This document shows positions 1 through 50,840 of a stretch of 50,840 nt of DNA, one piece after another. Position numbers and translations under genes: made by a program. Location of the stretch: assembly GCA_007134675.1 (NCBI GenBank), contig SLKJ01000133.1, forward strand, positions 1 to 50,840, written 5' to 3'. Under the pieces are notes generated by a model. The model saw only the letters and a list, made by a program, of their open reading frames with translations, was not told where the DNA came from and made no database searches. Each line of letters opens with the position of its first letter. Position 1 is the stretch's first letter. This DNA comes from Bacteroidales bacterium (GTDB lineage Bacteria > Bacteroidota > Bacteroidia > Bacteroidales > PUMT01).

Positions 1-125
1 CAGAATTTTGTTTTGAGAATTAACAAAATTATGACTTACAGGATGAACCGCTGCGCTTTCCCATAAAATTTTTTCATGCGTCTGTGTGTAATTTTACGCA
101 GAAAAAATTTTATGTACATTTACAG
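1..125 (+). repeat. Two-hairpin dispersed element, copy A
   Basis: This stretch holds two inverted repeats. The first is AATTTTGTT (4-12) with AACAAAATT (22-30). The second is a long imperfect hairpin with arms at 63-81 and 96-113 around a loop containing TGTGTGTAATTT. The right arm is followed by TACATTTA (115-122), which resembles the Bacteroidota -7 box TAnnTTTG. The block from 35 to 124 aligns to 17736-17825 at roughly 80% identity by eye, and the first hairpin is also present there, though with different sequence. The element lies beyond the 3' end of the leftward DUF4097 gene, so here it has no rightward gene to serve inside the window. It may extend past the left edge. It could be a small non-autonomous repeat, a promoter cassette or a terminator; the sequence alone does not decide. 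Confidence 0.6.
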
Positions 126-159
126 CATTGAAAAACGTCTGGCTAAACTGTAATCTTTC

Positions 160-1257
160 TTATCTGGGAGTAAGGTTAACATTTCCGTAACGGGTTGTGA
201 TATCTACCCTGGAAGAGGGTTGCAAATCATCTCCAACAATACCGGAAATAGTGGTTTGTGTTCCACTGGTTATACGGTTCACCTTTGCCCCTGAGGGAAT
301 ATTTACTGACCCGTAGCTTGCTGTTGCTTCAATACTGTAGTTTGCATCAGCATCAATTCCTGCACGCATATTACCGTAGCTGCTAACGAAACGTATTTTT
401 GAAAAACCGGCAGGCACATTATCAACTCTTACATTACCATATCTTGATTCAACATCAAGTATTCTGCCTATTTTGTTTATTGTGTAATTTGTATAAGAGC
501 TCTCAGCCACAAAATTTGTAATTTGACCAAGGTTAAAATCGCTGTAACGTGCTTCTGTAACTATGGAATTTGCTCGTTCAACCCTTAGTTTTGAATAGCT
601 TGAGGTAACAACCAGCGCCCGGCATTGTTCTACAAAAAGGTCAGAGTATCTCATGTTAACCTGTAACCAATCAGCGCTTGATACTGTTGCTTTGGGTGAG
701 TAAGCAAGATTGATTTCGCTCAGGGGGCGGGTATTGTCCCTCATTATCCTGTTTGCCTGAAGGTTCCCGTATCTGAGGTCAATAAAGGTGTGTCCTGTTG
801 CTTCATCGATAAAGATGTCACCATATCTGTGTGTAATTCTGAAATCAGATTCTTTTGGAGCATATACAGTATAGTCAATACTTATGCTTTGTCCGTCAAT
901 ATCAGAAGAGAACAACCTGGTTCTCCTGCGGCTGATCCGCTTATCTATTTCTGTTACAACCTTAACGGAGTTATCCCGCTGACTGAAATTTATGGTGATG
1001 AATGATAGTTGTCTCTCTGCAGTTTCCCTGTCAGAATGGGTTACTTTTACAATCACATCAACAGATATTTCATCCCTGTCCCAGTTTCTTATATCGATAC
1101 TGCCGTAACGATTCTCGATCTCAAGGGAACCCCTGGCAGTAAGCTGGAAAAGTTTCTCGTATTTTTTTGCAGCCTCCTGTCCCGCATTGCCCGGAGTTAT
1201 ATGAGCTGCTGCAATCAAAAGTATAACTGCAAGTTTTTTAAATTCTGATGCTTTCAT
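160..1257 (-). CDS. DUF4097-like secreted beta-repeat protein
   Basis: The 365-residue product has an N-terminal hydrophobic signal segment (about residues 8-26) and then a long run of short strand-like repeats built around the pattern Y-G-x-[VIL], for example NRYGSIDI, HRYGDIFI, LRYGNLQA, SRYGNVRV, TRYGNVNL. This pattern is typical of the DUF4097 / putative adhesin family, predicted to fold as a repetitive beta-solenoid in the periplasm or at the surface. The gene is last in a leftward cassette behind an ECF sigma factor and a membrane anti-sigma-like gene, and its start overlaps the upstream gene's end by 20 nt, so translation is probably coupled. DUF4097 genes in such cassettes are often annotated as envelope-stress outputs, but a biochemical role is not known. 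The exact ligand or partner cannot be read from the sequence. Confidence 0.75.
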   Translation of the reverse strand: MKASEFKKLAVILLIAAAHITPGNAGQEAAKKYEKLFQLTARGSLEIENRYGSIDIRNWDRDEISVDVIVKVTHSDRETAERQLSFITINFSQRDNSVKVVTEIDKRISRRRTRLFSSDIDGQSISIDYTVYAPKESDFRITHRYGDIFIDEATGHTFIDLRYGNLQANRIMRDNTRPLSEINLAYSPKATVSSADWLQVNMRYSDLFVEQCRALVVTSSYSKLRVERANSIVTEARYSDFNLGQITNFVAESSYTNYTINKIGRILDVESRYGNVRVDNVPAGFSKIRFVSSYGNMRAGIDADANYSIEATASYGSVNIPSGAKVNRITSGTQTTISGIVGDDLQPSSRVDITTRYGNVNLTPR

Positions 1258-1804
1258 CTTTTTCGGATTTAATTTGCCTGTCAGATTGAACCTGGTACAA
1301 ATGTTCCAGTATCCGGCTCATTATCTCGAGTTTTAACTGGTAATGTTTTATCATTGCACTGATAACCATTTGGTTGCCTTTTTCTGCATTCAGGTCTTTT
1401 TCAAGCGACCTGTATGTTGTATCCATTTCTGAAAGTTCCTGCAGTAAAATTTCCCGTTCCCTTGAATTGCTTTTAAAATCGAATGATTTAATCTCATCGT
1501 ATTTGCGATTTATAAGTTCAGTATAATAAATTTCTGCTTCTCTGTATTCGGATGATATATCTCCCAGGGTTATCATGGCGGAATCTTCATTGATACCGGA
1601 TATTTTTTCATATACCCAGATTGAGGAAATCATAATAAGTAAGACAATTGCAGCTGCCTGTAACATATATTTCCATGAAAAGATGCCCGATCTTTTACGG
1701 TAATTAGCCTGCCTGCCTGAAAACCTTTCAAAATGCCCCTCATAAGGCTCCTCCCTGTTAAATCTCTCCCGGTTATCAATAATATATTTTTCAAGCTTCT
1801 TCAT
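1238..1804 (-). CDS. Anti-sigma-factor-like single-pass membrane protein
   Basis: The 188-residue product has a cytoplasmic N-terminus of about 50 residues, one membrane helix (around residues 50-65, LQAAAIVLLIMISSIWV) and a charged, mostly helical outer part. The N-terminal motif EEPYEGHFERF resembles the E-P-x-x-G-H-x-x-R-F signature seen in short Bacteroidota proteins encoded beside ECF sigma factors, which are thought to hold the sigma factor at the membrane. The start is taken at ATG 1804 (MKKLEKYI); an upstream in-frame TTG at 1822 would add six residues and is less likely. It sits between the sigma gene, 52 nt upstream, and the DUF4097 gene, which it overlaps. The anti-sigma role is inferred from position and motif; no zinc-binding HxxxCxxC motif is present. 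Confidence 0.65.
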   Translation of the reverse strand: MKKLEKYIIDNRERFNREEPYEGHFERFSGRQANYRKRSGIFSWKYMLQAAAIVLLIMISSIWVYEKISGINEDSAMITLGDISSEYREAEIYYTELINRKYDEIKSFDFKSNSREREILLQELSEMDTTYRSLEKDLNAEKGNQMVISAMIKHYQLKLEIMSRILEHLYQVQSDRQIKSEKDESIRI

Positions 1805-1856
1805 TTGTAATATCTTCTGCAATATTAAGTTTTTTGTATTTCAAGGCCGTTAAAAT

Positions 1857-2423
1857 TCAGATTTTTCCACTCTCTCTGAACAGTCCGGCCAGTTTGTTTC
1901 TCGCCCTGTAATACTGGGAACGGGAAGTCGATTCCGAAATATCCAGTATTTCACTAATCTCTTTGTGATCGTAACCATCCAGCAGGTATAAACCAAGTAT
2001 TATCCTGTATCCGTCAGGGAGCATCCTGATGCATCTGTGTATCTTCTCTACCTGCATATGGACTGCCTCCTCATCAGTATCTTCATCGGCTTCGTCCGGC
2101 AATTCTTCAGCATCATCAATACAAAGCAGATCAATTTTTCTTCTCTTAAGTGCATCAAGCGACCTGTTTATAACTATGCGCTTAAGCCAGGCCCCAAAGC
2201 TCACTTTTCCGCCATAGGTTTCGATATTCTCAAAAGCAGAAAGAAAGGACTCCTGCATTATGTCTTCTGCTTCCTGATTGTTATTCACTATTCGCAGACT
2301 GGTATTGTACATATTTCTGTAATACAATTTGTAGATCTGAAATTGTGCTTTTCTGTCCCCTTTCCTGCATTTGTCTATAATATCCTGATGGATGTTCCGG
2401 TAGACGGGCCTGCTGTTGTTCAT
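1857..2423 (-). CDS. ECF-subfamily RNA polymerase sigma-70 factor
   Basis: The 188-residue product matches a two-domain ECF sigma factor. Region 2 (about residues 25-95) contains the core-binding and -10 recognition helix pattern NNNQEAEDIMQESFLSAF followed by FGAWLKRIVINRSLDALKRRK. An acidic linker (ADEDTDEEA) leads to region 4 (about 130-185), a helix-turn-helix with LPDGYRIILGLYLLDGYDHKE and ISESTSRSQYYRARNKL. It heads the leftward cassette with the membrane anti-sigma-like and DUF4097 genes. Factors of this type usually direct transcription of their own operon in response to an envelope signal; the AT-rich block at about 2470-2490 upstream may be its own promoter region. Which stress it answers cannot be told. 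Confidence 0.9.
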   Translation of the reverse strand: MNNSRPVYRNIHQDIIDKCRKGDRKAQFQIYKLYYRNMYNTSLRIVNNNQEAEDIMQESFLSAFENIETYGGKVSFGAWLKRIVINRSLDALKRRKIDLLCIDDAEELPDEADEDTDEEAVHMQVEKIHRCIRMLPDGYRIILGLYLLDGYDHKEISEILDISESTSRSQYYRARNKLAGLFRESGKI

Positions 2424-2469
2424 AGAACTATCTTAAAGACTATTTTGACAACCTTGTGCTGCATGTGGC

Positions 2470-2490
2470 AGGTAAAAATTTTTTCATGTT
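2470..2490 (-). promoter_or_regulatory. Candidate promoter-proximal motif of the ECF cassette
   Basis: On the minus strand this block reads TGAAAAAATTTTTACCTG, 47 nt or more upstream of the sigma factor start codon. The same core, GAAAAAATTT, occurs in the right arm of the repeat elements at 1-125 and 17698-17825 and, with one extra A, in the half copy at 19907-19946. It may belong to an autoregulated promoter, but the assignment rests only on position and this shared short string. Confidence 0.3.
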
Positions 2491-2528
2491 CTGGAAATAC
2501 CGGATATAAACCTGAAATTTTATCTGGC

Positions 2529-3389
2529 TTATTGTATTAACAACAGTTGGACAGGATTTTGTACAAAGCCTGTAACTACTTCGCCTGTTGAGTAGTCAAG
2601 TTCAGATCCCATCATGCTGTGTGGGATAAAATAAACAAGCAACAAAACAACTGCTGCCAATAATGCAAATCCCGGCCTTGGTTTTTCAGGATTCCTGTTG
2701 GTGTACATAGCCAGACCCCATATGAGAAAAGCAACAAGTGTTTTATTATCTGTAAGGTCTCTGCCCAGTGGCCAGCCGGTCCATAAATCGCCGAATGCAT
2801 AATTCTGTATTATCGGTCCCAGAATGAGTCCGCCCACCAGGAGAGTCCAGAATGTTAACTTCATATATCGCCTGTAAGCCGGGGCTTTAAATATTACCAT
2901 TATACCGGTGAGATTGGAAAAGAGCATGGCAATGAACATAAACAGGATATGTGGTATCATGAATATTGCAGGAACATCGCCTCTGAACCGCAAAACAACC
3001 GGATCATCTGCGGCAGGTTCCAAAATCTTTTCTCCATCAGTAAGGATGAGGTAATATTCCATCTTGCCGGCAGGTGGTTGAACTGGAAGACTCGCGGTAA
3101 GATCATTTCCCACCCTGAGAAAATTCTGCTCCGTCCACTCATCATTGGTGGGAAACCGTCTGTAAACAACTTTACCGTTCAGCCGGGATGGAGCATCTTC
3201 AAGTCTGAGAATGAAGTCCCTCGTTATTACATGGCTTCTTTTGAGACTGAAACGGTAAGGTTCGTCGCCGACCTCTACGGTAAAGATGGCTGGCTTGGTT
3301 GGACCGGTAGACCTTTGATAGATGGCTGATGTAACTGTAACAACAATTGCGATTGCCCATAACAGGGCCGACTTTGATTTCCGGTTCAT
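2529..3389 (-). CDS. Multi-pass membrane protein with an extracytoplasmic domain, function unknown
   Basis: I do not recognise the family with certainty. The 286-residue product starts with one membrane helix (about residues 7-22), followed by roughly 120 residues of beta-rich, soluble-looking sequence containing a GDEPYRFSLKRSH stretch. Then come about four hydrophobic segments (around FMIPHILFMFIAMLF, MKLTFWTLLVGGLILGP, TLVAFLIWGLAMYT and FALLAAVVLLLVYFIP). ATG 3389 is preferred over the in-frame TTG at 3398. The gene follows the M28 peptidase by 28 nt on the same strand, so the two are probably cotranscribed. The layout suggests a periplasmic sensing or binding domain fused to a membrane domain, but no catalytic motif is visible. 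Confidence 0.6.
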   Translation of the reverse strand: MNRKSKSALLWAIAIVVTVTSAIYQRSTGPTKPAIFTVEVGDEPYRFSLKRSHVITRDFILRLEDAPSRLNGKVVYRRFPTNDEWTEQNFLRVGNDLTASLPVQPPAGKMEYYLILTDGEKILEPAADDPVVLRFRGDVPAIFMIPHILFMFIAMLFSNLTGIMVIFKAPAYRRYMKLTFWTLLVGGLILGPIIQNYAFGDLWTGWPLGRDLTDNKTLVAFLIWGLAMYTNRNPEKPRPGFALLAAVVLLLVYFIPHSMMGSELDYSTGEVVTGFVQNPVQLLLIQ

Positions 3390-3417
3390 GATATTCAAAA
3401 TTTGAGATTTTTCAGGG

Positions 3418-5214
3418 TTACAACTGGATTAAAAGGATCTCGGTTTTTCCGCCTCTAACCACTTCAACATTGATAATTTCACCACTGTTCAACTGGCTCA
3501 GACGGTACATATACTCATGTATGTCCCTCACTGGATTACCGTTTATTGCTATAATCATATCACCCTGTTTCATTCCTCCCAGATCAGCAGGCCTTCCTGG
3601 CATGATGAAATCAGCCCTGAGTCCTTCTCCACCTGCCGAGGCAAAATCGGGCATTATTCCAAGGGCGACACGCCTGTTTCCGTGGCGGGGGACTGATGGT
3701 GCTTTTGGCCCTGCTTCCTGGAAGTTCAGTTGATCATCCATTCTGTCCAGTTGCAGTAAAAGTTCGGAAACGAATATTGAAATTCGTTGCAGTCCCCCAA
3801 AATTAATCCTGTCAGCCGTATCATCAGGGATATGATAATCAGGATGTGGTCCCGTAGTGAAGAAAAATACCGGGATATCCCTGGAATAGAAGGATGCATG
3901 ATCTGAGGGACCGAATCCCTCGCTGAAGGTTACGATATTGAAATCGTAATTGTCAGCAAGATTATTTATAATTGCATCTCCTTCCAGTGAAGTTCCGACT
4001 CCGCCAATCTGAAGAGTTTTTGATTCATCCATCCTTCCGATCATATCCAGATTTATCATCGCATTGACCGATCCAAGGTTTATAACCGGGTTTTCTGTAA
4101 AATACCTGGAACCAAGCAAACCTTTTTCTTCCGCACCAAAGGCAATAAAAAGATAGCTGCGTCTAAGCTCATTCCTCCTGGATGCTAATTTTTCAGCGAT
4201 TTCAATCATAGCCGCAACACCCGAGGCATTATCATCAGCACCCGGGTGGATTTCATGCAAATCCGGCCTTCTGCTCCCGCTTCCCGGCCCTCCGGTTCCG
4301 AGATGATCATAGTGGGCTCCTATGATTATATATTGGTCATTAAGCTGTGGATCATTTCCGTGCAGGCTGGCTACAACGTTCATAGTTTCAGATTCATTAA
4401 CATTGAGATCAGTTGAGGCAGTAACGGTGGCTTTCGTATAAAATGATTCAGGCTGCAAATTTATGTCAAGTATCTCTTCAAGTTTTTCAATGGTTATCTC
4501 TTCATTTGACAGGATAATATTTGCCAGGCGTCGGGTTATCTGAATAACCGGAATGTTAACTCTTCCCTGATGAGCCCTGATGTCATCCAGTTCGTCATCT
4601 TTATCAAATTTTTCTCCTGATACCATAATCAAACCTGCTGCTCCTTTTTCGGCCGCCATGTATGCTTTCGAACGATCATTACCGTATGTTGCAAAAATGC
4701 TGGATGCATCCTCCGGCTCGGGATCTCCCCGCAAAACCATAACCCATTTACCGCTTACCTCAACGCCTGAATAATCGTCCCATTGCAGGTTCTCTTTTTC
4801 TATTGTGAATCCGTACCCGCAAAATACCACTTCAGCAGTAATTTCAGAATTCTCTGAAAAAGAGAGGGGAGTAAAATCCTTGCCGGATTCAGCAACATAA
4901 CCGTTAACAGAGAAATGATTATTCTTTCCGGCACTTATTCCTGTTACAAGAGAGAAATATTGAAAACCATTTTCTGCTTCAGCCGTTAGTCCCGATTGAG
5001 TTAGTTGATCTCTGATATAGGAGGCAGCCAGCTTGTCACCAACGGTTCCGGGATACCTTCCCTTAAGTGAGTCTGAAGCGAGATATTCAACATGCTGTTG
5101 TAGTTCCTCAATAGTGATCTCCGGAATGGTAACAACAGGTACCGTAAAGCTGCACAAGATAATAAGGCAGATTTGAATCGTAATATATTGTGCAGATTTA
5201 TAAGTGCTTATCAT
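3418..5214 (-). CDS. Secreted M28-family zinc peptidase with PA and PDZ domains
   Basis: The 598-residue product has a signal-like N-terminus (hydrophobic to about residue 30), a protease-associated (PA) insert around residues 125-250, the M28 catalytic domain around 280-480 and a C-terminal PDZ domain (about 525-598, with GLRADFIMPGRPA and GDMIIAINGNPV). The dinuclear zinc motifs of M28 aminopeptidases are readable in order: AHYDHLG (His), ADDNASG (Asp), AFGAEEKGLLGS (Glu-Glu), INLDMIGR (Asp) and a His in GPSDHASFY or in the later HPDYH. The family releases N-terminal amino acids from peptides, and export points to a periplasmic or surface role. It lies between a membrane J protein and a multi-pass membrane protein on the same strand, in a group that also holds a rhomboid protease. 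Confidence 0.9.
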   Translation of the reverse strand: MISTYKSAQYITIQICLIILCSFTVPVVTIPEITIEELQQHVEYLASDSLKGRYPGTVGDKLAASYIRDQLTQSGLTAEAENGFQYFSLVTGISAGKNNHFSVNGYVAESGKDFTPLSFSENSEITAEVVFCGYGFTIEKENLQWDDYSGVEVSGKWVMVLRGDPEPEDASSIFATYGNDRSKAYMAAEKGAAGLIMVSGEKFDKDDELDDIRAHQGRVNIPVIQITRRLANIILSNEEITIEKLEEILDINLQPESFYTKATVTASTDLNVNESETMNVVASLHGNDPQLNDQYIIIGAHYDHLGTGGPGSGSRRPDLHEIHPGADDNASGVAAMIEIAEKLASRRNELRRSYLFIAFGAEEKGLLGSRYFTENPVINLGSVNAMINLDMIGRMDESKTLQIGGVGTSLEGDAIINNLADNYDFNIVTFSEGFGPSDHASFYSRDIPVFFFTTGPHPDYHIPDDTADRINFGGLQRISIFVSELLLQLDRMDDQLNFQEAGPKAPSVPRHGNRRVALGIMPDFASAGGEGLRADFIMPGRPADLGGMKQGDMIIAINGNPVRDIHEYMYRLSQLNSGEIINVEVVRGGKTEILLIQL

Positions 5215-5270
5215 TGTAATCCTTATTTATTTAATACGTAAATATACTTATTGGCAAAATGAGAAATTTT

Positions 5271-5855
5271 TCAATAACTGTTTTTCCAGTATTTTTGGCC
5301 TTTTTTCCGGTATGTTCTGATATTGCTCCACGAAAGGAGCAGGAAAAGAGTTCCTGCAAACGTAATTATGATGTTTGCAACTATACCACTTATATTCAGT
5401 ACCTCGTCACCGTTGTCTTCAACATACAATCCCTGAGTGTAAAGACCAAATCCTGCTGCTATAATGATAAAGATTCCCAAAAAAAGCAAAAAATAATCAA
5501 GCATATGTGAAAGCCGGCTGGTTGTTCTGTAAATTGTGGACCTCTGAAATTCCTCAAACTTCATTTTGGCCCTTTTTGCTGCCCTGACTCTTGCCTTCTG
5601 TCTTTCTCTTTCCATCCATCTGATGTAGTGTTCATCACGGTCAGACTGGTCAGATATATCACTTGTTTCCCTGCTGTGGAGGTTTATCAGATATGTATAG
5701 GCTTCGTTGATATCGATAAACTTTTCATGTGCTCCCTTTGTCTTGTTGATATCAGGATGATAAGCTTTCGCCTTCAGGCGGAAGGCGTTTTTTATCTCCC
5801 TGATGCCTGCATTCTCTGAAACACCAAGAATACGATAATAGCGTGAAGATTGCAT
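5271..5855 (-). CDS. J-domain protein anchored in the membrane
   Basis: The 194-residue product begins with a J domain (residues about 4-65) carrying the diagnostic HPD tripeptide in KAYHPDINKT, the motif that stimulates the ATPase of DnaK/Hsp70. There is no Gly/Phe-rich or zinc-finger region, so it is a type III J protein, not DnaJ itself. Residues 75-110 are strongly basic (MERERQKARVRAAKRAKMK). Two hydrophobic segments near the C-terminus (LLFLGIFIIIAAGFGLY and IVANIIITFAGTLFLLL) should anchor it, with the J domain in the cytoplasm. It is separated by 15 nt from the rhomboid gene upstream, suggesting one transcript. The likely role is recruiting DnaK to the inner membrane. Confidence 0.85.
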   Translation of the reverse strand: MQSSRYYRILGVSENAGIREIKNAFRLKAKAYHPDINKTKGAHEKFIDINEAYTYLINLHSRETSDISDQSDRDEHYIRWMERERQKARVRAAKRAKMKFEEFQRSTIYRTTSRLSHMLDYFLLFLGIFIIIAAGFGLYTQGLYVEDNGDEVLNISGIVANIIITFAGTLFLLLSWSNIRTYRKKGQKYWKNSY

Positions 5856-5870
5856 TTATTAATATAAGGT

Positions 5871-6533
5871 TTATGACTTGAAAGCCGAGTTTGGGTTGTC
5901 ATCAATTATATCATGCCTTTTTTCATCCTCTTCATCATCATCATCATCTTCTTCTTCCCATGAGTATTTCTTTCTTTGCGGACCGTAATTTTTGTAATAA
6001 ACGGCAAGCACAAAACCTGCTATACCACCCATAAGATGAGATTCCCATGAAATGTTGTCTCTTAATGGAAATATTCCCCAGATCATTCCGCCGTACAGAA
6101 AAACAATAACAAGTGAAATGGCCATCAGTTCAATACTTCTTCTGATAAAACCGCTGAAAAAAAGAAAGGATGCCAGTGCATAAATTAGTCCGCTGGCCCC
6201 AATATGATATGCTTCTCTCCCGCCAAACCAGACCCAGATACCTGTTATTATCCATGATAGCAGAATCAGCCTGAAAGCAAGGGGTCTGTAAAAATAAAAA
6301 ACTGCCGTTCCCAGAACCAGAAGGGGGCCGGTGTTGGCAAAGAGGTGAGCATAGTCACTGTGTATGAGAGGTGCAAAAAAAATTCCGGGTAATCCATGCA
6401 GATGAAGGGGATAAATGCCAAGTGTTCCCAGACTAAAGTTGAGAATATTCTCAGCAAGTTTTATGCTCCAGATAACAAGCAGGAACAGCAAAGGAAATAA
6501 TACACTAACAATTAATTTAGCCTTTTCTTTCAC
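5871..6533 (-). CDS. Rhomboid-family intramembrane serine protease
   Basis: The 220-residue product has six hydrophobic segments and the rhomboid catalytic pair: Ser114 in the GASG motif (HIGASGLIYA) and His166 in the last helix (SHLMGGIAGF). Upstream, the loop-1 region contains HSDYAHLFAN, where rhomboids carry a conserved His/Asn environment. The C-terminal tail is extremely acidic (residues about 193-206, a run of D and E) and should be cytoplasmic. The start is GTG at 6533; no ATG lies near enough to keep the first helix. Rhomboids cleave transmembrane segments of substrates. The close neighbour is a membrane J protein (15 nt), so a joint role in membrane protein quality control is plausible but inferred. 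Confidence 0.88.
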   Translation of the reverse strand: MKEKAKLIVSVLFPLLFLLVIWSIKLAENILNFSLGTLGIYPLHLHGLPGIFFAPLIHSDYAHLFANTGPLLVLGTAVFYFYRPLAFRLILLSWIITGIWVWFGGREAYHIGASGLIYALASFLFFSGFIRRSIELMAISLVIVFLYGGMIWGIFPLRDNISWESHLMGGIAGFVLAVYYKNYGPQRKKYSWEEEDDDDDEEDEKRHDIIDDNPNSAFKS

Positions 6534-6626
6534 GGAAAACCGGTTCAGACTTAGAGGAAATCAATTTCAACCTGGTTGATCAGTCTTTCAAAAATACGGT
6601 TTTTATGGTTGATTGCAAGAAATGAT

Positions 6627-7331
6627 TTAATTGTTTGATTTTTCAAGGAGCTGGTTATGATACTCAACAATCCTCACCAGATCATCACCATTACGGTAAG
6701 AGAGATTATTATTCTTCACAAAATCTTCTATCTCATCTCTATTGCTGTCGAATGCCGAAAGTACATTTCGACGATTGAGACGGATTTCCTCAGGCAAACC
6801 TCTGTCATACCTGATATAATAGATGTCTGGTCTTTTTATAAATCGTGGCGGCTTGGGATCACTGAATCCCCTTGCTTCTTCAGCTTCCCTGTAAGTTATG
6901 TTCCTTCTTATAAGCACTTGATGCTTACCTCTATTAGCTAACTCAAAATATCCCTGTTTGGGATTGTTATTTTCAAGAAAGGATGTATAAATGAATGTCC
7001 GGTTATTAAATTGAAAGTAAAGAAAGCTGCGCGGACTGGTAACTACTCTCGGATCAGCTGAACCTGATAGAAGTGCTTCCATTTGATCAAGATAGATATT
7101 GTAACGCAATTGCACATCTTTAATTATCAGGCTATCTGATGTAATCAGCGATCCATTCAGGAAATCATTATTAAGATATGGGGTACCCTCAATTTTCTCA
7201 TACATATTATCCCTTGCTCTTAACATACGAAATTCATTATGCAGGTCCTGAAGGTTGCCCTCCCAATTTTGACCCAGACTGCAAATACTGTATAAGCAGA
7301 ATAATATAAATAAAACCAGGTAGTGTTTCAT
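6627..7331 (-). CDS. Secreted protein of unknown function
   Basis: The 234-residue product has a clear signal peptide (hydrophobic residues 4-17, possible cleavage after CSLGQ) and no further membrane segment. The mature part has aromatic- and Arg-rich beta-like sequence (SFLYFQFNNRTFIYTSFL) and a helical C-terminus with Asn-rich turns (VKNNNLSYRNGDDL). I do not assign a confirmed family. It sits 48 nt downstream of the symporter gene and 93 nt upstream of the rhomboid gene on the same strand. A periplasmic location is likely; a function cannot be proposed from what is visible. Confidence 0.6.
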   Translation of the reverse strand: MKHYLVLFILFCLYSICSLGQNWEGNLQDLHNEFRMLRARDNMYEKIEGTPYLNNDFLNGSLITSDSLIIKDVQLRYNIYLDQMEALLSGSADPRVVTSPRSFLYFQFNNRTFIYTSFLENNNPKQGYFELANRGKHQVLIRRNITYREAEEARGFSDPKPPRFIKRPDIYYIRYDRGLPEEIRLNRRNVLSAFDSNRDEIEDFVKNNNLSYRNGDDLVRIVEYHNQLLEKSNN

Positions 7332-7379
7332 ATGGTAAATGCTTTAAAAATAGTGTTAAATATTTAATTAACGAGACAA

Positions 7380-8744
7380 TTACTGTCGAGGCCGGCGTTT
7401 AACCGGTTTTATCTGTGTCCAGCCGTTGAGCCAGGAAACAAGCATAAAGACAACAATAATAGTGGCAGCGGCTCCGACAGACCCCCAAACTCCCAGGTTT
7501 ATGACGATGAAGGGTGCCGTAGCAGTAATCAGTCCCCCGCCCAGAAACGGCTCATACAGCATCTGTTTGAAACCAAATGCCTGGGCTGTATCTGTCTTGT
7601 AGTTAGGATCTACCAGCCTTAACAGCAGCAGACCCATAGCTGTAACCCCGCTTTGCATGCCATATTCGGTTATCCCACGCTCAAGCCAGTTGTATGGAAA
7701 CATTCGGGGCGCCAACACTGTAAGGCAGAAGTAAAGCCAGGATATACCTGTTGCCATAAGGATCAAAAAGGGCCATATGTTTGCAATAAAAAGGTCAAGG
7801 CGTATGGAGGCAATAGCGGCAACAACCAGAATATCAAGAGAAAACCCGAGTATCCGTTCAAAGCTGTTTCGGTCATAGTATTTGTCCACCTTAAGTTTAA
7901 TGGAAAATACCTGAATTACCATACCTCCTATCATTGCAAGAGGGAAGAGCGGAAAACCTGCCACTACAGGATGTATCTGCCTTATCCCTGCCAGCATCAG
8001 CCATCCAACCAGTATGGCCAGACCCACAATAGCAAAATGAAAAGCCATTGGTTCAATTGATTCGGAGGCAACTGTGGCCATAGAATTTGATTGTCTGTAC
8101 TTTTCAGGAATCAGTCCCCGCTTCTTATATTCCGGAATACCCTTTGATTCATCAAGATTAACGCAATATCCCTTACGAATGGCGATGTTTATATAAAAAA
8201 TACCACCAACAATGGCAATAATAATACCGACCGTAGCTGACATCTGTGCCAGGTCAGCACCTTCAGGGAATCCCATCTGTTCAAACACACTGCGCATTCC
8301 TGCGGCAGTTCCGTGCCCCCCAGCGAAGCCTATTTCAAGAATGGTTGCAAAAACGGGTGATACATCAAAAAAAGGGATAAGCACCAGAACCGTAACCAGC
8401 AAAGCTACGAAATATTGTCCTGCACCTGCCACCATTCCAAAGCAAAGCTGGCTTCCTCCCTGTGACCATAAAACCTTTAATCCCGGCACAGCAAGTCCGA
8501 GAAACAGGGTTGCAAACACAAAATTGATCAGAATACCGGGAATTTCCCTCCAGGTATCTAAAATGAAAGGAGGCAGTATATCAGCAATAAAGGGGCCGCA
8601 AAATAATGCAAGAAAACCACCTATAATGGATGCGGGGAGAAATATCCTTTGGAAAAGCTTTATTTTTACCCTTAGTATTTTCCCCGCAAGGAGAAAGATG
8701 CAGAGGATACAGATGCTGAAGAATATTCCTGTCAAACCATCCAT
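7380..8744 (-). CDS. GltS-type sodium/glutamate symporter
   Basis: The 454-residue product is almost wholly hydrophobic, with about ten or more membrane helices in two halves. The signature GFAGGHGTAAG (about residues 145-155) is characteristic of the glutamate:sodium symporter family (ESS/GltS), and a second matching stretch, EYGMQSGVTAMGLLLLRLVDP, lies in the C-terminal half. The middle loop is hydrophilic (KGIPEYKKRGLIPEKYRQ). ATG 8744 is chosen; an in-frame TTG at 8765 would add seven residues. The protein should import an acidic amino acid, or a related carboxylate, with Na+. It follows asnA by 94 nt on the same strand, so an aspartate/glutamate uptake step next to asparagine synthesis is a reasonable reading, although specificity is not proven. 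Confidence 0.85.
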   Translation of the reverse strand: MDGLTGIFFSICILCIFLLAGKILRVKIKLFQRIFLPASIIGGFLALFCGPFIADILPPFILDTWREIPGILINFVFATLFLGLAVPGLKVLWSQGGSQLCFGMVAGAGQYFVALLVTVLVLIPFFDVSPVFATILEIGFAGGHGTAAGMRSVFEQMGFPEGADLAQMSATVGIIIAIVGGIFYINIAIRKGYCVNLDESKGIPEYKKRGLIPEKYRQSNSMATVASESIEPMAFHFAIVGLAILVGWLMLAGIRQIHPVVAGFPLFPLAMIGGMVIQVFSIKLKVDKYYDRNSFERILGFSLDILVVAAIASIRLDLFIANIWPFLILMATGISWLYFCLTVLAPRMFPYNWLERGITEYGMQSGVTAMGLLLLRLVDPNYKTDTAQAFGFKQMLYEPFLGGGLITATAPFIVINLGVWGSVGAAATIIVVFMLVSWLNGWTQIKPVKRRPRQ

Positions 8745-8838
8745 CAGTTGTATTTTAATTGACAAAGAAAAAGAAAAAATGGATAAATAACAATCTGATT
8801 CATGGGGTTCAACAGTGCCCGGATTCGTCAGAAGGGCA

Positions 8839-9873
8839 TCATATCAGCTCAATACCGTCATTTTTCAGACTTTTATGCATTGATTCCGGCCAGACACTGG
8901 CCTGGACCTCTCCAACATGAAGTTTACGAAGCATGAACATGCAAACTCTTGACTGACCTATGCCTCCTCCTATTGTCTGGGGTAGTTTACCGGATAGTAA
9001 AAGTCTGTGAAAAAACAGCTCTTTGCGATCCAGACAATTTCTTTTTTCAAGCTGCCGTAATAGTGCGCTTTCATCAACCCTTATTCCCATCGAAGATAAT
9101 TCAAACGCCGATTGCATAACAGGGTTCCATACGATAATATCGCCGTTAAGACCTTTATAGTGCTGTCCGGCAGGAGTACTCCAATCATCATAATCAGGTG
9201 CCCGGCCGTCGTGAATGCTTCCTCCTGGTAGTTCTCCCCCTATGCCTATCAGGAAAAATGCCCCGTATTCACGGGCAGCTTCTGTTTCACGCTGTCTGGG
9301 TGTAAGCTCAGGATATCTTAGAAGAAGATCTTCGGAATGGATGAATTTAATTTCATCAGGCAATATCGGTTTGATTTCAGGATAATTTACTGATACGGCT
9401 TTTTCTGTATCCCGCAGAGCCTTATAAATCATCCTGACGATGTCTTTAAGGTAATGCAGATGCCTTTGTCCTTTGGTAATGACCTTTTCCCAGTCCCATT
9501 GATCAACAAAAACTGAGTGAAGGGGGCCCATATCCTCATCTGGCCTCAGTGCTTTCATATCTGTGATAATACCCTCTCCCGGATTGATACCAAGTTGCGC
9601 CAGCCTGTATCGTTTCCACTTTGCGAGGGACTGGACCACACTGACCTTTTGAGCTGGCATATCTCTTATATTCAGGGAAACAGGTCTTTCTATTCCATTC
9701 AGATCATCATTTATTCCTGTATCTTCTGCAACTATCAGCGGGGCTACAACCCTTATAAGTCGCAGATGATCACAAAGTAATCCTGAAAAAGTTGTCTTAA
9801 TCAGATCTATGGCTTTTTCTGTTTCAAGCTGATCAATCAGTTGCGAAGTTCTTTTCTTATGTGTAATTTCCAT
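8839..9873 (-). CDS. asnA: Aspartate--ammonia ligase (asparagine synthetase A)
   Basis: This enzyme makes asparagine from aspartate, ammonia and ATP in the cytoplasm. The 344-residue product matches the AsnA family over its full length (about 330-345 residues). Diagnostic stretches include KWKRYRLAQLGI, VDQWDWEKVI and, near the C-terminus, TIGGGIGQSRVCMFMLRK followed by HVGEVQASVWPESM, which form the class II synthetase-like ATP site. The start is set at ATG 9873 (MEITHKKRTS) because this gives the family length. An in-frame opening runs a further 30 codons upstream but contains a terminator-like hairpin, so it is probably leader sequence. A GltS-type symporter follows on the same strand. Confidence 0.95.
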   Translation of the reverse strand: MEITHKKRTSQLIDQLETEKAIDLIKTTFSGLLCDHLRLIRVVAPLIVAEDTGINDDLNGIERPVSLNIRDMPAQKVSVVQSLAKWKRYRLAQLGINPGEGIITDMKALRPDEDMGPLHSVFVDQWDWEKVITKGQRHLHYLKDIVRMIYKALRDTEKAVSVNYPEIKPILPDEIKFIHSEDLLLRYPELTPRQRETEAAREYGAFFLIGIGGELPGGSIHDGRAPDYDDWSTPAGQHYKGLNGDIIVWNPVMQSAFELSSMGIRVDESALLRQLEKRNCLDRKELFFHRLLLSGKLPQTIGGGIGQSRVCMFMLRKLHVGEVQASVWPESMHKSLKNDGIELI

Positions 9874-9896
9874 GATTTGCTGATTTGGGTTATTAC

Positions 9897-9926
9897 AAAA
9901 AAAAACCTCCGTATGGTGGAAGGTTT
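9897..9926 (-). terminator. Terminator-like hairpin in the asnA leader
   Basis: On the minus strand AAACCTTCC (9926-9918) pairs with GGAGGTTT (9910-9903) with one bulged base and a 7-nt loop, and is followed by a run of nine T residues ending at 9897. This has the form of an intrinsic terminator. It ends only 24 nt before the asnA ATG and 83 nt after the tamL stop. It can terminate the tamB-tamL transcript, act as an attenuator in an asnA leader, or both. No room is left for a promoter between it and asnA, which favours attenuation. Confidence 0.7.
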
Positions 9927-10008
9927 CTGTGGCAAACTTACTATCAAATTTTATAATAATCAAAAAAATTGATTAAATCATCTTTTCAGCTTAACGGTTG
10001 CCGGTATT

Positions 10009-12453
10009 TTAAAAAGGGTATCCGATTGCCAGGTTAAGTATCAGATTATCCCTTCTCCAGGAGGAGTCTAAAGGTCTTACGGGTCTTAAGTAGCTTCCTG
10101 TTTCATTTATTGTGCGGGGGTCGGCCAGCGGGAAGGCCAGATCCAGTCGCAGCAGGAAAAAGTTGAAATCCAGCCTTAATCCCATTCCGGTTCCCAGTGC
10201 CACCTGCCTCATAAAATCGGATGATCTGAACACTCCCCCCGGAACTTCCTCCTGCTCCCTCAGGTTCCAGATGTTACCTGCATCAGCAAAAACAGCGCCC
10301 TTAAATATACTGCTGATATCAAAGCGGTACTCCAGGTTCATTTCAAGTTTTATCTCACCTCCCTGGTAAATATTCAAAACTGTTCCATCTCTGTCAACCG
10401 GCGAAAAGGTTCCGGGGCCAAGTGTACGGGGATGGAAAGCCCGGAGGCTATGGCTGCCGCCTATTATAAGCTGTTTTGTATAGGGAAGGAATTCGGAATT
10501 CCCGTAAGGAACTCCGATACCTGCTATTAGGCGTGTGGCAATGGTTCCGGTGTTTCCTGTTGCAACGGAATAGCGGATTTCAGTGAGTATTTTTGTAAAC
10601 TGTGAAAAACCCTGGCCTAGAATAGTATATTCTCCCTTATCATTTTGACTGCCCAGTCGAAGATTATGAAGGAACAGCCTGGGTATATTACCTGCCAGAT
10701 CAAGATTTAAGTTTACAAACCAGTTATGATTTCCGTTTTCCGTTAATTTGGAATTGTAAGTATATGAATACTCAGATCCCAGCAGAAACTGCTCAAAAAG
10801 GCCCCTTCTGATTAGCAGCTCCCTTGGAAACTCTTCACCGAATTCCTCGGCTATGGTTCCAAGAAAAAAGGCGTTAAATGTTAATGGTGTGAGTCTGAGT
10901 TGGGTGCTGATGTAGGGATTCAATACGTATCCGAATTCCGATCTTATGGTTGAAAGGCTGAAGGCATCGGTACGGTTCAGGTAATTGAAAGACAACGACA
11001 TCCTTGTCCTCGGAGTGAACCGGGGACGTATCCTTACCAGATCAAACGGAATTAACAGACGGTGTATGCTAAGCTCTGACCGGATCCCTGCCTCATACAT
11101 ATTGATCCCTCTTTGGCGCGTAAGTGTTTCAAAAGCGCCATCGACCTGCATTGTCAGATTCTCTGCCCCGCCATAAAGGTTGCGGTTACTGAATGATGCA
11201 GTAAAACCGGGACCTGCAAAATTATTGGATTTGGAAACACCCTTTAGTTCGGCACTCAGAGCCATCTTTTCTCTTGGAGTAAGAATTATCCGGGCATCCA
11301 GATAATTGCTGCCGGGGTTATAGTCTGCTTTTTCCCGTACCCTTTCGAAACGGATATTTACAAACCTGAAAACCCTCATACTCATCAGATGGCTTATGGT
11401 AAGGGAATGATCTTCATGAATGTAAACCTTATCCTTTTCAAGGAAGATGGCCCTGAGCATGGTTTGAGGCTTCAGGATATCCCTGTCCTGATAGGTAAAG
11501 ATTCCTTCGCTTATCTGAACTAGTTCGGGGTTTCCGGTATCCTCATCTCTCCGGCCTGCGCGCCTGGTATCAATAATGATATTTCTGATTTTATAACTCA
11601 CTAACGCTCTTGATGGGGCATCCTGCAAAATACTCAGATGCAGGTCCACCTCCCTTGTCCCCGAAGTGCTGTCAGCCCTGAAGAGGATATAGTCAGGGAA
11701 AAAGTAATAATACCCTCTCTCCTTCAGATACCTGTCAATCCTCTCCCTTTCCTTTTTCAGTTCATCAAGGCTGAAAACATCTCCGCTATTTAAAATGCTT
11801 TCTGACATTGATTGGTTAATTTCTTTGGCAATGGGGATGTTTTCCTCCAGAGGTATTATGTCACGTATTCTGTATGCGGGCTTCAGCCGGACATCGAAAT
11901 CCACCTCCGTGGTTTTTCTCCTCTCTCTGAGGCTGTAGTCAACAGATGCATCAAAGTGCCCCATGTTGAAAACACGGTTTTCAATCAGCTCTGCAACCCT
12001 TTGGGTATTGAAATCTTCGATCAGCACCGGCGGTCGTCCGACTTCATTTTGAAGCCAGTCCCCGATATTCCACAAGGTGATAACCCCTCCGATATTATAA
12101 AGCCAGAGTCGTGGTCTCCAGAAAAGGAATCTGCTATTTGGCCCGGGCCTGATCACTCCTTCGGCCTGTCTTATTATTTCTCTTTTATTCTCTATTGGCT
12201 CCGTAGATTCCAGTTTTACACGACTTCCTGTATAAAGTCTTTGATCTTCTTCAAGATACCTCAGGTTGGAACATCCCGAAGCCAGAAAACCTGCGGGGAT
12301 TATCAGAAATAGGATTATTCTGATTTTATAAAATATACCGCAGCAGAAACCGTTGCCGCGGAAAGTGTCCGGGCTATGAAATCCATCTGCTGCGTGTCTC
12401 CTGGTCTTGACCATACCGTTTAAATATATTCTTTTATATGGCTGTAAATCCAT
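10009..12453 (-). CDS. tamL: TamL: BamA/TamA-like outer-membrane lipoprotein
   Basis: The 814-residue product has a lipobox-like LASGC (Cys61) directly followed by NLRYLEEDQRLYTGSRV, the usual opening of Bacteroidota TamL proteins, then POTRA-like segments (about 85-370) and a C-terminal Omp85 beta-barrel (about 400-814) ending in LILNLAIGYPF, a barrel-type terminal strand. With TamB it is thought to help insert or assemble outer-membrane components. The ATG at 12453 overlaps the tamB stop (TAATG), indicating coupling, but it places about 40 residues before the hydrophobic signal core (IRIILFLIIPAGFLA), which is unusually long; a later non-ATG start is possible. An internal ATG, codon 14, is also in frame. 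Confidence 0.88.
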   Translation of the reverse strand: MDLQPYKRIYLNGMVKTRRHAADGFHSPDTFRGNGFCCGIFYKIRIILFLIIPAGFLASGCSNLRYLEEDQRLYTGSRVKLESTEPIENKREIIRQAEGVIRPGPNSRFLFWRPRLWLYNIGGVITLWNIGDWLQNEVGRPPVLIEDFNTQRVAELIENRVFNMGHFDASVDYSLRERRKTTEVDFDVRLKPAYRIRDIIPLEENIPIAKEINQSMSESILNSGDVFSLDELKKERERIDRYLKERGYYYFFPDYILFRADSTSGTREVDLHLSILQDAPSRALVSYKIRNIIIDTRRAGRRDEDTGNPELVQISEGIFTYQDRDILKPQTMLRAIFLEKDKVYIHEDHSLTISHLMSMRVFRFVNIRFERVREKADYNPGSNYLDARIILTPREKMALSAELKGVSKSNNFAGPGFTASFSNRNLYGGAENLTMQVDGAFETLTRQRGINMYEAGIRSELSIHRLLIPFDLVRIRPRFTPRTRMSLSFNYLNRTDAFSLSTIRSEFGYVLNPYISTQLRLTPLTFNAFFLGTIAEEFGEEFPRELLIRRGLFEQFLLGSEYSYTYNSKLTENGNHNWFVNLNLDLAGNIPRLFLHNLRLGSQNDKGEYTILGQGFSQFTKILTEIRYSVATGNTGTIATRLIAGIGVPYGNSEFLPYTKQLIIGGSHSLRAFHPRTLGPGTFSPVDRDGTVLNIYQGGEIKLEMNLEYRFDISSIFKGAVFADAGNIWNLREQEEVPGGVFRSSDFMRQVALGTGMGLRLDFNFFLLRLDLAFPLADPRTINETGSYLRPVRPLDSSWRRDNLILNLAIGYPF

Positions 12454-15400
12454 TATTCTCCTTCCCTGCGTCCGATTATATCCCTGAACCGGTTGAAGTT
12501 TTTCGAAATAATAAATGAAATTCCGGTTTCTATGATTTCACTTTCGAAGAGATCGTTAAAATTGGTATTGCGGAATACCTTGAGAACAAGATTTCCCTCC
12601 GGGGTGATCAGATACTCCATGGAAAAGTCACCTGCAATATCACCGGCCCTTGTTTCCCGGTGGGCCTCATCCTCCAGTTCAATATTGCCAGCCACGGTAA
12701 CCCTGATGCGGTCATCGAAAAAATTCCTTGATACTTCCATCTGCAGTTCAGTTCTGCCCACTGCTTCATCACCTACAAATTCTTCAAAGGAATGGATTTC
12801 GAAGTTTATGTTAACCCCTCTGATATAGCGATCTGCCATACGATTGAGCTGCTGGGTAAGGAGACGGCTTCCCGATGATCTGGCAGTGGCTTCAATACCC
12901 CCTGCCCCGGGGCGGTCAAGAGGATTTTCCTGAAGGAAACTTCCGAGTAAAAGCAGGGAAATGACCTGTTTGTTAAGTTCTGATTCGTTTTGGTTTATTT
13001 CGTTTATTCTGGCCATTAGCGTTCCGTCAAGTGCCATCTGGTGGCCGGGAGGCATGCCAAGCCTGAAGCTGATCCTGGGAGTCAAAAGGTTGCCTTCAAG
13101 GTTCAGGAAAATTAAAAAGGGAAACTGCTGCCGGAGTCTTCCGGCCTGGATCTGGTCACCCTCAATATGGGTTCTCATGAGCTCGCGGGGACTGGTATTG
13201 AGGGAGTGGATTGCAGTTATGTCGAGTTCTGCCTCCAACGGATCACCGGTCCACATAATCGTACTTCCTGCTTCAATGCTGAAATCCCTTCTTATAACAT
13301 CATAGAAGGTGAGAAAGTAATTACCCTCCTGGATCTCAAACGCTCCGGTAAGCCCTATTCGTCCTGCGGGGTCTATTTCCAGCACCAGGTAACCGCCCCC
13401 TCTTATTTCAAGGTTATCACCTGCAATTTCATCTATGATAACCGTAAGCCTGGTTTGCCTGTCAATCTCCACGTTGAGGCTCAGGTCTATTCCCTGTAGC
13501 TCTGATGTCAATTCATCGGGTGGAGGTTCCAATTGCGCAAAAAGAAAAAAATCAGGTTCTTCCGGTTGTATGAATTCAACTATCCTCTCCTGGGCAATCA
13601 GCTGTGGATCTGTCTGGGGAACGGTAAAGGTGAATCTGGAGCCATCCTTCAGTTTCAAATCACCTTCAACTGTAGGACCGGAAAGGTCTCCGCTGATCCG
13701 AAGGTCACAGTCCATCAGTATCCTTCCATGGTACATATCCTGTTGTCCCTCCAGCAAATCCATCAGAAGAAAGTTTTTGCCCACCAGGTTAAGGTTAAAA
13801 ATAAAGTTCTCCATTTCAGGGAAATTAAGTGTTCCGCCAACTACTGCCTGCCGTCCACGTGAATCTTCAATTGTAAAATTCTGCATGCTGATGCTTTGAT
13901 CGCGGAATTCTATTTTCTGATTTTCTATTTTATAGCCTGTATTTAGTTGCACTACCCTGAAAGAGGCTTTGAGAAAGTTAATATCTCCGTTGAGCAGAGG
14001 ATTTGCAGGCGTACCGGTAAAGCGGATATTGCCGTCAATAAAACCGTTCATTTCACTAAGGTGTTCATCCAGAAAACCTTCCAGTAAATTAATATCCAGT
14101 CTTTCGATTTCCATGTCAATATCAAACCGTGCCTCTCCGGAGAAATATTCACCCCGGGCGGACAGCTCTGACTCCTTATGTTTCAGGAATGCAGAAAGGA
14201 AAAAATGACCTTGCTGTATATCGCCGGCACTGATTTTTATCAGCTCAACCTCTTCTCCGGCCCATGTAAAGTCAGCTAATTCAATGTCTGCCAGGAAGCT
14301 GGTTTCGCTGTAAATATCCCGTATTGTGAGGAATCCGTTGATAATTCCTCCAATATGGGGTGATTCATTGTCCATAAAACCTGTCAGCCGGTGAAGGTCA
14401 AACTCCGAAAAGTTTATTTCCAGCACATTTTCATACTCTTCTGATTCGGTTGAGTGGACTGAAAAGATGCTTCCCCGGTCCTCCAGGATCCAGTTTGTAA
14501 CCCTAAGGTATTCTTTTCCAAGCTCAATACTGTTTTCCGGATTAATGTTCCATTTTTCACTGTTCAGAATCAGTTTATCACTGTGGATCGATATATGATA
14601 TAAATCCTCCATGCTTTCGATAACCGACCTGATGTAAAACAGTTCCTTCCGGTCGTCGTCAATAGCAGAGATTGACAGATCGATGATTTCATCAAAAAGA
14701 CCTCCGCTTAATTCAAAACTATAAATAGTTGTTTGGTTGAAACTTACGGTGTCAAGAAGCACCCTGAAGTCCATTTTCTCAGGATCTGAGTCAATTCTTG
14801 CCATAATGTTCCGGATTTCTGTTTCCGAATATCTGAATTCATCCATTGATGCATTGAAAGTAAGTTTTTGCTGCCTGCTGTCATATTGAACCGAAGCAGA
14901 AAGGGTATCATACCTGTCAATACCGGGAAACAACAGCATGTTTACAAGATCGTAAGGCAGAAGTGTTATCTCAAAGCTGAAATTTTTAAACTGGTCGGCT
15001 ATCTCCTCCCGTTTTTCATACAGGTCGTGATCCGTAACCTCCTCCTGGGTTTCATCAGGGTCATTATCCGCGATCACCTTTTGGCTTTTATTGGGGCCGT
15101 GATCCGCAATTTCTGCCCGGCTGCCTGCAGAACCGTTATCTGAATCAGTTTCGGAACCGGTGTCGGTTGCCGGAGAAAGATCATGAACAGTAAAATAGTC
15201 CCTGAAATGCTCCGCCAGTGCAGCGGGAATATCAAAGGGTGTAAAATTGCCACTGTACCTGGCAGAAAGGAAATCGGAGTCAACATCCAGCGAATAGGTG
15301 CCGACCTGGTACTCTGATTTGACAGTCATTTCAGGAATACTGTATGATAACTGGCCTGTTGCAAAATTAATGTCTGAAAAAGCTATACTTCCGGTGAAAA

Positions 15401-17621
15401 AATCTTCCGGGTCAAAAGCAATATCTGCCTCAATAGATGAACCAATCATGAACTCCTCATCCGAGAACCCAAGCTGCCTCAGGTCCGCAAAAACAAGATC
15501 TGCTGTTCCTTTTCCGAAAGTCCTGGCTGTGAAGATCCCAATTGCTGCATCAAGATCAATCACCAGATAGTCGTCACTGTAACTGGTTGACAATGTTGCC
15601 ACAGAATCACTCAGCCGGAAATCCAGGCTGATATCATTGTATAAATGCTCTTTTACTGAAAGATGCCCGACCACAAGCTCTGTTTTCAGCTCCATTGATA
15701 CCGGATCCAGTCCTCTTCCCCAAAAGCCCAGATCAATTGATGGGGCACTGGTAATAATTTCCATTTGCAGCAGGGTTCCTATATCAAATGATCCGGTATA
15801 CAGTTTACCTTCAAAACCTGTATCTCCCTCCTGATGATCAAACATTGATAATATGATAGCTGCATCTCCGAAATTGCTGCCTATTGCCACAGCGCTTTCA
15901 AATTCATTTAATGTACCTCTGAATTGCCCTGAGGCATCAATATATTCCGGCAGGATAATTCCTTCCGGATGCAGTGTGTCGGGTAAATTGGTAAAAAAGG
16001 GATCGGTCAGGGCATACAGGCTGAAATCCTCAAAATCCAGATATAAACTGTCAATTTCCGGAAAACCAGCAATGGCACCGTTAAAGAAAGCTTTAAAGAA
16101 ACCGGGGCCGGCAAGCCAGAGGCTGTCTGCTATCATGTTTTCCAGTGTTCCCTGAATTCTCCCTCCAAGTTCAATTCCTTGATTATCAATCCAGTTGAAA
16201 TAGTAATTTTGCATGAATGGCATGAAGAATGCCAAATCTTTCTTTATGTTGTTATCTGTCAGGTGCAGTTCAAACCTTTTGTCATAGAGATCTTCCTGCA
16301 GGAAATTCAGCAGATCTGCCTCTGCTTCAAGATATGCTCCCAGCCTGCTTTCGTCTGTAAGCATATCCAGACTGACTTTTCCTGATTTGCTGTTCAGGCT
16401 TATGTCCAGAGAGAGCTTATCAAGGCTGAAGCTCTCTGAAATAATCATGTTCATATTATCTATGTTCATTTCTATCCTGTCAGGAGCTGCAATTATCTCC
16501 TCTGCCAGAAAGTTTATTCCCCCGAGAGAGAAGTTGCCGGGATCGAATGTGTCGGTTGCAAGTTCCCTGTCTTCTTCACGGAGATTGAAAAAAGAATTTT
16601 TCATATCTATCCTTCCCAGTCTGACAGTCCACTCCATTATCTCAGAAAAAGCAAAACTGTTCTTTTTTTCTGCATTTTCAGCTAATGTTTCATTGCTTTG
16701 AATTGGTGCTTCGTTTTTTTCCCCGGAAGGGATAATTACGGAAATTGCAATATTTTCAGTCCCTATTGAAGCCATATCAATAAAATACCCGGGAAGGTTG
16801 ATTGTCTCGGGAACCAGGTTCAGCATGCCGGCATCGATGCTGAGATCCAATCCTTTATAATCTTTATAAACAAAAGCAATATCTTTGACAGATAGTGAAT
16901 TAACTGATAAATCATAATCCTGAGTTTCCGGATCAGGCGGTTCAGGTGCAATTGAGGGTTCGAAGGAATTGATTTCCGTATGGCTACCGCGGACTTCTGT
17001 GGTACCTGCGTGGTATTTTCCGTTTAGAAGATCAGAGCGACGGAGGCTGGTTTTAAAATAGTCCAGTTGAGTTTTAAGCTTTAATCCTGAATGATGATCC
17101 TCAAATATAAAATTTATGTTTTTCAATTCCAGGTAGTTGAGGTGGAGCTCAAATGGATCAGCATTTTCTTCTGCCGGATCTTTGTTTTCTGAACTGGCAG
17201 AAAGAGCATCCAGGATGAATTGATAGTTAAAGACCGTATCAGGCTTTTCCCTTTTGATGGCAGCCTTCAAATCTGTTATATCAAGTGAGCCGACATGAAC
17301 CCTGTTTCGCAGCAGGGATGACATTCTTATATTTGCATAAAGACTGCCGGCATAAAGAAGTGTATCACCGGCGGCGTCTTCAATAAAAATCCCCTTTAGC
17401 CCGACTGATTTCGGAAAACGAATAGCTACCCTGTCAATGCTGATTTCACTGTCTGTTTGTGAACCCAGCCATGAAGTTATTTTACCTGTCAGAAAAGTCT
17501 GAACACTTGGAAACTGCAGACTCAATAATATTAAAAAAAATATTAGCAGGAATGAGGCCACAATCCATGCCAGAAGACGAAAGGATTTGATCAGATATTT
17601 CCGGATTTTATGTTGAGGCAT
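12453..17621 (-). CDS. tamB: TamB-like translocation and assembly module protein
   Basis: The 1722-residue product has one N-terminal membrane helix (about residues 15-33), then a very long stretch of amphipathic beta sequence typical of the AsmA/TamB bridge-like proteins. The C-terminal TamB domain (DUF490) is recognisable, with VEIDRQTRLTVIIDEIAGDN, GRIGLTGAFEIQEGNYFLTF and FLQENPLDRPGAGG. It spans from the inner membrane through the periplasm to its partner TamL, encoded directly downstream with a TAATG overlap. Around residues 838-874 there is a hydrophilic insert of three 12-residue repeats. ATG 17621 is chosen over an adjacent in-frame TTG at 17624. Family members take part in outer-membrane protein or lipid transport; which applies here is not decided by sequence. 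Confidence 0.9.
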   Translation of the reverse strand: MPQHKIRKYLIKSFRLLAWIVASFLLIFFLILLSLQFPSVQTFLTGKITSWLGSQTDSEISIDRVAIRFPKSVGLKGIFIEDAAGDTLLYAGSLYANIRMSSLLRNRVHVGSLDITDLKAAIKREKPDTVFNYQFILDALSASSENKDPAEENADPFELHLNYLELKNINFIFEDHHSGLKLKTQLDYFKTSLRRSDLLNGKYHAGTTEVRGSHTEINSFEPSIAPEPPDPETQDYDLSVNSLSVKDIAFVYKDYKGLDLSIDAGMLNLVPETINLPGYFIDMASIGTENIAISVIIPSGEKNEAPIQSNETLAENAEKKNSFAFSEIMEWTVRLGRIDMKNSFFNLREEDRELATDTFDPGNFSLGGINFLAEEIIAAPDRIEMNIDNMNMIISESFSLDKLSLDISLNSKSGKVSLDMLTDESRLGAYLEAEADLLNFLQEDLYDKRFELHLTDNNIKKDLAFFMPFMQNYYFNWIDNQGIELGGRIQGTLENMIADSLWLAGPGFFKAFFNGAIAGFPEIDSLYLDFEDFSLYALTDPFFTNLPDTLHPEGIILPEYIDASGQFRGTLNEFESAVAIGSNFGDAAIILSMFDHQEGDTGFEGKLYTGSFDIGTLLQMEIITSAPSIDLGFWGRGLDPVSMELKTELVVGHLSVKEHLYNDISLDFRLSDSVATLSTSYSDDYLVIDLDAAIGIFTARTFGKGTADLVFADLRQLGFSDEEFMIGSSIEADIAFDPEDFFTGSIAFSDINFATGQLSYSIPEMTVKSEYQVGTYSLDVDSDFLSARYSGNFTPFDIPAALAEHFRDYFTVHDLSPATDTGSETDSDNGSAGSRAEIADHGPNKSQKVIADNDPDETQEEVTDHDLYEKREEIADQFKNFSFEITLLPYDLVNMLLFPGIDRYDTLSASVQYDSRQQKLTFNASMDEFRYSETEIRNIMARIDSDPEKMDFRVLLDTVSFNQTTIYSFELSGGLFDEIIDLSISAIDDDRKELFYIRSVIESMEDLYHISIHSDKLILNSEKWNINPENSIELGKEYLRVTNWILEDRGSIFSVHSTESEEYENVLEINFSEFDLHRLTGFMDNESPHIGGIINGFLTIRDIYSETSFLADIELADFTWAGEEVELIKISAGDIQQGHFFLSAFLKHKESELSARGEYFSGEARFDIDMEIERLDINLLEGFLDEHLSEMNGFIDGNIRFTGTPANPLLNGDINFLKASFRVVQLNTGYKIENQKIEFRDQSISMQNFTIEDSRGRQAVVGGTLNFPEMENFIFNLNLVGKNFLLMDLLEGQQDMYHGRILMDCDLRISGDLSGPTVEGDLKLKDGSRFTFTVPQTDPQLIAQERIVEFIQPEEPDFFLFAQLEPPPDELTSELQGIDLSLNVEIDRQTRLTVIIDEIAGDNLEIRGGGYLVLEIDPAGRIGLTGAFEIQEGNYFLTFYDVIRRDFSIEAGSTIMWTGDPLEAELDITAIHSLNTSPRELMRTHIEGDQIQAGRLRQQFPFLIFLNLEGNLLTPRISFRLGMPPGHQMALDGTLMARINEINQNESELNKQVISLLLLGSFLQENPLDRPGAGGIEATARSSGSRLLTQQLNRMADRYIRGVNINFEIHSFEEFVGDEAVGRTELQMEVSRNFFDDRIRVTVAGNIELEDEAHRETRAGDIAGDFSMEYLITPEGNLVLKVFRNTNFNDLFESEIIETGISFIISKNFNRFRDIIGRREGE
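14998..15108 (-). repeat. Three tandem 36-bp repeats inside tamB
   Basis: The encoded units read EIADHGPNKSQK, VIADNDPDETQE and EVTDHDLYEKRE, followed by a partial EIADQF. They are charged and disordered-looking, unlike the surrounding beta sequence, and preserve the reading frame. They look like a recent expansion of a linker in the TamB bridge. Confidence 0.7.
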
Positions 17622-17996
17622 CAATTTGGCATGATTTTGAATTTCTTTGTCTACATTCTATATTAAAAAAATTCATGCTCATTTCTCCTGTAAAAAAGCA
17701 TAAATTTTGCCTTAATAAAATATCCAAAATTTATGCTTACAGTCGTAACCGCTTCGCTTTCGCATAATATTTTTTCATCTTGTCTATGTGTAATTTAAGC
17801 TGAAAAAATTTCATGTATATTTGAAATTAAAAGGCTGAGGTTGATATTTTGAACAACTGCCTCCAGTGTTTGTTGGTGCTATGTAAAATTATACAAATTG
17901 TTGGAGAAGGAAGACCTGTATTGTATTAAAATTTCAGGCTTTTCAGGCAGGCCTGTTGAAAGAATATAAATTTATAAATCTTAATAACTATTTTTC
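17622..17996. other. Intergenic region between divergent tamB and the sugar dehydrogenase
   Basis: This 375-bp gap separates two outward-reading genes and must hold both promoters. Its centre (17698-17825) is copy B of the two-hairpin element. The rest is AT-rich. I see no convincing TTTG/TAnnTTTG pair for either gene apart from the TATATTTG at 17816-17823 inside the element, and no small ORF worth calling. Confidence 0.5.
17698..17825 (+). repeat. Two-hairpin dispersed element, copy B
   Basis: The first hairpin is a perfect 12-bp inverted repeat, GCATAAATTTTG (17698-17709) with CAAAATTTATGC (17725-17736). A conserved spacer containing AACCGCTTCGCTTTC follows. The second hairpin has arms at 17763-17781 and 17797-17815 (16 of 19 pairs) around a loop with CTATGTGTAATTT, and ends in TATATTTG (17816-17823), a good match to the Bacteroidota -7 box. 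It is the counterpart of 1-125. The next rightward gene starts 173 nt further on. The base changes in both stems partly preserve pairing, which favours a selected RNA or DNA hairpin. Confidence 0.65.
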
Positions 17997-19115
17997 ATGC
18001 ATAAAATTGCTGCTTTATCCATTCTGTTAACTTTTGGGTTTAATTCCTGCAAAAGTGAAGAAGTCCCCGAAGAACACACCGGATCTGAAAAAATGCTGCT
18101 GACTATTGATACTCTTGCTACCGGACTTGAAAATCCCTGGGGTATGGCATTTTTGCCGGATGGTCGTATTCTTATTACTGAAAGGCCGGGAAGATTGCGT
18201 CTATTTGCTCAGGGGGAATTGTTGGATGCACCTGTTCAGGGCATTCCCGCGATTTGGAATTTTGGCCAGGGAGGCTTACTTGATGTTGTGCTGCATCCTG
18301 ATTATGATGAAAACGGCTGGATATACCTGGCCTATGCAGCTCCTCGCGGAGATGGAGGGAATACTTCAGTTTCACGGGGGAGACTTTTGGGAAACAGCTT
18401 TACGGATATCGAGCTGATTTTTCAGGGTGAACCTGCTACTGGAAGGGGCCAGCATTTCGGAAGCCGGATAGTGTTTGATGATGAGGGCTATTTATTTACA
18501 ACCATTGGGGACAGGGGTGTAATGCAAAATGCACAGACTCTTGAAAACCATAATGGTAAGGTCATCCGGCTTTACGACGATGGAAGTGTCCCTTCTGACA
18601 ACCCCTTTACCGATGTTGAGGGTGCGAAACCCGAAATCTGGTCCTATGGCCACCGTAATATTCAGGGTATGGGTATTCATCCGGACAGCAGAATTTTATG
18701 GGCACATGAACACGGACCGAGGGGTGGAGATGAAATTAATATTATCCGAAAAGGACTCAATTATGGTTGGCCTGAAGTTACTCATGGGATAAATTATGAC
18801 GGAACCATCATAACTGAAGATACTGCAAGGGTAGGAATGGAGGATCCTGTTCTGCACTGGACTCCGTCTATTGCTCCATGCGGGATGGCTTTTGTGGACA
18901 GTGACCGGTATCCTGAATGGTATGGAAATATGCTTGTCGGTGCCCTGGCAGGACAGCATATACACAGGGTGGTTATTGAAGGAAATGAGGTTGTTAACAC
19001 CGAATATCTGCTTGAGGGTTTTGCAAGGTTCAGGGATATAAGGCAGGGGCCTGACGGATATATTTATGTCCTTACAGAGGCACCCGGTCTGTTCTTCCGT
19101 TTAGTGCCCCGGTGA
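17997..19115 (+). CDS. PQQ-dependent sugar dehydrogenase-like lipoprotein
   Basis: The 372-residue product has a signal peptide with a lipobox-like end (FGFNSC, Cys18) and then a six-bladed propeller of the soluble glucose/sorbosone dehydrogenase family. Characteristic stretches are LENPWGMAFLPDGRILITER, GQGGLLDVVLHPDY, NHNGKVIRL, SYGHRNIQGM and EHGPRGGDEIN. Family members oxidise aldoses using pyrroloquinoline quinone in the periplasm (E. coli YliI/Asd is the best-known relative). The length fits the compact family form without extra domains. The gene stands alone: divergent from tamB and convergent with the GIN lipoprotein, whose stop lies 11 nt away. No PQQ biosynthesis genes are in the window, so the cofactor would have to come from elsewhere. 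Confidence 0.88.
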   Translation: MHKIAALSILLTFGFNSCKSEEVPEEHTGSEKMLLTIDTLATGLENPWGMAFLPDGRILITERPGRLRLFAQGELLDAPVQGIPAIWNFGQGGLLDVVLHPDYDENGWIYLAYAAPRGDGGNTSVSRGRLLGNSFTDIELIFQGEPATGRGQHFGSRIVFDDEGYLFTTIGDRGVMQNAQTLENHNGKVIRLYDDGSVPSDNPFTDVEGAKPEIWSYGHRNIQGMGIHPDSRILWAHEHGPRGGDEINIIRKGLNYGWPEVTHGINYDGTIITEDTARVGMEDPVLHWTPSIAPCGMAFVDSDRYPEWYGNMLVGALAGQHIHRVVIEGNEVVNTEYLLEGFARFRDIRQGPDGYIYVLTEAPGLFFRLVPR

Positions 19116-19126
19116 TATGCGAGGTA

Positions 19127-19876
19127 TCATTCTGCAAGTCTGTACAAATTTCCCCTTGAGCTCATATCCTCGATAATGATCTCTTCGGGGTCACCGCGAT
19201 AGTAAACATTGCCATAATGATTGATCACGGCAGTAAGTTGTCTTCTGACATACACATAGCTGTCAGCTATACTGTTGTTTGTTATTTTCAGAAACTCAGT
19301 TGCCATATCCTCTGCAAAAAGCTTACTGCTGCCCCTTTGCCAGAGATCGGCATGCCTGCTGTAACCTCGAAAAGTGTAGTGACCGAAATTATTCCCGTCC
19401 GTTGTGAACCTGAGGCTGTTTGCATTTATTGTGATATCAATAATAGCTGTGTGTCCCAGTGAATAGAGGGAAGTATTATCGAGATGCAATGTGTCATACG
19501 ATCTGATTGTGGAAGGTGACCGGAGCACCATTTTGCTGAGTGCGGGAAAGGAAATTGTAATCCTGACCCCGGGGTAATCGGGTAACCATTTGAAATTGTT
19601 TTTATCCTTCAGCTGCAGACTGTTGTTATCAGTTATGAAAGAGATATTTTTTATTAGCTTTTCTCCTCCTTCCAATCTGATTGAATAGACAGAGTCAGTT
19701 CTCAGTTCTATATTAAAGATGTCGTTAATGAATAGACTATCAAATTTTTTTGTCTCAACGTATAGTATGTTATCCTGATCTCCGCTGAAAAATACAGTTT
19801 TATCACAGGACACATTTATTATTATCACTGTTAGCAATATGCATGTAAAAGTGGTTGCCGAATCTGGTTTAAACAT
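19127..19876 (-). CDS. GIN-domain (DUF2807) putative adhesin lipoprotein
   Basis: The 249-residue product has a signal peptide ending in INVSC (Cys24), so it is probably a lipoprotein. The body resembles the GIN/DUF2807 'auto-transporter adhesin head' family: a repetitive right-handed beta structure with the early pattern FDSLFINDIFNIELRTDSVY and later short strands (LRSPSTIRSYDTLHLDNTSLYSLGHTA is typical, positions about 120-145). The family is frequent in Bacteroidota and its function is undefined. It is thematically close to the DUF4097 protein at 160-1257. Its start is preceded at 31-70 nt by a half copy of the dispersed element, with a TACATTTG box well placed for a promoter. Confidence 0.72.
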   Translation of the reverse strand: MFKPDSATTFTCILLTVIIINVSCDKTVFFSGDQDNILYVETKKFDSLFINDIFNIELRTDSVYSIRLEGGEKLIKNISFITDNNSLQLKDKNNFKWLPDYPGVRITISFPALSKMVLRSPSTIRSYDTLHLDNTSLYSLGHTAIIDITINANSLRFTTDGNNFGHYTFRGYSRHADLWQRGSSKLFAEDMATEFLKITNNSIADSYVYVRRQLTAVINHYGNVYYRGDPEEIIIEDMSSRGNLYRLAE

Positions 19877-19906
19877 TTTTTAAAGGATCAGGACAGTTTT
19901 TGCAGG

Positions 19907-19946
19907 CAAATGTAGATGAAATTTTTTTCATTAAAAATTACACACT
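19907..19946 (-). promoter_or_regulatory. Half copy of the dispersed element; likely promoter of the GIN gene
   Basis: Read on the minus strand, this shows AGTGTGTAATTTTTAATG, then GAAAAAAATTTCATC, then TACATTTG (19914-19907), matching the right half of the elements at 1-125 and 17698-17825. TACATTTG fits the Bacteroidota -7 box TAnnTTTG and lies 30 nt before the GIN start codon, giving a short leader. No TTG -33 box is present at the usual distance; the conserved GTGTAATTT block may take its place. Confidence 0.5.
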
Positions 19947-20058
19947 GCCCGGCCGGTTAGGCATATTGTCTGTTTTTGTCCGTGTTTTTTCTTATCTTGC
20001 AGGCTGATAGTATTCTTTATAACTGTATTATTAAACCTATATGCGATTAACTTAAAAT

Positions 20059-20664
20059 ATGATGAAGATAATATTTCTTTTTTTAATTTTTTCAGCTTCG
20101 GTTTTATCATGCGGACAACGCGGTCAGGACAGCAAAGAGGAACGGGATGACCTGATCATAAGGGTCGAGACACTGGAGTCGGGTCTTTCAGAAAATGAAA
20201 GAGCCTTCCTTGATAACCTGGCAGGTTTATGCGGGAAATCTTTCCGGGGGAAAGAAACATTCATTGCTCCCGGTAGAGAAAGCTGGGCTGATAAGGATTT
20301 TAAAATGCATGTTACTGTTTGCGAAGATGACAGGGTATACATCCCGTTTCATCTTGATGATGATCATTCCCGTACCTGGATGTTTCTGGCTAAGGATCAG
20401 GGCTTACGCTTCAGACATGATCACCGGCATGATGACGGGACTCCCGAAGATCTTACCATGTATGGTGGCTATGCTGACGGAGCCGGTACGGAGTTTATGC
20501 AAAAGTTTCCGGCAGATGATTACACGGTTGAACTCCTTGAGGATATTTTTAACAGGGAATGGAGGGTTATTCTGGCAGAAGATTTAAGCACTCTTGAATA
20601 CCAGTTGCTTTATCACGGGGAGGTTGTGTTTGCCGCAGAGTTTGATCTTACCAGTCCCCTCTGA
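20059..20664 (+). CDS. Lipoprotein of unknown function with a His/Asp-rich motif
   Basis: The 201-residue product has a lipoprotein signal peptide (VLSC, Cys18) and a compact soluble body. The most striking feature is a His/Asp-rich stretch, RFRHDHRHDDGTPEDLTMYGG, around residues 116-136, with a second HLDDDHSRTW just before it. Such clusters can bind metal, but this is only a suggestion. I cannot name the family. The gene is divergent from the GIN lipoprotein and lies 30 nt upstream of a Gfo/Idh/MocA oxidoreductase on the same strand, so the two may be cotranscribed. Confidence 0.65.
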   Translation: MMKIIFLFLIFSASVLSCGQRGQDSKEERDDLIIRVETLESGLSENERAFLDNLAGLCGKSFRGKETFIAPGRESWADKDFKMHVTVCEDDRVYIPFHLDDDHSRTWMFLAKDQGLRFRHDHRHDDGTPEDLTMYGGYADGAGTEFMQKFPADDYTVELLEDIFNREWRVILAEDLSTLEYQLLYHGEVVFAAEFDLTSPL

Positions 20665-20694
20665 CCGGATATCAGTAATCAGCACAGATACAAT

Positions 20695-21786
20695 ATGAAT
20701 AAAAAAAGAATCGGGTTCATTGGTGCGGGAGGGATAGCACGCTCACATGCATTTGCATTGAACTCGCTGAAGTATTACTATAATGATCCTCCCGGAGTGG
20801 AGCTCATTGCGGTTACTTCTTTCAGGGAAGAGAGCCGGTTGGCATTTGCGTCGGAATTCGGGTTCAGAAAGGCTGTTACTCTGGAGGAGTTCATCTCCGA
20901 CCATGAAATTGACAGCGTATTCATACTCGGGCCCAACAGTGTCCATTACCAGCATCTTGAGGCGGTAGTTGCCATGCCCGGGGTCAGAAGGATATACCTG
21001 GAAAAGCCTGTTTGTTCAAATTATGATGAGGAGAATAAAATAAAAAACCTGTTAACGAATATTCCACAGGATAAATCAGTGCAGGCAGGTTTTCAGTTCC
21101 TGATGGGTGCTGCCGTAAGAGAAGCTCTTATATGGTGGAAGGGAAAGGATTTCGGACGTCCGATTCATTTCAGCTTTACCCTTAAGCACAGCGATTATCT
21201 GCAGGCATCATACCGGGCTAAAAGGAGAACAAGACTTACACCTGCTCCTGACGGGGGCGCCATGGCGGACCTGGGTTCCCATGCGATAAGCCTTATGGTG
21301 GCATTTCTTGGAGATGATCTGCAGGTATTGAACGCTTTACAATCCGGTTCATTTGAAGATGTGCCGGCCGGATCTGATCTCTATTCGGAGATCTCCGTTT
21401 TTGACCCTAAAAGCCGCGCTGTTGGTAATGTATCCGGGAGCCGTGTCAGTGCCGGAACAGGTGATATGCTGGCTTTTGAAATATACGCGGAAAAGGGTGC
21501 ATTGAGGTATAACACCATGTATCCGGACAGGTTTGAATATTTTTTTGTAAAGAATGGTGACTGGGCAGTTCGTTATACAGGCAGTAACTTCTCGCCGGTA
21601 ACCGGGTTCCCTTCGGGTCATGTACCTGCCGGATGGCTTAGATCACTGATCCATGCCCTTTATGTTTTCCTTACGGGGAAAGATAAGCTGGCTTTTGTAC
21701 CTGATCTGGATCACGGACTGGAGGTGCAGAGGATTGTTCGGGAAACCTCGGAGCATATGGGATTATTCAGGAAAAAGTATGGCTGA
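20695..21786 (+). CDS. Gfo/Idh/MocA-family oxidoreductase (cytoplasmic)
   Basis: The 363-residue product begins with a Rossmann nucleotide-binding fold, IGFIGAGGIARSHAFAL (GxGxxA/G), and carries the family's E-K-P motif in YLEKPVCSN, where the Lys is normally catalytic. The C-terminal alpha/beta domain includes ADLGSHAISLMVAFLGDD, where an H is expected near the substrate. There is no export signal. Members reduce or oxidise sugars and sugar derivatives with NAD(P). The substrate cannot be read here; a role in sugar nucleotide or glycan metabolism fits the general context (UDP-GlcNAc 2-epimerase two genes on, sulfatases elsewhere). Confidence 0.85.
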   Translation: MNKKRIGFIGAGGIARSHAFALNSLKYYYNDPPGVELIAVTSFREESRLAFASEFGFRKAVTLEEFISDHEIDSVFILGPNSVHYQHLEAVVAMPGVRRIYLEKPVCSNYDEENKIKNLLTNIPQDKSVQAGFQFLMGAAVREALIWWKGKDFGRPIHFSFTLKHSDYLQASYRAKRRTRLTPAPDGGAMADLGSHAISLMVAFLGDDLQVLNALQSGSFEDVPAGSDLYSEISVFDPKSRAVGNVSGSRVSAGTGDMLAFEIYAEKGALRYNTMYPDRFEYFFVKNGDWAVRYTGSNFSPVTGFPSGHVPAGWLRSLIHALYVFLTGKDKLAFVPDLDHGLEVQRIVRETSEHMGLFRKKYG

Positions 21787-21829
21787 AATGTTCCCTTTTA
21801 TCAGTTTGTCTGTCATTATTTTTTAAAAA

Positions 21830-21866
21830 ACTGAAATTTGAGTCCGATAATTACTGATATCTTTTG
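21830..21866 (+). promoter_or_regulatory. Candidate Bacteroidota promoter before the TPR-PD40 gene
   Basis: TTTG at 21837-21840 is followed after 17 nt by TATCTTTTG, one base longer than the TAnnTTTG consensus. The spacing is within the 17-23 nt range reported for Flavobacterium-type promoters. It would give a leader of about 110 nt before ATG 21981. Confidence 0.35.
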
Positions 21867-21980
21867 TAATATAGCTGAAAATTCAGGATTTTCTACCCTG
21901 ATAATCAGTCCGCCATACAGATCCTTATTACAATTGGCGAGAGCTGTGCAGGCAATAACAGGGTTTTAATTGCCCGAATT

Positions 21981-23921
21981 ATGAAAAGGTTACTGTTTAC
22001 TGCATTGATTATACTCTGCCTTCCTGACAATTCTTCAGGACAAAACTGGAGCCGGCTGGTTATGCTGCATCAGCAGGCTGAACAACTGATGTCGAATATG
22101 CAATATGAGGAAGCAGCAACTATTTATTTACGGATGCTCAGGGAAATTCCGGGAAGCTATAACCTCAAATTCAGGATAGGTTATTGTTACCTCTATTCTT
22201 TTGGACGGACCGAAGAAGCTATCCGGTACCTTGAAAAGGCGTCGGAAAATGTTTCGTTTGATTCTGACCCGGGTTCACTAAGAGATAAAGAGGCGCCGGC
22301 AGATTGTTATCTTTTGCTTGGTATTGCATACCAGCGAAATGACTGGTTTAACAAGGCCAGGAATGCATATAAAAGCTATTTGGAAATTATTCCGGAAGAT
22401 TATTACAGACGGAAAATTGCAAAACAGTACCTGAAAAGCATTGAAAATGCCCGGTCTCTGATGGCAAGTCCGATAGTTTTAGAAAAAAGCAACCTGGGAA
22501 GGGAGATAAACAGCAATGCATCAAATGTGAATGCAGTTTTATCGGGTGACGGCCGCACAATGGCATATACCAATATAACCCGCAGGGGGTTTGATGTATT
22601 TGTTGTCAGAAAGGCGGGGGACAGCTGGGGCAGATCACGAAACATAAGCAGGCAACTGCGAAGGGACTATCTTCTTACCTCAAGCCTTTCATATGATGGC
22701 AATGAGCTTTACCTGATCTATTACCTTCCTGATGCTTCGGATATCTATCACAGCATATTCGAAGACGGGGAGTGGAGCAGGGCCAGAAGGTTCGGCAGCC
22801 CAGTAAACAGCCGCCACAACGAAACACATGCATCGGTATCAGCCAACGGCCAGACTCTTTATTTTACAAGTAACCGTCCTGGTGGTTTCGGGGGACTGGA
22901 TATTTACAGGGCCACACTCGACAGCAGAGGCAGATGGCGTGATGTTGAGAATCTCGGACCAGGTATAAATACACCATTCAATGAAGAAACCCCTTTTATA
23001 ACCACTGATGGCAACTATTTATACTTTAGTTCTGAGGGTCATAACAGCATGGGAGGTTATGATGTCTTCTATGCAGACCTATCCAATCCCTCAGAAGTTC
23101 ATAATCTTGGCTACCCGATAAATAATGCTGATGATAATCTGTTTTATTTCCCAATTGGTGATGGTAATACCGGATATATCTCATTATGGGATGAGCAGGG
23201 GTTTGGCCAAAAGGATATTTACCTTGTAAAATTATACGATACCGATCCTCTGGTGGCGGATCATGATCCGGACACTCCGGTAATGGTTGATACAGATTTA
23301 CCGGATACTCTTTTTGTGCCCGATACTATCGAATTGCCTGACACTTATGTTTCAACTGAACAACCTTTTATTGCTGAAATTGCAGAATATGAAGAAGATG
23401 TGTATATCCCGGCAACAGATACTGATCCTGTTTTGCCTGTTCGCGTTCCCCTTGAGTATGATGAAGGACCACGGATAAATGAAAGGACATATAATGTTCA
23501 GTTTATGGCACTTGAAAAGGATTTTGGTTCAGATGTGATGGAAGCTCATGCCGGTAACGGAGAATATGTGTTGTATGGACGGGACCTGTTCACCAGATTT
23601 GTTTCTGTTTTTGTTGAAACACGGGATAAGGCAGAAGAGATGTTGCCGGATTATCTGGAAAGAGGCTATATTGACGCTTTTATCCGTGAGAATCTTTTTT
23701 CTCCGAATTATACCATACAACTGGCTGCCATGAGAAACTTCATCAGGCTTGATAGTTTTGGAGATTTATCAGAAATTGCATGTTTCAGGGGAGAGGATGG
23801 TTTATACAGGTACTCATGGGGCTATTTTTCAACTTATGAGGATGCCGCCTCAAATATTGAAAGTATCCGGGAAAAGGGCTTTAATGACGCTTTTATAAGA
23901 TTAATGCAGGATAACCGTTGA
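21981..23921 (+). CDS. TPR and PD40 beta-propeller envelope protein
   Basis: The 646-residue product has a signal peptide (to about residue 20), TPR-like helices (about 25-160), and then PD40/WD40-like propeller repeats of the type NGQTLYFTSNRPGGFGGLDIY and DGNYLYFSSEGHNSMGGYD (about 180-415). A low-complexity linker rich in D, P and T (about 418-470, DTDLPDTLFVPDT) leads to a C-terminal part with two similar halves resembling SPOR-type folds (YNVQFMALEKDFG and YTIQLAAMRNF). The TPR-PD40 front resembles Bacteroidota proteins that end in an OmpA peptidoglycan domain (PorE-like), but here the OmpA domain is absent and the SPOR-like tail may contact peptidoglycan instead. It probably acts in the periplasm or outer envelope. 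Confidence 0.75.
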   Translation: MKRLLFTALIILCLPDNSSGQNWSRLVMLHQQAEQLMSNMQYEEAATIYLRMLREIPGSYNLKFRIGYCYLYSFGRTEEAIRYLEKASENVSFDSDPGSLRDKEAPADCYLLLGIAYQRNDWFNKARNAYKSYLEIIPEDYYRRKIAKQYLKSIENARSLMASPIVLEKSNLGREINSNASNVNAVLSGDGRTMAYTNITRRGFDVFVVRKAGDSWGRSRNISRQLRRDYLLTSSLSYDGNELYLIYYLPDASDIYHSIFEDGEWSRARRFGSPVNSRHNETHASVSANGQTLYFTSNRPGGFGGLDIYRATLDSRGRWRDVENLGPGINTPFNEETPFITTDGNYLYFSSEGHNSMGGYDVFYADLSNPSEVHNLGYPINNADDNLFYFPIGDGNTGYISLWDEQGFGQKDIYLVKLYDTDPLVADHDPDTPVMVDTDLPDTLFVPDTIELPDTYVSTEQPFIAEIAEYEEDVYIPATDTDPVLPVRVPLEYDEGPRINERTYNVQFMALEKDFGSDVMEAHAGNGEYVLYGRDLFTRFVSVFVETRDKAEEMLPDYLERGYIDAFIRENLFSPNYTIQLAAMRNFIRLDSFGDLSEIACFRGEDGLYRYSWGYFSTYEDAASNIESIREKGFNDAFIRLMQDNR

Positions 23922-23973
23922 AACCGCTTATTGAATATGAATGTAAACTTATTCTTTTAGAAATGTATTATTT

Positions 23974-25026
23974 ATGAAGATAATTTCAATAGTAGGGGCC
24001 AGGCCCCAGTTCATTAAACTTGCACCTTTGTCAGAGAAACTTGATTCTGACCACAATGAGATCATTGTCCATACCGGGCAGCATTATGATTTTTCCATGT
24101 CGCATCAGATCTTTTCAGATCTCGGTATAAGAAATCCGGATTTTCACCTTGGTATCGGATCGGGATCGCATGCAAGTCAGACCGGAGATATGATGAAGGC
24201 ACTTGAAGATGTAATGGTAAAGGAAAATCCTGCCCTTGTTATTGTTTTTGGTGATACAAATACAACCCTTGCAGGTGCTCTGGCCGCATCTAAATTAAAT
24301 ATTCCCCTGGTGCATGTGGAAGCAGGATTGAGAAGTTACAACAGGGCTATGCCCGAGGAGGTGAACCGGGTTATAACCGATCATGTATCGGAGTATCTGT
24401 TTGCACCTACAGACAACGCTGCCCGTCTGCTTGAAGGAGAGGGACTTAAGGAAAAGACATATATAACAGGAGATATTATGGTTGATACAATAGGAAAACA
24501 CCTCCCTGTTGCACTGGAAAAATCAACCATACTCTCCGATCTTGAAATAGAAAAAACGGGATATAACCTTTTAACACTCCATCGGAACTACAATGTTGAT
24601 AATCCCGAAATCCTTGTCAATATACTTGATCAGCTTGACATTCTTGGCGAGCCGATAATATTTCCTGTTCATCCCCGAACAAAGAAGAACATTGAGAATA
24701 CTGAACTTGCATGGAAGAATATCTCTCTCACAGAACCACTTGGCTATATTGACTTCATTGCCGCCGAACACTACAGCAAGAGAATCATTACCGACTCGGG
24801 CGGTATACAGAAGGAGGCGTTTATTCTTGGACGTCCATGTATAACTTTACGTACCGAAACAGAGTGGGTGGAAACGGTGGAATCGGGATGGAACCTTCTG
24901 GTTGACCCATCTGTAAATAATATTTGCGACAGGATACGTTCTTTTGAGTTACCATCCGGAAAGGAAAATATTTTTGGGGAGGATGTAAGCTCAAAGATGG
25001 CCGGCATCATCAATTCTATCTCCTGA
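23974..25026 (+). CDS. wecB: UDP-N-acetylglucosamine 2-epimerase (non-hydrolysing)
   Basis: The enzyme interconverts UDP-GlcNAc and UDP-ManNAc in the cytoplasm for surface polysaccharide synthesis. The 350-residue product shows the family motifs in order: VGARPQFIKLAPL, HTGQHYDFSMS, FGDTNTTLAG, HVEAGLRSYNRAMPEEVNR, FPVHPRTKKN and TDSGGIQKEAF, including the acidic and His residues of the active site. The length is near the lower end of the family (about 360-380). The symbol wecB (also called mnaA) is used for orthologues. It follows the TPR-PD40 gene by 52 nt. No other polysaccharide genes are adjacent, so it may serve a distant locus. Confidence 0.92.
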   Translation: MKIISIVGARPQFIKLAPLSEKLDSDHNEIIVHTGQHYDFSMSHQIFSDLGIRNPDFHLGIGSGSHASQTGDMMKALEDVMVKENPALVIVFGDTNTTLAGALAASKLNIPLVHVEAGLRSYNRAMPEEVNRVITDHVSEYLFAPTDNAARLLEGEGLKEKTYITGDIMVDTIGKHLPVALEKSTILSDLEIEKTGYNLLTLHRNYNVDNPEILVNILDQLDILGEPIIFPVHPRTKKNIENTELAWKNISLTEPLGYIDFIAAEHYSKRIITDSGGIQKEAFILGRPCITLRTETEWVETVESGWNLLVDPSVNNICDRIRSFELPSGKENIFGEDVSSKMAGIINSIS

Positions 25027-25195
25027 TATACTTTGGTAATAACTTCTTTATCCTGTCAGGATTACTGCTCCTGATTCAGATCCGCATTTAATGACCCATC
25101 TACCGGCACCGGTTTTTACAAATGTCAGGGTAATCTGTGGTTTATTAATTACCGCTAACAGAAAACTTTTTTTTTGTTAAAATTCTAAAAACCCT

Positions 25196-25226
25196 TTTGG
25201 TTTATAAAGTTTCCATGTTACTTTTG
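25196..25226 (+). promoter_or_regulatory. Bacteroidota housekeeping-type promoter of the efflux operon
   Basis: TTTG at 25196-25199 is separated by exactly 19 nt from TACTTTTG at 25219-25226, matching the -33 TTTG and -7 TAnnTTTG consensus. Transcription would begin near 25233, about 13 nt before the tetR ATG. A TetR operator would be expected to overlap this region; no perfect palindrome stands out. Confidence 0.75.
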
Positions 25227-25245
25227 TGCCTTAATCAATTTGATT

Positions 25246-25887
25246 ATGACAATAAAGGAAAGGATTGTTCTTCAGGCATCTGAAATGTTTATCAGATCAG
25301 GCATAAAGGCAATTACCATGGATGATATAGCAAACGAAACCGGAGTTTCAAAGCGGACAATCTATGAAATATTTACCGATAAAAATAATCTGCTGAAAAA
25401 CTGTATTGACCATATGGATACGAAGTTCAGGCAGGAGAAAGAGGTAGCCGGGTCAGAAGCAAAGAATATAATTGACCTGATATTTTCTTTCATAAAAATT
25501 GGAGTGAAAGCAATTAATATTATAAATCCGCTTTTTAACTCAGACCTTAAAAAGTACCACTACCAAATATGGAAGGAGACCTATCGGCTTAGTGATGAAA
25601 TGCATAGAACACATATACAGAGTGTTATAAAGCAGGGAGTAGATGAGGGAGTTTTCAGGGACAATATTGATGTCGAAATTGTGGGAATGCTTCTGAGCGA
25701 ACAGCTGAGAATAATGTCTGACGAGGCTATATTTCCATCTGTCCGGTTCTCAAAAGCGGTAGTTTTTGAAAATATTGTGATCAATTTTTTCAGGGGAATA
25801 GCAACGAAAAAAGGACTGGATCTGATAGAAAATTACATGGATAAAGAGTCTGACCAGTTCGTAACAGTCAGGAAAAACAAAAAATAA
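25246..25887 (+). CDS. TetR/AcrR-family transcriptional regulator
   Basis: The 213-residue product has an N-terminal TetR helix-turn-helix: RIVLQASEMFIRSGIKAITM followed by DDIANETGVSKRTIYEIF and DKNNLL. The C-terminal part is all-helical and would bind an effector. ATG 25246 is used; an in-frame TTG two codons upstream was not preferred. It is the first gene of a TetR-TolC-MFP-RND locus with only 54 nt to the TolC gene, so it most likely represses its own operon and responds to a pump substrate. The promoter just upstream is a near-perfect consensus. Confidence 0.9.
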   Translation: MTIKERIVLQASEMFIRSGIKAITMDDIANETGVSKRTIYEIFTDKNNLLKNCIDHMDTKFRQEKEVAGSEAKNIIDLIFSFIKIGVKAINIINPLFNSDLKKYHYQIWKETYRLSDEMHRTHIQSVIKQGVDEGVFRDNIDVEIVGMLLSEQLRIMSDEAIFPSVRFSKAVVFENIVINFFRGIATKKGLDLIENYMDKESDQFVTVRKNKK

Positions 25888-25941
25888 CGGCTTTATACAG
25901 AAAGATGAAAATTATTATAGAAACCCTAATATTTTTGGAAT

Positions 25942-27243
25942 ATGCGTATGTGGTTTAGAAAAAGAATACTGTTTCTTGTGACACTGACCATTGCAACCAG
26001 CATGACAGCTCACGCAGATGAAACATTGAAACTGAGTATTGAGGATGCCAGAAAATATGCGGTTGAGCATAACCGGGATCTTGTGAATGCCGGACTTGCA
26101 GTAAGCGAGGCTGGTGAGAGGTTACGTGAAACAATAGCGCAGGGCCTTCCCCAGGTCGATGCTATGGTTGATTACAATAACTTTTTCGGCTCGACGGCAA
26201 CCCTGGGGGCTATGCCCGGATTTGAAATAGAGTTCAACCCCACCAGTAACCTGCAGCTCTCCGTCGGACAGATGATATTCAGCGGAAGCTACATAGTGGG
26301 TGTCAGGTCAGCCAGGTTATTCAAGGAGGTTACCGAAACTACGAGGGAGAGGACGGGCCTGGAGATCAGGGCGCAGGTAACACAGGCCTATTATCTTGCG
26401 CTTATATCCGGGCAATCATTCCGGTTGGTGGAAGCCAACCTTGATAACGTCAAAGCCATAAAGGAGCAGACAAGGGCAATGGTCCAGGCGGGTGTAGCCG
26501 AGGAGGTTGACTATGATCAGTTGTCGGTACAGGTCAATATGCTCGAGAACGCACTCAGGGCTGCAGACCGGCAGGTTGAGTTATCCTATAACATGCTTCG
26601 CCTTCAAATGGGCCTGTTTGCAGATGTGCCCGTTACTCTGACCGATGATATTGATGAGATTATCGGCAGGTCAGATTTCGAAGGGAGCCTTCTTGCCACA
26701 TTTAATATAAGCGAAAATTTAGAGTATCAGCTTGTTGACCTGCAAACAAATATTGCCGAACAACAGGTAGATATGGCGAGAGCCGAATATCTGCCAACTA
26801 TCACAGGCTTTTACAACTTTACCGAGAAGCTTCTTAAACCCGAGTTTGATATCACACCAAACCATGTTATCGGGTTTAACGTAAGCGTACCGATATTTTC
26901 GAGCGGTGTGAGGCAGTCACGCATCCGTCAGGCCCGGATAAACCTTGACATTGCCAAAAACCAGAAGGCTTTGTTGTCTGAACAGCTGTCTATTCAGGAA
27001 AAACAGCTCCGGTACAATCTCAACAATGCGATTGAGCAGTATGACAGCCAGAAGGCCAATGTGGAGGTTTCCCGCAGGGTTTACCAGAACATAACTAACA
27101 AATACCGTCAGGGTATGGCATCCAGCCTGGACCTGACCACTGCAAACAACAATTACCTGCAGGCAGAGAATAGCTATGTCTCTGCTCTTATGCAACTGCT
27201 CGAAGCTCATGTTGCTATGGAAAAGCTTCTGAATGAGATATGA
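25942..27243 (+). CDS. TolC-like outer-membrane efflux channel
   Basis: The 433-residue product has a signal peptide ending around THADE and the two repeated halves of the outer membrane factor family, each with long heptad-rich helices (for example LEIRAQVTQAYYLALISG, AMVQAGVAEEVDYDQLSVQ and YRQGMASSLDLTTANNNYL). Trimeric TolC-type proteins form the channel that carries RND-pump substrates across the outer membrane. The gene lies between tetR (54 nt) and the membrane fusion protein gene (80 nt) on the same strand. The gap downstream has a short CCGC/GCGG inverted repeat but no U-tract, so readthrough is expected. Confidence 0.9.
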   Translation: MRMWFRKRILFLVTLTIATSMTAHADETLKLSIEDARKYAVEHNRDLVNAGLAVSEAGERLRETIAQGLPQVDAMVDYNNFFGSTATLGAMPGFEIEFNPTSNLQLSVGQMIFSGSYIVGVRSARLFKEVTETTRERTGLEIRAQVTQAYYLALISGQSFRLVEANLDNVKAIKEQTRAMVQAGVAEEVDYDQLSVQVNMLENALRAADRQVELSYNMLRLQMGLFADVPVTLTDDIDEIIGRSDFEGSLLATFNISENLEYQLVDLQTNIAEQQVDMARAEYLPTITGFYNFTEKLLKPEFDITPNHVIGFNVSVPIFSSGVRQSRIRQARINLDIAKNQKALLSEQLSIQEKQLRYNLNNAIEQYDSQKANVEVSRRVYQNITNKYRQGMASSLDLTTANNNYLQAENSYVSALMQLLEAHVAMEKLLNEI

Positions 27244-27323
27244 CAAATTGATAATAACAGTACCGCTTTATTTATTGCGGCCTTGCTGGATTTTAATAAC
27301 GACAAATAATCAAACTTACTAAA

Positions 27324-28385
27324 ATGGAACGAAAAAGAATATTAAGAGGCTTAGTCATAACTCTTGCATTGATCCTTACACTATACGGCTGTTCAACTTC
27401 AACAGGCGATACATCCGGTGAGGTATCGGAGACTGATAGCCGGGTTGAAGCTGTCCGGGTCATTGAGCTGGACTACAGTGAAATATCCAGATCTGTTACC
27501 TATACGGCAAACCTTCGTGCATTCAGGGAAGTTCATCTTGCCCCGGCCCAGCCCGGCAGGGTTGACAGGATTCATGTGGAGGCGGGGGACAGGTTCAGTG
27601 AGGGAGAGCTGCTGGTTGAGATGGACCGCACCCAGCTATTGCAGGCCAGGTTCCAGCTTGAAAATCTTGAGAAGGATTACAGGCGGATGGACACCCTCAG
27701 GAGGGTGGGAAGTGTTACCGAGCAGCAGTATGATCAGCTCAGAACACAGTATGAAGTGACAAAATCGAATGTTCAGTTTCTAAGTGAGAATACCCGTTTG
27801 AAAGCCCCTTTCAGCGGGAAAGTATCGGCTAAATATTTTGAAAACGGAGAGATGTTTTCGGGAACTCCAAACACTCCTGAAGGCAAAGCCGCTATACTGA
27901 CCCTTTTGCAGACCTCCAGGATTAAGGCCAGAGTCAATGTTTCAGAAAGCTTTTATCGACACATAACCGAGGGTATGACAGTAGCTATAGCAACTGATTT
28001 ATGGCCGGAACAGATCTTTGAGGGAAGGGTCACTATTATTTACCCGACTATTGATCCGGCCACCCGTTCGTTTACCGTTGAGCTGGTCATTCCAAATCCG
28101 TCGGAACAGCTCAGACCCGGCATGTCTGCCCGCGCCACCGTCGAACTTAAGCAGGTGGAGGCATTTGTAATTCCCGCGATTGCCGTCCTGAGGCTGCAGG
28201 GTACGAACGAAAGGTACATATTTATTGAAGACAATGGCAGGGCGCGTCGTGTAGTAGTTAAACAGGGAGAGAGATTTGACGATCGTGTTGAAGTTATATC
28301 AGATGAGATAAGCTCCGGCGACAACCTTATCATTGCAGGCCAGGCAAGGCTTCTTGACGGTGTTGCTGTAACGGTGCAGCGCTGA
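27324..28385 (+). CDS. RND efflux periplasmic adaptor (membrane fusion protein)
   Basis: The 353-residue product has a lipoprotein signal (LTLYGC, Cys23). The adaptor layout is visible: a barrel-sandwich/lipoyl half motif, LAPAQPGRVDRIHVEAGDRF (about 73-92), a short alpha-hairpin (about 105-145, QLENLEKDYRRMDTLRRVGS), the second lipoyl half LKAPFSGKVSAKYFENGE and a beta-barrel domain. The protein bridges the inner-membrane pump and the TolC channel. It is encoded 80 nt after the channel gene and 49 nt before the pump gene. Confidence 0.9.
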   Translation: MERKRILRGLVITLALILTLYGCSTSTGDTSGEVSETDSRVEAVRVIELDYSEISRSVTYTANLRAFREVHLAPAQPGRVDRIHVEAGDRFSEGELLVEMDRTQLLQARFQLENLEKDYRRMDTLRRVGSVTEQQYDQLRTQYEVTKSNVQFLSENTRLKAPFSGKVSAKYFENGEMFSGTPNTPEGKAAILTLLQTSRIKARVNVSESFYRHITEGMTVAIATDLWPEQIFEGRVTIIYPTIDPATRSFTVELVIPNPSEQLRPGMSARATVELKQVEAFVIPAIAVLRLQGTNERYIFIEDNGRARRVVVKQGERFDDRVEVISDEISSGDNLIIAGQARLLDGVAVTVQR

Positions 28386-28434
28386 CAACCGGTTTTTTCG
28401 TAACAGTTTTTATTATCAGTAATTACTAATTCAA

Positions 28435-31400
28435 ATGAGTATATATAAAAGTGCAGTAAACAAGCCTATTACCACCTTCATGGTCTTTGTCGGGGTGATT
28501 GTTATGGGTATCTATTCGCTCATTTACATACCTGTAGATCTGTATCCGGAAATAGAGCCCCCTTTTATTTCCGTAATAACAAGTTACCCGGGGGCAAATG
28601 CCAGTGAAATTGAGATTAATGTCACCCGTCCGATGGAAGATGCATTCAACAGGGTTGATAACCTGAAGGAGATTACCTCTGTTTCGAGCGATAATTTATC
28701 GGTCATATTCCTTGAGTTTGAATGGGAGTCTGATCTGAATGAGGCTTCCAATGATATCAGGGATGCTATCGATCTTATTTACGATAATCTTCCTGAGGAG
28801 ACAAGCCGCCCCACAATATTCAAGTTCGACATAAGCATGATACCGATAGTATTCTATGCAATAACTGCTGAAGATAGTTATCAGGGACTTGCAAAAATAC
28901 TGGAGGACAGGATTGTAAATCCTTTGAACCGGATAGACGGGATTGGATCGGTCATGATGATAGGAACACCTCAGCGCCGGATCTATGTTGAGGCAGACCC
29001 TGTCAGGCTCGATGCCTACAATCTTACACTTGAGCAACTTGGCAATGTAATCAGGGCTGAAAACATGAATATGCCATCCGGCAATATCAGGATGGGGATG
29101 ATGGATTACCAGCTCCGCATAGAGGGGGAGGTAAGGGAAAGTTATGAACTTGAAAACCTTGTGGTGGGTCATTTTCAGGGCAGCTCCGTTTTTCTGGGTG
29201 ACATAGCACAAGTACGCGATACCCTGAGGGACCTGACACTCGATTCACGCATTTCAGGAAAACAGGGTGTTCGCATGATGGTCATGAAGCAATCGGGTGC
29301 CAATACCGTAAGGATTGCCCGTGATGTTAATGACGCCATTGAAGAGCTTAAGAAAGATCTGCCACCCGACATAGTGGTAACGGAGATAATTGATACCTCG
29401 GTATTTATAAGTGATTCGATCAGCAACCTTTCGCAAACGATGTTCTGGGCGCTGTTTTTTGTAGTGCTGGTAGTGTTGTTCTTTCTCGGAAAATGGAGGG
29501 CTACATTTATAGTGGTTCTTACAATCCCGATTTCACTTATAGTTTCATTTATCTATCTCTATATTACCGGCGGATCTCTTAACGTGATATCACTGGCCTC
29601 CCTTTCAATTGCGCTGGGTATGGTAGTGGATGATGCAATTGTTGTTCTCGAGAATATTTCACGCCATGTTGAACGCGGAACCAGTCCCCGCGAAGCAGCC
29701 ATCTACGCCACCAACGAGGTGTGGCTATCGGTTATCGTAACCACCCTTGTTATAGTGGCGGTATTTTTCCCTCTTACACTGGTTGGAGGGATGACAGGCG
29801 TACTTTTCCGCCAGCTTGGATGGATTGTAACCATTACTGTTGTGACATCAACAGTTGCCGCCATAACACTTACACCGATGATGTCCTCCAAACTCCTTTC
29901 ATTGCGTCAAAAGAGCCTTTCTTCACGCAGGTTCAGTCATGCACGTGTAGTTGATCCTTTCCTCAGGAGTTTTGAAGGGTTCTATGAGAAGAGCCTGCGC
30001 GTTGCACTTCATAACAAACGAAAAGTTCTGGTACTTGCAGTTTCCGTATTTGCAGGTTCATTGTTCCTGCTGAATTTCATAAGCACCGAGTTTATGCCGG
30101 AAACTGATGAGAGCAGAATTAATGCTGAAGCGGAGCTTACCACCGGATTGAGAGTGGAGGAGACAATGAAGGTGGCAAGGGATCTGGAAAGGATAATTGA
30201 AGAGAGGTATCCTGAGGCTGAGTTGTATGCGGTTTCAGCCGGAACTTCAGATGAGGGAGGTATGGCGGGACTTTTCGGACAAACTGGTTCCAATATGATC
30301 GACCTGGTAATAAGGCTTTCGCCGATTGATAAAAGGGAAAGGTCGGTTTGGGAAATAGCTGATGACCTTCGCCGTCAAATGGAGCAGATACCTGAGATTG
30401 TTGATTTTTCGGTTACTTCAGGTGGAGGTGGAATGGGCAGTACAACCGTTGATGTAGAAATTTTCGGTTACGATTTTGATGTTACCAGCCGTGTCGCAAA
30501 TGACATCCGCTCGAAAATTGAAGCAATTCCTGGTGCTGAGGATGTACAGGTTAGCCGGAAAGATGAGCGTCCTGAGCTTCAGATAGTGCTGGACAGGAAG
30601 AAGCTTGCTGAAAACGGCCTCAATACCACCATGGTGTCAACCGCGGTTCGTAACAGGGTTGCCGGCATGACTGCCTCCCTTTTCAGGGAGGAAGGTGAGG
30701 AATATGAGATCATTGTCAGGTACAGCGAAGATTTCAGGAACTCTATCTCCGACCTGGAAGCTATAACAGTTACAAATCCTGCAGGAAACAGGATAAAACT
30801 TACCGAGATAGGTGAAGTGCAGGAATACTGGAACCCTCCAAGCATTGAACGAAAGAGAAGGGAGAGGGTTGTGACTGTTTCGGCTGTTCCTTCAGGTATA
30901 GCACTTGGAGAACTTGCTGGTCAGATCAACTCTGTCGTTGCTTCAACCGAAATTCCTCCCGGCGTACTGGTAAATGTTGGGGGAGCCTATGAGGATATGG
31001 TGGATTCGTTCATGGATCTGGGTCTGCTTCTGATAGTCAGCCTCATACTGGTATTTCTTGTGATGGCCTCGCAGTTTGAATCTTTTGTGATGCCCTTTGT
31101 GATAATGTTTTCCATCCCGTTCTCATTTACAGGCGTAATATTGGCACTGTTCGTAACCAATACAACTCTGAGTGTTATCGCGGGACTTGGTGCTGTTCTG
31201 CTTATTGGTATAGTGGTAAAAAACGGAATTGTTCTTATTGACTATATAAACCTGATGCGTGACAGGGGACATCAATTGAATGAAGCTATCGCCATTTCCG
31301 GGAGGCTTCGGTTACGCCCTGTTCTTATGACAGCTTTAACCACCATGATGGCTATGCTGCCGTTGGCTCTCAGCAGGGGTGAAGGCTCAGAAATATGGAG

Positions 31401-31554
31401 CCCTATGGGTATTTCGCTTATTGGAGGATTGTTATTCTCGACTGCAGTGACCCTGATAATTGTTCCGGTTGTTTACGGGATATTCTCCCGCAAGGGTGAA
31501 AGGGATAAGCTGCAGAACGTAAGAAACAAATTTACTTTCCTAAACTACGAATAA
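28435..31554 (+). CDS. RND-family multidrug efflux pump (AcrB/HAE1-like permease)
   Basis: The 1039-residue product has the full RND plan: TM1 near residue 15, a first large periplasmic loop (about 35-330), TM2-6, a second loop (about 555-855) and TM8-12. The TM4 proton-relay aspartate pair is visible in LGMVVDDAIVVLENI, and the second-half counterpart is IGIVVKNGIVLIDY. Early motifs VDLYPEIEPPFISV and YPGANASEIE are typical of the HAE family. It uses the proton gradient to expel hydrophobic compounds with the adaptor and channel encoded upstream. The substrate cannot be predicted from sequence. Confidence 0.93.
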   Translation: MSIYKSAVNKPITTFMVFVGVIVMGIYSLIYIPVDLYPEIEPPFISVITSYPGANASEIEINVTRPMEDAFNRVDNLKEITSVSSDNLSVIFLEFEWESDLNEASNDIRDAIDLIYDNLPEETSRPTIFKFDISMIPIVFYAITAEDSYQGLAKILEDRIVNPLNRIDGIGSVMMIGTPQRRIYVEADPVRLDAYNLTLEQLGNVIRAENMNMPSGNIRMGMMDYQLRIEGEVRESYELENLVVGHFQGSSVFLGDIAQVRDTLRDLTLDSRISGKQGVRMMVMKQSGANTVRIARDVNDAIEELKKDLPPDIVVTEIIDTSVFISDSISNLSQTMFWALFFVVLVVLFFLGKWRATFIVVLTIPISLIVSFIYLYITGGSLNVISLASLSIALGMVVDDAIVVLENISRHVERGTSPREAAIYATNEVWLSVIVTTLVIVAVFFPLTLVGGMTGVLFRQLGWIVTITVVTSTVAAITLTPMMSSKLLSLRQKSLSSRRFSHARVVDPFLRSFEGFYEKSLRVALHNKRKVLVLAVSVFAGSLFLLNFISTEFMPETDESRINAEAELTTGLRVEETMKVARDLERIIEERYPEAELYAVSAGTSDEGGMAGLFGQTGSNMIDLVIRLSPIDKRERSVWEIADDLRRQMEQIPEIVDFSVTSGGGGMGSTTVDVEIFGYDFDVTSRVANDIRSKIEAIPGAEDVQVSRKDERPELQIVLDRKKLAENGLNTTMVSTAVRNRVAGMTASLFREEGEEYEIIVRYSEDFRNSISDLEAITVTNPAGNRIKLTEIGEVQEYWNPPSIERKRRERVVTVSAVPSGIALGELAGQINSVVASTEIPPGVLVNVGGAYEDMVDSFMDLGLLLIVSLILVFLVMASQFESFVMPFVIMFSIPFSFTGVILALFVTNTTLSVIAGLGAVLLIGIVVKNGIVLIDYINLMRDRGHQLNEAIAISGRLRLRPVLMTALTTMMAMLPLALSRGEGSEIWSPMGISLIGGLLFSTAVTLIIVPVVYGIFSRKGERDKLQNVRNKFTFLNYE

Positions 31555-31602
31555 TAATTCCCGCATATCAATTAAAAAATGTTTTAATTTAAATATTTAC
31601 TT

Positions 31603-31896
31603 ATGAAGGCTGTAATGATAATGTTCAACCAGGCCAGCAGCGAAAGGGTAGAATTTATATTTGACAGGCTGAAGATAAATGGATTTACGTGGTGGAGCGA
31701 AGTTAAAGGGAGGGGTTCTGATACCGGTGAACCGAGGATGGGAACACATACATGGCCGGAACTAAATTCAGCAGCAATGACGGTTATACCTGATGAAATG
31801 GTTGATAAACTACTGGACTATGTAAGGAAGCTTGACGAAATCAATAAGGAGGTGGGAGTAAGGGCCTTTGTCTGGAATATTGAAAAGACATATTGA
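31603..31896 (+). CDS. PG0541-like transporter-associated protein (PII-like fold)
   Basis: The 97-residue product resembles the small PG0541 family encoded downstream of RND pumps in Bacteroidota: MKAVMIMFNQASSERVEFIF at the start, then GFTWWSEVKGRGSDTGEPRMGTHTWPE in the middle (about residues 28-54) and a C-terminal AFVWNIEKTY. The pattern recalls PII/CutA-like ferredoxin folds, with an intervening glycine-rich loop. It is cytoplasmic, lies 48 nt behind the pump gene, and so is probably part of the operon. A regulatory or sensing role is likely but undemonstrated. Confidence 0.8.
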   Translation: MKAVMIMFNQASSERVEFIFDRLKINGFTWWSEVKGRGSDTGEPRMGTHTWPELNSAAMTVIPDEMVDKLLDYVRKLDEINKEVGVRAFVWNIEKTY

Positions 31897-32024
31897 TTTG
31901 CCCGTAAGGTAGTTAGCCTATGGCAGTATTGCCATCCACCCTATCAAAATATATTTTCGTAAGTGGCAGGACCTGCTTAAACATTTTATCTGTTAGTTTG
32001 TTATTATATAAAATGCTAATTACT

Positions 32025-32255
32025 ATGTGGAAGGAAGATAACAATCATCTGGTGAGAATTTTTGAATTCAAAGATTTTATTTCAGCTTTTTCCTTTATGA
32101 CCAGGGTGGCTATTACTGCGGAGAAGATGGATCATCATCCTGATATGCGGAATGTCTACAATAAGGTGTATCTCCACCTGTATTCGCATGATGCAGGTGA
32201 TACAATTACCGAGCGGGACAGAAAACTTGCAGAGGCAATTGATGAACTGATTTAA
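32025..32255 (+). CDS. Pterin-4a-carbinolamine dehydratase-like protein
   Basis: The 76-residue product (MWKEDNNHL onward) matches the short PCD/DCoH family, which dehydrates 4a-hydroxytetrahydrobiopterin. The core motifs are [33 protein letters not shown], with the catalytic His pair, and [16 protein letters not shown]. An open frame extends upstream to 31920, but the added residues are hydrophobic and unlike the family; ATG 32013 (four codons earlier) is an alternative. It sits 128 nt downstream of the PG0541-like gene. In many bacteria without an aromatic amino acid hydroxylase the role is unclear; no hydroxylase is in this window. Confidence 0.85.
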
Positions 32256-32308
32256 ATCCCGGCACCAGATAGAAAAAATTGCTATGCTGAGCAAAGATCG
32301 GATCAAAA

Positions 32309-32337
32309 GGTATTATCTTTTTGTGTTGGATAATACC
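32309..32337. terminator. Perfect 9-bp hairpin between convergent genes
   Basis: GGTATTATC (32309-32317) pairs perfectly with GATAATACC (32329-32337) around an 11-nt loop, in the gap between the rightward pterin dehydratase gene and the leftward oxidoreductase gene. There is no long U-tract on either side, although a run of five T lies in the loop. A bidirectional terminator or transcript-stabilising hairpin is likely. Confidence 0.45.
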
Positions 32338-32399
32338 ATATCAGCCAGTTTTCATCCCGGTGGGACCTGTTGAAACATTTTTTTGCTTTTCTGATCAGA

Positions 32400-33758
32400 T
32401 CAGATGAAAGCCGGTCTTAAGAGCATAGGGGTAAGGTCTGTAAGTTCACCAATATTTACCGGCCTTCTTTCAGCAATACTTCTTCTTGCTGCAACACCTA
32501 CAAGAATTGACATTACCCCGTCGCGAACCCCTGCCTGTTGTCCCAAAGGATCAGGCATTCCTGGATCCTTAAAAAGTTTGTCGTTCATAAGTGGATCTCC
32601 TCCCCAGTGGCCTCCACCTGCAAATGGAACCCTTATAACTTTGGCCGGTTTGTTATTGAAAATACTGACAGGAGTGAAGGTAATATCCGTATGATCCTTG
32701 CGCGGATATCCGAGTACCCTTGCCTCAAGCCTGCCTTTAGTTCCGTTAAATGCGATCCAGTATCCATCAAAATCGGTGTCGGCAGTAAGTGAGTAATTCA
32801 GGTAGGACCCGTTGGCATATTTTACAATAGCAGAATGCTTCTCATGTATGTCTATCTGGTGTCTGAAGACACAGTTATCTCTTATGTATCCGTCGTAATG
32901 TTCGTTATCGGCGTAAAGCCTTTTCAGCCTCTCATTATCATTGATGTTCCAGTAATAGGGACATTTGGCTGTATGGGCACAGTTCCTGCAGTTCTTGCCC
33001 CTGAAGGGACCCTTGCTGCCAAAACGTTCAAGTGTGCCAAATGCCTGTACCTGGGCCGGCTCTGAATTAATCAGCCAGTTGGCCATGTCGAAATGATGGG
33101 TGGCTTTGTGTACCCATAGAGTGCCGCCCCTGTTGCTCTCGCCGTGCCAGCGCATCATGTATTGCTGGAGGTGGCTGTGATGGATATTCCAGTGAAAATC
33201 CACAGATCTTACATCACCTATCAGTCCTTCCATGATCAGCTCTTTTATTTTTGCCCTGTAAGGTGGATAGCGGTAATTGAATGTAACGATTACCTTTTTA
33301 CCGTATTTCCTTTCGGCATCAATTATCGCCTGTGCCTTAACCTCGTCAATTGTGACGGGCTTCTCGGTAATTATGTCGCATCCCATCTCCATGCCCTTGA
33401 TGATCACTTCATGATGAGAAGAATCTTCGGTAGTTACAATAAGGGTTTGTGGTTCCTGTTTACTGATCATCTCTTCAAGACTGGTAAAGGTGGGGATGCC
33501 TGCACCAATAGTTTGACCGGCAACACCCAGTCTGCCGGGATTTATATCACAGAGGCCGACAAGCTCAACATAATCAGAGTAGTTCCTGAGCAGGTCCGTT
33601 CCAAACATGCCTATACCCCTGACACCTGTTCCCACCAGACCGAGTCTTTTCTTTGCCTTTGGTGACGTGTGGGATACAGTTATGGCTGAAACCGGGCTGA
33701 TTAACATTGTTCCTGCTGCTGCGGTTCCTGCACTTGCAATGAATTTTCTTCTGTCCAT
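32400..33758 (-). CDS. Tat-exported Gfo/Idh/MocA-family oxidoreductase
   Basis: The 452-residue product begins with a twin-arginine signal, MDRRKFIASAGTAAAGTML, and so is probably exported folded with its cofactor. The Rossmann motif LGLVGTGVRGIGMFG and the E-K-P motif in ITEKPVTIDE are present, as is HKATHHFDMANWL in the C-terminal domain. An unusual feature is a Cys cluster, NCRNCAHTAKCPYYW (Cys257, 260 and 266) with another Cys at 296, which could hold a metal. Exported members of this superfamily in Bacteroidota are linked to glycan breakdown, including NAD-dependent glycosidase chemistry. The gene is monocistronic and convergent with the pterin dehydratase gene. Confidence 0.85.
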   Translation of the reverse strand: MDRRKFIASAGTAAAGTMLISPVSAITVSHTSPKAKKRLGLVGTGVRGIGMFGTDLLRNYSDYVELVGLCDINPGRLGVAGQTIGAGIPTFTSLEEMISKQEPQTLIVTTEDSSHHEVIIKGMEMGCDIITEKPVTIDEVKAQAIIDAERKYGKKVIVTFNYRYPPYRAKIKELIMEGLIGDVRSVDFHWNIHHSHLQQYMMRWHGESNRGGTLWVHKATHHFDMANWLINSEPAQVQAFGTLERFGSKGPFRGKNCRNCAHTAKCPYYWNINDNERLKRLYADNEHYDGYIRDNCVFRHQIDIHEKHSAIVKYANGSYLNYSLTADTDFDGYWIAFNGTKGRLEARVLGYPRKDHTDITFTPVSIFNNKPAKVIRVPFAGGGHWGGDPLMNDKLFKDPGMPDPLGQQAGVRDGVMSILVGVAARRSIAERRPVNIGELTDLTPMLLRPAFI

Positions 33759-33774
33759 TTTGTTGATATTAAAG

Positions 33775-33801
33775 TTTGGTAAGGTTGGTTAACTATATTT
33801 G
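33775..33801 (+). promoter_or_regulatory. Candidate promoter for the yhaO/yhaN genes
   Basis: TATATTTG at 33794-33801 is a full match to the -7 box TAnnTTTG. A TTTG at 33775-33778 precedes it by 15 nt, shorter than the usual 17-23. Transcription would start near 33808, ahead of the tandem repeats at 33834. Confidence 0.4.
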
Positions 33802-33833
33802 TAATAATTATTTTAGTTTAAGCTGTCTCTGAA

Positions 33834-33904
33834 ATGAAAGAGGTAATAAAAAACAAGCATGAAAGAGGTAATAAAAACAGGCATGAAAGAGGTAATAAAA
33901 ACAG
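33834..33904 (+). repeat. Tandem ~24-bp repeats in the yhaO leader
   Basis: Three units begin ATGAAAGAGGTAATAAAA at 33834, 33859 and 33883, with lengths of 25, 24 and 22 bp. Each starts with ATG and a GA-rich block that could itself act as a ribosome site for the next. They lie between the Tat oxidoreductase gene and yhaO. Confidence 0.85.
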
Positions 33905-33941
33905 TTTTTATGATAAAACAGAGGTTTTAAGATATAACTAA
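33834..33941 (+). CDS. Possible 35-residue leader peptide made from the repeats
   Basis: Starting at the first repeat ATG, an uninterrupted frame gives a 35-residue, Lys/Asn/Arg-rich peptide (MKEVIKNKHERGNKNRHERG and onward, ending LRYN) with TAA at 33939-33941, 49 nt before yhaO. A second frame from the 33859 ATG gives 23 residues with MKEVIKTG/MKEVIKTV repeated. The overlap with a tandem repeat makes chance openness possible, so coding status is doubtful. Confidence 0.25.
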   Translation: MKEVIKNKHERGNKNRHERGNKNSFYDKTEVLRYN

Positions 33942-33990
33942 AATGGATTTTAAACAAATCTTTTTAAATTTTTGATACAATTTCCCTGAG

Positions 33991-35259
33991 ATGCATTTAA
34001 AATTTCTACACACCGCTGATCTTCATCTGGACACCCCTTTTAAAGGGCTTGGCGAATGGAATCCATGGCTTGCAGGTAAACTTAAAAATGCTACTTTTAA
34101 AAGCTTTTCCAGAATTACGGATTTGGCAATTTCCGAAAATGTTGATTTTGTACTTATTGCAGGAGATGTATTTGATAGTGAAAATATGAGTCTTGCTGCA
34201 CAATTGAAATTTGTGGCTGAACTCAGGAAACTGTCCGAGAACGGTATAAATTCATATTTTATATGCGGGAATCACGATCATCTCACATCATGGGACAGAG
34301 GACTTTCACTGCCTTCCGGAACTGTCCGTTTTGATTCATCAGAGGTCCGGAAAATTACCCATTACAGGAAGGGGGAGGCTGTTGCAGATATATATGGAAT
34401 AAGTTATCAGAACAGTTATGTTAAGGAGGATCTTTCACTTAAATACCATAAAACAGGTAGTGCTGCTCCTTTCTCAATTGCCCTGCTTCACGGAATGGCA
34501 GATATAGCAGGGAAGGATGAAAGGTACGCTCCTTTTTCTGTAAAAAACATTCTTGAGAAATCTTTTGATTACTGGGCGCTCGGACATGTTCACAAAAGGA
34601 GGATACTGAATGAAGATCCACCTGTTGTATATCCCGGAAATCCTCAGGGCAGGGATTTTGGAGAAACCGGAAAAAAAGGTTGCTACATTGTTGAAATGGA
34701 GACTGGCAGGAAACCCGTCCTGAGTTTTACCGCGCTTCAGTATGTACGGTTTGAAGAAATTGAACTTGACATTACCGGACATGAAGATGTAACGGTAGTT
34801 ACCGATCTGATAGATCAGGAAATTGATGCATTAATGTCATCGGACAGGAATACAGGATTTATATTCAGGGTATTGCTGACCGGGAGGACTGGGTTACACA
34901 GATCATTCAATATTCCCGGAGAAGCCCGGCAACTTGCAGAAGAGCTGAACAGCCGATACCCTGAAGGGGATTTGGTTTCATGGATTGATTCAATTGAGTT
35001 GATGACCCGTCCACCTGTTGATCCGGACAGTTTGAAAGAAGCCGGAGATTTTACGGCTGCTTTGATCAGGAGTATTGAAAGATATGAGGAAGACCGGGAA
35101 CTTATTAAGGTTATTCTTGAAAAACTCACAAATGAATTACCCCGGGCCAGAATTATCAGGGAGACAGGTCAGTTGTCAGAAAGTGAAAGTTACGAGATAT
35201 TGGAAAGGAGTAAGTGGATGTTGCTGGACAGGCTGGCAGGTGACCGTCAGGATGATTAG
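33991..35259 (+). CDS. yhaO: SbcD/YhaO-like DNA repair exonuclease subunit
   Basis: The 422-residue product carries the calcineurin-like metallophosphoesterase motifs of SbcD/Mre11 proteins: LHTADLHLDTPF (Asp/His metal ligands), LIAGDVFDSENM, ICGNHDHLTSWD, ALLHGMAD and ALGHVHKRR, all within the first 210 residues. The C-terminal part (about 270-422) is helical and would contact the ATPase. In Firmicutes the pair is YhaO/YhaN; the partner here is encoded 78 nt downstream. The likely role is nuclease processing of DNA ends or hairpins. The family is clear; the exact substrate is not. The symbol is by family resemblance. Confidence 0.85.
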   Translation: MHLKFLHTADLHLDTPFKGLGEWNPWLAGKLKNATFKSFSRITDLAISENVDFVLIAGDVFDSENMSLAAQLKFVAELRKLSENGINSYFICGNHDHLTSWDRGLSLPSGTVRFDSSEVRKITHYRKGEAVADIYGISYQNSYVKEDLSLKYHKTGSAAPFSIALLHGMADIAGKDERYAPFSVKNILEKSFDYWALGHVHKRRILNEDPPVVYPGNPQGRDFGETGKKGCYIVEMETGRKPVLSFTALQYVRFEEIELDITGHEDVTVVTDLIDQEIDALMSSDRNTGFIFRVLLTGRTGLHRSFNIPGEARQLAEELNSRYPEGDLVSWIDSIELMTRPPVDPDSLKEAGDFTAALIRSIERYEEDRELIKVILEKLTNELPRARIIRETGQLSESESYEILERSKWMLLDRLAGDRQDD

Positions 35260-35337
35260 GGTCCCTGTAAAGAAACAATTAACGAATCCCTTTTGGTTGA
35301 AAAGGGTGGATTGACTATAAATGATATTTTCACAGCA

Positions 35338-37995
35338 ATGTTTTTAGAAAAACTGGAAATAGATGGCTTTGGAATTTACAGCGATTTTTCACTTGAAAAT
35401 CTGAAAAAGGGTGTAAATATTGTTCTCGGAAATAACGAAGCGGGTAAAACGACCCTTCTAAAGTTCATGCGCTATACCCTTTTCGGGTATCCCAGACTCA
35501 GGGAAAACAGAATGGCGCCCATCAGGGGAGGAACACATGGCGGGCGAATAATGGCTTCAATGAGTTCTGGACAGTCCCTGACAATTGAAAGACATGGCAG
35601 GAATAACCTGTCTGTCTGGCTGGGAAATGAGCAATTCATCAATGAACAGGATCTTTCCAGACTGCTGGGGAATGCAACATCTTCTCTGTATAACAATGTT
35701 TATGCAATTACTCTTGATGAGCTTGTAGGCCTTGATTCCCTCTCGGAGTCGGGAGTAGAAGACAGGATATTCAGTGTTGGAATGGGGTTGGGAAAACTAT
35801 CGCTTGCTGATATTGATTCAGATATCAGGAACCTGATCGGAGAGATTTACAAAGATACCGGCAGGAATCAGCAAATACCGAAAATTCTCAGGGCTATATC
35901 GGAAAGAAAGACTGAAATTTCAAAAAAGCAAACATATTTACCAAAAAGGAAAGAGCTGACCGCCGAGCTGGAACGAATTGAGCGGGAAGGATCCAGGCTG
36001 CGAGAAGAGTCAAGGAGCGTTTCGCTTTCAAAGACCAGACTTGAGAATTATCTTAAATGTCATGATAGCGTTGTTACCCTTGTAAAAGCCCAGGCTGAAC
36101 TTGATGTTCTTCCCGTAGTGCAGTATCTTCCGGAAAACGGACTGCAGGAGTTAAATCTGCTGGAAAATAAAAAAAATGATCTGAAAGACAGGCTTGATAA
36201 GCTCAAAACAGGTGATGGCGCAGAGAAGGGTATTGCCGAACTGGCTCATCAGGCAGCTTCAATTTCATTCAACCGCCCACTAATTGAGCAGAAAGTGAAA
36301 GTAGAGTTCCTTATGAGCAACCTTAACGTTTACCGCAATATGTTGCTGGAGTACAGTGACGATGAAGCAGAAATAACCAGACTCGAAAAACAGACAGGCG
36401 AAATACTGGAAAATATCGGTCCCGGTATAAATGAAATGGACATTGCAGGTTTCAGATACTCTGGTTCACACAAGGCTTTCATTGACTCAATCAGACAACA
36501 GCTTGCAGAACTGAACAGGAAAAAGATTGCAGCAGAAGCCTATGCAGAGGCACTGAAGCATCGTGAAAGCAGTCTGAATATTCCAAATATTGCTTTTGTT
36601 TTTTCGGGGTTGCTTCTGATCGGGTCAATTGCTGCTTTCTTTTCATCGCTATACATAACCAGCGGCACCCTTGCTGCGGCGGCCATGCTTTTATTTGCCG
36701 GCAGAAAATATCTGGTTAGAGAATCACCATTTGCAGCTGTTGAAACCGAACTAAATGACATCAGAATCGCTGAAGATAAGGTAAAGGAGTCATTCAGGAG
36801 ATATATGGCAGGTATACTACCCTGTGTGCCGGAAGAGATAACGGTTGACGCCGCAGATGGGGTTCTGATTGAAATTGACAGGACTACAGAGCTTATCAGA
36901 AGAAGAATGTCGATTGCAGAAAAGCAGACCAGGCAAAGAAAGCCATTTATGAGTCAATTTGAATCAATTGCAAATGAAATGGATTCCTTGCTTGATGATA
37001 AGAGAGACACAGATAATACGGAGATCATTGCAGGTCGTATTATCTCTGAATTTAACATGTCAATGGAAAGATTCAACCGCAAAACAGCTCTTGAAGATGA
37101 ACTCAGAAAAAAAACCGTTGAAGCAGAACGTATCAAAAGGCAGATTTTAGAGACCGATACCATAATATCCGGTCTTCTTGAGATCACAGGTTCATCAGAT
37201 ACCGCAGAGTTTGCCGGGAAATACCGACAAAACGAAAAGTACGCTGAACTTACTGCTGCCAGGGATAACGCATTACAGACAATTGAGAGCATAGCCGGCG
37301 TGGCACGAGCTCCTGATGCAGTTAAATTTTTCAGAACAACCGGTAAAGAGGAAGTTATTGCAGATATCGCTGATCTTAAAGTCAGATCAGCAGATACAGA
37401 GGAACAAGTCAGGGAGATTGAAAGGAGAATAGGTGAACTCAGGAATGAGGTAAGCAAAATAGAAAAAGATGCTGATATGACTGTGGATATGACAGCTCTT
37501 GAAACAGACAGGCATAGTCTTAAAAAAGCCATGATAAACTGGCTGACCGGTCGTTTAGCTCTGGAGTTACTTGACGAAGTGAGGGCTGTTTACGAAAGGG
37601 AAAAGCAACCGGCAGTGATCAATAATGCCAGCCGCTATTTTTCTGCTGTAACCGAAGGCAGGTACGGCAGGTTGCATGTCTCCGCAGGTGATAAGGATGT
37701 GAAGGTGTATGATGGAAACGGCGTTTACAGAACAACCGGCCAGCTAAGCAGGGGAACTAAAGAACAACTTCTCCTCAGCCTCAGGCTGGGATTTATAGAA
37801 GAATATGAAAAACAGTCTGAGCCGTTACCCCTGGTTACAGATGAGGTGCTGGTGAATTCTGATCCTGCCAGAGCACGACGAATAGCAGAATTGCTTTACG
37901 AGTTTTCAAATGAAAGACAGACTGTTATGTTCAGTTGCCATCCGGGCACTGCAGATCTTTTTAAAAGGAAAGATGTCAATATTATTGAGCTGTAA
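35338..37995 (+). CDS. yhaN: SbcC/Rad50-like ATPase, YhaN type
   Basis: The 885-residue product begins with FLEKLEIDGFGIYSDFSLE and a Walker A motif, GNNEAGKTTLL (about residues 31-41). Long coiled coils follow (about 180-360 and 450-770), interrupted near residues 415-455 by two hydrophobic helices (IAFVFSGLLLIGSIAAFF and SGTLAAAAMLLFAG), a feature typical of YhaN as opposed to SbcC; a zinc-hook CxxC is absent. The C-terminal half of the ATPase has the signature QLSRGTKEQLLLSLRLGF and Walker B PLVTDEVLVNSD. ATG 35338 is chosen; an in-frame TTG at 35293 would add 15 residues that do not resemble the family start. It pairs with the yhaO gene upstream; the membrane hairpin suggests action near the membrane. 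Confidence 0.85.
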   Translation: MFLEKLEIDGFGIYSDFSLENLKKGVNIVLGNNEAGKTTLLKFMRYTLFGYPRLRENRMAPIRGGTHGGRIMASMSSGQSLTIERHGRNNLSVWLGNEQFINEQDLSRLLGNATSSLYNNVYAITLDELVGLDSLSESGVEDRIFSVGMGLGKLSLADIDSDIRNLIGEIYKDTGRNQQIPKILRAISERKTEISKKQTYLPKRKELTAELERIEREGSRLREESRSVSLSKTRLENYLKCHDSVVTLVKAQAELDVLPVVQYLPENGLQELNLLENKKNDLKDRLDKLKTGDGAEKGIAELAHQAASISFNRPLIEQKVKVEFLMSNLNVYRNMLLEYSDDEAEITRLEKQTGEILENIGPGINEMDIAGFRYSGSHKAFIDSIRQQLAELNRKKIAAEAYAEALKHRESSLNIPNIAFVFSGLLLIGSIAAFFSSLYITSGTLAAAAMLLFAGRKYLVRESPFAAVETELNDIRIAEDKVKESFRRYMAGILPCVPEEITVDAADGVLIEIDRTTELIRRRMSIAEKQTRQRKPFMSQFESIANEMDSLLDDKRDTDNTEIIAGRIISEFNMSMERFNRKTALEDELRKKTVEAERIKRQILETDTIISGLLEITGSSDTAEFAGKYRQNEKYAELTAARDNALQTIESIAGVARAPDAVKFFRTTGKEEVIADIADLKVRSADTEEQVREIERRIGELRNEVSKIEKDADMTVDMTALETDRHSLKKAMINWLTGRLALELLDEVRAVYEREKQPAVINNASRYFSAVTEGRYGRLHVSAGDKDVKVYDGNGVYRTTGQLSRGTKEQLLLSLRLGFIEEYEKQSEPLPLVTDEVLVNSDPARARRIAELLYEFSNERQTVMFSCHPGTADLFKRKDVNIIEL

Positions 37996-38173
37996 ACTGA
38001 ATTTTTCCGGCAATAATAAGGTGAAAAAATTCTCATCATATATCTTTTGCTGATCTGATTATATATGTATATGTGAAATGGAAAATCAGAGCGAGGTTTA
38101 TTATTGATAAGATACCGGTTTGATTATGTAATTTTACAATTTTAAAAATGTAGTCCGAACTAAATTATTTAAT

Positions 38174-38890
38174 ATGGCAGAGCTTATCATTAACGGGCAG
38201 ATGAGGTTATCACAGATAATTGACAGGGATAAGCGGGCCCTTGTTCTTTTCGCCCGTTTTGGTATTGACCTTGGGATTGGTGATAAAACAGTAGCCGGCA
38301 TTTGCAGGCAGAAAGGTATAGATTTACAGTTTTTTCTGCTTATGGTCAATACATTCCTGAATCCGGATTATTTTCCGGATAAGCAATTGAAGAGTGTGGA
38401 TACTGACATGCTTATAGGATATCTTGTCGAATCACATAATTATTATCTTGAAGAAAGAATCCCATATCTTCAGTTGCTGATTGCAAAATTCAAAAAAAAT
38501 GTTGACCACCCTGCTACTGCACAACTCGAAAAATTCTTTGATCAGTATATTGTTGAGGTAAAAGATCATCTTGCATATGAAGATGAAACAGCCTTTCCTT
38601 ATATTGCCATGATATCTGCCTATAAGAAAAGGGCTGATATGCCTGCCGGACAAATTGATTACTCAGTAGGAGTCTTTGAAGAAAGACATGATAACATTCA
38701 GGAGAAGCTTTCAGATCTGAAAAATCTCCTTGTAAAATATTTCCCCCCGGCCAATGACAGGTATATAAGGATCAGGCTGCTTAATGAACTTATAGATTTC
38801 GAAGATGATCTTATCAATCATGCCCGAATAGAGGATAAGGTCCTGATTCCAGTGGTAAAGCAACTTGAGGAACAGCTTAAGTTGATCTGA
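38174..38890 (+). CDS. Hemerythrin-domain protein with an ScdA-like N-terminal part
   Basis: The 238-residue product has an N-terminal helical region (about 10-65) resembling the ScdA/DUF542 domain of RIC iron-sulfur repair proteins, but the usual F-C-C-G-G is replaced by LGIGD, so the redox Cys pair is missing. The C-terminal four-helix bundle (about 80-235) has the hemerythrin ligand pattern: His88 (ESHNYY), His132 and Glu136 (KDHLAYEDE), His172 (EERHDN), His216 and Glu220 (NHARIEDK). It should bind a di-iron centre and sense or carry O2 or NO. The gene ends 7 nt before a LuxR-type regulator, so the two are almost certainly cotranslated from one message. Confidence 0.85.
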   Translation: MAELIINGQMRLSQIIDRDKRALVLFARFGIDLGIGDKTVAGICRQKGIDLQFFLLMVNTFLNPDYFPDKQLKSVDTDMLIGYLVESHNYYLEERIPYLQLLIAKFKKNVDHPATAQLEKFFDQYIVEVKDHLAYEDETAFPYIAMISAYKKRADMPAGQIDYSVGVFEERHDNIQEKLSDLKNLLVKYFPPANDRYIRIRLLNELIDFEDDLINHARIEDKVLIPVVKQLEEQLKLI

Positions 38891-38897
38891 TGGTAAA

Positions 38898-39482
38898 ATG
38901 GGAAAAACAATACTCATAGTAGAGCAGTCCGAGCTGGTCAGGAAAGGCCTGATTAAGGTTATCGGCAGTTTTAACTTGTTTGCCGGTATACATGAACTTG
39001 CATGTAATGCAAATATAGAGTCATCAGTTATCAGGCTTGAACCTGATATTCTGGTGATAAATCCCATGCTGTTAGAACCGGGTCTGACCGAATGGCTGAG
39101 GGATAAAAGAAATGGCCGGATGAAAATTGCTGCCATAGTTTATACCCTTTTCGATGATGAACTTTACAGTCTTTTTGATGAGGTAATACAGATTGGGGAT
39201 ACAAGGCTTAAAATCAATAATAAGCTCAAATACCTCATTAATAAACAGGTTGAACCCAAAAAGCATGTACCTGATGAGACCCTTTCAAAACGTGAGAAAG
39301 ATGTTTTAAAACTGCTGGCAAAAGGTTTGAGCAATAAAGAAATTTCAGAACAGCTATTTATCAGTCCCCATACAGTAATAACCCACAGAAAAAACATCAC
39401 CCGCAAGCTAAACATCAAATCAGTCGCGGGATTGATAGTTTATGCCATAATAAATGAAATAATTTCAGTAGAAGATATGTAG
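38898..39482 (+). CDS. LuxR-type regulator with a degenerate receiver domain
   Basis: The 194-residue product ends in a clear LuxR/NarL helix-turn-helix (about 128-190): LSKREKDVLKLLAKGLSNKE, ISEQLFISPHTVITHRKNI. The N-terminal 115 residues keep a receiver-like pattern (ILIVEQSELVRKGLIKVI, then PDILVINP), but the phosphoacceptor Asp is Asn55, the acidic pair is reduced to Glu-Gln, and the conserved Lys near the end is not evident. It is therefore unlikely to be switched by phosphorylation. A hemerythrin gene lies 7 nt upstream, so the protein may be controlled by contact with that iron protein. This link is inferred. Confidence 0.88.
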   Translation: MGKTILIVEQSELVRKGLIKVIGSFNLFAGIHELACNANIESSVIRLEPDILVINPMLLEPGLTEWLRDKRNGRMKIAAIVYTLFDDELYSLFDEVIQIGDTRLKINNKLKYLINKQVEPKKHVPDETLSKREKDVLKLLAKGLSNKEISEQLFISPHTVITHRKNITRKLNIKSVAGLIVYAIINEIISVEDM

Positions 39483-39491
39483 ATTTTCTTA

Positions 39492-40880
39492 TTACTCAAA
39501 GAACTTCTTTTTATGTTCTTCTGCATAGTCAATAAGTTTTCTTGCTATTTCGGGATATTCGGTAACGACATTGATTTTTTCGTAGGGGTCAAGAACCATG
39601 TCAAAAAGAGCCGTATCAATCTTTTTCCGGATGTATGTTCCGGCCTGTCCGTCAATTCCGCCTCTGACAAGATATCGGTAATTATGCGGAAGATGAAGCT
39701 TCCATTTGCCGTCGCCGCTGATAACGCCGTCAAAGTTTGAGTTTGTGGTAAAGCTGTAGTAATCGTGAGGGTTTTCAGCCCCTTCCAGACCCTTTATCAG
39801 GTTCCATACATTTTTACCGTCAATTTCATAGTCAGGAAGGGATGCACCGGTCAGATATGCAATTGTCGGAAGCAGGTCAATGGAAAAAAAAGCGTCGTGA
39901 GAAATTGTTCCGGGCTCAATGCGTTGTGGATAACTTATGATAAGAGGTGACCGGATACCTCCGTCAAAACTTGTTCCCTTTTCGGCCCTGTAGGGTGTCC
40001 GGCCGGCATGGTTGCCGTAGGAGATCCAGGGACCGTTATCGGAGGTAAAAATAACCATTGTTTTTTGATCAATGCCGTTATTTTTCAGGGCTTTCATGAT
40101 CTCGCCGACCGACCAGTCCAGTTCCATGATAACATCACCATGAAGTCCGGTGCCTGATTTACCGGCGAATTTATCGCTTACAAACAGCGGAACGTGAGGC
40201 TGGGGATGTGGCAGATAAAGGAAAAATGGGTTGTTGCTGTTACGGTTAATGAAATCGACTGATTTTTCGGTTAGCCAGGTTGTGAAGTAAGTCTGATGAT
40301 TGGCTGTTACAGAGTCGATGGTTATTTCACCGTTTTCCCAGTACTGAAGCGGCCATTGCCCCCAAAAATCAGGATTTGAAGGATGGGCGGCCCACATGTC
40401 GTTAGAGTACATGATACCTGCCGATTCATCAAATCCGCGAACATGAGGTCTGGTATCAGGCTGATCGCCAATGTGCCATTTACCGAAACTTGCAGTGCGG
40501 TACCCAGCTTCCTGCAGCATCTCGCCTATGGTCATATAGCCCGGATCAAGTCCCCTGTCCCTCGGTATATGGGCCCCGAACAGCCCGACCCTTTCCGGAT
40601 AGCAGCCGGTAAGAAGTGCTGCCCTTGAAGCCGAGCAGATGGCCTGTGGTACATAGAAGTTATGAAAAGCCTTTCCCTCCTCTGCCAGTTGCCTGGTATT
40701 GGGGGTCGGATAGCGGGTCTCTGCAAACGGCTGGAAATCGGCCCAGCCTGCATCATCCAGAAAGATGATCACAATGTTGGGTCTTTCTTCTTTTTCTGTA
40801 TCTGCCTGTGAGCACGAGGCTAAGCCTGGTGCGAGAGCCAGCAGGGGGATTGCTTTTGTAAGGGATCTTGTGATTTGCAT
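39492..40880 (-). CDS. Secreted sulfatase (S1 family), lipoprotein
   Basis: The 462-residue product has a lipobox (LASC, Cys23) and the alkaline-phosphatase-like sulfatase fold. The metal-binding start IIFLDDAGWADF and the formylglycine signature C-S-A-S-R (Cys82 in AICSASRAALLTG) are intact. Later metal and active-site pieces include FGKWHIGDQPD, LPHPQPHVPLF and IFTSDNGPWISYGNHAG. The Cys must be oxidised to formylglycine by a maturase, none of which is encoded in the window. It removes sulfate esters from glycans, probably in the periplasm. It is third in a row of leftward sulfatases, with 86 nt to the next. Confidence 0.92.
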   Translation of the reverse strand: MQITRSLTKAIPLLALAPGLASCSQADTEKEERPNIVIIFLDDAGWADFQPFAETRYPTPNTRQLAEEGKAFHNFYVPQAICSASRAALLTGCYPERVGLFGAHIPRDRGLDPGYMTIGEMLQEAGYRTASFGKWHIGDQPDTRPHVRGFDESAGIMYSNDMWAAHPSNPDFWGQWPLQYWENGEITIDSVTANHQTYFTTWLTEKSVDFINRNSNNPFFLYLPHPQPHVPLFVSDKFAGKSGTGLHGDVIMELDWSVGEIMKALKNNGIDQKTMVIFTSDNGPWISYGNHAGRTPYRAEKGTSFDGGIRSPLIISYPQRIEPGTISHDAFFSIDLLPTIAYLTGASLPDYEIDGKNVWNLIKGLEGAENPHDYYSFTTNSNFDGVISGDGKWKLHLPHNYRYLVRGGIDGQAGTYIRKKIDTALFDMVLDPYEKINVVTEYPEIARKLIDYAEEHKKKFFE

Positions 40881-40966
40881 AATTAGGAATTTATATTATT
40901 AAAAGGTGATTTTTCACTGTAATGTTCAGTAGGTAAGTAATTTCAGATATGTGTTTCACCGGATAG

Positions 40967-42757
40967 TCACTCTTTGATTCTTTTAAGCATCATCAGCCTG
41001 AAATCCATTACCTGAGAACCGGGCATTTCTGTGGCCTGAAGTATCATCTGGTCTTTACCCTGTTGGAGATATATCCTGCCTGCATTTAATGGCCTGAAAT
41101 CTTTCACATACGATTCTACACGTTTTACCCTGTCATTCTCCATTCCCCTCAGTGGTGGGTCATGTCCCTCCGTTATTTGTCCCCGTAAGGTTGAAGAGCC
41201 AAAAGAAAGTTCAAAGGTCGATCCGGCATCTGCCTGGGGACAGGTATAATGAATTTCCACATCAAACCAGCCATCAGCCAGTACTTCAACATCCCAGGTG
41301 ATCTTATCGTCAGTCGAGGTCCAGTTGGTGAAAAAGCTGCTGTTCGGCCACCTGTTGGACCTGACTATGTTTCCGTGAGGTTGCCCGTCCCTTGCAGGAA
41401 GCTGGGTATAGACGGCATCGGGGTGACCGACTGTGAAAGGGCGTTTGCCTGTACCCACACCCTCCAGTGTCTCCTTTTTCCATCTTGCAGCCCTTCTGGC
41501 CATTCCCTCCCTGACAGCCGGCTCCTTATCGCTTATATCATTTATCTGTCCGCGATCCTCTGTAATATCGAACAGCCTTCCCTGGTTGTCGAGCCGGTAC
41601 CTCTGGCTCCTGACACTTACATTGCCGTTCCAGTAAGCATAGATATAGCGCTCTTCCCATGAATCCGGATCACCATTCATCAGGGGTAAAAGGTTTTTCC
41701 CATCAAGCGGATGGTTTGTGCTGTACTCTAATCCTGCCATAGCGGCTATGGTAGGCAGGATGTCTATCGCTCCCGCCACCTCTTCTATTACTGTTTTCGG
41801 TTTTATATCAGTTTTCCATTGTATAAAAAGAGGTGAACGTACGCCTCCCTCATCTGTTGATCCTTTTATGCCCTTCATGCCGCCATTCCAACGCCGGGAG
41901 TTGGGTCCGTTGTCATTCAGGAAGATGATAACAGTGTTTTCCTCCAGTCCGAGCTCTTTAAGTGCGTCTGTCACCCTGCCCACATTCCAGTCGATGTTCT
42001 CACACATGGCAAGAGCCGCCCTTGTAAATGGAATATCTTCGGTATACCGTTCGTCGGTTGTCATCTCGGGCTCGAAACCTTCGAACCTGTCATACCAACG
42101 GTCCGGTACCTGCATCGGGGTGTGAGGCGTTATCTGGGCAATGTAGACAAGGAATGGTTTGTTACGGTTACTCTCCATAAATTCTATTGCCCTGCCGGTT
42201 ATGTCGTCGGGGACATATCCCTCACCCTGTACTATTTTTCCGTTATGTTCGAGCGGGGGACTGAAATAGTCTCCCCAGTGACCCGAACAGAATCCGTAGA
42301 ACTCATCAAATCCCCGCCCGTTGGGATGATATGGATATTGCATCCCGTTGTGCCATTTGCCGAAAGCAGCAGTGGCATAACCTGCCTCTTTGAAGATGTC
42401 TGCAAATGTGGTCTCATCAAGGTTCATACGTTCACCGCCTTCAGAGGTATCATGCACGCCCATGCGGGTATGGTACCGGCCGGTAAGCAGGTCGGCGCGG
42501 GTAGGGGAACATACCGGCTGCACATAGAAGTTGGTGAACTGTGCCCCGTTCTGTGCCAGTGCATCAATATTCGGTGTATTCAGGTTGGTGTTCCCGTGGA
42601 GGCTGATGTCACCCCATCCCTGGTCATCGGTAATGATGATCACGAAGTTTGGCTTAAGGGGCTTTTCGGCATCCGGTGAGCTGCATCCAATCATTCCGGC
42701 ACCTGCAGTCAGCAGTGGGATAGCAGGAATCAGCATGTTCTTCTTGATTATTTCCAT
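40967..42757 (-). CDS. Secreted sulfatase with a C-terminal binding-like domain
   Basis: The 596-residue product is an arylsulfatase-A-like enzyme with a lipobox (GMIGC, Cys25), IITDDQGWGDIS at the metal site, and the signature C-S-P-T-R (Cys83 in QPVCSPTRADLLTG). Further motifs are FGKWHNGM, QITPHTPMQVPDRW and FLNDNGPNSRRWNGGMKG. Beyond the catalytic domain, from about residue 455, lies a beta-rich region (for example WDVEVLADGWFDVEIHY) that looks like a carbohydrate-binding or jelly-roll module, making it longer than its neighbours. This may target a sulfated polymer. No SusC/SusD pair is present nearby. Confidence 0.92.
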   Translation of the reverse strand: MEIIKKNMLIPAIPLLTAGAGMIGCSSPDAEKPLKPNFVIIITDDQGWGDISLHGNTNLNTPNIDALAQNGAQFTNFYVQPVCSPTRADLLTGRYHTRMGVHDTSEGGERMNLDETTFADIFKEAGYATAAFGKWHNGMQYPYHPNGRGFDEFYGFCSGHWGDYFSPPLEHNGKIVQGEGYVPDDITGRAIEFMESNRNKPFLVYIAQITPHTPMQVPDRWYDRFEGFEPEMTTDERYTEDIPFTRAALAMCENIDWNVGRVTDALKELGLEENTVIIFLNDNGPNSRRWNGGMKGIKGSTDEGGVRSPLFIQWKTDIKPKTVIEEVAGAIDILPTIAAMAGLEYSTNHPLDGKNLLPLMNGDPDSWEERYIYAYWNGNVSVRSQRYRLDNQGRLFDITEDRGQINDISDKEPAVREGMARRAARWKKETLEGVGTGKRPFTVGHPDAVYTQLPARDGQPHGNIVRSNRWPNSSFFTNWTSTDDKITWDVEVLADGWFDVEIHYTCPQADAGSTFELSFGSSTLRGQITEGHDPPLRGMENDRVKRVESYVKDFRPLNAGRIYLQQGKDQMILQATEMPGSQVMDFRLMMLKRIKE

Positions 42758-42928
42758 TCGTATAAAGTAAAGCTATTAAATTGTTTAACAATGTGTTACT
42801 AATTCATGAGATGGTTATCTTGTTTTTCAATCCATGGTACGCCAGTGCTTTATTGACCTTTGGTCATACTCACATGCAGTAAACATCTCATCCTGCATAA
42901 TTTTTTAAATGTGACTTTTGCTGACTTG

Positions 42929-44428
42929 CTATTCATGGGTCCATTTTTTTATCCACGGATCTCCGGTCTTTTCCTGGAATTTTCTGATTTCCTCCTTCAG
43001 ATGGTTCAGAACATCAGCATAATCATCGTTGTATGCAAGATTTGTGGTCTCATAAGGGTCTTCTGAGATTTTGTATAGCTCAAATGGCGGCCTTTCAAGG
43101 TAATCGATAACTGATCGCGGACCATAAGTATCAATATCCGAATTAATTACGTATTGCCACGTTGATGATTCCCACAGGTCACTCGCATGAGGATAACTCA
43201 GTCCGCTTGCAATATTCCATATCAGCTTGAATTCCCTGTTCTGAACAACTCTCATTGGATAGTACATAGTAACTTCATGGAATGTGTGAGAGGCAAAGAT
43301 TTTATCAAAACCACCTGTCTCCGGATCTTCGAGTACCGGGAGGAATGATCTGCCGTGGAAGTCCTCATACATGGGCAGTGAAGACCATATTACTTCTGTT
43401 GCCTCGACAATTGATTTTCTTGTTTCAAGTTCGGTTTCAAGTACTCCTGCAATGTCGAGAATTGTAGGGGTTAGATCGGCCCAGGTAATCATGGCATCCG
43501 TAACCGCACCGCTGTTTTTGCTGTCTGGCATTTTAACTATAAAAGGGAGCCGTATGGCAGGATCATACAGGTTGGTCTTTGCACCATGAAATGCAATACC
43601 ATTGTCTGAAAGGTACATTATTACCGTATTTTCCCACAGTCCTTCCTCTTTCAATATATCAAAAAGTTCTCCAAGACCCTGATCCAGACGGGCAACTGAC
43701 TGGTAATACTGTGCCAGCTCTGAGCGGGTTGCGGGAGTGTCAGGCAGATACCAGGGAACTTTCACTTCTTCCGGACTAAAAAGGGTTTCTGTGATACCTT
43801 CATAACCCTGGTCCCTGTTGCCAAACCTGTCGGGCCTGTGGGGATCATCCTCAACCACGCCACCTCCCCTGTGAGGATCGAGGGTGCAGAAGTAGAGGAA
43901 GAAAGGGTTATCCCGGTTTGCATTCAGAAAAGGCCGGCTGTTTCGGGCCATTTCATGAGGGTTACGCAGATTACCGCCGGGAATAACCTCCTCAAAGAAG
44001 TATACCGATTCAGGAGCAACATGATACTTTCCCACCCTGGCTGTTGTGTATCCGTTTTCTGCCATGATAACCGGGAGACTTCTTATGGTCTCAAATGATT
44101 CGAAATGGTGGATACGCTGCTGAAGACCGTACTGACCGTTGGCATGGTTGTGTAGTCCTGTGAGTATTACCGATCTGCTTGGCGAACATGAAGAAGATGT
44201 GCAGTATGCATTTGTAAATCTTATGCCTTCTGCCGCAAGTGCGTCAAGGTTAGGGGTTTTGATAGCCATGTTGCCGTAACATCCCAGGTCATCAAGTCCG
44301 TGATCATCTGAGACGATCATAACGATATTGGGCCTTGAATTTGCTTGTGCCTCATTTGCTGTTGAAGAGGATAATGCCAGGACCGAGAGAGGCAGAACCC
44401 TTACAAGTTTGTTTTTAAAAAAATTCAT
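42929..44428 (-). CDS. Secreted sulfatase, heparan-N-sulfatase-like
   Basis: The 499-residue product has a signal peptide (to about residue 30, ending QAN) and no clear lipobox. The sulfatase signature is C-S-P-S-R (Cys81, after the run CTSSS), with VSDDHGLDDLGCYGN at the metal site, VGKYHVAPESVY, TLDPHRGGG and YLSDNGIAFHGAKTN following. The overall pattern resembles N-sulfoglucosamine sulfohydrolase-like S1 members, but the substrate is only a guess. It is the upstream gene of the sulfatase row, 171 nt before the next one. Confidence 0.9.
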   Translation of the reverse strand: MNFFKNKLVRVLPLSVLALSSSTANEAQANSRPNIVMIVSDDHGLDDLGCYGNMAIKTPNLDALAAEGIRFTNAYCTSSSCSPSRSVILTGLHNHANGQYGLQQRIHHFESFETIRSLPVIMAENGYTTARVGKYHVAPESVYFFEEVIPGGNLRNPHEMARNSRPFLNANRDNPFFLYFCTLDPHRGGGVVEDDPHRPDRFGNRDQGYEGITETLFSPEEVKVPWYLPDTPATRSELAQYYQSVARLDQGLGELFDILKEEGLWENTVIMYLSDNGIAFHGAKTNLYDPAIRLPFIVKMPDSKNSGAVTDAMITWADLTPTILDIAGVLETELETRKSIVEATEVIWSSLPMYEDFHGRSFLPVLEDPETGGFDKIFASHTFHEVTMYYPMRVVQNREFKLIWNIASGLSYPHASDLWESSTWQYVINSDIDTYGPRSVIDYLERPPFELYKISEDPYETTNLAYNDDYADVLNHLKEEIRKFQEKTGDPWIKKWTHE

Positions 44429-44706
44429 AAGGAAGATGATTTAAGCTAGATAGGATTTTAAAAGATTCATAAAATGCATATTATGCTCATGCTGGTGAAA
44501 ATTATTATCGGGTATGGGGCCTGTTTAGTTATATTCCCCGAAAGGGAGATCAATTATATTTTACTTTCTCATGCATGCCTGGTAGAGAGTAGAATTACCA
44601 GATTTCACATTAATCAGGGATTTATTCCTCCGAAAATTGTAGTTTAGTACCGTAAAGAACATAAAATTTAAGGATAAAATCAATATTTTTAGTAAACTAA
44701 TTCAAA
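44429..44706. other. Divergent intergenic region, sulfatases and SDR
   Basis: This 278-bp AT-rich gap lies between the leftward sulfatase and the rightward SDR and should carry both promoters. I see no full TTTG/TAnnTTTG pair and no strong hairpin. Confidence 0.3.
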
Positions 44707-45462
44707 ATGGAAAAGGAAATTGTACTTGTAACAGGCGCTACTTCAGGGATAGGAGAGGCAATAGCCGGATTATTGGCTGAAAACGGTTTCAGGATTATTC
44801 TTACAGGGAGAAGGAGTGACAGGCTGGAGCAGTTGAAGAACCGGTTTGAAAAACTGACATCCGTGCATACACTCTGTTTTGATATAAGAGACAGGGCACT
44901 GGTTGACAAGGCTGTCGATTCTTTGCCTGAAGTGTGGCAGGAGGTTGATATTCTGATAAATAATGCAGGGCTGGCAGCAGGATTTGATCATTTTCATGAA
45001 GGAGATATCGAGGACTGGGAGCAGATGATAGACACCAACCTTAAGGGAGTCCTGTATATAAGCAGGAAAATTGCTCCGGGAATGATTGAGAGAGGATCAG
45101 GACATATAGTGAATGTTGGAAGTATTGCCGGAAGTGAGATGTATGAAAAGGGTAATGTCTATTCAGCCACAAAGCATGCTGTTGAAGCTTTGTCAAAGGG
45201 GATGAGAATTGATATGCTGAAGCATGGTATAAAGGTTTCGACAGTCTCTCCCGGAATGGTTGAGACGGAGTTTTCGCTGGTCAGGTTCAAGGGCGACAAA
45301 GATATGGCTAAGCATCCATACAGGGGCATGAAGCCTCTTACCGGCAGGGATGTTGCCGAGGCTGTTCTTTTCATGCTCACCCGCCCGCCCCATGTAAGCA
45401 TACATGATCTGCTGATAATGCCTACCGCACAGGCAACTACGCTTAATGTGCTTAGGGACTGA
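44707..45462 (+). CDS. Short-chain dehydrogenase/reductase, YdfG-like
   Basis: The 251-residue product is a classical SDR: the nucleotide motif VTGATSGIGEAIAG (residues 7-20), ILINNAGLAAG, the catalytic Ser in NVGSIAGSEMY and the Y-x-x-x-K pair in YSATKHAVEALSKGM. The basic RRSDR after the second strand suggests NADP(H). It resembles the serine/3-hydroxy acid dehydrogenase group (YdfG) in length and in the C-terminal RPPHVSIHDLLIMPTAQA. It is cytoplasmic. It stands in its own transcription unit, 210 nt ahead of the flavodoxin-reductase-like gene. The substrate is not certain. Confidence 0.9.
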   Translation: MEKEIVLVTGATSGIGEAIAGLLAENGFRIILTGRRSDRLEQLKNRFEKLTSVHTLCFDIRDRALVDKAVDSLPEVWQEVDILINNAGLAAGFDHFHEGDIEDWEQMIDTNLKGVLYISRKIAPGMIERGSGHIVNVGSIAGSEMYEKGNVYSATKHAVEALSKGMRIDMLKHGIKVSTVSPGMVETEFSLVRFKGDKDMAKHPYRGMKPLTGRDVAEAVLFMLTRPPHVSIHDLLIMPTAQATTLNVLRD

Positions 45463-45555
45463 CTGGTTTTACAGACAGTTCATGTCAGATATCCGGCATT
45501 TCCGGATTTTAATGCAAGAGTATATATTTTTTAAAGCCGGTTCGAACAATCGTAG

Positions 45556-45575
45556 TACTTTTGATGTTAATTAAC
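45556..45575 (+). promoter_or_regulatory. Candidate -7 box and palindrome before the reductase gene
   Basis: TACTTTTG at 45556-45563 fits the Bacteroidota -7 box, and the palindrome GTTAATTAAC follows at 45566-45575, near the predicted start of transcription. No TTG is found at the -33 position. The resulting leader of about 100 nt would contain the tandem repeats. Confidence 0.35.
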
Positions 45576-45591
45576 CTACTAGGTAACAATT

Positions 45592-45663
45592 TATCACAAA
45601 ATAATAATCTATCACAAAATAATAATCTATCACAAAATAATAATCTATCACAAAATAATAATC
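45592..45663 (+). repeat. Four tandem 18-bp repeats abutting a start codon
   Basis: The unit TATCACAAAATAATAATC occurs at 45592, 45610, 45628 and 45646 without mismatch, followed by a degenerate fifth copy, TATTTCAAAATG (45664-45675), whose last three bases are the start codon of the next gene. The units contain no stop in the frame of that gene, but also no ATG. A copy-number change would alter the leader length and possibly ribosome access. Confidence 0.95.
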
Positions 45664-45672
45664 TATTTCAAA

Positions 45673-46344
45673 ATGTCAAAGCAATACGTAAGAATAAAGT
45701 CAATCAAAAAAGTGACGCATGATACTTTAAGTATAGTTACTGAAAAGCCCGATGGTTTTACCTTCAAACCCGGACAGGCTACAAACATAGCTATAGACAG
45801 AAAAGGCTGGGAGGAAGAGGCAAGGCCATTTACTTTCGCATCACTTCCGGAGGATGATTTTTTTGAATTCGTTATCAAGACATATCCTGAACATGACGGA
45901 GCTACAGACAAGCTTCTTGATGTTCAGGCAGGTGAGAGGTTGATTTTATCACAGGTATACGGTACGATTGAGTATAAGGGCGAGGGTGTATTCATTGCCG
46001 GAGGCTCTGGTATTACTCCGTTTCTTTCTATTCTGAGAGATCTCCACAGGAAGAGTCGGACGGGTAACAACAAGCTGATTTTCGCCAATAAAACCGAAAA
46101 GGATATCATTCTGAAAGGTGAGCTGGAGGAGATACTTGGAGAAAGTTTTGTCAATATCCTTTCGGAGGAAAAAATTGAAGGCTATGAACATGGATTTGTG
46201 AATGATGAGTTTCTTAAGAGGGAGGTGGGGGACTTCAACGGGTATTTTTATCTTTGCGGCCCTCCGGTGATGATGAATAAAGTCGAAGGATACCTTAATG
46301 ATCTTGGAGTTGATAAAGATCAAATTGTAAAGGAGACCTTCTGA
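45673..46344 (+). CDS. Flavodoxin/ferredoxin-NADP reductase-like FAD protein
   Basis: The 223-residue product has the two-domain ferredoxin reductase fold: an FAD domain (about 1-98) with ARPFTFASLPEDDFFEFVIK, matching the R-x-[FY]-[ST] FAD motif, and an NAD(P) domain (about 100-223) with GVFIAGGSGITPFLSILRDL and FYLCGPPVMMNKVEGYL. It should move electrons between NAD(P)H and a small carrier or directly to a substrate. It is short, lacks a [2Fe-2S] domain, and is cytoplasmic. Its leader is made of tandem 18-bp repeats. A DUF302 gene follows 95 nt downstream. Confidence 0.88.
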   Translation: MSKQYVRIKSIKKVTHDTLSIVTEKPDGFTFKPGQATNIAIDRKGWEEEARPFTFASLPEDDFFEFVIKTYPEHDGATDKLLDVQAGERLILSQVYGTIEYKGEGVFIAGGSGITPFLSILRDLHRKSRTGNNKLIFANKTEKDIILKGELEEILGESFVNILSEEKIEGYEHGFVNDEFLKREVGDFNGYFYLCGPPVMMNKVEGYLNDLGVDKDQIVKETF

Positions 46345-46439
46345 ACCCGATTTGTGTCTCAGCGAAAAATGTGTTGACCGCTGATTTTGTCAATCCATGA
46401 AAATGGTTGTTTAAAAATGGGTTAAAATTTTATAATTCT

Positions 46440-46826
46440 ATGAAGTTTTATTTTGAAAAAAAGCTAAACTGCGGATTTGAAGAGGCTGCAGAAAAAATTG
46501 CCGGCGAGCTGAAGAAATTTGGTTTTGGAATACTTACTGAAATAAATATGCATGACAAGTTTAAGGAAAAACTTGGCAAGGATTTTCGAAAATATCGAAT
46601 TCTTGGTGCCTGTAATCCGGCATTTGCCTACAAGGCTGTCCATATTGAAGATAAGATCGGTACAATGCTTCCCTGCAGTGTTATAGTACAGGAAATATCG
46701 GAAGATGAAACCGAAGTTGCCATAATAGATCCCTATACATCCATGAAAGGAATCGGCAGCGAACCGCTTCTTAAAATAGCTTCTGAAGCCGGTGATATGC
46801 TCAAAAAAGCGGTTAACAGCCTGTAG
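46440..46826 (+). CDS. DUF302-domain protein
   Basis: The 128-residue product matches the DUF302 fold: MKFYFEKKLNCGFEEAAEKI, then FGFGILTEINMHDKFKEKLG, RILGACNPAFAYKAVHIEDK and GTMLPCSVIVQEI, with the conserved Cys residues of the family at ACNP and LPCS. The start is ATG 46440; an upstream in-frame ATG at 46407 adds 11 residues that do not resemble the family. It is cytoplasmic and of unknown function, often found near redox or heavy-metal genes. It lies 95 nt behind the FAD reductase-like gene. Confidence 0.85.
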   Translation: MKFYFEKKLNCGFEEAAEKIAGELKKFGFGILTEINMHDKFKEKLGKDFRKYRILGACNPAFAYKAVHIEDKIGTMLPCSVIVQEISEDETEVAIIDPYTSMKGIGSEPLLKIASEAGDMLKKAVNSL

Positions 46827-47124
46827 CATTTCATGGCTCAGCATTCCCGTCGTTTGTGTTTATTATGTTTTTTTATTAAGAATGTTATTTTTGATGTAGA
46901 AAAATCGTGCATGGTGTGATTTTTTTCCTCAATGTATCCAGCCTGAAGAAAGTATACAATTAGCCCGGATCTGTATCAGCAACTGTTTGAATTCCTTTAG
47001 ATAAGCGACACCCCGGAGGGTATTATCAGATCAACCCGGATCTGAAACTGCCATAATAATTATTATGGTATGAATTTAGCCACAATACAAACAAAGGAAG
47101 AAATCATAACCAAAATGTTGAAAA
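46827..47124. other. Intergenic region before the TPR gene
   Basis: This 298-bp gap holds a direct repeat of CCCGGATCTG (46964-46973 and 47035-47044), a TATTTTTG that fits a -7 box near 46890-46898, and the perfect palindrome at 47051-47068. No ORF above about 30 codons looks real. Confidence 0.4.
47051..47068. promoter_or_regulatory. Perfect 18-bp palindrome, possible operator
   Basis: CCATAATAATTATTATGG is a perfect inverted repeat with no loop, 57 nt before the TPR gene start. Its form fits a dimeric repressor site. Its AT content means chance is not excluded. Confidence 0.45.
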
Positions 47125-47373
47125 ATGAGACCATCATTTGAATTTTATCAAAAGGGAATTGAAAGGTATAACTCCTGTGACTACAAAGGAGCCATACTGA
47201 ACTTCGACAAAGAGATAGAAATTAACCCCGGAAACGCTAAAGTGTTTCATGTCAGAGGTTTTGCCAAATATATGATTGCTGATAAAGATGGTGCATTCCT
47301 GGACTGGCTAAAGGCAGCAGAACTGGGTGGAAGGGGAATTCATGGAATGGTTAAAAGGCACTTCAATAGTTGA
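47125..47373 (+). CDS. Small TPR protein
   Basis: The 82-residue product has two TPR-like helix pairs: FEFYQKGIERYNSCDYKGAI, LNFDKEIEINPGNAKVFHVR and GFAKYMIADKDGAFLDWLKA. There is no signal peptide. It is probably a small protein-interaction module; the partner is unknown. The last codons (MVKRHFNS and stop) overlap the first unit of a 19-bp tandem repeat, so the C-terminus may have been made by the repeat. It precedes the htrA gene by 170 nt on the same strand. Confidence 0.65.
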   Translation: MRPSFEFYQKGIERYNSCDYKGAILNFDKEIEINPGNAKVFHVRGFAKYMIADKDGAFLDWLKAAELGGRGIHGMVKRHFNS

Positions 47374-47443
47374 AAGGACTTCAGATAGTCGAGAGGACCT
47401 CAGATGGTCGAAAGTACTTCAGATAGTCGAAAATACTTCAGGT
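47349..47443 (+). repeat. Five tandem 19-bp repeats across the TPR stop codon
   Basis: Units begin at 47349, 47368, 47387, 47406 and 47425, of the type AGTCGAAAGTACTTCAGAT with two to several changes each. The middle of each unit, GAAAGTACTTC, is nearly palindromic. The first unit encodes the end of the TPR protein, and the stop lies in the second. Confidence 0.9.
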
Positions 47444-47444
47444 C

Positions 47445-47502
47445 GCTGTATCAGGACTAAACTGAAATAACTGGTTGATGTCCCGTCGAAATCCGATACA
47501 GC
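47445..47502. promoter_or_regulatory. Inverted repeat upstream of htrA
   Basis: GCTGTATC (47445-47452) and GATACAGC (47495-47502) pair perfectly, with a nested GGAC/GTCC, over a 42-nt interior. The structure ends 41 nt before the htrA start. It could be an RNA hairpin in the leader, or two half-sites. Confidence 0.4.
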
Positions 47503-47543
47503 ATAAACAATTTTATTATAATCAGTATTAAAAAAATAAACAG

Positions 47544-48983
47544 ATGAAGCTAAAAAAAATAGTCTCAAATACAGTTATTATACTTGTTATAGGAATAACA
47601 GCAGGACTTACCTATAACGTTATCAACAGACTGTCGCATGGAAACGTTACATCGCAATATGTTAATCATGACTGGCAGGCCAATCTGCCCGACAAACCTG
47701 ATCAGGGTAACCTGAATTTCACATATGCTGCTGAACGTACAGTTCATGGCGTGGTTCATGTTAAAACTATAAGGGAAAGGGAAATACGGCAGATACGTGA
47801 TCCTTTTGAATTCTTTTTCGGACCAAGGGAAAGGCAGGAAGAACCTGAACCTGAGGTTGGCTTTGGTTCCGGAGTAATTATTACCAAAGACGGTTATATA
47901 GTTACCAATGCACATGTTATCAGGGGTGCGGATGAAATTGAGGTTACTTTAAATGACCAGCGCTCTTTTAGCGCTGAAGTGCAGGGTAAGGATCCCAATA
48001 CTGATCTGGCAATTTTAAAAATTGACGAAACGGATTTGCCATATATAAATTTCGGAAGTTCTGATGATCTGAGAATAGGAGAATGGGTACTTGCTGTTGG
48101 AAATCCATTTGGCCTTACCTCTACGGTTACTGCAGGCATTATAAGTGCCAAGGAGAGAACACTTGGGGTTATACAAGAAGCTGAAATGCCCCTTGAATCT
48201 TTTCTGCAGACTGATGCTGCCGTGAATGTCGGAAACAGCGGTGGTGCACTGGTTAACCTCAGGGGAGAGCTGCTTGGTATTCCTACTCTGATCATATCTC
48301 CTACACGCACCCATATTGGAACTGCCTTTGCCATACCTTCATCAATTGTTAAGAGAGTTAAGGAAGATATCATCGAATATGGAGAGGTTAGAAGGGGAGT
48401 ACTTGGTGTAACGATATCGGAAGTTACATCTGAACTGGCTGCGGAAAAAGAACTCGAAGAGATTTCAGGAGTGTATGTTGAAGGAACTGTCGATGGGAGT
48501 GCAGCAGATAAGGCTGGAATACGAAAAGGTGATGTGATCCTGGAAGTCAATGGAAATGAAGTAAATTCGACCGGAGAACTGCAGGAACAAATCCACCTTA
48601 ATCATCCGGGTGATGAGATTCAGCTGATTATCCGAAGAAACGGCCGGTCTATAGATATCACCGCACAGCTGCTTGGGATGGAAGAGCATCGTGAACTGGT
48701 TATGAGGCAGGAAGAATCTTTGTTGGGAGCTACATTCAGAATGGTGCCGGAAGAGTTGAAGGAAGAGCTTGGTTTACCGGGCGGGGTGCAGGTAATCGAA
48801 ATCGGAGCTGGTGAGCTGCAGGCAGTTGGAATGAGGGAAGGATTTATTATCGTAGGTGTCAATAAACAACTGGTCAGTGAACCGGCACATATTCGACGGC
48901 TTCTGGAAGATTTTTCAGGCAATGTTTTTATTGAAGGTATTTATCCTGACGGCACAGAATCAGTTTATGCATTCAGCCTTTGA
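47544..48983 (+). CDS. htrA: Do-family periplasmic serine protease (HtrA/DegP-like)
   Basis: The 479-residue product starts with a membrane anchor or signal (about residues 5-25). The trypsin-like domain (about 105-270) has the full catalytic triad: His124 (VTNAHVIRG), Asp154 (NTDLAILKI) and Ser232 (NVGNSGGALVN). A first PDZ domain (about 285-375, with DGSAADKAGIRKGDVILEV) is followed by a second (about 390-479). It degrades or refolds damaged proteins in the periplasm. The gene has a long leader with an inverted repeat. It is part of the envelope quality-control theme seen across the window. Confidence 0.93.
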   Translation: MKLKKIVSNTVIILVIGITAGLTYNVINRLSHGNVTSQYVNHDWQANLPDKPDQGNLNFTYAAERTVHGVVHVKTIREREIRQIRDPFEFFFGPRERQEEPEPEVGFGSGVIITKDGYIVTNAHVIRGADEIEVTLNDQRSFSAEVQGKDPNTDLAILKIDETDLPYINFGSSDDLRIGEWVLAVGNPFGLTSTVTAGIISAKERTLGVIQEAEMPLESFLQTDAAVNVGNSGGALVNLRGELLGIPTLIISPTRTHIGTAFAIPSSIVKRVKEDIIEYGEVRRGVLGVTISEVTSELAAEKELEEISGVYVEGTVDGSAADKAGIRKGDVILEVNGNEVNSTGELQEQIHLNHPGDEIQLIIRRNGRSIDITAQLLGMEEHRELVMRQEESLLGATFRMVPEELKEELGLPGGVQVIEIGAGELQAVGMREGFIIVGVNKQLVSEPAHIRRLLEDFSGNVFIEGIYPDGTESVYAFSL

Positions 48984-48999
48984 TTTTAATTTTTTGTAT

Positions 49000-49089
49000 A
49001 TGGATTATCAGAATATAAGCAAAAAGGAGCTTGTAAGGGAGGTATGCCATTTATCAGATAAATTAAAAGAGTCTTATTGCCGAAGATGA
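49000..49089 (+). CDS. Very small ORF or sensor-kinase remnant
   Basis: This ATG-started frame gives 29 residues (MDYQNISKKELVREVCHLSD and a short end, KLKESYCRR). The style, a charged helix with K-K-E-L-V-R-E-V, resembles the first residues of PAS-type sensor kinases, so it may be a decayed fragment. It begins 16 nt after the htrA stop. Confidence 0.25.
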   Translation: MDYQNISKKELVREVCHLSDKLKESYCRR

Positions 49090-49292
49090 TTTTTATTGTC
49101 TGGAAATACTTATATATTTGTTTAAGAAAACCGGAGCTACATTGTTAATTGCTAAACCAATCGATAATGATGTTTTGTACAATTTACTCCGGGAATATTT
49201 GTGTTGAGATGGTTGGGATAATGTCTGATAAATGAAATAACATAAGTTCTGTAGAGCCAAATTTTACAGATTGTAATTTAAATTAACATGTC
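49090..49292. other. AT-rich gap before the coiled-coil gene
   Basis: With the tiny ORF excluded, about 300 bp separate htrA from the next gene. TATATTTG near 49112-49119 fits a -7 box, but no TTG lies at the right distance. Nothing else stands out. Confidence 0.3.
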
Positions 49293-50195
49293 ATGGAAAC
49301 TTTTAAAGAAAAACGCCTTGAGCGAAAATTCAAATCACAACAAACAACCAGTATTGTACTAGCTGTTATTCTTTTTCTCTCAGTCCTGGGTAATGTGTTT
49401 TTATTAGTACGCAATATCAGAATCAGCAATGAAAAGGAGGAAATTGCACAGCACAAGGACCTGATTGAAGAAAATATGCTCGCAGCTGAAGAAACAAATG
49501 CAAGGTTGAAAGCCGAAATTGTGACATTGAATGAACGCCTTGAAACACTTGAGGAAGATGTTGCAATGCTTGAACTGGAAATACAAACCAGGGAAGCCAG
49601 AATAGCCCGTCTCAGCAAGCAGGTTTTTAAAAAGGATGAATTTCGGCAGCAGATCGTTGAACTTCAGGAGATTGAAAATGAATATAAGAAACTTAAAGAA
49701 GAAAAGCAGAAGCTGCTGACAGAGTTGGAAACTCTTAAGGAGCAATTGAGGAACCAGGAAGAAGAGTACGAATCACTTGCCGGTAAGGTTGATGAAGCAA
49801 CATATTTACACGCATATAATATTTGTGCTCACAACTTCAAAGACAGGTGGCTCTGCAGGCCGGTTGCCATGGATGTTGCCAGAAGGGTTGACCGCACAAC
49901 TGTCAGTTTTGAGATTAATGCAAATATATTTGTTGAGCCGGGAGAAAAAGATGTTTATCTTGTGATGACCAGTCCGGACGGAAATATTATAAATCCTTCG
50001 ACTGATACTTTTACCATAGAAGAAACAGGTGTCTCCAGTACCTTTACCAGGCATACCACTGTTCAATATGAAAATCAGTCCGTACCCTTGAATTTCACTA
50101 TTGATCATGATACCAGACTTGACTCAGGAATCTATCAGATAACAGTCTATATTGATGGTGAACATTCAGGAAATAAAGAATTTACATTGGAATAG
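49293..50195 (+). CDS. Coiled-coil membrane protein with a C-terminal beta domain
   Basis: The 300-residue product has a basic N-terminus (KEKRLERKFKSQQ), one membrane helix (about 18-36, TSIVLAVILFLSVLGNVFLL), a long coiled coil (about 45-170, rich in E, K, L heptads) and a C-terminal region (about 175-300) that looks like an Ig-like beta domain (KDVYLVMTSPDGNIINPSTD, SGIYQITVYIDGEHSGNKEF). The bulk should be in the periplasm. I recognise no named family. It lies 181 nt upstream of an NtrC-type response regulator on the same strand. Confidence 0.65.
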   Translation: METFKEKRLERKFKSQQTTSIVLAVILFLSVLGNVFLLVRNIRISNEKEEIAQHKDLIEENMLAAEETNARLKAEIVTLNERLETLEEDVAMLELEIQTREARIARLSKQVFKKDEFRQQIVELQEIENEYKKLKEEKQKLLTELETLKEQLRNQEEEYESLAGKVDEATYLHAYNICAHNFKDRWLCRPVAMDVARRVDRTTVSFEINANIFVEPGEKDVYLVMTSPDGNIINPSTDTFTIEETGVSSTFTRHTTVQYENQSVPLNFTIDHDTRLDSGIYQITVYIDGEHSGNKEFTLE

Positions 50196-50300
50196 TAATT
50201 AAATATTTCGTATTACAGAGTCAATACTGGACTTCAATAATCTGTAATTAAGTTCAAAAAAAGATTTCTCTTTTCTGTGAAAGTATCAAACTGGCTTTCT

Positions 50301-50331
50301 TTTGCAGGTTGATAATATATTTTTACTATTT
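50301..50331 (+). promoter_or_regulatory. Candidate promoter of the response regulator gene
   Basis: TTTG at 50301-50304 is followed after 19 nt by TACTATTT (50324-50331), close to TAnnTTTG. Spacing is ideal, but the -7 box is imperfect. It would place the start of transcription about 40 nt before ATG 50377. Confidence 0.4.
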
Positions 50332-50376
50332 TTACATAGATAAGATTATTATTAACCGGGAGAAAAATCCAAATTT

Positions 50377-50840
50377 ATGGCAAAAGGCAGTTCTGTTCTG
50401 ATTATTGATGATGACACTTATATTTGCCGTATTTTGAAAAAATATCTTGAACAGAACGGATATGAAGCTGAAGCAGCGTTTTCCGGTGCAGCTGCTAAGA
50501 ATATTATTGAAAAAAAGGATTTTGATCTCGTTTTGTCTGATTTCCGGCTTCCGGATTCCGATGGGTTGAAAATTCTTCAGCATATTAAGCTCAAGAACCC
50601 CTCTGTTCCTGTAATTATAATGACTGCCTATGCAGAAGTCAAAATGGCTGTTGAGCTTATCAAATCTGGAGCTTTTGATTATATCACCAAGCCAATACAA
50701 CAGGAAGAAGTTCTGGTGATCATTGCCAGGGCTTTAAGGCAAAGCAAAGGGAGAACAGGTAAAGAATCTTTTTCCAGGGAATTCATTACGGGGAGCAGCC
50801 AGAAGATCCAGCAGGTGATGAAGTATGTCAATGTTGTTGC
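50377..50840 (+). CDS. NtrC-type sigma-54-dependent response regulator, 5' part
   Basis: The 154 residues in the window form an intact receiver domain: acidic pair in VLIIDDDTYICRI, phosphoacceptor Asp in LVLSDFRLPDSDG, Thr in IIMTAYAEVKMAVE and Lys in FDYITKPIQQEE. The following FITGSSQKIQQVMKYVNVVA is the usual entry into the AAA+ sigma-54 activation domain (G-x-S-x-x-[MI]), so the rest of the protein should carry the GAFTGA loop and a DNA-binding end beyond the window. The reading frame is open to the right edge. It should answer a sensor kinase not seen here. Confidence 0.88.
   Translation, partial: MAKGSSVLIIDDDTYICRILKKYLEQNGYEAEAAFSGAAAKNIIEKKDFDLVLSDFRLPDSDGLKILQHIKLKNPSVPVIIMTAYAEVKMAVELIKSGAFDYITKPIQQEEVLVIIARALRQSKGRTGKESFSREFITGSSQKIQQVMKYVNVV

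Follow-up and report, generated by a model that had tools for sequence, protein, structure and literature searches.

An 18-bp minisatellite, probably a local repeat expansion, in the predicted leader of a Bacteroidales reductase gene

The reductase gene and the array upstream of it

The window considered here is the whole stretch of 50,840 nucleotides of the Bacteroidales contig. Near its end, an open reading frame encodes a protein in which FAD_binding_8 and NAD_binding_1 domains are detected above the Pfam cut-offs (PF08022, PF00175 and PF08030). The initial annotation had called it an FAD reductase and the domains bear this out: FAD-binding and NAD-binding domains are combined as in FNR-like flavin reductases, and the sequence resembles NADH-cytochrome b5 reductase and other members of the ferredoxin reductase superfamily. 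The start methionine is common to the protein and its orthologs (MSKQYVRIKSIKKV...). A tandem array of 18-bp units runs into this start codon. The features of the region, all on the forward strand, are distributed as follows:

45544-45569 (+): putative promoter element GAACAAT-N14-TGTTA (PM2/ECF-like), kept in 8 of 13 orthologs and enriched before superoxide dismutase (SOD) and OsmC genes
45564-45722 (+): chance open frame of 52 amino acids (NNLSQN repeats) that crosses the array and that a TAA interrupts in the sister species
45584-45601 (+): first unit, degenerate (16/18), TAACAATTTATCACAAAA, counterpart of the upstream unit of the sister species
45602-45655 (+): three exact 18-bp units, a lineage-specific addition of 54 bp according to the unit layout and the ortholog comparison
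45656-45673 (+): last unit, degenerate (16/18), TAATAATCTATTTCAAAA, which ends in the A of the start codon and places A at -3, -12 and -13
45673-46344 (+): FAD/NAD(P)-binding reductase, 223 amino acids, identified by its Pfam domains and genus orthologs

TRF places the array at 45584-45674 (period 18, 5.1 copies, 94% matches, score 154). Its longest run of period-18 identity covers 57 positions; in 40 first-order Markov random windows scanned for periods 6-60, no run exceeded 14. Both figures confirm that the reported array exists. Head-to-tail units of this size (~10-60 bp), repeated beyond chance, make it a minisatellite. The unit is TAATAATCTATCACAAAA; in this phase it occurs exactly three times, starting at 45602, 45620 and 45638. 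Four identical units and a degenerate fifth, beginning at 45592, had been described: the count is right in the phase that starts there, but the first degenerate copy was missed, and the true left edge lies 8 bases earlier, at 45584. On the right side the start codon does belong to the repeat, as was claimed, since the A of the ATG (45673) is base 18 of the last unit and is followed by TG.

The array could also be a coding repeat, translated either as NNLSQN hexapeptides within a small ORF starting at ATG 45564 or as an extension of the reductase at its N-terminus. The unit length is a multiple of three and the frame from ATG 45564 stays open for 52 codons through the array. However, this ATG lies partly within the putative -10 box, and a TAA closes the frame in both sister species; the upstream ORF was rejected on these grounds and is probably not translated. 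Upstream of its ATG the reductase frame meets its first stop, a TAG, at 45580, and it contains no ATG, GTG or TTG within the array; with no usual upstream start codon and with orthologs that begin at the same methionine, the extension was rejected as well. We regard a coding role as highly improbable, and both open frames are best explained by a unit length divisible by three. That copy changes would keep the upstream frame, as had been pointed out, is arithmetically correct but is of no consequence for the reductase, given the TAG and the lack of a start codon.

Comparison with related species and with other tandem arrays

The genus was represented by 13 genomes, one per species. The closest reductase orthologs, with 79% protein identity, belong to the sister species G008 and G011. 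Both have two imperfect 18-bp units directly 5' of the ATG (in G008, AAGCAATTTACCACAAAA then ACATAATTTATTTGAAAA) and lack the middle units. The first unit of the array resembles the first unit of the sister species (15/18) and the last one resembles the second (14/18). In the alignment with G008 and G011 one 53-column gap spans the extra units, and a one-base difference absorbs the odd base with respect to 54 bp. Copy number between species is thus five here versus two in the sister species, with one genome per species. The homologous unit pair was found in three genomes only, two of them without expansion; in the orthologs beyond the sister group the 18-bp unit was not found. Further upstream the sequence differs in G008, which suggests that promoter block and gene move together.

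The simplest history compatible with these alignments would be a net gain of 54 bp, i.e. three units gained between two old edge units. The recent expansion proposed initially is in this sense supported as lineage-specific, the two closest relatives having two units only. The absence of any difference among the three inner units fits a recent gain; homogenisation by later slippage would look alike. A wrong copy number produced by assembly would be a concern for a metagenome-assembled genome of 203 contigs, but the edge units are unlike the inner ones and match those of the sister species, and the 91-bp array is shorter than a typical short read. An artefact is therefore the least credible of the readings considered, and extremely improbable.

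Could each unit instead bind a DNA- or RNA-binding regulator, so that extra copies would alter gene control? Two related units are indeed kept in two sister species. On the other hand the unit lacks palindromic symmetry, differences between units are scattered over its whole length, and the orthologs outside the sister group do without it. The exact unit has no further occurrence in the 2.9-Mb assembly. With up to three mismatches, the genome-wide search gave 4 matches outside the array and its edge units, versus 6 for the reversed-pattern control, i.e. no excess. A repeated operator is in our opinion very unlikely.

Minisatellites were counted in 502 kb of genome stretches, window included. 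This sample contains 18 tandem arrays scoring at least 60, whose periods range from 6 to 72. Thirteen fall outside predicted genes or at their margins, and none but the reductase array reaches into a start codon. In the 150 nt upstream of the gene, a tandem array is present for 4 of 13 reductase orthologs and for 8 of 267 other genes (P = 5e-4), or 3 of 12 versus 7 of 266 when the window is left out (P = 0.006); the test is post hoc, the arrays of the other orthologs have marginal scores (only 50-61) and the species are not independent. In two other species the upstream array has a unit that differs in both sequence and place. The comparison suggests that the region upstream of the reductase is prone to duplication, and the excess could also reflect selection on the region rather than neutrality.

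The promoter-like element and the leader

The element GAACAAT-N13/14-TGTTA reaches a score of at least 11/12 in 8 of 13 reductase orthologs, a count that is circular, the element having been first spotted there. In seven genus orthologs its first base lies at -66 to -80 relative to the start codon, compared with -129 here; the shift with respect to the two closest species (-76) equals the expansion to within a base. The claim that a promoter-like element lies upstream, at a distance from the start set by the copy number, is thus upheld. Exact matches (spacer 11-16) number 13 in the host genome, versus 2 for the reversed control, and 36 versus 17 in total in six other genomes of the genus. Genes located behind the element in the genus include those for ferritin, superoxide dismutase, glutathione peroxidase, an OsmC-family protein and an AhpC/TSA peroxiredoxin; the corresponding sites, in the host and related genomes, are L172-L214. 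A score of at least 10/12 within 160 nt was obtained for 7 of 8 SOD genes of one type (P ~4e-8) and for 9 of 10 OsmC genes of one type (P ~3e-10), against a background of 23 of 399 ORFs; these genes were collected by family and the subtypes picked after the scores were seen, which makes the P values optimistic. For ferritins the association is less clear. With subtypes chosen post hoc, the element is thus associated with oxidative-stress genes, as PM2-type promoters are.

PM2, as described in two reports, is a non-canonical, near-palindromic -30/-10 promoter of Bacteroides thetaiotaomicron, enriched before oxidative-stress genes (PMC7366714); it has TGTT near -10, and ECF sigma factors may recognise it (PMC12596196). 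As far as these descriptions go, the present element is similar in being a two-box near-palindrome (AACA..TGTT) with TGTT at a predicted position near -10, placed before oxidative-stress genes. It differs in belonging to another Bacteroidales lineage, and its -10 placement is deduced from sequence. We consider it a candidate oxidative-stress (PM2/ECF-like) promoter common to the reductase and the stress genes; its identity with PM2, which was compared through its text description, is a lead. A scan of the + strand for the sigma-70 consensus gave no match in 45400-45800. A canonical Bacteroidetes -7 box (TAnnTTTG: TACTTTTG) is present at 45556-45563; because G008 and G011 do not share its matching positions, GAACAAT..TGTTA was preferred. 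In G009 (L012:1390-1439) a 22-bp tandem duplication is located upstream of the orthologous reductase, and its unit starts with AACAAT, the first box of the element.

If transcription starts about 10 nt past TGTT, near 45576, the whole array would be leader RNA, and on this placement it is most likely a transcribed leader. The expansion would lengthen the leader from ~43 to ~97 nt by adding G-free, unfolded RNA. The array contains no G and has a folding energy of 0 kcal/mol; the 100-nt leader folds at -2.2, compared to a background mean of -14.2, which puts it within the 1.5% of 267 upstream regions that have the least structure. Bacteroidetes initiate translation without Shine-Dalgarno sequences, favouring unstructured leaders and A at -3, -6, -12 and -13 (PMC6847099); the last unit has T at -6 and A at the three other positions. 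The initial proposal that the array replaces the ribosome-binding region does not hold: the leaders of the relatives are likewise A/T-rich and without Shine-Dalgarno, and the last unit keeps A at -3, -12 and -13. The added units thus alter neither the A-rich start context nor the promoter boxes nor the coding frame.

Possible effect of the expansion and known repeat systems

We think it likely that the array is a 5' leader minisatellite in which an old 18-bp pair has gained three exact units (+54 bp), with a neutral or mildly graded effect. The ancestral imperfect pair would have separated the start codon from a conserved stress-type promoter, and slipped-strand mispairing or unequal recombination was probably the route of expansion. 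The expansion would likely have no effect, or shift translation or mRNA stability slightly and in a graded way. From its sequence, this looks like an ordinary local repeat expansion, which at most might tune expression. On/off phase variation is unlikely, because both the spacing of the promoter boxes and the frame are independent of copy number. Graded tuning of translation or of mRNA life is possible.

A stronger version of graded tuning would make the array a locus of variable copy number, where slippage shifts the number of units and leader length or A-rich tracts set the amount of reductase, as in bet-hedging. Its position between promoter and start, the exact inner units, which permit slippage, and the over-representation of tandem duplications upstream of the reductase in the genus are in its favour, as are precedents of two kinds. 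The first, as cited in PMC4679880, is the AGAT repeat in the UspA2 5'UTR of Moraxella catarrhalis (6-23 copies, with strain variation and an effect on expression). It resembles the present array in standing in the leader, 3' of the promoter and 5' of the start, and differs in being a tetranucleotide for which strain variation and an effect on expression have been demonstrated. The second concerns the promoter tandem repeats of lpdA, dop and cysG in M. tuberculosis, with units of ~54-58 bp and measured copy-number variation (PMC12817950). There too tandem units lie near the gene start, and lpdA is a flavoprotein oxidoreductase; however, the unit is described as repeated promoter sequence and the variation was measured, whereas here the promoter-like element, read from sequence, stands outside the repeat. 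Compared to typical contingency loci the array has fewer units and a longer one, and two of the only three genomes with the homologous pair are unexpanded. Such a tuning locus thus seems unlikely to us. A specific form of it, in which a copy-number-variable, G-free 18-bp leader repeat multiplies the A-rich initiation tract under a stress-type (PM2/ECF-like) promoter and acts as a translational rheostat, is quite unlikely.

Heptamer TAACTGA direct repeats have been described 5' of start codons in Beggiatoaceae, Cyanobacteria and some Bacteroidetes (PMC4679880). They are similar to the present case in that direct repeats lie where a ribosome-binding region would be expected, in a copy number that depends on the lineage, and occur in Bacteroidetes; they differ in having a 7-bp unit dispersed over many loci, versus an 18-bp unit at one locus. 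Given its unit, TAATAATCTATCACAAAA, the array does not belong to the TAACTGA family.

Should copy number tune expression, the locus would provide a natural test of leader length and A-rich tracts in Shine-Dalgarno-free Bacteroidetes translation; otherwise the array is one among several minisatellites of its host genome. The more useful by-product may be GAACAAT-N13/14-TGTTA, which links the reductase with a putative oxidative-stress regulon of this uncultured Bacteroidales genus.

Other minisatellites were observed along the way. An identical 15-bp minisatellite occurs on opposite strands at two contig ends (TATTTGGGTTATTGG / AATAACCCAAATACC; L163:18969-19119, end of G000:C175, and L122:5874-5932, end of G000:C165), so longer arrays probably break the assembly and are undercounted. 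In the window, a 24-bp array at 33834-33904 (2.9 copies, ATGAAAGAGGTAATAAAAACAGGC) lies between the divergent genes 32400-33758 (-) and 33991-35259 (+), the latter encoding an SbcD/Mre11-like phosphoesterase. A 19-bp array at 47354-47441 (4.6 copies, AAAGGACTTCAGATAGTCG) covers the 3' end of a small ORF (47125-47373) and fills the gap before a gene for an HtrA/DegP-like protease.
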